Under the pieces are notes generated by a model that searched no databases, had not been told where the DNA came from, and was given only the letters and a program-made list of their open reading frames with translations. From Pseudobdellovibrionaceae bacterium (GTDB lineage Bacteria; Bdellovibrionota; Bdellovibrionia; Bdellovibrionales; UBA1609), in the NCBI GenBank assembly GCA_030591685.1, contig JAUVAX010000028.1:1-33730 (forward strand): 33,730 bases of DNA. Reading direction: 5' to 3'. A program made the translations under genes and the position numbers. The first letter of the stretch is position 1, and each line of letters opens with the position of its first letter. Positions 1 through 33,730 of the stretch are shown piece after piece.

Positions 1-2
1 CC

Positions 3-1916
3 ATTAATGAGGCACTTGAAAAAAAAATGATCTCAAAATCTGATATCCCGACACATAATCAAAACTACCCTGTTGTTTATAAAGACCCTTCAAATGCTGA
101 GAATCAAAAAGATTCAGCTCACCCCGATGACGCTGAAGAAAAAGACACCTGGTACACCGAAGCTAACTTACAAGCCCTTGAAAAAGCACTGATTACAGAT
201 GTGGATTTAGAAGTTAAAGAGCAGCTTGTTACTCATCTATTAGATATTGAAACCTCAAGTGTGGTGCTCATCGGAAAGTCCGGAGTTGGGAAAAAAACAC
301 TAGTCAATAACATCGCCACTGATTTATTAAAAAACAACGTCCCCTTGCCTCTTAAGGACCATGAGGCTTACTACGTCACGGCCAGTGGACTCACTGGAGG
401 TACAAAATTTAGAGGTGAGTTTGAAGAGCGCCTTGAAAGAATGGCTCAAATAAGCCGTGAGAAAAAAGTAATCTGGATTATTGATAACATACATACCCTT
501 AAAAATAAGGGGACCCATGACGGTCAACCCGATGGGGCCTTTGATATGCTCTCTACACATATGAGTGATGGCACTATAAAGATCATAGGTATATCTACAA
601 GCCATGACTATTATCACACCTTTGATGACCCTGTCATTCAGCGACTATTACCAACCGTGGCCCTTGGAGCAATGTCTGAAGATAAAATCAGACTGGCTGT
701 AAAGAATTTTATTCAAGTAAAATACAACGCTGAAGTCTCTCAAGAGGCTCTTGAAACCCTTATAGAAACCGTAGATAAGCATGATGTTGTAAATTCAGCC
801 CCTGCTAAGTACACAGATTTAATAAGAAAGATAATGGCTAAAAAAATCTATCAAAATTTAGAAACAACATTTAATAGCGAAGACATTGTTAAATACGCCA
901 TCAAATACTATAAGGCCGATAAACGAGAGTACGATAACAAGCAGTACAAAGAACTTTACAACACACTTAAAGTCAATTTAGACAAAAGCCTTATTGGTCA
1001 AACACATATTAAAGAGGCTTTATTAGAGTCCACGTTACATGTTTTAACAAATAGCTATGATCACTCTAAGCCAAGGTATTTTTTAATGTTTGATGGCCCT
1101 AAAGGTTTAGGTAAAACTGAGGCCGTTAAAATATTAGAACAGTCTTTTAACTATCCTGTTAAAAGAATCAGCATGGGGCAGTATAAAACAGCAAAATCAG
1201 GAGATATAGAAGACATAAAAAGACAGATATTTCAGGCTATGAATGAAAGCCCACAGTCTATTTTATTTTTTGATGAAGTGGATAAATCGCCCCTTCAAAT
1301 ACAAGATGGTCTACTCGATGTATTTGATAGCCGTACTTTTGATGTACGAATTGGCGATACCGCAAATCCGAGAACGGTATCTGTGGACATCTCTAAGGCC
1401 ATGGTGTTTTTTGGGAGTAATGCAGGGACTGAGTACGTACTCAATAAAACCGCCACATCTAAATCTATTGGGTTTCATAAAAGTGAAGTCCCTACATCTA
1501 CAGAGTTTAATTTTGAAGAGTTTAAAAATTATATAGAGCAAACGGGTAAAATCTCATCCCCTCTACTTAGTCGAATTGTAAAAGTTATCCCAGCAATCCC
1601 CCCTAGCCAAAATGAATTTAAAGGCGTACTTGATCTTCATATAAAAAGTGCCGTTAAAGAAATAGAGATTGAAAATAAAATTAAGATCTATATGTCTCAG
1701 TCCCAAAGAGAGTTGCTGCTCGATAGCTTAACTGATAAATATTATAGTGAAAGCCGAGATAACCGTGTTTTTGGGCACATTAACGATGCCATCAGGACGC
1801 CATTTGCTGAAGAGCGATTAGAGAGCTTTGATCAAGTCAGCTACGAAATGACCTCTGATGGTGAAAGATCTAAATTTACCCCCACAACCAACACCTGCCG
1901 ATTTTTATTTAATTAA
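3..1916 (+). CDS. ClpA/ClpC-like AAA+ unfoldase subunit, 5' end outside the window
   Basis: Two AAA+ modules place this in the Hsp100/Clp class that unfolds substrates for ClpP. Numbered from the ATG at 27: D1 Walker A is GKSGVGKK (83-90), a pore-loop-like GTKFRGEFEER lies at 125-135, and the Walker B region is IIDNIH (151-156). D2 has Walker A GPKGLGKT (357-364), Walker B LFFDEVDK (413-420) and an IGF tripeptide at 481-483, in the position of the ClpP-docking loop. The frame is open from base 3 through the ATG at 27, with no stop and no clear ribosome site, so the gene very likely begins upstream. The missing ~140 residues match the usual Clp N-domain. Two oddities: the D1 Walker B glutamate is Asn154, and D2 lacks the GYVG pore loop, with about 8-9 residues fewer there than ClpA. 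ATP binding looks intact, but hydrolysis in D1 and substrate threading are doubtful. Confidence 0.85.
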   Translation: MNEALEKKMISKSDIPTHNQNYPVVYKDPSNAENQKDSAHPDDAEEKDTWYTEANLQALEKALITDVDLEVKEQLVTHLLDIETSSVVLIGKSGVGKKTLVNNIATDLLKNNVPLPLKDHEAYYVTASGLTGGTKFRGEFEERLERMAQISREKKVIWIIDNIHTLKNKGTHDGQPDGAFDMLSTHMSDGTIKIIGISTSHDYYHTFDDPVIQRLLPTVALGAMSEDKIRLAVKNFIQVKYNAEVSQEALETLIETVDKHDVVNSAPAKYTDLIRKIMAKKIYQNLETTFNSEDIVKYAIKYYKADKREYDNKQYKELYNTLKVNLDKSLIGQTHIKEALLESTLHVLTNSYDHSKPRYFLMFDGPKGLGKTEAVKILEQSFNYPVKRISMGQYKTAKSGDIEDIKRQIFQAMNESPQSILFFDEVDKSPLQIQDGLLDVFDSRTFDVRIGDTANPRTVSVDISKAMVFFGSNAGTEYVLNKTATSKSIGFHKSEVPTSTEFNFEEFKNYIEQTGKISSPLLSRIVKVIPAIPPSQNEFKGVLDLHIKSAVKEIEIENKIKIYMSQSQRELLLDSLTDKYYSESRDNRVFGHINDAIRTPFAEERLESFDQVSYEMTSDGERSKFTPTTNTCRFLFN

Positions 1917-1939
1917 TTTTAAGGGTTTTGTAGATAGGC

Positions 1940-2263
1940 TCACATATCACCCAAATCAGAGTTATAAATCAAAGGGGCCACATCAAAATATTTTTCACTT
2001 GGTACTAATATTTGAGACATTAAAATATCATTAACGTATATTTTATACTCACCAGGCTGTACTTTCATATGGTACATTCCATCGTATCCGGTCATATCGT
2101 GAAAACACTTGTCTCCACACATAGATACTTTTGCCATATTCATTGGAGCAATAACTCCTCTCAAATTCATATCGATACGCCCGCTAGCGCCTGTAATACT
2201 ATAATCACCTGCATTTGCTATTAAGGGTAAAAATAGTAGTAAAACTTTAAAGATATTCTTCAT
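1940..2263 (-). CDS. Small secreted protein with carboxypeptidase-regulatory-like beta domain
   Basis: A 107-residue protein with a clear signal peptide (lysine, then a leucine-rich core, predicted cut after ANA near residue 18). The mature part is a single beta-rich domain with a CGDKC cysteine pair (49, 53). The pattern TGYDGMYHMKVQPGEYKIYV (59-78) resembles the last strands of carboxypeptidase-regulatory-like / transthyretin-type folds, in which a G-x-Y-x-x-x-x-x-P-G-x-Y signature is common. The start is supported by AGGAGG 7 bases upstream. It converges on the ClpA-like gene with only 23 bases between the stops. Exact function unknown; probably a periplasmic or surface accessory protein. 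Confidence 0.65.
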   Translation of the reverse strand: MKNIFKVLLLFLPLIANAGDYSITGASGRIDMNLRGVIAPMNMAKVSMCGDKCFHDMTGYDGMYHMKVQPGEYKIYVNDILMSQILVPSEKYFDVAPLIYNSDLGDM

Positions 2264-2385
2264 AGTGACCTCCTGAGCTCTAATTGAGCAAATTATATGC
2301 CAACCATACAGTTGGTACTACATAAATTAAAAGTGTCAAGAAATCAGAGTTTTAGCCATTTTTGTCACTTATTTTGTATCTGGAG

Positions 2386-2985
2386 TTAGTTTTTTTGAAT
2401 AATTGCTTTAATAGCGTCCATTGTTTCTCTCCAGCTATTTTCACTATTAACAATCAACTGGGTTTCATTGGCCCATTGAGGGAAGCGTTTTATGTCCTCT
2501 TTATAACAGCCCACATCTGCACCATTTGTTCTATGGCTTAGGTTTGTAGACCAACAGCCTGGAGCGGTGGACTCATAGAGGTTTTTATAAATTTTGTTGT
2601 AACCATAAATAGTGAGATCATTCATGTTTTTTGGCATTTTGTTTGTAAAAGATTTTGAGAAGGCAAGGAGATCAATATCTTGTTTTACAAAACTTCGAGA
2701 TATATTCTCCTGATAAAAATGTATAATGCCAAATTTAGATGAAATGATAGTAAAGCTTTTGGCTTTATATTTTTTTTTAGGGTAGCAGTAGTTTTTTAGT
2801 ACCGCAAAGTGATCACTGACATATAAGCAACTTTGAGTGGAGTAGTACCCAAAAACTTTACCACGCTCTTTGAATCTAAAATTTTCAGCGTTCATTGTGC
2901 TTAAAATATCTTTGATTAAATAGGCTTTGTTTTGAGCCCATACTGGGCTTGAGAAAATAAAAATAAAACAAAATAAAATTTTCAT
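2386..2985 (-). CDS. Secreted protein of unknown function
   Basis: A 199-residue protein not assigned to a family. It has a textbook signal peptide (MKILFCFIFIF..., predicted cut after VWA near residue 17) and therefore is probably periplasmic. The mature part contains four cysteines (in QSCLY, KNYCYP, PGCWS and VGCYKE), which could form two disulfides, and it is rich in Lys, Tyr and Phe. GAGGGG lies about 8 bases upstream of the ATG. It shares strand with its neighbours but is separated from them by 122 and 162 bases, so it is probably its own transcription unit. Confidence 0.6.
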   Translation of the reverse strand: MKILFCFIFIFSSPVWAQNKAYLIKDILSTMNAENFRFKERGKVFGYYSTQSCLYVSDHFAVLKNYCYPKKKYKAKSFTIISSKFGIIHFYQENISRSFVKQDIDLLAFSKSFTNKMPKNMNDLTIYGYNKIYKNLYESTAPGCWSTNLSHRTNGADVGCYKEDIKRFPQWANETQLIVNSENSWRETMDAIKAIIQKN

Positions 2986-3147
2986 TTAAAATACCCCTCT
3001 TTAATCAATAAACTGTACCGCTTAATTTTACCTATAAAAATACTTATTAGTCAGGTACTTATTTTAAACTCCTGCTGTGCCCCATATATTAATGACAAAC
3101 ACTTTATTTTTTATATAAATCATAAATTAGGGCTCATAAAAAGGCCC

Positions 3148-3921
3148 TTAGGAGTAGAATTTCTTTATAGAATCCCATATTTTTTTATTAGTCATCTCTT
3201 TACCTATGAGATAAATAGTTACAAAATCTTTACTTTTTGGCTTATTTTTAAGTAAAGGGCTTGGATTATAGCCCCGCCCGCCGTACTCACTGAGCCATAG
3301 GTTTCTGAGTGATAGGGAGTTTGAGATCAGGTATTTGTCCTGTATCTCTGGCTCTCCCTCATGCAACCTATTAAACTCGTATGTGCTTAATATTTGATAT
3401 TTATTATTAATATTCACAGGATCAATGGTTTGGTAGCCCAGAGGGATGGAGTGGCTTAGTTTTTGTTTACCAGGCACCTGAAAGGTAAAAATAAAGTCTA
3501 ACTCTCCTCGAGAGAACCTTTGCTCGATCTCTAACTGATCCCAAACATGCACATGGATTTTATTCACAGCAGTGCTGTCTAAAAGATATTTACATAGGGC
3601 TATGGAGTACTCACTTAAGCCTTCAAGCGTTGCGATATGAAGCTCCTTTGGTATGTCATCAAGAAGCTGAGACCTAATGTCGGCCTCTAGTTGCCTTTGT
3701 GAGTGCACAAAAATTTCGGCGAGTTTAAAGGCTATTGGAGTCCAGCTGGATTTTCTCTTCACGGTCCGATCAAGAAGTATAATATTAAACTCGTCCTCTA
3801 GCTTAGAGATCAACCTTGAGAGCTGCGGCTGACTTAACCCCACGAACTTACTGGCTGCAGTTAAATTTTTATAGTGTATGCTTTTTGCTAATACAGTCAG
3901 CGGCCAAGTGTTTGGGGTCAT
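3148..3921 (-). CDS. LysR-type transcriptional regulator (short)
   Basis: The N-terminal 60 residues form a LysR-type winged helix-turn-helix: an AASKFVGLSQPQLSRLISKL recognition segment (22-41) followed by the wing. Residues 90-257 resemble the substrate-binding half but are shorter than usual (total 257, against about 300 for the family), ending soon after the second subdomain. LysR proteins bind as tetramers upstream of divergent targets. The divergent neighbour here is a lipoprotein gene 480 bases away, so the target is not obvious. No Shine-Dalgarno is visible before the ATG; the upstream DNA is very AT-rich with a tandem ATATGTAT repeat. The DNA-binding assignment is solid; the ligand is unknown. 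Confidence 0.75.
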   Translation of the reverse strand: MTPNTWPLTVLAKSIHYKNLTAASKFVGLSQPQLSRLISKLEDEFNIILLDRTVKRKSSWTPIAFKLAEIFVHSQRQLEADIRSQLLDDIPKELHIATLEGLSEYSIALCKYLLDSTAVNKIHVHVWDQLEIEQRFSRGELDFIFTFQVPGKQKLSHSIPLGYQTIDPVNINNKYQILSTYEFNRLHEGEPEIQDKYLISNSLSLRNLWLSEYGGRGYNPSPLLKNKPKSKDFVTIYLIGKEMTNKKIWDSIKKFYS

Positions 3922-3926
3922 ATTTA

Positions 3927-3944
3927 ATATGTATCATATGTATA
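3927..3944. promoter_or_regulatory. Tandem ATATGTAT repeat before the LysR gene
   Basis: Two adjacent 9-base units (ATATGTATC, ATATGTATA) sit 5 bases upstream of the LysR start codon, and the pair is also nearly palindromic. The position fits an autoregulatory operator, but in such AT-rich DNA the pattern could arise by chance. Confidence 0.25.
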
Positions 3945-4030
3945 TTTAAATTCATACTATTCATTTTACAAATTTCAAGCTATCGACTAAAGTCTTAATA
4001 AGTTCAGTATTGGGGTGGGGCTTAAGTTTC

Positions 4031-4168
4031 TAAAGAGAGCCGCCAAAGGGGATTAACAGCTCACGTACAGCAAAATTGCCGCCAAGGGGGCATGCATGTT
4101 TAGGTACAAAGTGAGCTGAGTTGAGTCGTTACACTTAGGCCGGGGGGCCTAAGTGTTAAGTCTCTTTA
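4031..4168 (+). ncRNA. Candidate structured RNA element (three stems, unknown family)
   Basis: This lies in the 478-base gap between the divergent LysR and lipoprotein genes, where no convincing reading frame exists. Pairings seen: TAAAGAGA (4031-4038) with TCTCTTTA (4161-4168) closing the element; CAGCTCAC-GTAC (4057-4068) with GTAC-AAA-GTGAGCTG (4104-4118), capped by TGCC/GGCA (4077-4080/4089-4092); and a perfect 11-bp hairpin ACACTTAGGCC (4131-4141) / GGCCTAAGTGT (4146-4156) with loop GGGG. GCCGCCAA followed by a G-run occurs twice (4039 and 4078). The strand is undetermined, since paired DNA reads either way. It could be a small RNA, a riboswitch-like leader of the lipoprotein gene, or a protein-binding palindrome. 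No known class was recognised. The rest of the gap (3945-4030, 4169-4399) shows nothing else identifiable. Confidence 0.4.
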
Positions 4169-4399
4169 CAGGCCTTATAGTGACACCTATATTTTACAAA
4201 TTTTACTCCTTCATGCCCCAAAAAAAATGGACAAAGCCCTACATACCTCTTACCCAAACAAACATAAAAGGTTTACTCCCCATATCTTTGCAAAACAACC
4301 AATCCCCTCTAGACAAAAGCCCCTTAGTTTAAAAAATATTTAACGTCTTTTCCTTTCTAACGTACCATGTAAATACAGCATCAATGAGGAGCTACAACT

Positions 4400-4777
4400 G
4401 TGCTTAAATTTATATTCATGTTCTGTTTATTAGTCCCATTAATAGGTTGCTCACTCTATCAATCCGATGGGAAAAAAATTTTAAAATCTGATGCTTTTAA
4501 TAATTTTGTATTAAATAACGTAGAGCTAAAGACTCATTTTAAAACGTGTCGACAAACCAACACTGACCCTGAATTTTTAAATAACCCTTTAATTGATGAA
4601 TTTTCAATCACAGCTAACCTTTCAGGCTTCTTAGACGCGCTTAACTTTTACTCCTACAAACGCATACAAAAACAACACTTTTATTGTCAGAGTTCTATTC
4701 AGCAATTAAATAAAGAGCAAAACCCTTTTATATTAGTCGAAAAGTTCAATCAACTCGTTAAGGAGTATATAAAGTGA
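4400..4777 (+). CDS. Small outer-membrane lipoprotein of unknown function
   Basis: A 125-residue protein with a lipoprotein signal peptide ending in lipobox LIGC (Cys17). The +2 residue is Ser, which favours outer-membrane sorting. The mature part is hydrophilic and probably helical, with two further cysteines (in KTCRQ and FYCQS). The GTG start at 4400 is supported by GAGGAG about 9 bases upstream. Its TGA overlaps the GTG of the next gene (GTGA), so the two are translationally coupled and probably act together at the outer membrane. No family recognised. Confidence 0.65.
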   Translation: MLKFIFMFCLLVPLIGCSLYQSDGKKILKSDAFNNFVLNNVELKTHFKTCRQTNTDPEFLNNPLIDEFSITANLSGFLDALNFYSYKRIQKQHFYCQSSIQQLNKEQNPFILVEKFNQLVKEYIK

Positions 4778-5649
4778 ATGTTTTCAAAAGCACCACTCTC
4801 ACTTCAGTGTTTATTTTATTATTTTTTATAGTTGGCCTGCCCGCTCATAGTGGAAAGGTGGTTAAAGTTAAAAAAAAATTAGTCGTCATCAAGCTCTCTA
4901 AAAAAGAGGCTAGGAGATATAAACCGAACCTCATCCTAAACGCTTACACAAAGCGTGGAAAAAAAAGAGGACAAATTAAGATCCTAAAGATAAGAAAACG
5001 AAAAGCCGTTGGGCGCATACTTTCAGGTAAAGTGAAGCGATCTTATTTTGTAAAACGAGCCTCTAAAAAGCGTAAAAAAATAACTCGTCGCAGAAAAAAG
5101 GGAGCCTCCAAGAATTATGAAATCACCAATGACGATAGCTCCAGAAATACATATCTCGGCGTACTCACAGGAATGAGTCAAAACACACTTGAAACCATCT
5201 TTGCCGGAAACCCAAAAACTTTAACCGGCAGCAGCACGGGGATAAAAATGTTTTATGACTGGCCCCTGTGGGATTCTATTTGGGTCAGGCTCTCCGGAGG
5301 CCTTCAACCCTTCACTGTTGACGGCGGGTGTCCAACAGAGTGCAAAGTAAATATTAGTTACATCACGTTTGATGGACTTATGAAGTATATGATTTCTAAA
5401 AATAAATGGCGCTTTTGGGTGGGGGGGTTTTTCTCAGCTCTAGTACCCATGAGCGTTGATGACTCCACTGTTCTCAATAAAGACTCCATCGCAACAACAA
5501 GTAATTTTGGTGGAGCTCTTGGCCTTGATTATGCCCTCAGCGACAGCTATATGATCCCTTTATCTGTTGGGTATGGGCTATTCCCTGACGGGCCCGACTC
5601 AAAATCTAATGCTGTAACTGTATCTATTGGTTTTGGATTTAAATGGTAA
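4774..5649 (+). CDS. Outer-membrane beta-barrel protein with a lysine-rich N-terminal domain
   Basis: After a signal peptide (residues 1-26) comes a highly basic ~85-residue region (27-112, many KK/KR/RR clusters) with short alternating strands like a small SH3/KOW-type barrel. A Gly/aromatic-rich amphipathic strand region (125-291) follows and ends in GFGFKW. A terminal aromatic residue preceded by alternating hydrophobic residues is the usual BAM recognition signal. The barrel would be about 8 strands. The GTG start overlaps the stop of the upstream lipoprotein gene, with AAGGAG 9 bases before it. It converges with rel, leaving only 5 bases between stops. The basic domain may bind peptidoglycan, LPS or nucleic acid; that is a guess. 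Confidence 0.6.
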   Translation: MNVFKSTTLTSVFILLFFIVGLPAHSGKVVKVKKKLVVIKLSKKEARRYKPNLILNAYTKRGKKRGQIKILKIRKRKAVGRILSGKVKRSYFVKRASKKRKKITRRRKKGASKNYEITNDDSSRNTYLGVLTGMSQNTLETIFAGNPKTLTGSSTGIKMFYDWPLWDSIWVRLSGGLQPFTVDGGCPTECKVNISYITFDGLMKYMISKNKWRFWVGGFFSALVPMSVDDSTVLNKDSIATTSNFGGALGLDYALSDSYMIPLSVGYGLFPDGPDSKSNAVTVSIGFGFKW

Positions 5650-5654
5650 GAGTC

Positions 5655-7871
5655 TTATCCCCTTGTGATACGGCTCACCCCGATGATGCCTTTAATCTTC
5701 TTTAAAGACATCATTGTTTTATCTAAGTGATTTGCATCTTTAACAGAAACATCAAAAATACAAACAGCCTTCTTGTCTTTAGTGGTTCTAATTTGAGCAT
5801 TGTGAATACTCACTCCGTGAGCAATAAAAACCTCAGTCATATCTTTTAACAAACCATGGGTGTCGTAACTCGTCACCCGAACTTTTACGTGTCGGCCACT
5901 GCCTTCTTGCCCTGTCCACTCCACTCCGACTTTACGATCAGAGTCAAACTCAAACGACTTCGCACAGTCGGCACGATGTATTACTATGCCTCGACCTAAA
6001 GTAATAAACCCCAAAATAGGGTCCCCAGGTATAGGACTACAGCATTTTGCAAAACGAACAAGTACGTCACTCATTCCGTCCACATCTATTAAGCTTGTTG
6101 ATTTTTTCTTCTTTTTAAATGTAGAGTTTATAACTCTCTCAAAAATATTTCCTTCATTAGTTTTATTGCTCTGTTCCTCCTTAGACATAAAGAACTCAAG
6201 GATAGTTTTTGGCATGAGCTTCCCGTACCCTACCTTGATATAAACATCACTTTCAGTAGAACACCCGTTATCTTTTAAAAATTTTTCAAACTCATGTCCT
6301 TTAAAAAATCTATTGGTACTCCCTCCTGACTTTCTAAAAGTTTTCTCTACTAACTCTTTACCTAAAGCATAGGCTCTTTCTCTTTGCTCTTTTTTTACAA
6401 AGGCACGAATTTTAGAACGAGCTTTTGAGGTGACACTGTAATTTAACCAATCTTTAGATGGGGTTTGATTTTTTGAGGTGATCACCTCAATACTGTCTCC
6501 ATTTTGCAGTTGGTATTTTAAAGCAACGAGCTTTCCGTTCACTCTTGCCGCAACGATATGATGACCAACATCTGTATGCACTGAAAAGGCAAAATCAATA
6601 GGTGTGGCCCCCTCAGGGAATTCTTTCACATCTCCTTTTGGGGTGAAAACATAAATTTCTGTTTCAAATAAGTCAGTTTTAATGTTTTCAAGGAACTCAT
6701 CTGAACTTTGAGTTTGCTGATGGAGTGAGATAAGTTCTCTCAACCAATTGTATTTTTGGATGATCTCATCATTTGCTGAAGCTCCGGCAGCATCCCCCTC
6801 TTTATAACTCCAATGAGCAGCGATGCCCTTTTCGGCTATAATATGCATTTCTTCAGTTCGTATTTGAATTTCTATACGCTCTGCGCCCGGCCCAATAACT
6901 GTCGTGTGCAAGCTTTGATAGTTATTGGCCTTGGGCATGGCAATAAAATCTTTAAACCGACCCGGTATGGGCTTCCATAAAGAGTGCACAAGACCCAGTA
7001 TTTCATAACAAGAGGGTATTGAGTTCACAATAACCCTAAAAGCTAAAACATCAAAAACCTGCTCGTAGTCAATACTTTGCATTTTCATTTTTTTATATAT
7101 TGAGTAGAGGTGCTTGGGTCGACCTTGCACTTCAAAATTTACGTCCGATCGGCTCCCAAACTCTTGAGTGATTGTTCTTCGAACATCATCAATATATTTT
7201 TCACGTTCCTTTTTCTTTTTTGCAACCTTTTGGGCCAACTCATAATACATGTCAGGATACGCGTACCTAAAACTTAAATCCTCAAGTTCAATTTTGATTG
7301 AGTTAATCCCTAGTCGACTGGCCAAGGGGGCGTATATATCAAAAGTCTCTTGAGCAATACGTGCTTGCTTCTGATAAGGCATATGATTTAACGTGCGCAT
7401 GTTATGCAAACGATCAGCTAATTTAACTAAAATAACTCGAACATCCTTGCCCATAGCTACAATCATTTTTCTAATATTCTCACCCTGCTTTTCATGGGTG
7501 TTGCTAAATTTCATTTGAGTTATTTTAGTAATACCATCTACTAAATGTGATGTGGTTTTACCAAAAGTGTCTTCAATGTCTTGAAGAGTTATATCTGTGT
7601 CCTCTACTGTGTCGTGCAGAAGACCTGTTATTATAGTCGAAATATCTAACTTTAACTCGGCTAAGATATACGCGACACTCAGGGGGTGTTGTATATATGG
7701 CTCACCACTTCGACGGACCTGGCCCTCATGAGCTGCTTTTGAAAAATCATAGGCACTTTTAATCAGCTGAATGTCATTTTGAGTGTAATCACTCTTTACA
7801 GCTTCAATAAATTCATCAATATTTGTCGGTATTTTATTTGTTGTTTTACCTTCAAAGGTGGATTCACTCAT
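5655..7871 (-). CDS. rel: Bifunctional (p)ppGpp synthetase/hydrolase, Rel/SpoT family
   Basis: Makes and degrades the alarmone (p)ppGpp. Domains in order: HD hydrolase with His48, His62, His86-Asp87 (HDTVEDT) and KLADRLHNMRT at 150-160; synthetase around 245-355 with GRPKHLYSIYKKM and MPKANNYQSLHTTV; TGS near 403-465; a Cys-containing RIS/zinc-finger-like region (FAKCCSPIPGD); and a C-terminal ACT domain. The synthetase loop reads RFKD (305-308), the form found in bifunctional Rel enzymes rather than the EFDD of monofunctional RelA. All HD metal and catalytic positions look intact, so both activities are expected. GAGGGCG precedes the ATG. It is the last gene of the mutL-miaA-yicC-gmk-rpoZ-rel cluster; rpoZ next to rel/spoT is a widely conserved pairing. 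The length of 738 is typical. Confidence 0.96.
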   Translation of the reverse strand: MSESTFEGKTTNKIPTNIDEFIEAVKSDYTQNDIQLIKSAYDFSKAAHEGQVRRSGEPYIQHPLSVAYILAELKLDISTIITGLLHDTVEDTDITLQDIEDTFGKTTSHLVDGITKITQMKFSNTHEKQGENIRKMIVAMGKDVRVILVKLADRLHNMRTLNHMPYQKQARIAQETFDIYAPLASRLGINSIKIELEDLSFRYAYPDMYYELAQKVAKKKKEREKYIDDVRRTITQEFGSRSDVNFEVQGRPKHLYSIYKKMKMQSIDYEQVFDVLAFRVIVNSIPSCYEILGLVHSLWKPIPGRFKDFIAMPKANNYQSLHTTVIGPGAERIEIQIRTEEMHIIAEKGIAAHWSYKEGDAAGASANDEIIQKYNWLRELISLHQQTQSSDEFLENIKTDLFETEIYVFTPKGDVKEFPEGATPIDFAFSVHTDVGHHIVAARVNGKLVALKYQLQNGDSIEVITSKNQTPSKDWLNYSVTSKARSKIRAFVKKEQRERAYALGKELVEKTFRKSGGSTNRFFKGHEFEKFLKDNGCSTESDVYIKVGYGKLMPKTILEFFMSKEEQSNKTNEGNIFERVINSTFKKKKKSTSLIDVDGMSDVLVRFAKCCSPIPGDPILGFITLGRGIVIHRADCAKSFEFDSDRKVGVEWTGQEGSGRHVKVRVTSYDTHGLLKDMTEVFIAHGVSIHNAQIRTTKDKKAVCIFDVSVKDANHLDKTMMSLKKIKGIIGVSRITRG

Positions 7872-7957
7872 ATATAAACGCCCTCAACTCATTTATCGGC
7901 AGTAAAATTAAGGGATTAAAGTATATAACACTTTTTATGATCTATGATTTGCAATAA

Positions 7958-8197
7958 TCAACGCCTTAAATCGGCTTCAATTTCTTCAAGTGCAGTTAAC
8001 TCTGTATTCCCTCGATTTAACTTTACAGTCCCCTCAGCCACTTCTCTTAACGCAACAACAACTTGCTTGTTATCACTTTTTTTCACAGTGGGGTCATCAC
8101 CCTTAATGAGTTGCTTCGCTCTTTTTGCTACGAGCAATACGAGTGAAAATCGATTACTTACTTTATCTAAACAATCCTCAACAGTAATTCTAGCCAC
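7958..8197 (-). CDS. rpoZ: DNA-directed RNA polymerase omega subunit
   Basis: A 79-residue protein with the conserved omega N-terminus ([19 protein letters not shown]) and the ALREVAEG segment near 50-57. Omega clamps the beta-prime C-terminus and, in proteobacteria, contributes to a ppGpp site on RNA polymerase, which fits its place directly before rel. The start is GTG at 8197, with AAAGGAGA about 7 bases upstream. It follows gmk by 30 bases and precedes rel by 86 bases, the order gmk-rpoZ-spoT also seen in E. coli. Confidence 0.95.
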
Positions 8198-8227
8198 AAT
8201 GCTCTCCTTTAAGATAAGCCAAACAAG

Positions 8228-8791
8228 CTACTTTGCATTCAAATAATCTTCAATCATTTTCTTGAATTCACCGTAGGATCTATCAAAATCATCATTTATA
8301 AGCTGCGCGTCAAACTCATCTGCCACGATCATTTCTTTCTCTGCATTTTTTAACCTAAGGTCCAGGTCGGCTGAGTTCTCACCATCTCTTTTAGCCAAGC
8401 GTACTCGAAGCTCTTTCATACTTGGAGGCTTAATAAATATGGTATAGGCCTGAGGGTACTTAGACTTAATAGTCCTGGCCCCCTGAACATCTACATCCAT
8501 AATAATAGCCTTTTCGCGCTGCCACGAGGCTATAAACTGCTCATTGGAGCTTCCATAGTAACGCCCATGCACTTGGGCCCATTCGACAAAAAAATCTTTT
8601 TTAATACGATCCTCAAAGTCCTCAAGGCTAATGAAATGATAAGGGTCCCCATCTACATCACCCTCTCGTTTTAAACGAGTGGTGTAGGTTTTAAGGTCCT
8701 CTAGCTCAGCAAGCTCTGTGATGACCTTGTCTACAAAACTTGATTTACCAGAACCACTGGGGCCAATAACTATAATGATTGCCTGTTTCAT
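8228..8791 (-). CDS. gmk: Guanylate kinase
   Basis: Phosphorylates GMP to GDP with ATP. P-loop GPSGSGKS at 10-17; GMP-binding region with TTR (39-41), the DGDPYHF segment and the WAQVHGRYYG stretch; MDVDVQGA for nucleotide binding; and the lid region KRDGENSADLDLRL. The length of 187 is slightly below the usual ~205, mainly from a trimmed C-terminus. The ATG overlaps the yicC stop (ATGA), so translation is coupled. Its product GDP/GTP is also the substrate for the downstream Rel enzyme. Confidence 0.95.
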   Translation of the reverse strand: MKQAIIIVIGPSGSGKSSFVDKVITELAELEDLKTYTTRLKREGDVDGDPYHFISLEDFEDRIKKDFFVEWAQVHGRYYGSSNEQFIASWQREKAIIMDVDVQGARTIKSKYPQAYTIFIKPPSMKELRVRLAKRDGENSADLDLRLKNAEKEMIVADEFDAQLINDDFDRSYGEFKKMIEDYLNAK

Positions 8792-9672
8792 TCTATATTT
8801 TGCACCTGTTCTCTAAAACGTTCTATTATAGATTTCGCATTAACTACGACTTCAGTCAATTTAGCAATTTGAGATTTGGACCCTATTGTGTTGACCTCCC
8901 TCAGTAGCTCTTGGCAATAAAAGTCAATTTTCTTTCCCTGAGGGCCTTTGAGCGTAATTAGTTTTTTACAGCTCTTGATGTGCTCCTTTAGCCGAATAAG
9001 CTCCTCAAGCACATCTAGCTTATCAAGCAAAATGACTAACTCTTGAGCAAATCTCTGGGGCTCAACTTCACCCTTAAGACCCAGTTTTTTTAACCTTGTA
9101 TGCAGCCTCTCCTCAGTCTTCAAACCGGCCTGGACTTTCATCTCCTCCATGGTCTTCACTTGAGCCCCTAAATGATTTAACAGTGACAACAGCTCCTTTT
9201 TAATCGAGGCCCCCTCGCGAGCGCGCTCCTTATCACAAGCACTGGCTGCTTTTGTTATATTATCACTGAGGACTTTTTTAATTTTAGCTCCCAGTATCGG
9301 TCTCTCATCGACCTTTAATACTTCAGGCAAACGCTCCAAGACATCCAAACGGCTCACTGATGAGCTCTTCAACCCCAATTTTTTAGATAAATTTGAATAA
9401 GTCTTAAGCCACTTCTCAGCAACTCTATCTTGGGTGGCTATGGAGATTTTTTTGCCCTTTTCCGAGTACCTTCGGGCAATATAAACATCCGTAGTTCCTC
9501 TTTTTATAAGCTGTCCCACTTGAGCTTTTAATTCACCTTCAAAAGGAGCGAACTCCTTTGGTGAGTGAAATTTTACCTCAAAATATCTCCCGTTCACAGT
9601 TTTCACACTGACTTCTAACTCAAGTTCATCAGAAGCATACTTTGAAATTCCGAATCCAGTCATACTCTTCAT
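8788..9672 (-). CDS. yicC: YicC-family endoribonuclease
   Basis: The family hallmark N-terminus KSMTGFG begins at the ATG at 9672. This ATG overlaps the miaA stop in an ATGA arrangement, so I prefer it to an upstream in-frame ATG at 9699 that would add nine residues absent from the family. The product of 294 residues is standard. The C-terminal DUF1732 part includes RFAQELVILLDKLDVLEEL and a terminal IREQVQN-like helix (here RFREQVQNIE). E. coli YicC is reported to be an endoribonuclease; the yicC-gmk neighbourhood is conserved in many bacteria. The gene ends inside the gmk start codon. Confidence 0.93.
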   Translation of the reverse strand: MKSMTGFGISKYASDELELEVSVKTVNGRYFEVKFHSPKEFAPFEGELKAQVGQLIKRGTTDVYIARRYSEKGKKISIATQDRVAEKWLKTYSNLSKKLGLKSSSVSRLDVLERLPEVLKVDERPILGAKIKKVLSDNITKAASACDKERAREGASIKKELLSLLNHLGAQVKTMEEMKVQAGLKTEERLHTRLKKLGLKGEVEPQRFAQELVILLDKLDVLEELIRLKEHIKSCKKLITLKGPQGKKIDFYCQELLREVNTIGSKSQIAKLTEVVVNAKSIIERFREQVQNIE

Positions 9673-10628
9673 AAATCTGCCCTTTGCCTGTCGAGCCAAA
9701 GCTCTGAATTAACAATTATGTTACGCCAACTCTTTTTTTTCTCTTCAATGGGGTTACACCAGTTGATTTGATCATCCTTCTTAAACCAAGTTCTTTGCTT
9801 TTTTGCAAGCCGAAGGGTATTTTTAATAATCTCTTCAATAAGTTCTTCATAAGTACAGAGCCCCTGCAAATAAGCCTGAGACTCTTTATAACCAACACTT
9901 CGCATGGGGGCCCAGCCTGACAAACCTTCAGAGACTAAATTTTCAACTTCACCCAAAAGCCCCTGATCTAACATTTTTAATGTTCTTTGCCTCACTAAAG
10001 GCTCTAGCTCTTTACGTTCGAGCCAGTGTCCAATTTTATAAATCGGGTTTTTTAACCTCACCGTCTCCTTTAAACTCTCATGCTCTAAATTAAATTGAGT
10101 CATAGTTTTATTTGAAGAATATATTAACTCAAGAGCTCGTTTAACCCTATACCCATCTTGCTTGTATACTTTTTTAGCATATTCTGGGTCTAAACCTAAC
10201 AGCGTTTTATAAAGTGCTGCCACCCCTCCTTGATCAAAAATACTTTCAACTTTTGACAAGGCCTCCTCTGAGACCGGCGGTACATCAAACATCCCCCCCT
10301 CTAGAGCTTTAAAGTAAAAACCACTCCCTCCTACGAAAATTAATGGCTTTAAACTTTTATTAAAACCCTCAATCACCTCTAATGCTTTTTTACGATACTG
10401 ACCGGCTGTGAAGTCCTGAGGCGGTGAAACAAAGCTCAGCAAATGATGCGACACTTTCGATAACTCCTCACCAGAGGGCTTAGCAGTGCCTATATTCACT
10501 CCCTTATAAACTTGAATACTATCGCAATTAACAACGTCAGCTTTAATAGCTTGAGCTAATTTTATAGAGAGGTCTGTTTTACCTGAACTTGTAGGGCCTT
10601 GTATAAAAATTAATGGGGGTCGTCTCAT
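9669..10628 (-). CDS. miaA: tRNA dimethylallyltransferase
   Basis: Transfers dimethylallyl to A37 of tRNAs that read UNN codons. P-loop GPTSSGKT (11-18), then the NCDSIQVYKGVNIGTAKPS segment that binds substrate; GGSGFYFKAL; the insertion domain that grips the anticodon loop; and SVGYKESQAYL. The length of 319 is typical. It starts 5 bases after mutL and overlaps yicC, and mutL-miaA adjacency is common in bacteria. It modifies tRNAs such as the Leu(CAA) tRNA encoded later in this window. Confidence 0.96.
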   Translation of the reverse strand: MRRPPLIFIQGPTSSGKTDLSIKLAQAIKADVVNCDSIQVYKGVNIGTAKPSGEELSKVSHHLLSFVSPPQDFTAGQYRKKALEVIEGFNKSLKPLIFVGGSGFYFKALEGGMFDVPPVSEEALSKVESIFDQGGVAALYKTLLGLDPEYAKKVYKQDGYRVKRALELIYSSNKTMTQFNLEHESLKETVRLKNPIYKIGHWLERKELEPLVRQRTLKMLDQGLLGEVENLVSEGLSGWAPMRSVGYKESQAYLQGLCTYEELIEEIIKNTLRLAKKQRTWFKKDDQINWCNPIEEKKKSWRNIIVNSELWLDRQRADL

Positions 10629-10633
10629 GGCCT

Positions 10634-12568
10634 TTAAACTGTCCTACCAAAATCTCTTTCAAGCTTATAATAAGGGTACTCAACAAATACAGGGCGCCCG
10701 TGAGGGCAAAAGCTTGAAAGTGAAAATTCATCCATTTGTACGAGCAACAAATTCATCTCCTCAAGGCTGAGTGCTTGACCGGCTCTGACAACAGAGTGGC
10801 ATGCTAAAGTCGCACAGAGGCCACTGATATGCTTTTCCATAGCAAAGCTGCCTCCTTTATCAATAAGTTCGTTTGCAAATCTTTGAAGAACAACAATCAG
10901 TGATTTCTCTGACACTAACACTGGTGCCGCACGAACTGACAAAGTCGAAGGGCCAGAACGATCTAGCTCAATGCCTAATTTATTAATCTCCTGGATATTA
11001 TCAATAAGTACATCCACCTGCTCCACCTCTAAGTCTACGATAAGGGGGATCAAGTAGTTTTGAATTTCAAAATTACCGGTTTTCCAAGAGAGCATAAGAC
11101 GCTCATAGGCTACTCTTTCATGAGCCGCATGTTGATCTATAATCACAAGTCCGTTTCTGGACTGAGAAAGTATATAGGTTAAGTTCGCCTGCCCTAACAC
11201 CTGCAAGTTCGCCCAGTAACCTTTTTGAGTGGTCTCACTGGGTACAGAAGGGGCCGTGCTAGCAGATGAGCTTTTATCAAGATTAAATGTTGAGCCCTCA
11301 CTTTTTTCATTTAACAGAGTCGCGCTATTAGCACCTTGAAACTGTTTTTTAATACTCTCTGCATTTAGATATTTATATGAATAAGTATCAATGGCACCAG
11401 ATACCTCTGGAGCTGCCGAAAAGTCCTTAAAACTCGATTTTTGTTTGAATTGAGATTTATTAAACTCATCACCTATAAATACATCATTGAACTCTGGAGG
11501 GGCCTGTAATGGGGGTACAGGGTTAGAGCTATTGTTGTTAAATTCGTTGGAAGCTCCCAGTAAACCCTCTAACCAAGGGGCCTCTTCTAAAACAGCCCTG
11601 GTTGTTCTTAAAACAGCTCTAAAAGCGTTCGAAGGTGTTTCAAATTTAATTTGAGATTTATTGGGGTGAATGTTTACATCCACTTGGTCAGGCTTCGTGG
11701 CCAACCAAACGGCACATATAGGGAACTCACCGTGCATGAGTAAACCCCTAAAACCATCCCGTACGGCCGCTTGCAGCCCTCTATCTTGCACCCATCTATT
11801 TTGAACAAACAACCAAATTTGCTTAGAGGTTTTAGCCGTATTGTTAGGTGCTGACAAAGCCACTTGTACTTTACAGCCTAATACATCAGCCTCTCCAAAA
11901 TATAGGTTTTCTTGATCTAGTACTTGTTCGGCTCGTTTTAGTTTATTTTGATCTAAATTTTCACCAGCAATAGCTGGCCAGTAAAAAACAAGTTTTCCTT
12001 TATTGCGAACACGAAAGCTCACTCCTGGGTTAGAAAGAGCCATTGCTTTTAGAACATTTTTAATTTGCGTCCCTTCAGCGGACTCACTTTTTAAAAATTT
12101 TAACCTTGCAGGGACGTTTTCAAACAATCTCTCTATAACTATCGATGTACCTTGGTCGCCCCCCACAGGGACCACCTCACTTAACGAACCAAACTCACTG
12201 ACTAGTTGGTATGCTGATTTTTGATTTTTAACTTTAGAAACTAACGTTAATTTTGAAACGGCTGATAGGCTCGACAGAGCCTCGCCTCGAAAGCCAAAAC
12301 TACTTAAATCCCAGAGGTCGTCAGCGGCTTTAATTTTACTCGTGGCATGGCGACTGAGTGATAGGTGAAGCTCTGACTTTTCAATCCCACAACCATTATC
12401 AATGACCTTTACAAAACGCCCCCCCTGCTCGTACTCGACTTCAAGCTCAGTAGCTCCTGCATCAATAGAGTTCTCTACAAGCTCTTTGACCAGGTGGGAT
12501 GGACGCTCCACCACCTCACCCGCAGCAATTTGGTCGATAACCTCAGAAGATAAAATGTGTATAGCCAT
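10634..12568 (-). CDS. mutL: DNA mismatch repair protein MutL, endonuclease type
   Basis: N-terminal GHKL ATPase: QIAAGEVVERP, Glu32, DNGCGI (57-62) and GFRGEAL (92-98). A Ser/Asn-rich linker spans about 340-450. The C-terminal domain carries DQHAAHERVAYE (478-489), the DQHA(x)2E(x)4E metal-binding motif of nicking MutL proteins, plus ACHSVVRAG (589-597) and CPHGRP (621-626). The organism is therefore expected to use MutL itself, not MutH, to nick DNA. The length of 644 is normal. The start agrees with the family N-terminus but lacks a strong ribosome site. First gene of its operon; a terminator-like hairpin lies 26 bases upstream of the start codon. Confidence 0.97.
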   Translation of the reverse strand: MAIHILSSEVIDQIAAGEVVERPSHLVKELVENSIDAGATELEVEYEQGGRFVKVIDNGCGIEKSELHLSLSRHATSKIKAADDLWDLSSFGFRGEALSSLSAVSKLTLVSKVKNQKSAYQLVSEFGSLSEVVPVGGDQGTSIVIERLFENVPARLKFLKSESAEGTQIKNVLKAMALSNPGVSFRVRNKGKLVFYWPAIAGENLDQNKLKRAEQVLDQENLYFGEADVLGCKVQVALSAPNNTAKTSKQIWLFVQNRWVQDRGLQAAVRDGFRGLLMHGEFPICAVWLATKPDQVDVNIHPNKSQIKFETPSNAFRAVLRTTRAVLEEAPWLEGLLGASNEFNNNSSNPVPPLQAPPEFNDVFIGDEFNKSQFKQKSSFKDFSAAPEVSGAIDTYSYKYLNAESIKKQFQGANSATLLNEKSEGSTFNLDKSSSASTAPSVPSETTQKGYWANLQVLGQANLTYILSQSRNGLVIIDQHAAHERVAYERLMLSWKTGNFEIQNYLIPLIVDLEVEQVDVLIDNIQEINKLGIELDRSGPSTLSVRAAPVLVSEKSLIVVLQRFANELIDKGGSFAMEKHISGLCATLACHSVVRAGQALSLEEMNLLLVQMDEFSLSSFCPHGRPVFVEYPYYKLERDFGRTV

Positions 12569-12593
12569 AAATCGATTTATAACATAAGCCTGT

Positions 12594-12619
12594 CAAAAAC
12601 CCCTCTCTAATAGAAGGGG
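12594..12619 (-). terminator. Intrinsic terminator between the SH3/barrel gene and mutL
   Basis: On the minus strand a CCCCT...AGGGG stem (8 bp with one bulge, loop ATT) is followed directly by TTTTT. It follows the 12711-13607 gene by about 90 bases, and it also sits only 26 bases before the mutL ATG. Confidence 0.65.
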
Positions 12620-12710
12620 CTTTGCGCGTCGCGTTTTATAAATATATTTGAATGTTTTTAGTCAGTTAGGGCTGTTATCTCAACCATTTATAAATATAAA
12701 TGAGCCTATA

Positions 12711-13607
12711 TTAATAACTTTTCTGGAGAAACACTCCACCTGCGATGTATTTCTCTTGTTCGTAGTAGTACTTAGCATCAAATTTTAATAAAAAATCACC
12801 GACATAAAAGGCATACCCCATGCCTAATACGGCCCCTAAGCGCAGCTCTTCTACCTCTAGGGGTGTGCCCGGAACAAGCTCCACACTAAATGACTCATAA
12901 ACCCCCATTATGCCAAGGCTATAAAACAAAAGAGAGCTTGAAGACTCATGGAGTGGGGCGACAAAAGAAAGGCTGCTGAGGCTATAAAAGCCTGAAGTGG
13001 GGCCAATTAAATCAGAGTAGTAGGCCGGCGGCTGAAAGCTTAAATTGATTTCTAAATCTATCGGAGGGCCATCAAACAAAACCCCTGGCCCCGTCATTTT
13101 CAAACTGAACATCGTACTAAAATCACTAAGTATTACACTTGCATATTCTTCAGTGAAGTTAACGTAGTTGATCCCGCCGCCAATAAATTTTGTAAAATAA
13201 ATAGGGGCTTTTCTCGCCCCCTCAGGTTTTGAGTTATTCTTACTAAATGATTTGTTTTCTTTAAATTTAAAAACATTTAACTTAAGACTAGGTTTTACCT
13301 CTGTATCAACTATGTACCCATAGCGCTTTTTACCAAGTCTAATTTTATAAAAAACTCCTAGGCCATCTTTGCCTTTATACGTTTTTCTTGTAAGTACAAC
13401 TTTTAAGCCCTTGTCTAGGTAATCTAAAATTGCAGAATCAAAATCGGGTTTTTTATATATGGCGGCACCATCAACTTTGACAATTCCTTTTTGGGATTGT
13501 TTGCTTTTTTTAGCGCTAGCAGGGTCAATAACCAGTAGCTGTACACAAAAAAACAGCAGCAAAATGACATAAGGGGACACTTTATAAATATTTTTAATAA
13601 TAAGCAT
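12711..13607 (-). CDS. Outer-membrane barrel protein with N-terminal SH3-like domain
   Basis: I place the start at the ATG at 13607, giving 298 residues with a clean signal peptide (ending around DPASA, 28-32). An upstream in-frame ATG at 13649 would add a charged tail lying inside the glycosyltransferase gene. Residues ~40-105 look like a bacterial SH3 domain (alternating strands, LTRKTYKGKDGLGVFYKIRL, then GYIVDTEV). The remaining ~190 residues are Gly/Tyr/Phe-rich alternating strands typical of an outer-membrane barrel and end in QKSY. The architecture parallels the protein at 4774-5649, though sequence identity is not obvious. Function unknown; SH3 domains of this kind often contact peptidoglycan. 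Confidence 0.6.
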   Translation of the reverse strand: MLIIKNIYKVSPYVILLLFFCVQLLVIDPASAKKSKQSQKGIVKVDGAAIYKKPDFDSAILDYLDKGLKVVLTRKTYKGKDGLGVFYKIRLGKKRYGYIVDTEVKPSLKLNVFKFKENKSFSKNNSKPEGARKAPIYFTKFIGGGINYVNFTEEYASVILSDFSTMFSLKMTGPGVLFDGPPIDLEINLSFQPPAYYSDLIGPTSGFYSLSSLSFVAPLHESSSSLLFYSLGIMGVYESFSVELVPGTPLEVEELRLGAVLGMGYAFYVGDFLLKFDAKYYYEQEKYIAGGVFLQKSY

Positions 13608-13624
13608 GTGATTATTATGGCCTT

Positions 13625-14323
13625 TTATTTTAAAAACCTCAACATCCAAACCCTATAAAATGCCTCCAGAACAATCTTTAAACTCATCTTACTCTCTCCC
13701 ACTCTACGATCTTCAAAAGTAATCGGGACCTCTTTATATTTGAAACCCAAGCGACAAGCTCTAAACTTAAGCTCAATTTGAAAGCAATAACCATTAGACT
13801 TGACCCTATCTAAACCCATTTCATTCAAAACATGGGCCTTCCAGGCATTAAAGCCCCCCGTCCAATCGTTCAGTGAGTACCCTAAAATAATTTTTGAGTA
13901 AATACTCCCCCCACGACTAATGATTTTTCTGATAAGGCCCCAGTTTGCGGTTTTACCCCCAAGAACATAACGAGACCCGATAACAAAATCATTCTCCTCA
14001 GCCACCTTAATTAATTGGCGTAAATCACAAGGTCGGTGCGAAAAATCAGCATCCATCTCAACTAATAATTCATAGTCTCTTTGCAGCCCCCATTTAAATC
14101 CATCAATATAGGCCCGACCTAGGCCTTGTTTTTTGGGGCGCAAAAGTAAAAATAGATTTTCTGAATTTTTCGACATTTTCTCAACTTGATGAGCTGTGCC
14201 ATCCGGAGAAGAGTCATCAACCACTAGCACATGAACATCGGGGCACTCTGACTTTATTGCCGGTATTAAGTTTTGTATGTTTTCAATTTCATTATAGGTC
14301 GGGACAATTACAAGTGTTTTCAT
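13625..14323 (-). CDS. GT2 glycosyltransferase, polyprenol-phosphate mannose synthase-like
   Basis: Family 2 glycosyltransferase of the Dpm1 type: PTYNEIENI near 8-16, nucleotide-sugar aspartates VVDDSSPDGT, DADFSH as the DxD-like metal site, GSRYVLGG, the DWTGGFNAWK acceptor segment and the RRVGESKMS motif near the end. It is 232 residues with no C-terminal membrane domain, so it is probably a peripheral inner-membrane enzyme transferring a hexose from GDP- or UDP-sugar to polyprenyl phosphate. The start has only a weak ribosome site. It lies 18 bases before the SH3/barrel gene. Acceptor and sugar cannot be told from sequence. Confidence 0.88.
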   Translation of the reverse strand: MKTLVIVPTYNEIENIQNLIPAIKSECPDVHVLVVDDSSPDGTAHQVEKMSKNSENLFLLLRPKKQGLGRAYIDGFKWGLQRDYELLVEMDADFSHRPCDLRQLIKVAEENDFVIGSRYVLGGKTANWGLIRKIISRGGSIYSKIILGYSLNDWTGGFNAWKAHVLNEMGLDRVKSNGYCFQIELKFRACRLGFKYKEVPITFEDRRVGESKMSLKIVLEAFYRVWMLRFLK

Positions 14324-14365
14324 GCTTACTTTATACCAAAAAAAACTAAAATTACGCTAGTGTTT

Positions 14366-14848
14366 TTATCTTCCACGCGTCGCAGGGATCTCTTTTGCTG
14401 ACTGAGCGTCAATTTGGGCCCTAGATATCTCTTTTAAATTTTTCGCAAGCTCGTCTTTAATGCTTAAAGCGGGCCTTTTAGCTAATCGAGCCGTAGGGTT
14501 TTTTGTACGTAACCAAAAGTCAGAACAGCCCCTCTGCTCCGACATAATCCTTGTGACTTTTTGAACCATTTTTTCAGGCGACCTCTTATATAAAATCGGG
14601 TCAAAGCCACAATAAGGGCATGATAGTGTCACTCGCCATCGAATAATTATAAAAGCTTCAGCTATGCATAAACTAACAACAAATAAAATAATAGCCCTGG
14701 GGTCTATGTTTTGCCAAAAAACAAACATCAACAAAACAGTACTTAATAATGAAAGAAATACATTGTTAAAGGTAATATGCCTTTTTGTATTTATACGTCG
14801 TTCATGTTTACAAAAAGCGCAAAAACATTTTTTTGAATTATTTGCCAT
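14366..14848 (-). CDS. Zinc-ribbon protein with two internal membrane segments
   Basis: A 160-residue protein. CFCAFC (8-13) at the N-terminus and CPYC (77-80) after the membrane part look like the two halves of one zinc ribbon. Two hydrophobic helices lie between them (about 29-45 and 52-68), so both knuckles would face the cytoplasm. The C-terminal 80 residues are basic and hydrophilic, with RGCSDFWLRTKNPTARLAKR. No family recognised. It sits 42 bases upstream of the glycosyltransferase and may be co-transcribed. It is divergent from the 15015 gene. Confidence 0.6.
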   Translation of the reverse strand: MANNSKKCFCAFCKHERRINTKRHITFNNVFLSLLSTVLLMFVFWQNIDPRAIILFVVSLCIAEAFIIIRWRVTLSCPYCGFDPILYKRSPEKMVQKVTRIMSEQRGCSDFWLRTKNPTARLAKRPALSIKDELAKNLKEISRAQIDAQSAKEIPATRGR

Positions 14849-14951
14849 ACTGTATAAACTCTTTTGTTACTCTTTTAGGTTAAATGCCATATTTATTACA
14901 TTATATCTGGCTTTTAAGCGTTCTGCGAGACTAGTTATTACTCTTCACCAT

Positions 14952-14979
14952 TTGCCCTCCGTACAACTCATGTTAAACT
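14952..14979 (+). promoter_or_regulatory. Sigma-70-like promoter for the 15015-16958 cluster
   Basis: TTGCCC (14952-14957), a 16-base spacer and TAAACT (14974-14979), with an upstream TG giving an extended -10. This would leave a ~30-base leader before the ATG at 15015. Confidence 0.45.
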
Positions 14980-15014
14980 AAAACTCTACAAACCCTTGTT
15001 AAATAGAGGTGAAA

Positions 15015-15683
15015 ATGAAATTTATAGCTCTCATTCTTTCGTTAACTTTTATACAGACCTATGCCCTGGCCGAAGAAGAAGACGGCAACCTTATTAACTT
15101 TGATCAAATACTTACCCGACTTAACCGGACCGAAACCAAACAAAACTTCATTGATGACTCTGACCCCTTTAAAAATGTACTTATTCATGCCGGAGTCAGT
15201 CTTATTAGCTCTAACATTAGTATTCTCCCTGAAAATGGGAAAGAGTTTACAAGCTTTATAAGAGGCATTGAGGCCTCATTGGGGATTGACCTTTTCTCAA
15301 AAAATTGGTCCGCAGAGGGCGCTGTTCGCTCTTTCGCTAAACAAGAAAACAACAAAGCTTTATATAGCTTAAAAGAGTTCGATTTAAGGATTGTCTACAG
15401 AAACCACCTCGCCGGCCGAACAAAGTGGAGAGCGGGCCTAGGGATGGCAGCAAGATACCTCAACTACTCCGCCAAAGAACAGGGTGTTGCCCTTGCTGAA
15501 GCCTCTATCAGCGAAGAGATCAAGTACACAACCCCGGCTTCTATTTTGTTTGTTGGGGTAGAGGGGTATTTAAACAGCTCTCTCAGTATTGGGGCTGATA
15601 TCAGTTACCGCTCTTCTCTTATAGATGAAACGGCTGATAAAAATACCCTTGAAGCTAGCATTAGATTAGATACGCACTTTTAA
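15015..15683 (+). CDS. Outer-membrane beta-barrel protein
   Basis: A 222-residue protein. The ATG at 15015 is preferred over an in-frame GTG at 15009 because AGAGG (15005-15009) then has normal spacing. The signal peptide ends near ALA (residues 17-19). The mature part has alternating amphipathic strands with many aromatic and Gly residues and ends in IRLDTHF, a terminal Phe consistent with BAM insertion. A helical or disordered stretch (about 20-55) precedes the barrel. First gene of a plus-strand cluster; its TAA overlaps the next ATG (TAATG). Function unknown. Confidence 0.6.
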   Translation: MKFIALILSLTFIQTYALAEEEDGNLINFDQILTRLNRTETKQNFIDDSDPFKNVLIHAGVSLISSNISILPENGKEFTSFIRGIEASLGIDLFSKNWSAEGAVRSFAKQENNKALYSLKEFDLRIVYRNHLAGRTKWRAGLGMAARYLNYSAKEQGVALAEASISEEIKYTTPASILFVGVEGYLNSSLSIGADISYRSSLIDETADKNTLEASIRLDTHF

Positions 15684-16330
15684 TGCTCATGGTGATTTCA
15701 GCGTTTATTATTGCATCGTTACTAATTGCTCTCAGTCTCATTGCTAATAGAGCACGACTTAAAAAATCTTTTAAAATCAAGCTTCAAACTAATTGTTTAA
15801 TGACCAAATATCCTATTGTTTTTATCTCGTCGGTCCCTTCAGTATTTTACTTTGGTAATTACTGGAACTATATCCCCGAAATTTTAACGGAGCATGGCTA
15901 TGACGTTATTGAGCTCAATTTTAAAAACAAAAAAGACCTCCTCACTAATTTGCAGAGCAATATAAAGGCCCTTAAAGCGCACTACACTAATGTCCACATT
16001 ATTGGCGATTTTAGCATAAAAAAATTACTTCAAAAAAAATTAAACAATCGTCAAACTTTACTTGATCAGCTTTGGACTATAGAAACTCAAAGCACGAATC
16101 GCCCTCAAAAAACCAAGAGTAAAAACACCTTTTACCTGAGCACAGTAAACCCTCAGACTCATTTTATATGGAGGGTCCTAATTTTTTTTCACAACCATCT
16201 TCTCAACTCATCTCTTAGCCCCGTCGTTGTAGGGCTCACTGATGTTAAATCCCTAAATTCTATCGCTTTTCAGTACCTTAAGCTTGCTAATTTACTTGCC
16301 GAAAGTGATTATAAATGTTCCAATTTTTAA
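15683..16330 (+). CDS. Membrane-anchored alpha/beta-hydrolase-like protein, probably non-catalytic
   Basis: A 215-residue protein with an N-terminal transmembrane anchor (1-22) and a soluble domain. YPIVFISSVPSVF (43-55), then YWNYIPEILTEHGYDVIEL (60-78), then NVHIIGDFS (103-111) follow the order of the first strands and helices of triacylglycerol-lipase-type hydrolases. The usual GHSxGG nucleophile elbow is replaced by GDFSIKK, and the domain is shorter than normal. It is therefore either a degenerate hydrolase or an unrelated fold with a chance resemblance. Translational coupling with the barrel gene suggests a shared envelope role. The C-terminus overlaps the alternative TTG start of the next gene. 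Confidence 0.5.
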   Translation: MLMVISAFIIASLLIALSLIANRARLKKSFKIKLQTNCLMTKYPIVFISSVPSVFYFGNYWNYIPEILTEHGYDVIELNFKNKKDLLTNLQSNIKALKAHYTNVHIIGDFSIKKLLQKKLNNRQTLLDQLWTIETQSTNRPQKTKSKNTFYLSTVNPQTHFIWRVLIFFHNHLLNSSLSPVVVGLTDVKSLNSIAFQYLKLANLLAESDYKCSNF

Positions 16331-16331
16331 T

Positions 16332-16958
16332 ATGAAGCTCAATTCAAAACTTCTCAGCTGGATACATAAATATGAACTCATTGATGTTAGAGACTTCTTA
16401 TTAGTTTTCTTAAAAAGTCCACTCAACTCAATTAAGAGTGTCCCAACATGGCCATGGCCGACCTTACTGATTGTCTCAGCGGGGCTCTCTGCTGTAAGTA
16501 GTATTTTAAATGGTGTTGTTTCTGCACGTTATCTATGGATTATAGCTAGCCTTGTCATTGCCCCAATAGGGTTTGTCTCTGTCGTAGGGGTGCTGTCTGG
16601 TTTTTTTTATTACACCTTTTATTTTTTCTTCAATCGCGAGCTCCCTTTTAAGCAAATATTTGCAATATTAGTTGTCGTCTCTATCCCAAATCTTGCGGCT
16701 TATATTATAGAGTCTAAGGTGCCCCCTATTTCAATTTTGGGTTTTGCCGCGTCATGTATGTTGCTTATTGTTGGGTTTGTTGAAAACTTTCATCTTCCAC
16801 GAAAGCCCATTACACGACTTATCGCAATAGTTTTTGCTGTCTACTTGGGTTCTTGGATTTTTCAGGTTGTGGAGTTTACTAAAATCCAAGAAAAGTTCTC
16901 TAAACCCAACTCCAGTCAAAATATTGATATTCTAGAAAGAGAAATAAAAGGTCAGTAA
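16332..16958 (+). CDS. Yip1-like multispanning inner-membrane protein
   Basis: From the ATG at 16332, one base after the preceding stop, the product has 208 residues with about five hydrophobic helices. An N-terminal amphipathic stretch (LLVFLKSPLNSIKSV) precedes the first helix, and a short hydrophilic tail ends the protein. This layout matches bacterial Yip1-domain proteins, whose N-terminal segment often has such a pattern before the first helix. No Shine-Dalgarno is seen, so translation may be coupled to the previous gene; a TTG start at 16284 would overlap it. Exact role unknown. Confidence 0.5.
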   Translation: MKLNSKLLSWIHKYELIDVRDFLLVFLKSPLNSIKSVPTWPWPTLLIVSAGLSAVSSILNGVVSARYLWIIASLVIAPIGFVSVVGVLSGFFYYTFYFFFNRELPFKQIFAILVVVSIPNLAAYIIESKVPPISILGFAASCMLLIVGFVENFHLPRKPITRLIAIVFAVYLGSWIFQVVEFTKIQEKFSKPNSSQNIDILEREIKGQ

Positions 16959-17055
16959 TAGCTCTTATTTTTTAAAAACAATTATTTGCTTTTAACATTT
17001 AAGCCATCGTCCCACTTTAAGGCTCTAGATATTCACCTAAAAATTATAGCAATAC

Positions 17056-17706
17056 TTAACCAACAGATTTTGATGTCCCGCCGGTGCTACCAAAACCGCC
17101 CTCACCGCGAGCCGTTTCAGAGAGGTTTTCGTTGAGCTGAAATTCAGCCTGAACAACGGGGCACAACACTAACTGTGCCACTCGGTGGTTCTCTTCAATA
17201 ACAACGTCCTCTTGGCCTAAATTAATTAATATAATTTTAACTTCACCCCTATAGTCAGCGTCAATAGTACCGGGCGAGTTTACTAGTGAAATACCCTGTT
17301 TAATGGCCCAACCACTTCTGGGTCGCGCTTGTATTTCATAACCCTTAGGTATTTCAAAACTTAAGCCTGTGGGTATTAATTGCCGCTCCCCGGGCTTTAG
17401 AGTTATTTCTCCATTTTCTAACTGCGCTCTAACATCAATACCACTGGCAAACTCAGTTTCATAGACAGGCAAATCACCTTTAAAGTTCTCAAGAGTTTTT
17501 ATTTTAACAATTAACTTTCTCTCTGATTGTATTTCACTTAATTTATCACTCACAGTCTCTTTTACAAAGCCCTCAATAGATTGTAAAAAACCCTTAAGCT
17601 GTTTGTCTACAATTGGGTTTTCTTTAATGCTACTTTCAATGTAAGCACCTAGCATTGTTGCAACACCCTCAAAACGACTTGTAATTTCTTTGACATTAAT
17701 TTTCAT
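17056..17706 (-). CDS. dut: dUTPase with an unusual N-terminal extension
   Basis: Hydrolyses dUTP to dUMP and PPi, keeping uracil out of DNA. All five trimeric-dUTPase motifs are present: ASGIDVRA (87-94), PRSGWA (129-134), GTIDADYRGE (146-155), RVAQLVLCPV (175-184) and GEGGFGSTG (201-209). The family is normally ~150 residues. Here about 65 extra residues precede the domain and are predicted helical and amphipathic. The long start is well supported by AGAGGAG at correct spacing, and there is no internal ATG near the usual start. Last gene of the rimP superoperon; it converges with the Yip1-like gene. The enzymatic assignment is firm; the extension's role is unknown. Confidence 0.94.
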   Translation of the reverse strand: MKINVKEITSRFEGVATMLGAYIESSIKENPIVDKQLKGFLQSIEGFVKETVSDKLSEIQSERKLIVKIKTLENFKGDLPVYETEFASGIDVRAQLENGEITLKPGERQLIPTGLSFEIPKGYEIQARPRSGWAIKQGISLVNSPGTIDADYRGEVKIILINLGQEDVVIEENHRVAQLVLCPVVQAEFQLNENLSETARGEGGFGSTGGTSKSVG

Positions 17707-17746
17707 AAACTCTCCTCTTTAAAATAGCTTTTTAGTAAAAAATAAA

Positions 17747-18994
17747 TCAACGATCACCTAAGGTTAAAACACCCATCTTATTTACATCTAAAAAATCATC
17801 GATATAGTCATTCACTGAGCCTACATCAACGGCGTCTATTTCAGATAAAATCTGCTCTACTGGGCGATAACTTTTAAAAATCATCTCATTAACGGCTAAA
17901 CTAGTCATTCGGTTTTCGATATCATCGGCCCCTAATACTATTTGTCCTTGAACTTGTTTTTTAAAAAACTCTAACTCTCTTTTTGAAATACCTTTTTTAT
18001 TTAAAACCTCAATCTCTTTATAAAATGCACCAATGACCTTTTCTAGGTACTCGTTACTTGTCCCGGCATATAAAGTTAATAGGCCCGTATCAGTAAATGT
18101 ATTTAAATAACTATAAACAGAGTACACCCAGCCTGTTTTTTCACGTACTTTTTGGTACAATCGTGAGGTCATCCCCCCACCCATAATCGCATTTAACATA
18201 TAAGCGTCAAAGCGACGAGAATCTTTGTACCCCACAGACGGAAACCCCATAAGAACATGAAGCTGCTCTGATGGCTTAGGCTCATGCTTTACAAAGACAT
18301 TGGGCCTTAATGGCTTTTTTCTTTTTTTAGGGGGGACGGCAAAACCTCTTGAGAGGTTACGTTTACATAACCGAACCACTTCGTCGTGATCCACATCACC
18401 AGCCACAGCCACAATTAAATTTTTACCTCTATAGTGAGAACGGTAAAACTCATTCACCTTAGATTTTGTCATTTTTTTTAAACTGGTTTCAGTACCTAAT
18501 ATAGGGAGCCCCAGTTTATTGCCTTTAAAGGAGTGCTCGAAGAAGAGGTCAAAAATATACTCCTCTAACTCATCTGAGGACATGTCAATTTCTTGTAACA
18601 CCACCTCGCGCTCTTTATTAAAATCTTCATTTGTACACTGAGCCCCAGATACTAAGTCTGATAAAATATCTATACTCAGCGGCAAATGCTCACGCAAGCT
18701 TGTGGTGTGAAAACAAGTGTACTCTCTTGTTGTATAGGCATTTAAATCACCGCCAACACTTTCAAGTGACTGGGCTATTTGTAAACCTGATCTTTTTTTT
18801 GTACCCTTAAAAACAAGATGCTCTAAAAAATGAGCCGCACCTGTCATACTTGAGGGCTCGTCACGAGTGCCAATTTTAATAAAAATAGACGCACAAGTGG
18901 CTCGAGTGTTCGGGTGGTGCTCAGTGACCACCACGACGCCATTTTTTAGGACCGTTTTTTTAAATGTTGGTTTGTAATCGTAAACCTTTATCAT
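17747..18994 (-). CDS. M16-family zinc peptidase (processing-peptidase-like)
   Basis: Inverted zinc site HFLEH (55-59) with the distal glutamate in VVLQEI (about 135), typical of M16 peptidases related to mitochondrial processing peptidase and bacterial PepR/YmxG. The C-terminal half contains the inactive-lobe signature GGGMTSRLYQKVREKTGWVY. The length of 415 matches the single-chain bacterial form, which acts as a dimer. Two bases separate its ATG from the pnp stop codon, and pnp followed by an M16 peptidase and dut is a common bacterial order. Substrate unknown; probably cytoplasmic since no signal peptide is present. Confidence 0.92.
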   Translation of the reverse strand: MIKVYDYKPTFKKTVLKNGVVVVTEHHPNTRATCASIFIKIGTRDEPSSMTGAAHFLEHLVFKGTKKRSGLQIAQSLESVGGDLNAYTTREYTCFHTTSLREHLPLSIDILSDLVSGAQCTNEDFNKEREVVLQEIDMSSDELEEYIFDLFFEHSFKGNKLGLPILGTETSLKKMTKSKVNEFYRSHYRGKNLIVAVAGDVDHDEVVRLCKRNLSRGFAVPPKKRKKPLRPNVFVKHEPKPSEQLHVLMGFPSVGYKDSRRFDAYMLNAIMGGGMTSRLYQKVREKTGWVYSVYSYLNTFTDTGLLTLYAGTSNEYLEKVIGAFYKEIEVLNKKGISKRELEFFKKQVQGQIVLGADDIENRMTSLAVNEMIFKSYRPVEQILSEIDAVDVGSVNDYIDDFLDVNKMGVLTLGDR

Positions 18995-18997
18995 TAA

Positions 18998-21106
18998 TTA
19001 ATGCGTCTCTGGCTTATCCAATAAAGCTTTTCGGCTTAATTTAATTCTACCAGCCCGGTCTACGTCTAACACTTTTACGTCTATTTCATCACCCTCAGCG
19101 AGTACATCGGTAACACTTCTCACTCGCTCATGAGCAATTTCAGAAATGTGTAATAATCCGCTTGTATTAGGTAAGACTTCAACAAAAGCTCCAAAGTCAG
19201 TAATTTTTACGACTTTACCTTTATAAGTAGCCCCCACCTCAGCTTCAGCAATAATGTCATTAATAATTTGAATCGCTTTTTCACTCGCCTTTGGGTCGCT
19301 AGAGGCCACATGTACAGTGCCATCATCGTCAATATTAATTTTAACGCCCGTTTGCTCAACAATACCCTTAATAACCTTACCACCAGCACCAATGATATCT
19401 TTTATTTTTTCAGTCTTAACTTTAAACGTAATGATTTTTGGCGCATACTTTGAAATCTCACCACGCGGGGTGCTAATGACCTCTTCCATTTTTGTTAAAA
19501 TATGATTACGACCCTCGCGAGCTTGCTCTAAGGCCTCTTCAATCACATCAAAACTTATAGAGTCTACTTTCATGTCCATTTGTAGAGCTGTGATACCCTC
19601 ACGAGTACCAGCCACTTTAAAGTCCATATCTCCTAAGTGATCTTCATCACCTAAAATATCAGAGAGCACAGCATATCTGTCGCCATCAGTAATTAGACCC
19701 ATGGCTATACCTGCCACGTTTCCTTTAATGGGCACACCAGCGTCTAGTAATGCCATTGTGCCGGCGCACACTGTACCCATTGAACTTGAACCGTTAGATT
19801 CTAAAACTTCACCCACAATACGAGTGACATATGGAAAGTCCTCTTGTGAAGGCATAACAGCCTCTAAAGAACGCTCTGCTAAAAAGCCATGACCAATCTC
19901 TCTACGAGACTGCCCACCCATGCGTCCGGTCTCTCCTACACAAAATGGTGGGAAATTGTAATGAAGCATAAATGATTTTTTGATAGTTCCATATAAAGCA
20001 TCTATATATTGCTCATCTGACCCGGTACCAAGGGTTACAGTACCTAAAACTTGAGTCTCACCTCGTGTAAACAGGGCTGAACCATGCGCTCTTGGCAACA
20101 ACTCAACCTCACAAGTGACCTGTCTGATGTCTTTAGAGCTACGCCCATCAATACGAACGCCTGTGTCTAAAACTAAATTACGAGCTAAATCATATTTTAA
20201 ACTTCCGACTATGGCCCCTAAATCTTTTGCACATAAAGCTTTTTGCTCGCTACTCTCAATGGTGTCTACAAATTTGGCCTGAGCCTCAGCTTTGGCCACA
20301 TCAACAGCGCTATATCTTTTAAGCTTATCTTTAATGCCTAAGGCCTCTTTTATTTTAGGTGATAAAAATTCTTCGACCTGTGACTTGAAATCAGTATTTA
20401 TTTGACGAGGCGCGAACTCTCGCTTTGGCACAGAGCCCACTTTTTCACGAAGTTCATCTTGAGCGTCAAAAATAACCCCCAACTGCTCATGACCAAATTT
20501 TAAAGCCTCTAAAGCATCTGTCTCAGAAATAAAACCAGACTCTCCCTCAACCATTGAAATACCACGACGTGTGCCTGAGACGATTAAACTAATGTCTGAG
20601 TTTTCTAAGTCTTCAACACTAGGGTTACCGACCATTTTACCATCTATGCGAGCCACATGAATAGTGGCATTTGGTCCATCAAAAGGGATGTCACTAATAT
20701 GAAGTGCCGTGGAGGCTCCGATACTGGCTAGAACCTCTACAGGGAACGTTCCATCAGCGCTCACAACAGTCGCTACAATTTGAGTTTCAAAGTTATATCC
20801 CTCGGGGAACAAAGGTCTCAAAGGTCTATCAATTAAACGACAGGTTAAAATTTGTAACGTCGAAGGGCGACCTTCACGCTTAAAATAACCACCAGGTATT
20901 TTACCTGTAGCGTAGAACTTTTCTACGTATTCAACCGTTAGGGGGAAAAAGTCTAACCCAGACTCTCTTTTACTCGAAACTACAGACACTAATACAGCGT
21001 TATCGCCACATCGGACCATTACTGTTCCGTTAGCTTGTTTTGCCATAAGGCCGGTTTCTATTGAAATTTCTTTACCGGCAAAAGAGGTTGTTACCGTTTG
21101 TTTCAT
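18998..21106 (-). CDS. pnp: Polynucleotide phosphorylase
   Basis: Phosphorolytic 3'-5' exoribonuclease of the degradosome class. Two RNase PH-like cores (the second with RSSKDIRQVTCEVELLPR and GTGSDEQYID...), then a KH domain with DIIGAGGKVIKGI, and a C-terminal S1 domain with TDFGAFVEVLPNTSGLLHIS. The length of 702 is typical. AAGGAG lies 8 bases before the ATG. It follows rpsO across a hairpin terminator, the classic rpsO-pnp arrangement in which RNA processing between the genes controls PNPase amount. Confidence 0.97.
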   Translation of the reverse strand: MKQTVTTSFAGKEISIETGLMAKQANGTVMVRCGDNAVLVSVVSSKRESGLDFFPLTVEYVEKFYATGKIPGGYFKREGRPSTLQILTCRLIDRPLRPLFPEGYNFETQIVATVVSADGTFPVEVLASIGASTALHISDIPFDGPNATIHVARIDGKMVGNPSVEDLENSDISLIVSGTRRGISMVEGESGFISETDALEALKFGHEQLGVIFDAQDELREKVGSVPKREFAPRQINTDFKSQVEEFLSPKIKEALGIKDKLKRYSAVDVAKAEAQAKFVDTIESSEQKALCAKDLGAIVGSLKYDLARNLVLDTGVRIDGRSSKDIRQVTCEVELLPRAHGSALFTRGETQVLGTVTLGTGSDEQYIDALYGTIKKSFMLHYNFPPFCVGETGRMGGQSRREIGHGFLAERSLEAVMPSQEDFPYVTRIVGEVLESNGSSSMGTVCAGTMALLDAGVPIKGNVAGIAMGLITDGDRYAVLSDILGDEDHLGDMDFKVAGTREGITALQMDMKVDSISFDVIEEALEQAREGRNHILTKMEEVISTPRGEISKYAPKIITFKVKTEKIKDIIGAGGKVIKGIVEQTGVKINIDDDGTVHVASSDPKASEKAIQIINDIIAEAEVGATYKGKVVKITDFGAFVEVLPNTSGLLHISEIAHERVRSVTDVLAEGDEIDVKVLDVDRAGRIKLSRKALLDKPETH

Positions 21107-21150
21107 TCTATCTCCTTAAAAAATTTTTTTTACTTAGATGGTGAAAATTT

Positions 21151-21183
21151 AAAAGCCACTTAAGTTTAAGTAAGTGGCCTTTT
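21151..21183 (-). terminator. rpsO-pnp intergenic hairpin terminator
   Basis: GCCACTTA (21155-21162) pairs with TAAGTGGC (21171-21178). On the minus strand the stem is followed by CTTTTAAATTTT. It ends the rpsO message, with read-through feeding pnp; the flanking A- and T-runs make it partly bidirectional. Confidence 0.7.
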
Positions 21184-21195
21184 GACTTGTTGAAT

Positions 21196-21465
21196 TTATT
21201 TTCTTAAGCCTAGGCCTGAAAGCATCTTTTGATACCCCTCTGGCTTTGTGCGCTTAAGATAGTCTAGCAACTTACGACGGCGATTAACCATTCGCACTAA
21301 ACCTCGTCGGCTATGATGATCTTTTTTGTTTTCTTTAAAATGGCCCGTAAGTTGGGTGATGCGTTCTGTGAGCAAAGCGATTTGCACTTCAGAGCTACCA
21401 GTGTCCAGTTCGGATAAACAATATTTTTGTACTACTTCTGATTTATTTTCTCTTGATAATGCCAT
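21196..21465 (-). CDS. rpsO: 30S ribosomal protein S15
   Basis: An 89-residue protein with the full S15 pattern: [19 protein letters not shown], then [20 protein letters not shown] and the final LGLRK. S15 binds the three-way junction of 16S rRNA early in 30S assembly and often represses its own mRNA. AAAGGGAG stands 8 bases upstream of the ATG. It is separated from truB by 127 bases that contain its own promoter, and from pnp by a terminator. Confidence 0.98.
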
Positions 21466-21537
21466 GACTACTCCCTTTAAAAGTCACCCCAATAAAAACG
21501 TTTGGCTTTCGTTACTCAGAGCTTTGATTTTCAGCTG

Positions 21538-21566
21538 AAATTACTTATATTTACACTATTCGTCAA
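21538..21566 (-). promoter_or_regulatory. Sigma-70-like promoter of rpsO
   Basis: TTGACG (21566-21561), a 17-base spacer, then TAATTT (21543-21538). The predicted ~65-base leader is long enough for S15 autoregulation. Confidence 0.5.
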
Positions 21567-21592
21567 GCACTTAAATCCCACTCTTAAATGTA

Positions 21593-22540
21593 TTATTTGG
21601 GCTTAAATACCCGTCTTATTTTCAACCCAGAGTCAGGCCGTGCCTCCAGTAAACATAATAAACGGCCCGTCTCCCCACTAAGGACCCGAACCCCTATTGT
21701 GATCCCCTCAGCTATGGCCTTTTTTTGCTCAACAATAAGCCTTCTATTGAGGTCATGAGACACCTGACCATTTAGAAGCAGCGTTTCATTTTTACCCTTT
21801 ATCGTCACTGTAGGCCAAGCATTTAAACAGTTCTCAAGAGTCATAAAACTACCCTTCAGACGCAAATATAAGGCCTTGTCATCTAGCGACTCTCCACACA
21901 TAGCTTTAAGGGCTTCTACTGAAGTCGAATTTTCAATTTTAAAGTGACTCGACTCTGTCCTTCTAAGTGTGGTTAGGTGACCTCCACACTTCAGAAGCTC
22001 ACCGATATAACTGCCCCAAGCCCTTATGTAGCCCCCTTTTTTACAACTTAGGCTCACTTTAAGAGTGCTCTCAGCCGCCTCTAACAGCTGAACATTATAA
22101 AAATGCATCACACGCTTAGGGGTTTCAAACACTTCATTTTGGCGAGCTTTATTGTATAGCTTTTGCCCCTGAACTTTAACCGCCGAAAATCTAGGTACAT
22201 TGAGCTCTAGAGCCCCTTGCGCCCGATCTACAGCTGACTTAATTTGCTCAAAAGACAAATCTACTAAAGACTCCGAAACAACTTGGCCCGTATTGTCTAA
22301 GGTGTCCGTTTGAACCCCAAGTTTGACCTCTGTAATGTAAGATTTATCTCCATCTCTTAGGTAATCAGAGATCTTAGTCGCCTCGCCGATAAGAAGGATC
22401 AACAACCCTGTAGCAAAAGGGTCCAGTGTGCCAGCATGACCGACAGACTTAATATTAAAAGCCTTTCTAACAATGCTCACAACATCATGGCTTGTTATAC
22501 CCGCTGGTTTATCAACCAGCAAAACACCATTTAAACTCAT
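21593..22540 (-). CDS. truB: tRNA pseudouridine-55 synthase
   Basis: Isomerises U55 in the T-loop of tRNAs. N-terminal LVDKPAGITSHDV and the catalytic-aspartate motif GHAGTLDPFATGLL (Asp40); further KISDYL, VPRFSAVKVQGQKLYNKAR and a C-terminal PUA-like region. The length of 315 is typical. The ATG overlaps the rbfA TGA (ATGA), so it is coupled to rbfA as in many bacteria. Confidence 0.96.
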   Translation of the reverse strand: MSLNGVLLVDKPAGITSHDVVSIVRKAFNIKSVGHAGTLDPFATGLLILLIGEATKISDYLRDGDKSYITEVKLGVQTDTLDNTGQVVSESLVDLSFEQIKSAVDRAQGALELNVPRFSAVKVQGQKLYNKARQNEVFETPKRVMHFYNVQLLEAAESTLKVSLSCKKGGYIRAWGSYIGELLKCGGHLTTLRRTESSHFKIENSTSVEALKAMCGESLDDKALYLRLKGSFMTLENCLNAWPTVTIKGKNETLLLNGQVSHDLNRRLIVEQKKAIAEGITIGVRVLSGETGRLLCLLEARPDSGLKIRRVFKPK

Positions 22541-22896
22541 GAATTTTGGCTCGATATACCCTGTAGGATTTTTTCTATTTTTAAAACTTGATCATAAGAC
22601 TTATCTATATAAAATTTTATTTTAGGGCAAAATCTGGACCTTAACTTAGTATGAATATGCTTTTGTAACCTATAGGCCTCAGACTGTAGACCTTCTAAAT
22701 CTTCATCCTCATGGCCTTCAGCTCCCATAAAATGAACATAAACTTTTGCATTCCTTAAGTCGGGGCTCACTTGAACCCTCGTGACCGTGGGCAGACCCGC
22801 TAAATGCACCTTAAGACCCATCATTACATATTCAGCAGATAACTGACGGACTTCTTTTTCAAATCTCTGTACTCTTCGTGATACTTCCTCGGGCAT
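22537..22896 (-). CDS. rbfA: Ribosome-binding factor A
   Basis: A 119-residue KH-like cold-adaptation factor that binds the immature 30S near helix 1 of 16S rRNA. Features: SRRVQRFEKEVRQL at the start, VTRVQVSPDLRNAKVYVHFMG in the centre, KHIHTKLRSRFCPKIKFYID near the end. AAAGGAAAG precedes the ATG. It sits between infB (19-base gap) and truB (4-base overlap), the canonical order. Confidence 0.96.
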   Translation of the reverse strand: MPEEVSRRVQRFEKEVRQLSAEYVMMGLKVHLAGLPTVTRVQVSPDLRNAKVYVHFMGAEGHEDEDLEGLQSEAYRLQKHIHTKLRSRFCPKIKFYIDKSYDQVLKIEKILQGISSQNS

Positions 22897-22915
22897 AAAA
22901 ACTTTCCTTTATACT

Positions 22916-25573
22916 TTAATCATCAAGTGTTCTTGCTACTTCTTTCACTTCGTAAGCTTCTATGATGTCCCCAACCTTAATATCATTATAATTCTCTATC
23001 CCTAATCCACATTCGTAGCCCGCTATGACCTCTTTGGCGTCATCTTTAAAGCGCTTTAAGCTCCCTAAAATACCGTCATAAACGACCTTACTATCTCTCA
23101 CTAAACGGACCTGACAGCCGCGAGTAATTTTACCCTCAACAACCGAGCTCCCTGCAATGAGTCCCATTTTTGGTACGCTAAAGGTCTCTCTCACCTCGGC
23201 AGATCCCAATTGGCTTTCAACCCTATCAGGGGCCAATAAACCACCCATGGCTTTTTTAATCTCATCTAAAAGCTCATAAATAATTTTGTAGCATTTAATT
23301 TCAACACCCTTTTGTTTAGCCAACAATTGAGCCTTTGTGTCTGGTCGAACGTTAAACCCAATAACTAAGCCACCAGATGTGCTTGCGAGTAAAATATCCG
23401 ACTCAGTAACACCACCCACAGCTGTATGAATGACTTTAACTTTAACCTCATCAGTTGCGATTTTTTCAAATGAAGATTTAATAGCCTCTAAACTACCGGC
23501 CACATCACCTTTTAAAATAACGGGCAATTCACTTACGGCTCCTGATTTTACTTTTGCAAACAATAGATCTAATGACATTTTAGAGTTAGGCACCTCGCTG
23601 GCGACTATTTTTTTACTTCGTGCCTCTACGAGTAGTTTGGCCTGGGCCTCATCTTTACAAACATCAAAGCCGTCTCCTGCAGCAGGAGCGGCACTTAAAC
23701 CCGTTATTTCAATGGGTCGACCGGGGCCAATCTCTTTAACCCTTTGGCCACGATCGTTACTCATGGCTCTAATTTTACCAACAATAAGGCCGGCGGCTAC
23801 AATATCACCCACTCTGACTGTTCCATCTTGAACAAGTAACGAGGCTACGGAGCCTCGGCCCTTTTCAACTCTAGCTTCAATAATGGTACCCATGCCTGAA
23901 CGCTTTGGGTTGGCCTTTAGCTCTAGAATTTCAGCCTGTAAGCTTATTTGCTCTAATAACTCTTTAATGCCATCGCCTTTAAGGGCAGAGACTTCACAAA
24001 ATATAGTACTCCCCCCCCATTCTTCAGAGACAAGTTCATACTCAGTTAACTGCTGCTTAATGCGTTCAATATTTGCCTGAGGCTTATCTATTTTATTAAT
24101 AGCTACGATAATTGGCACCTCAGCAGCCTTTGCATGACTAATGGCTTCTGCTGTTTGAGGCATCACACCATCATCTGCAGCGACAACAATAATAACTATA
24201 TCTGTAACGTTAGCACCTCTCTCACGCATTGTTGTAAACGCCTCGTGACCAGGAGTATCTATAAAAGTAACATCCCCTATTTCGGTCTTCACCTCATAGG
24301 CACCAATATGCTGAGTAATGCCCCCGGCTTCAGCCGAAGCCACATCGGCTTTACGAATTGAATCAAGTAACGTAGTTTTACCATGATCAACATGGCCCAT
24401 TACTGTGACAACAGGAGGTCTTGCTATTTTTTCAGCCTCTAAGTCGCCAAAGGCAACTGTTTGCGCCATGTCCTCTTCGGTTTTAAATAGTGTTTCGGCC
24501 TCAAAACCAAACTCTGATACAATCAATGAGACCGTGTCAAAATCTAGCATGGAGTTCATGTTTGCCATCTCTCCATTTTTTACCAATGCTTTTATGAGCT
24601 GAGGAGCCTTAATTTTTAATTGCAGAGCTAAATCAGACACTGAAATATCTTCGTACATTTTAACAACTCGTTTTGATGCTTTTGGGGTAGTGAGTTGAGT
24701 TTTTTTAGAGTCTCCTCTTAAAACCACCCTCTTTTTCTTAGGTTGAAATATAACTTCGCGCTTTTTGAAATCTGAGGAGGTGAAGGTTTTAGTCACTCTC
24801 TCCTCTTTACCGGCGCGTCTTTTTCGCTCTTCTCTTCTTTTTTCTTCTTCAGAGGCCGTTGAAGTTGTAGGGGCAACAAAACCTGTCCTTATATTACCAC
24901 GAACATTAGTTCTCGAAGCAGGAGCAACCCCCATTTTAGGGGGCAATGCAGAGGAAGCCCCCGCAGCCCCAGGGCGATTATGCGTGCGAGCAGGAGTACT
25001 CACCGTTGGCAAATCAATTTTACCAACAATACTGCGGCCCATTTTTGGTATGGCTGTTTTTTTAGCACTACCGGATTCAGAGGCCTCTGTTGATTCTTCA
25101 GTGGTTACTTCAGGTTGAGATAATGCCGCCTCTTCGCGCTGTTTAGCCTCAAGAGCCAAGCGCTCTTCTTTTTCTTGAATAGCTGAGGCTTTTCGTCGAA
25201 TAACTGTTTTCTTTTGAGCTGTCTCTTCAACAACTGCAACTTTTGCGGCCACTTTTTTAGTGACCTTTTTAGTGATAGTTTTTTTAACTACCGTCTTCTT
25301 TTTAGTGACCGCTTTTTTGGCCACCTTCTTTTTAGCAACACTTTTTTTAGCGACACTCTTTTTGGCCACTTTCTTTTTAGCGGCCTTCTTTTTTACCTTC
25401 TTTGAAGAGCTTTCGTCCTCTAATCTACGGTTTATCTCATCAATCAAACCTTCATCTAAAGAGGCCATATGACTTTTAACCGGCAAGTCCCAGGATCTAA
25501 TTTTATCCATTAAAGCTAATGTTTCCATACCAATTTGCTTTGCAAATTCATATACTTTTGTTACTTCGCTCAC
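22916..25573 (-). CDS. infB: Translation initiation factor IF-2 with Lys/Ala-rich N-terminal region
   Basis: GTPase that brings initiator tRNA to the 30S subunit. An IF2-N domain lies at 2-35. A Lys/Ala repeat segment spans about 55-113 (variants of VAKK), followed by a charged linker and a second IF2-N-type domain (~308-360). The G-domain has GHVDHGKT (393-400), DTPGHEAF and NKID, followed by domains II, III and IV. The length of 885 is typical for forms with a long N-terminus. I start it at the GTG at 25573, spaced 5 bases after AAGGAGT; a GTG two codons earlier sits too close to that site. The repeat segment is known from delta-proteobacterial-type IF2; its role is not settled. Confidence 0.96.
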   Translation of the reverse strand: MSEVTKVYEFAKQIGMETLALMDKIRSWDLPVKSHMASLDEGLIDEINRRLEDESSSKKVKKKAAKKKVAKKSVAKKSVAKKKVAKKAVTKKKTVVKKTITKKVTKKVAAKVAVVEETAQKKTVIRRKASAIQEKEERLALEAKQREEAALSQPEVTTEESTEASESGSAKKTAIPKMGRSIVGKIDLPTVSTPARTHNRPGAAGASSALPPKMGVAPASRTNVRGNIRTGFVAPTTSTASEEEKRREERKRRAGKEERVTKTFTSSDFKKREVIFQPKKKRVVLRGDSKKTQLTTPKASKRVVKMYEDISVSDLALQLKIKAPQLIKALVKNGEMANMNSMLDFDTVSLIVSEFGFEAETLFKTEEDMAQTVAFGDLEAEKIARPPVVTVMGHVDHGKTTLLDSIRKADVASAEAGGITQHIGAYEVKTEIGDVTFIDTPGHEAFTTMRERGANVTDIVIIVVAADDGVMPQTAEAISHAKAAEVPIIVAINKIDKPQANIERIKQQLTEYELVSEEWGGSTIFCEVSALKGDGIKELLEQISLQAEILELKANPKRSGMGTIIEARVEKGRGSVASLLVQDGTVRVGDIVAAGLIVGKIRAMSNDRGQRVKEIGPGRPIEITGLSAAPAAGDGFDVCKDEAQAKLLVEARSKKIVASEVPNSKMSLDLLFAKVKSGAVSELPVILKGDVAGSLEAIKSSFEKIATDEVKVKVIHTAVGGVTESDILLASTSGGLVIGFNVRPDTKAQLLAKQKGVEIKCYKIIYELLDEIKKAMGGLLAPDRVESQLGSAEVRETFSVPKMGLIAGSSVVEGKITRGCQVRLVRDSKVVYDGILGSLKRFKDDAKEVIAGYECGLGIENYNDIKVGDIIEAYEVKEVARTLDD

Positions 25574-25642
25574 TTGCACTCCTTGTTTTCATAAAAACAG
25601 TCTTCAAAATAATTTTACTTTTAAACAGGTCACCCTACTGAC

Positions 25643-27181
25643 TTATTTAGCCTTTTCACTCTCAGTTGTCGCCGGCGCATCATCTCCAGATTTACTTACT
25701 AGACCCTCAGCCTCTGGCTGATCCACTTTTTTGTCATCGTCGTTAGACCCTTCAGCAGAGTCTGCCTCAACAGTCTCCTCAGGAGTTTCAGTATTTAGGG
25801 CCGCAAGCTCCTGCTGCAATCTTTCATCGGCTTGTTCTTTAACCGATCCGCTGCCTGTAGACTTCCCGGGGGTAACTACTGTTTTTGTCGACTCAGGGGC
25901 TTTTGGCATTTCTTTACCCTCTTTTTCATAACTATCAACAAGTTCTTGAGCTTTTTTAATAAGCTCGGTCGCCTTTGCTTCTTCTTCGTAACCAGGGATC
26001 ACTTGTACTTCAATGACAGCTGAATCAGAAATATCCTGCACACCATTAAAACCAGATTGGTAAATATTTTGAGCCATTGTTTCAGACATGCCAGGTAAAA
26101 GCATAAGGTTAAAAATACACTCAGCTGTTTTTTGAGCAATCGCACTGTCAGAGGTTATATCTAGTCTCCAACCAGTTAATTTAGCTGCAAGGCGGACATT
26201 TTGCCCTCTTTTACCAATAGCTAAACTTAGTTGGGCATCAGGGACAACCACTTCCATTTCTCTACGTTCTTCGTCAATAAATACTTTAGAAATTTCAGCC
26301 GGCGCAAGAGCATTACATACAAAGCGAGCGACATCTTCATCCCATACAACAATATCAATTTTTTCTCCAGAGAGCTCTGAAACAATATTTTGCACTCTTG
26401 ACCCCTTCATACCAACACAGGCCCCGACAGGGTCCACAGAAGGGTCAGAAGAAGTCACCGCAATTTTAGCCCTTTGACCGGGCTCTCTAGCCACTGCTTT
26501 TATTTCAACAATTCCATCATAAACTTCAGGCACTTCTATTTCAAAAAGCTTTATGAGATAGTCTTCTCCGGCTCGGGTCATAATAATCTGAGGACCTCTG
26601 TTAGTTTGGCGTACGTCAGAGATAAACCCTTGTATCCGATCACCCGGTTTAAAAACCTCACCCTGAATTTGCTCTCTAGGGGGGATGTGCGCCTCAATAC
26701 GCCCCAAATCCACAACAATACTTCGTCTCTCCACACGCCTTGCAATACCAGAGGCGATGTCACCTTTTCTTGTTTCAAATTCATTAAAAATAATTTCTCT
26801 TTCAGCATCTCTAACTTTTTGAATTATAATTTGTTTTGCTGTTTGTGCAGCTATACGCCCTAAATCTGACGAATCTAGCTTAGCCCCAATAGAGTCATGC
26901 AGTTGTGCTTCAGGGTCGAGGACTAAAGCCTCACTCAGTTTTATCTCAACCTCTTCGTCTACAAAGTCTTTATCCGGGACAACTTCTTTAAACTCAAAAA
27001 GTTCAACATCACCAGCTTCATCGTTGTACTGAGCTTCAATCTCTCTGTAAGTTCCATATTTCTTTCTTACAGCGACGAGCATACCTTGAACAACGGCATC
27101 AACAATAACCTGCTTATCAATGCCTTTTTCTTTACCCACTTGATCTATAATTTTACTTAAACTTGAAAACGTATCCGCCAT
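25643..27181 (-). CDS. nusA: Transcription termination/antitermination factor NusA
   Basis: From the ATG at 27181, preceded by AGAGGAAG inside the rimP tail, the product has 512 residues. A longer frame upstream only overlaps rimP. Domains in order: NTD binding RNA polymerase (1-~130), S1 ([20 protein letters not shown]...), KH1 with [13 protein letters not shown]2 with [13 protein letters not shown], then a single helix-hairpin-helix-like repeat ([18 protein letters not shown]). An acidic, Ser/Glu/Asp-rich tail covers the last ~95 residues. NusA slows RNA polymerase and helps hairpins terminate. It follows rimP by one base. Confidence 0.97.
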
Positions 27182-27182
27182 T

Positions 27183-27749
27183 TTACTTCCTCTTTTTTTG
27201 TTTTGGAGCTTTTTTTGCTCCAGGATGTTCAAAACTAAACTTAGTTTTTGCCTTATGTATATAATTTCGCGGAACACTCCATATAAAATCGCCGCTCTTA
27301 ACATTTATAACTTCATCATTAGCTAATACCAGCTCTCCAGATAAACTCTTTACCGGTTTTTTAGCCACATACCCTTCAGGGGCCGTTAAATCACAGTTTG
27401 CTGAAATTTGTACTGTTTGGCCTATAGCTTTCTCAAAGTGCCATGTTAACTTTAAAACCCTCTCTAAACCTGGTGTAGAAACCTCTAGTTCATAGGCGCC
27501 ACCGGCAACCATATCCTCAACATCTAACAAAAGGCTCAAACTCTTTGAAACATTCATGCAGTCATCTACAGTAGCTCCCGAGGGCTTACCTTCAACACAC
27601 AAATCCTCACCCTTATCTATATAAACCCTTAAAATTCTATGACCCGGCCCGCCGACCATTTCAAGGTCATACAAAACACAGCCCTCTCTTTGGCTCACTT
27701 CATTTACAATTTGTTCAAGTTTTTCAATATGTTGTGAAGACAAACTCAA
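27183..27749 (-). CDS. rimP: Ribosome maturation factor RimP
   Basis: A 188-residue protein with the RimP N-domain (YDLEMVGGPGHRILRVYIDK), the linker with VDDCMNVSKSLSLLLD, and YELEVSTPGLERVLK leading into the SH3-like C-domain. The extreme C-terminus is Lys-rich. It aids 30S assembly. The start is TTG at 27749, with GAGG about 10 bases upstream; no in-frame ATG fits the family N-terminus. First gene of the rimP-nusA-infB operon, and a strong hairpin lies 25 bases before it. Confidence 0.95.
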   Translation of the reverse strand: MSLSSQHIEKLEQIVNEVSQREGCVLYDLEMVGGPGHRILRVYIDKGEDLCVEGKPSGATVDDCMNVSKSLSLLLDVEDMVAGGAYELEVSTPGLERVLKLTWHFEKAIGQTVQISANCDLTAPEGYVAKKPVKSLSGELVLANDEVINVKSGDFIWSVPRNYIHKAKTKFSFEHPGAKKAPKQKKRK

Positions 27750-27770
27750 AATTACTAAACCTCATTTATG

Positions 27771-27799
27771 TAATAAAAAAGAGGACCAATGGTCCCCTT
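27771..27799 (-). terminator. Intrinsic terminator/attenuator ahead of rimP
   Basis: On the minus strand AAGGGGACC pairs with GGTCCTCTT (9 bp, loop ATT) and runs into TTTTTTATT. It could end the 29003-27925 transcript, but it also lies between any upstream promoter and the rimP start codon. Confidence 0.7.
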
Positions 27800-27924
27800 A
27801 CGCAGAATCTGTTCTAACAAAATGACTTATTAATTGCAACTCAAATTATTAAACTATGTCTATATATATACCCCTCACTTAAATTTAAAATTACTCAATA
27901 TGTACAGTTAGTTATATGACTTTC

Positions 27925-28371
27925 TTAACCCTCCACCGTATAGCTCATAAGCAGTGCTGAACATCTGTTTTTATAATAATTATCCCGCTGCCCGCTCTTA
28001 ACAAAGCCCATTTTTTTATAAAAATTTATGGCTTTGCTGTTGTTTTCAGCGACTTCTAGCCATATTTCTGAAGTTTTTAGGGTTAAAAACTCCTGCCAAA
28101 CCTGTGTCATAACCTGGTTTTTTTGGTGATCCTGATGGGTGCCCATCAAAGTCACCTCTTTTACATTTTTATCAATATTTCTAAAAATTAGGCCTGCAAT
28201 TAGGCTTTTTTTAAAATAAGCCACAACACAGCCGCCAGCTAAAAGCTCTTCACTCACCTGTTTGAGCGACCAATTTACATCAAGTCCGACCCTTTGGCTC
28301 AACAGCTGATGCAATTCTTTGATAACTTTTTGAGGAGGTAATTTTAGGTGCTTTACTATTTCTAGGTCCAT
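27925..28371 (-). CDS. RimI-like GNAT acetyltransferase with altered acetyl-CoA loop
   Basis: A 148-residue GNAT-fold protein. The C-terminal half matches RimI-type N-acetyltransferases: EVAENNSKAINFYKKMGF, then GQRDNYY and a final strand LLMSYTV. RimI acetylates the N-terminus of ribosomal protein S18. The usual pyrophosphate-binding loop Q/R-x-x-G-x-G/A is replaced by HQKNQVM, with no glycine, so acetyl-CoA binding may be weak or altered. It starts two bases after the SurA-like gene and is probably co-transcribed with it. No ribosome site is visible, consistent with coupling. Confidence 0.75.
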   Translation of the reverse strand: MDLEIVKHLKLPPQKVIKELHQLLSQRVGLDVNWSLKQVSEELLAGGCVVAYFKKSLIAGLIFRNIDKNVKEVTLMGTHQDHQKNQVMTQVWQEFLTLKTSEIWLEVAENNSKAINFYKKMGFVKSGQRDNYYKNRCSALLMSYTVEG

Positions 28372-28373
28372 AA

Positions 28374-29003
28374 TTATAATAAAAAATTTCTCACACGGTG
28401 TTTAGAGCGCAAAACCTCAAACCAAGATTTTAAACGACTATCAACCTGCTTACGATTTAAAAATGATTTAATATTTTGTTTTAATACTAAAAATTTAGTC
28501 TTGCCAAATTTAGTTTTATTTTCGTTATAATAGTTTTCAGCCTCGGTATCTGTCACCGGGACAACCGCACTACTGGCTTTAAACTGTATAAACTCTTTTG
28601 CAATGAGCTTAACTCTTAAAACATCCCTTAACTCCAAGGGTGTTGTTTCAAGTTTGACCCAATTAGGGTTTTTAGCTAAAACTCTTTTTATCTTTCTTAA
28701 TTTTTTATTAAAATCTTTTTTATAATTTTGCTCAAAGTTAAAGCTCTTTGCCTCAAGGTACACGACCCACTCTAAAATAATAGCCGAAACTCGATTGGCA
28801 AAAACCTTTGAGCTTAAATCCTTTGGGATTTGAGTAGCTGAAGTAAATAGTACCTTTTCTGCATACAAACTTTGCAAAGCCTCACGACTTGTAATCACGT
28901 GGTCACCCACCTGACCAACACTCATGCTTACAACCTCAGCATTTACCTGCTGATTAAAAAACAATAAAAACATAAAACTCATTAACATTTTTTTATTATA
29001 CAT
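28374..29003 (-). CDS. SurA-N-like periplasmic protein without a PPIase domain
   Basis: A 209-residue protein with a signal peptide (predicted cut after VNA near residue 22). The mature start SVGQVGDHVITSREA resembles the opening strand and helix of SurA/PpiC-type chaperones. The central helices are Lys-rich, and VTDTEAENYYNENKTKFG is the linker that in SurA or PrsA leads into a parvulin domain. No parvulin domain follows: the protein ends ~40 residues later. It may be a chaperone-only protein helping outer-membrane protein folding. AGGGG lies just before the ATG. Confidence 0.6.
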   Translation of the reverse strand: MYNKKMLMSFMFLLFFNQQVNAEVVSMSVGQVGDHVITSREALQSLYAEKVLFTSATQIPKDLSSKVFANRVSAIILEWVVYLEAKSFNFEQNYKKDFNKKLRKIKRVLAKNPNWVKLETTPLELRDVLRVKLIAKEFIQFKASSAVVPVTDTEAENYYNENKTKFGKTKFLVLKQNIKSFLNRKQVDSRLKSWFEVLRSKHRVRNFLL

Positions 29004-29197
29004 AAAAAACCCCTAAATAGACCCTCTCCCGCTTAAAACCACCTATTTCGCTGCAACACAACATGCCTTTAAACTCTACCGACCCTCCCAAGGCCTCTCT
29101 CGTTTTAGTACTCATACAAGTCAGCCACCCACATTTTAATGTATTTATGAGCACGTAAGGCTAAAGCGGCCTATTTAAAAAAAAGAACCTAGTAGGT

Positions 29198-29226
29198 TTG
29201 ACTACCAAGATAAAAAGGGAGATATA
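29198..29226 (+). promoter_or_regulatory. Possible promoter of tRNA-Leu
   Basis: TTGACT (29198-29203), a 17-base spacer, then GATATA (29221-29226); TATATT two bases later is an alternative -10 with a 19-base spacer. The -10 match is moderate. Confidence 0.35.
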
Positions 29227-29242
29227 TTTTTAATGTTTAATA

Positions 29243-29284
29243 TGGCGGATTTAGTAGACGGAGCTTTATATATTGGTAGACGCG
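29243..29284 (+). repeat. Two tRNA-Leu D-arm-like fragments
   Basis: TGGCGGATTTAGTAGACG (29243-29260) matches 16 of 18 bases of the tRNA-Leu segment at 29326-29343. ATTGGTAGACGCG (29272-29284) matches the tRNA segment at 29333-29345 exactly. No anticodon stem, T-arm or acceptor is recognisable around them, so they are partial duplications or tRNA debris. Confidence 0.6.
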
Positions 29285-29318
29285 TCTCCCAACCTGACTT
29301 GGAGTTGAATTTATTTAT

Positions 29319-29405
29319 GCCGATGTGGCGGAATTGGTAGACGCGCAGGATTCAAAATCCTGTATCTTCACGGATGTGTCGGTTCGATTCCGACCATCGG
29401 TACCA
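29319..29405 (+). tRNA. tRNA-Leu (anticodon CAA)
   Basis: An 87-base class II tRNA. Acceptor GCCGATG pairs with CATCGGT (first pair G-U), discriminator A, encoded CCA. The D-arm contains GGCGGAATTGGTAGACGC. The anticodon stem CAGGA/TCCTG encloses loop TTCAAAA, giving anticodon CAA, which reads UUG. A short variable arm (TATCTTCACGGATG region) and T-arm GTCGG TTCGATT CCGAC follow. The A-rich base 3' of the anticodon is a MiaA target. It marks the border between the conserved block on its left and accessory genes on its right; no second copy of its 3' end (an att site) is seen in the window. Confidence 0.97.
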
Positions 29406-29493
29406 TAAGTAAATGAAATTGATAATAAAATACGAAAACAAAAATCGGTTCTTCACATTTAGTCAAAAAAATATCCCTTTAAAAGGACAATCC

Positions 29494-29805
29494 ATGAGCC
29501 AGTTTGACCATATATTCATAGCCCCTAAAAATTGGGAGGCCTCCTTAGCTTTTTATAAAGACAACTTAGGCTTTGAAAAAGTCTCTTCTTGGGGAGATCA
29601 ATCAGAAGGGCGAGGAGCTGTTTTAAAAAGCGGTGGTTTTACCGTTGTCATCGCTGAAGAGCATGAAAATAAAGGGAGAATTATTAAATAATTTCAATTA
29701 CTTCAGCGCGGAACTTCGGCACCAGCTGAGCATATCACATTAAAAATTTTTACTCCGTCACCTTTTTTGCTTTAAAAGAGGTCATGGACCCTTAAAGGAG
29801 AGACA
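29494..29805 (+). pseudogene. Broken VOC/glyoxalase-family gene
   Basis: From the ATG at 29494 (AAAGGA 8 bases upstream) the frame encodes the first half of a VOC-fold protein: FDHIFIAPKNWEASLAFYKD, then NLGFEKVSSWG and AEEHENKGRIIK. It stops at TAA 29689-29691 after 65 residues, where the family normally has ~120. Reading on in the same frame past that stop gives LLQRGTSAPAEHITLKIFTP, which still looks like the middle of a VOC protein. A shifted frame then gives RGHGPLKET before the next gene starts. It is therefore a decayed gene with at least one nonsense mutation and a probable frameshift. A functional half-domain protein is less likely. Confidence 0.6.
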
Positions 29806-30168
29806 ATGAGCCCATCTAGTATAATAACTACTACTCTTGCTAGTCTTCTAGTTACATTTACTACTCATGCTGAAGAGCAAAAGCCCTCAATTGAAAAAAA
29901 TAAAATACACACAAAAATCCGAGAAAACATGAAGGACATAAGGTACTGCCAAAAAGCCTCTGACCCTAAAGCTTCTGGAAAGCTTGTTCTTGAGTGGGAA
30001 ATTCTCTCAAATGGTAAAGTTGGAGTAGTTAAGGTACTAAAATCGGTAGAAAGCTCCCTTGACGAATGTATCATCCAAAAGCTTAAAACCTGGACGTTTC
30101 AAAAGCCATCTAATGATACCACTATAAGAATCAAATACCCCATCGTATTCTCAAACTTCAAAGACTAA
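29806..30168 (+). CDS. Small periplasmic TonB/AgmX-type domain protein
   Basis: A 120-residue protein with a signal peptide ending near THA (residues 20-22). The mature part has the pattern of AgmX/PglI and TonB C-terminal domains: RYCQKA, then GKLVLEWEILSNGKV, a strand VVKVLKS, a second cysteine in LDECIIQKL and TWTFQKP. The two cysteines (in RYC and DEC) are usually both present in the family and may pair. AAAGGAG stands just upstream of the ATG. Such single-domain proteins are common in predatory and gliding delta-proteobacteria-like bacteria; the partner here is unknown. Confidence 0.65.
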   Translation: MSPSSIITTTLASLLVTFTTHAEEQKPSIEKNKIHTKIRENMKDIRYCQKASDPKASGKLVLEWEILSNGKVGVVKVLKSVESSLDECIIQKLKTWTFQKPSNDTTIRIKYPIVFSNFKD

Positions 30169-30215
30169 CCCATACAAACTTCTTTTGAAAAAATGGTGGA
30201 GAAAAAATGGGAATG

Positions 30216-30325
30216 GGGACGGAGGCTAATTTGCTGCCCCAAGTTCCCCAATAATTATCTAAAATATTTAATCAAATTAAAGGCGTATGACCTTTAGATA
30301 GAAACTGAATTTATGCCTCCGTCCC
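30216..30325. repeat. 110-bp palindromic repeat, copy 1 (MITE/REP-like)
   Basis: Bounded by perfect 11-bp inverted ends, GGGACGGAGGC (30216-30226) and GCCTCCGTCCC (30315-30325). Inside, ATCTAAA (30257-30263) pairs with TTTAGAT (30293-30299), with TTTAAT-CAA-ATTAAA between them. GGGACGGAGG-type ends recall palindromes mobilised by REP-associated transposases, but no transposase of that type is in the window. Apart from this element and the adjacent tandem repeat, the 30169-30553 gap shows no gene. Confidence 0.8.
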
Positions 30326-30346
30326 TGGATTTGGTCCCTGGATTTG
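30321..30346. repeat. 13-bp tandem duplication at the edge of repeat copy 1
   Basis: GTCCCTGGATTTG occurs twice head-to-tail (30321-30333, 30334-30346), starting inside the right terminus of the 110-bp repeat. It looks like a slippage or transposition scar. Confidence 0.8.
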
Positions 30347-30553
30347 TTTTCAGCAATTAGCAGTAAATAGCTTCATGGTATTTGTTATACAAATCTCTGA
30401 TTTATGTAGCGTAGGTAGATTGGTACAGTCTAATATTGAAATTTACGGTTAAATACTTAAACTATATAGGGCTAAAAACCGATAAACAGTTATAATAATA
30501 AAGTAGTTTTTGTGTTCACCAACAAGATGAAAACCAGTTGTACTGGAGTTCAA

Positions 30554-31729
30554 GTGAGTTTAAAGAAAGTCTATCTTCCGCTGTTTTCCATTATCGTTTT
30601 AACGATGGTCTTCTCATTTTTTCAAAACTGTCAGTCAATTTCCCCTTCTCTCCCCTCGACGCAAGAAAGTTTAAATCTCACTTATAGTAAAATAGACGTA
30701 GACAACGAAGGGCATCCGTTTAAAACCGCCTTTAATGGTCGGTTTGATCCAAGTATTACCTACGATGATGCTGGTATTGGTTGGATGGTCTACTCCAGTG
30801 TTGGCGGGGGAAGAGATCCATTTGGTCCTTATATTCAAACAGAGCTAGCAAAAAGTAATGATAATGGAAAAACATGGGCGTGGGTTCAAACTATTAACCC
30901 CGCATATGATGATTCCTTTAATCCACCAAACGGGCCACTATTAGAAGGAAACTGGAACTATGAGGTATCAACAATTACCTATAGCCCAAGTGACCCAGTT
31001 AACAAATGGAAAATACTTTCCCATAAATTGTTTGCCCCTCAGGATACGGGTCATAATGATCCCAGGTACTCGTGGATAATTTACAAAGAGGCTCCCACTC
31101 CTAACGGACCATGGTCAGCAGAGAGAGCCTTATTCAAGGCTGACTTTGCTCCGTTAGAGCCCTTTAATGATGTACCCGAAATAAATTTAAATGATTTATA
31201 TCAGGGGTCAGAGGATATAGTTGCTTACTCTGAACCAGGTTTGATAGATTTTAATGGCAAGCTGTACTTGAATATCACTGCTTTATCTGCTGATGGTCCT
31301 AGTAAAATCCTTTTACTTAATTCTGAAGATCATGGTCAAAACTGGAATTTTATAGGAGTACTTACAGATATTGAAGATGCAGAAAAACTTGGATACAGAG
31401 CCCTTGATGGGTCAGCTTTAGTTATTGGAAAGAACAACGTCATTTACTTTTTAATAGCTCCAATTCTAGAAGGAAGTACATTTGTTCATGACGGAACTTT
31501 AGTAGTTAAAGTTCTTGATATTAATCAAGCTAATCTAAGCCGTGATAGTAACGGAAAACTTATAGTTGAACGTCATATATTTGCAAATCCAGATATATTT
31601 AGTGGTAATGGTGCCGGCCAATCCACATATCACTATAAAAATATTAATGGAGGCTTAATTATGTCTCAAATGCACATAGATAATCATCCAGAAGTTTTCA
31701 AGATATTTAATACAAAAATTAATTTTTAA
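30554..31729 (+). CDS. Sialidase-like (Asp-box) beta-propeller lipoprotein
   Basis: I choose the GTG at 30554 (GGAG 5 bases upstream), giving 391 residues and a clean lipoprotein signal MSLKKVYLPLFSI... ending FFQNC (Cys26). Starts at 30512 or 30527 would add a poorly supported N-terminus. Asp-box motifs S-x-D-x-G-x-x-W occur at 101-108 (SNDNGKTW) and 257-264 (SEDHGQNW), the hallmark of sialidase/BNR beta-propellers. Other blade-like strands are DPSITYDDAGIGWMVYS and DGSALVIGKNNVIYFLI. It could be a glycan hydrolase or only a binding propeller; the catalytic Arg triad and Tyr/Glu pair could not be assigned. It is flanked by repeat copies 1 and 2. Confidence 0.7.
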   Translation: MSLKKVYLPLFSIIVLTMVFSFFQNCQSISPSLPSTQESLNLTYSKIDVDNEGHPFKTAFNGRFDPSITYDDAGIGWMVYSSVGGGRDPFGPYIQTELAKSNDNGKTWAWVQTINPAYDDSFNPPNGPLLEGNWNYEVSTITYSPSDPVNKWKILSHKLFAPQDTGHNDPRYSWIIYKEAPTPNGPWSAERALFKADFAPLEPFNDVPEINLNDLYQGSEDIVAYSEPGLIDFNGKLYLNITALSADGPSKILLLNSEDHGQNWNFIGVLTDIEDAEKLGYRALDGSALVIGKNNVIYFLIAPILEGSTFVHDGTLVVKVLDINQANLSRDSNGKLIVERHIFANPDIFSGNGAGQSTYHYKNINGGLIMSQMHIDNHPEVFKIFNTKINF

Positions 31730-31735
31730 AATAAT

Positions 31736-31845
31736 GGGCACGGAGCCCTGTTCGCTGCCCCAACTCTTCAATGGTCATATAAAATAATTGATAAATTAAA
31801 GGTTCACAGCTTTTATATACAAACTAATTTTGTGGCTCTTTCCCC
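31736..31845. repeat. 110-bp palindromic repeat, copy 2 (diverged)
   Basis: Same length and order as copy 1 but with degenerate ends (GGGCACGGAGCC ... GGCTCTTTCCCC). The inner stem is kept as ATATAAAA (31777-31784) with TTTTATAT (31811-31818). Compared with copies 1 and 3 one C:G pair has become A:T on both sides. It lies in the 196-base gap between the sialidase-like and TPR genes. Confidence 0.7.
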
Positions 31846-31849
31846 ATTT

Positions 31850-31879
31850 TTCACAAAAGCAGTCAAAATTTTCTATACT
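31850..31879 (+). promoter_or_regulatory. Sigma-70-like promoter of the TPR gene
   Basis: TTCACA (31850-31855), an 18-base spacer, then TATACT (31874-31879). The -35 begins 5 bases after repeat copy 2. The expected leader is ~40 bases. Confidence 0.5.
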
Positions 31880-31925
31880 TAGTCACGTTTTCCTTGGATA
31901 ATATCCATCTAACCAAGGACACTTT

Positions 31926-33128
31926 ATGATCGAGCCTAGAACGGGCAACACCCTGACATGTCAAACAGACGAAGCTGCAAATCATTATAACCGAGCCATC
32001 GATTTTATCCTAGGCTCCCAAACAGGTGCCAGTGATGAGCTAGATAAAAGCTTAGCTCTTGATAAAAACTTCGCTTTAGCTGCTGGGGCTCGTTATTTTC
32101 TCGCCAAAGACAATAAAGATCCCAATGCAAATACGTATAAACAGCAGGCACAAAAAGCAGCGCTTGATGCTACTGAATGGGAAAAAAACCATATAGCGAT
32201 GCTTTTTAATTTAATAGAAAACCCGGGCGAATCTCTTATTGATGCGAATCAATATTTAAAAGATTATCCAGGTGATCTTTTCCTGGCCTCTCAGTTAGCT
32301 GGTTATCATTTCTTTTATGGTGGCTCAAAAAAGCTCGACACCTTAGTTGAAATTTTTAATTCAATTAAGCCCACCCTAAAAGACGACTGGGCCTTTCTTG
32401 TTCGTCTTGGATTTGCCACCAGTGAGAAAGGTGATCGCAAACAAGGGCTCGAGTTTATTGAAAGATCTTTGGAGCTTCGTCCAGAATCACTTTACACCAT
32501 TCACGCTTTGGCCCACAACTTACACGATGACGGTAAACCCGAAGAATCAGCCACACTTTTACAAAACTGGCTTAATCAACACGATGACAATGCTAAAAAT
32601 GGTCAATTATACGGACATGTACAGTGGCACCTCACTTTAGCTCAATGGCAAAATGGGCAAAGAGACGACGCTCTCGAGAGATACCAAACATACTCTGCTC
32701 CAAAAACCACAACCTGCGGACCCGTTCTTACACTTGCGGATGCTGGAGGTTTTCTCTTAAGAGACTTTTTAAAAACACAAAAGAGCTCTCCACTATCAAA
32801 CGGTGATTTTGAATTAATTGATCATCTCTTTACAATGCTAACTCATCCCTTTATTGCCCTCCACATAGCAGGGCTCTATACCTCAGCTACTGATTTAGAG
32901 GGAATTAAAAAATGTGAAGACAAGCTTGTAACAAGTGAACCTGGGAGAAATAGAGACCTTTCTCTTTCACTCGTTACGGCCTTAAAACAATTCACGCTAG
33001 AAGACTACCAAGCTGCAACTAATACCCTTTCGCAAATCTCTATGGCAAGTCGAATAGGTATCGGCGGAAGCAACGTCGAAAGGGAGCTAGTTGATTTAAT
33101 AGAGCAAAGCTGTAAAGAAAAACTTTAG
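31926..33128 (+). CDS. TTC38-family tetratricopeptide-repeat protein
   Basis: A 400-residue soluble protein with no signal peptide, built of TPR-like helical pairs. It matches the family of vertebrate TTC38 in segment order: an N-terminal NHYNRAIDF helix, LYTIHALAHNLHDDGKPEE (about 194-212), HVQWHLTLAQWQNGQRDDAL, and near the end IGGSNVERELVDLIEQS. TTC38 homologues occur in diverse bacteria as well as eukaryotes; a biochemical function is not established. AAGGA lies 8 bases before the ATG, and its own promoter is seen upstream. It is bracketed by repeat copies 2 and 3. The paired His residues in the AHN and HVQWH segments are family-conserved and might form an active or metal site, which is an inference. 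Confidence 0.75.
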   Translation: MIEPRTGNTLTCQTDEAANHYNRAIDFILGSQTGASDELDKSLALDKNFALAAGARYFLAKDNKDPNANTYKQQAQKAALDATEWEKNHIAMLFNLIENPGESLIDANQYLKDYPGDLFLASQLAGYHFFYGGSKKLDTLVEIFNSIKPTLKDDWAFLVRLGFATSEKGDRKQGLEFIERSLELRPESLYTIHALAHNLHDDGKPEESATLLQNWLNQHDDNAKNGQLYGHVQWHLTLAQWQNGQRDDALERYQTYSAPKTTTCGPVLTLADAGGFLLRDFLKTQKSSPLSNGDFELIDHLFTMLTHPFIALHIAGLYTSATDLEGIKKCEDKLVTSEPGRNRDLSLSLVTALKQFTLEDYQAATNTLSQISMASRIGIGGSNVERELVDLIEQSCKEKL

Positions 33129-33193
33129 TTAGTTCGGCGACTCTGCTTGCTAAATCAGAGATTTTTAGAGGGTAAATATTTTTTAAGATTTAA

Positions 33194-33303
33194 GGGACGG
33201 AGGCTGACTTGTTGTCCCAAGTTTCCCAATGATTATCTAAAATATTTAATAAAATTAAAAGCTTATGTCTTTTAGATGCAAACTGAATACGTGGCTCTAA
33301 CAG
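33194..33303. repeat. 110-bp palindromic repeat, copy 3 (right end lost)
   Basis: Begins GGGACGGAGGC (33194-33204) and is close to copy 1 through the inner stem ATCTAAAA (33235-33242) / TTTTAGAT (33270-33277). The right terminus GCCTCCGTCCC is missing; similarity ends near GTGGCTC (about 33297), where coding-like DNA of another gene begins. Confidence 0.75.
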
Positions 33304-33363
33304 CGGAGACTGTAGTTTTGGTGGCGGAAGCTCAGGCGGGGGTAGCGCTGGCGGCAGCTGGTA
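33290..33363 (+). pseudogene. C-terminal remnant of a TPM/YgcG-type membrane protein gene
   Basis: The frame ending at TAA (33362 region) reads SGDCSFGGGSSGGGSAGGSW, immediately after repeat copy 3. A Phe-Gly-rich tail finishing in Ser-Trp is characteristic of TPM-domain (YgcG/PF04536) proteins. No body of the gene is present: upstream in this frame is a stop within the repeat. The local GC-rich Gly codons stand out from the AT-rich surroundings. It appears to be the stump of a gene cut off by the repeat. Confidence 0.55.
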
Positions 33364-33400
33364 ACTTTCTTATTCGAAGACGTCCAAAGTAGACTCACTA

Positions 33401-33611
33401 TCATGGTGAAAAATCTCTTTTATACGTAAGCTCGCCAAACATAATAACCTCAATCGACATCTGATCAGGCATTGATATTCTATTTCCAGAGGTCACCAAC
33501 TCACCCAAAACATAACCATATAACTGCGTGAGGTCAGTTAAATGGTGAAAATGCCTCGAAAGCGTCAAGTAAGGACTTTTTTTATTCAGACTGGGGCCTC
33601 GGGTATCAATC
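33401..33611 (-). pseudogene. Minus-strand gene truncated by the insertion sequence
   Basis: An open frame of 69 codons ends at TGA (33403-33401) and has no start codon of its own with a ribosome site. It reads in from exactly where the insertion sequence begins. The product, with LSRHFHHLTDLTQLYGYVLG and MPDQMSIEVIMFGELTYKRD, has the composition of a real protein C-terminus, but I recognise no family. It most likely lost its 5' part to the insertion. Confidence 0.45.
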
Positions 33612-33730
33612 TAGACCCCTATATACTCCGGACAAATTAAGTGGCAAAATGGTCTAGGAGGTCCAGGTGGCAAATAAACAGTATACAGATGAGTTTAAGG
33701 CTCAAATTCTTAAAGAAGTTAAGCAAATCC
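33612..33730 (+). mobile_element. Left end of an IS3-superfamily (IS2-like) insertion sequence
   Basis: The boundary is put at TAGACCCC (33612). The following TATATACTCCGGACAA resembles the IS2-type left terminus (TAGAC...TCTCCAGACAA). The transposase OrfA begins 55 bases in. The right end is outside the window, so size and target duplication cannot be given. Confidence 0.6.
33667..33730 (+). CDS. IS3-family transposase OrfA, 3' end outside the window
   Basis: GTG at 33667 with AGGAGGT (33656-33662) upstream starts a frame reading VANKQYTDEFKAQILKEVKQ. The K-x-Y-T-x-E-F-K-x-x-I/A-x-x-x-x opening is the standard beginning of the helix-turn-helix OrfA of IS3-type elements. Only 21 residues are in the window. 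OrfA normally binds the IS ends and is joined by frameshift to the DDE OrfB, which must lie beyond position 33730. Confidence 0.8.
   Translation, partial: MANKQYTDEFKAQILKEVKQI

Follow-up and report, generated by a model that had tools for sequence, protein, structure and literature searches.

Tyrosine transposases that are flanked by terminal inverted repeats (TIRs) instead of GTAG REPs, and that are relatives of RAYTs, are described as TIRYTs or TIRtrons (Di Nocera et al. 2013, PMC3733652). The same report gives a GGGGWSAS motif for some TIRYT ends and describes dispersed TIR families as moderately abundant, most in Stenotrophomonas maltophilia (Di Nocera et al. 2013, PMC3733652). Twenty of the 26 described cases are placed in subclass 2.1 (Quentin et al. 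2018, PMC6006769). For REPINs and GTAG REPs, a Y1 transposase is the suggested agent of movement in trans (Bertels and Rainey 2011, PMC3116915; Nunvar et al. 2010, PMC2817692), and tandem REPIN clusters in which flanking DNA is part of the repeated unit have been reported (PMC3116915).

Here, a set of ~110-bp repeats was analysed in a 33,730-nucleotide stretch of DNA from a Pseudobdellovibrionaceae bacterium (the window, which is contig C62 in a genome of 2.66 Mb and 98 contigs). A first-pass annotation had interpreted these repeats as palindromic elements that assembled or mobilised gene cassettes. This interpretation is right in part: the repeats are miniature elements that belong to a decayed family with few copies, and the find is mostly ordinary.

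Three repeats in a variable stretch and their low-copy family

The three copies are present as claimed, all on the + strand, at 30216-30325, 31736-31845 and 33194-33303. Copy 1 is an intact miniature element with perfect 11-bp inverted ends (GGGACGGAGGC/GCCTCCGTCCC), as had been noted. Copy 2 is a diverged miniature element that begins 6 bp past the stop of the preceding ORF. In copy 3, homology extends to ~33298 and the right inverted end is gone; fused to this broken end is what remains of the C-terminus of a Gly-rich protein (translated as NSGDCSFGGGSSGGGSAGGSW or FGGGSSGGGSAGGSW up to the stop; 33299..33364, +). The element-type inverted ends of copies 2 and 3 are degenerate. In ungapped alignment with copy 1, copy 3 is 84% identical over 104 nt and copy 2 is 71% identical over 52 nt. 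An inner stem is present in all three copies. The palindromy ascribed to all three holds for copy 1, which folds better than 200 of 200 shuffles (z −3.5), and fails for copies 2 and 3, whose folding as DNA does not exceed that of shuffles (z −1.2 for copy 2 and −0.5 for copy 3).

Upstream of this stretch lies a tRNA-Leu (CAA) gene (29319..29405, +; ARAGORN, Rfam). A TonB_C/AgmX C-terminal domain ORF (29806..30168, +; Pfam TonB_C, E 1.4e-8; NCBIfam myxo_SS_tail, E 2.3e-18) stops 47 bp short of copy 1, and each interval between copies holds a single ORF of at least 100 aa, in agreement with the first-pass annotation. The first of these ORFs (30512..31729, +; 405 aa) has a lipoprotein-like start and a weak BNR/DUF4185 resemblance. 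The sialidase-like name once given to it is not sustained, as the best Pfam matches are non-significant (DUF4185, E 0.008; BNR, E 0.45), and no significant PDB match was obtained. Distant homologues of this ORF occur in 3 of 98 relatives, at loci from which GACGGAG is absent. The second ORF (31926..33128, +; 400 aa) encodes a TPR protein (TPR_15, E 1.5e-6) with one weak partial match among the 98 relatives; a search of genome contigs gave no relatives of it. Both genes had been called inconsistent with the neighbouring housekeeping DNA. Their GC contents (37.4% and 41.6%) lie within the range of the neighbours, and a foreign base composition was rejected; GC3 is 29.6% for the first, just under the lowest neighbouring value of 30.9%, and 33.9% for the second.

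The stretch looks like a variable spot. In addition to the Gly-rich gene remnant, it contains a truncated VOC-like frame with a stop and, adjoining it, a lone GTGACGGAG element end (29753..29761, −), the two together covering 29430-29761, and an IS orfA-like start. The latter, at the end of the contig (33668-33730; VANKQYTDEFKAQILKEVKQI), resembles the beginning of orfA in an IS3-type element and was named by eye. An island with a duplicated tRNA end was considered and rejected, as no such end is found within the window, which runs to the contig edge.

A sequence model of the repeat detects seven copies in the genome: the three in the window, one on contig C39 (C39:26975-27084), two on the minus strand of contig C14 that are 0.6 kb apart (C14:2384-2493 and C14:3106-3211) and a left half on contig C73 (C73:96196-96253), which BLASTN had already shown. 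The model is built on sequence only and was trained on five copies, which match by construction; C14:3106 (E 1e-16) and C73 (E 1e-9) are independent finds, and the next match after the seven has an E value of 0.01. Few copies lie beyond the window, an outcome that the first-pass annotation had itself named as speaking against its reading, and the family is low-copy. With the same model (Infernal, stricter filters), no copies were found in 46 other genomes of the same bacterial family, and BLASTN outside the own genome returned fragments of 23-28 nt only. The pairwise identity of the six full copies is 64-80%; the family is therefore old, and the window copies form no tight group within it.

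Y1 transposase elements with matching ends

The 110-bp repeat has ends (GGGACGGAG...CTCCGTCCC) that agree with the inverted ends of ~1.1-kb elements encoding Y1 (HUH) tyrosine transposases, of which this genome holds seven. These elements correspond to seven Pfam Y1_Tnp matches, five with E < 1e-3 and two weaker, and the seven transposase frames look related by eye. The first-pass annotation had pointed to a RAYT/Y1 transposase and had linked non-autonomous palindromes to tyrosine transposases of the REP type, and the seven Y1 genes, together with miniatures that have matching ends, bear this out. Inverted G[G/T]GACGGAG is present on both sides of six of the seven transposase units; the remaining unit is truncated at the end of its contig. 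The bounded units are ~1.06-1.15 kb long and IS200-like, several with a left-end hairpin (for example, GTCCGCCCCCCGGAC). The full protein sequence of the transposase on contig C49 contains RAYT-like motifs, namely NHAH (NH-A-H) and a YIEANPVRA block; this protein matches NCBIfam REP_Tyr_transpos with an E value of 1.7e-10, but at 41 bits against a curated cut-off of 80. The 110-bp family has only its terminal 9-11 bp in common with the transposase units, the interiors being unrelated, and the transposases are for this reason assigned as putative cognate enzymes.

Throughout the genome, four exact matches to the paired pattern GACGGAG-N(88-118)-CTCCGTC are present, versus zero for a reversed control pattern, and other miniatures with these ends are located on contigs C55, C80, C24 and C5. 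A second miniature family of ~120 bp with the same ends (GGGACGGAGACGCTAAATCAT...TTTGCTCCGTCAC) was seen at C55:301-454, C80:2416-2536 and C5:7037-7088. Where checked, the transposases of relatives have different inverted ends, such as GGGTGTACCTGACCC or AAAAGGTGCCTACCACC. Four paired GACGGAG...CTCCGTC stretches, against none for the control, were also observed on contigs C2 and C40 (L068, L080) of a genome from another family of the same order (G037), where at least three of the paired elements have common ends (GACGGAGCTC).

A GTDB scan for GGGACGGAG-N(82-112)-CTCCGTCCC returned at least 118 stretches from many phyla, some of which may be chance matches or unrelated palindromes. Stenotrophomonas, Mesorhizobium, Clostridia, Marinobacter and Aegiribacteria are among the matches listed. 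Beside the GGGACGGAG elements of other phyla, no relatives of the local transposases were found among the 118 loci listed (windows of up to 8 kb). In other genomes, same-end elements lie in convergent gaps more often than in divergent ones (31 versus 9). In a Clostridia MAG (L113, L122, L126, L141, L145 and L174), tandem arrays of ~16-bp GGGACGGAGATTTTCG-like units were noticed.

At the right end of copy 1, a 13-bp unit (GTCCCTGGATTTG) stands twice in exact tandem (30321..30346, +); it combines the last 5 bp of the element with 8 bp of flank. This arrangement, with 8 flanking bp joined to GGGAC or GTGAC, is also observed at C5, C55 and C10/C4 (three units), and a 12-bp version is present at C49. 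Overall, the duplicated unit is made up of ~8 bp of flank and 1-27 bp counted from the element terminus, so that its outer breakpoint falls ~8 bp beyond the element. Tandem duplications across the end are found at 31 of the 453 unique ends collected here and at the retrieved loci, compared with 0.21% of random positions; some of the 31 are located in whole-end arrays and several loci may share a genome, so that not all are independent. For the 14 events judged to have a definite offset, 10 fall at 7-9 bp versus the 24% expected (binomial p 2e-4), a p-value that is only indicative since the subset was hand-picked after the list was seen. Tentatively, these duplications may be a fossil record of cutting at GGGACGGAG-type ends, in which a fixed nick ~8 nt outside the inverted repeat would be followed by fill-in and re-ligation; the same process might have seeded the Clostridia GGGACGGAG arrays. 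If so, duplications with an ~8-bp offset would provide a sequence-level clue to the position at which the transposase cuts. Term searches and selected passages of the literature gave no report of a fixed ~8-bp offset. Similar end duplications were also noted at loci L121, L137, L166, L181, L206 and L221, and short tandem duplications of this kind are frequent at element ends in several phyla.

Clustering and placement behind stop codons

In simulations that placed seven copies randomly in 2.66 Mb, three fell within 3.1 kb in 31 of 200,000 runs. The clustering is therefore real and far beyond chance, and random insertion does not explain such tight clustering of old, diverged copies. These statistics, like the others for this genome, derive from searches. 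Clustering of this degree, the shared orientation and the 80% identity of copies 1 and 3, the closest pair (the window copies are mutually 69-80% identical), would suit a single element that was multiplied in place, by segmental duplication or by nearby hops, with the copies diverging later. Such a local duplication is unlikely, however, because homology stops at the element ends and the genes between the copies are unrelated. Copy 2 is also equally similar to copy 3 and to the C39 copy (69% each), and copy 3 resembles one of the C14 copies (C14a, 73%) more than it does copy 2; with identities in this range, the window copies do not represent a recently amplified array. Nearby hops are in themselves compatible with the main explanation of the repeats as miniature elements.

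All six full copies sit 6-79 bp past a stop codon, in either orientation. In the window, where the repeats are co-oriented right behind stop codons and each interval holds one gene, this arrangement resembles a cassette array, in which a gene and the palindrome 3' of it were moved or captured as a block and the palindromes served as recombination or transposition ends in the style of an integron or a composite transposon. The C14 pair likewise flanks a single gene (DUF454), and both window genes are patchy among relatives. On account of this patchiness both count as accessory, which differs from being mobile. Several observations make cassette assembly or mobilisation, as proposed in the first-pass annotation, improbable. 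Each of the two genes is single-copy, with no second genomic copy of either, and their base composition is ordinary. Copy 3 lacks its right end, and on C14 the orientation of the elements relative to the genes is opposite to that in the window. In other genomes, neighbouring pairs of such elements bracket 0-6 genes (mechanical ORFs of at least 100 aa). The best match to the integron integrase IntI scores 64.8 bits against a cut-off of 265, and all 14 control genomes also give hits, with similar scores; the attC core sites RYYYAAC and GTTRRRY are absent from both strands of the six copies. On these two results an integron was rejected. Nothing shows that the repeats carry or shuffle neighbouring genes, and the notion of the genes as cargo is not supported. 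As further observations on gene context, positions 1256-3307 of C14 (L083) hold a Fic/DUF4172 gene followed by a 110-bp copy and the DUF454 gene followed by another, and downstream of the C39 copy is an ORF with a resemblance, judged by eye, to a Fic protein.

A position shortly behind stop codons and an inner stem that exists in copies 1-3 might also be expected of conserved RNA elements under selection (transcription terminators or regulatory 3' hairpins, for instance). The stem had been credited with a covarying base pair, C:G replaced by A:T in copy 2. Across the six copies, this pair is C:G in two, A:T in one and broken in three. For the structure as a whole, covariation is 0.140 versus a shuffled mean of 0.139, with 262 of 500 shuffles as high, and the percentage paired is 78.9 versus 77.9 with shuffled partners (six copies). 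The lack of additional covariation was a further outcome that the first-pass annotation had named as counting against its reading. As no covariation above shuffles is found among the six copies, the double change in copy 2 is no evidence for selection on the stem, and inner-stem covariation was rejected. An alternative left-end hairpin, GGGAC/GTCCC, is paired in 87% of cells but does not clearly exceed its shuffles, 80 of 500 being as high. In addition, Rfam gives no family in the window except the tRNA, no T-run terminators are called at the copies, and copies 2 and 3 show the poor folding described above. A selected RNA function is accordingly highly improbable.

Origin of the repeats and comparison with known systems

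Since the ends of the 110-bp repeats match those of the Y1 elements, the most fitting reading of the repeats is that they are non-autonomous miniatures derived from elements of the TIRYT/TIRtron kind. In our judgement they are very probably old miniatures that carry the ends of TIRYT/TIRtron-type Y1 elements, spread in trans, settled behind stop codons and decayed. The family and its common ends can be observed directly in this genome, as can the transposase elements, the placement of the repeats and their decay, and mobilisation in trans by these transposases, along with the order of events, is the most likely course. The seven Y1 transposases would have spread the miniatures in trans through single-stranded, hairpin-forming ends. 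The miniatures may then have settled, or survived, in short gaps right after stop codons, in the variable stretch 3' of the tRNA gene. Later decay would explain the poor folding of copies 2 and 3 and the loss of the right end of copy 3. The presence of one gene per interval is proposed to be due to clustered, neighbouring insertions downstream of genes, and such insertion of miniatures can imitate a cassette array. An unexplained repeat family is thereby placed beside the known, little-studied TIR-associated tyrosine transposases. A literature search for the literal string GGGACGG returned unrelated papers only.

Compared with integron attC arrays, the repeats share a ~110-bp imperfect palindrome soon after each stop codon and, in the window, a common orientation. 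They differ in the IntI score, in the missing core sites and in a variable orientation to genes. Similar to REPINs and GTAG REPs with their RAYTs, the elements are short, palindromic, non-autonomous and intergenic; in contrast to them, they have long inverted ends and few copies instead of hundreds, and GTAG-tagged hairpins are lacking. Identity with this group was rejected, as the ends are G[G/T]GACGGAG and the GTAG tag is absent. The TIRYT/TIRtron systems differ from the present one in that the motif here is G[G/T]GACGGAG and the miniatures are low-copy, ~110-120 bp long and unrelated in their interiors. In both, Y1 genes lie between TIRs and non-coding TIR copies are dispersed in the genome. 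With the GGGGWSAS motif of some TIRYT ends, GGGGACGG agrees in part, at 7 of 8 positions.
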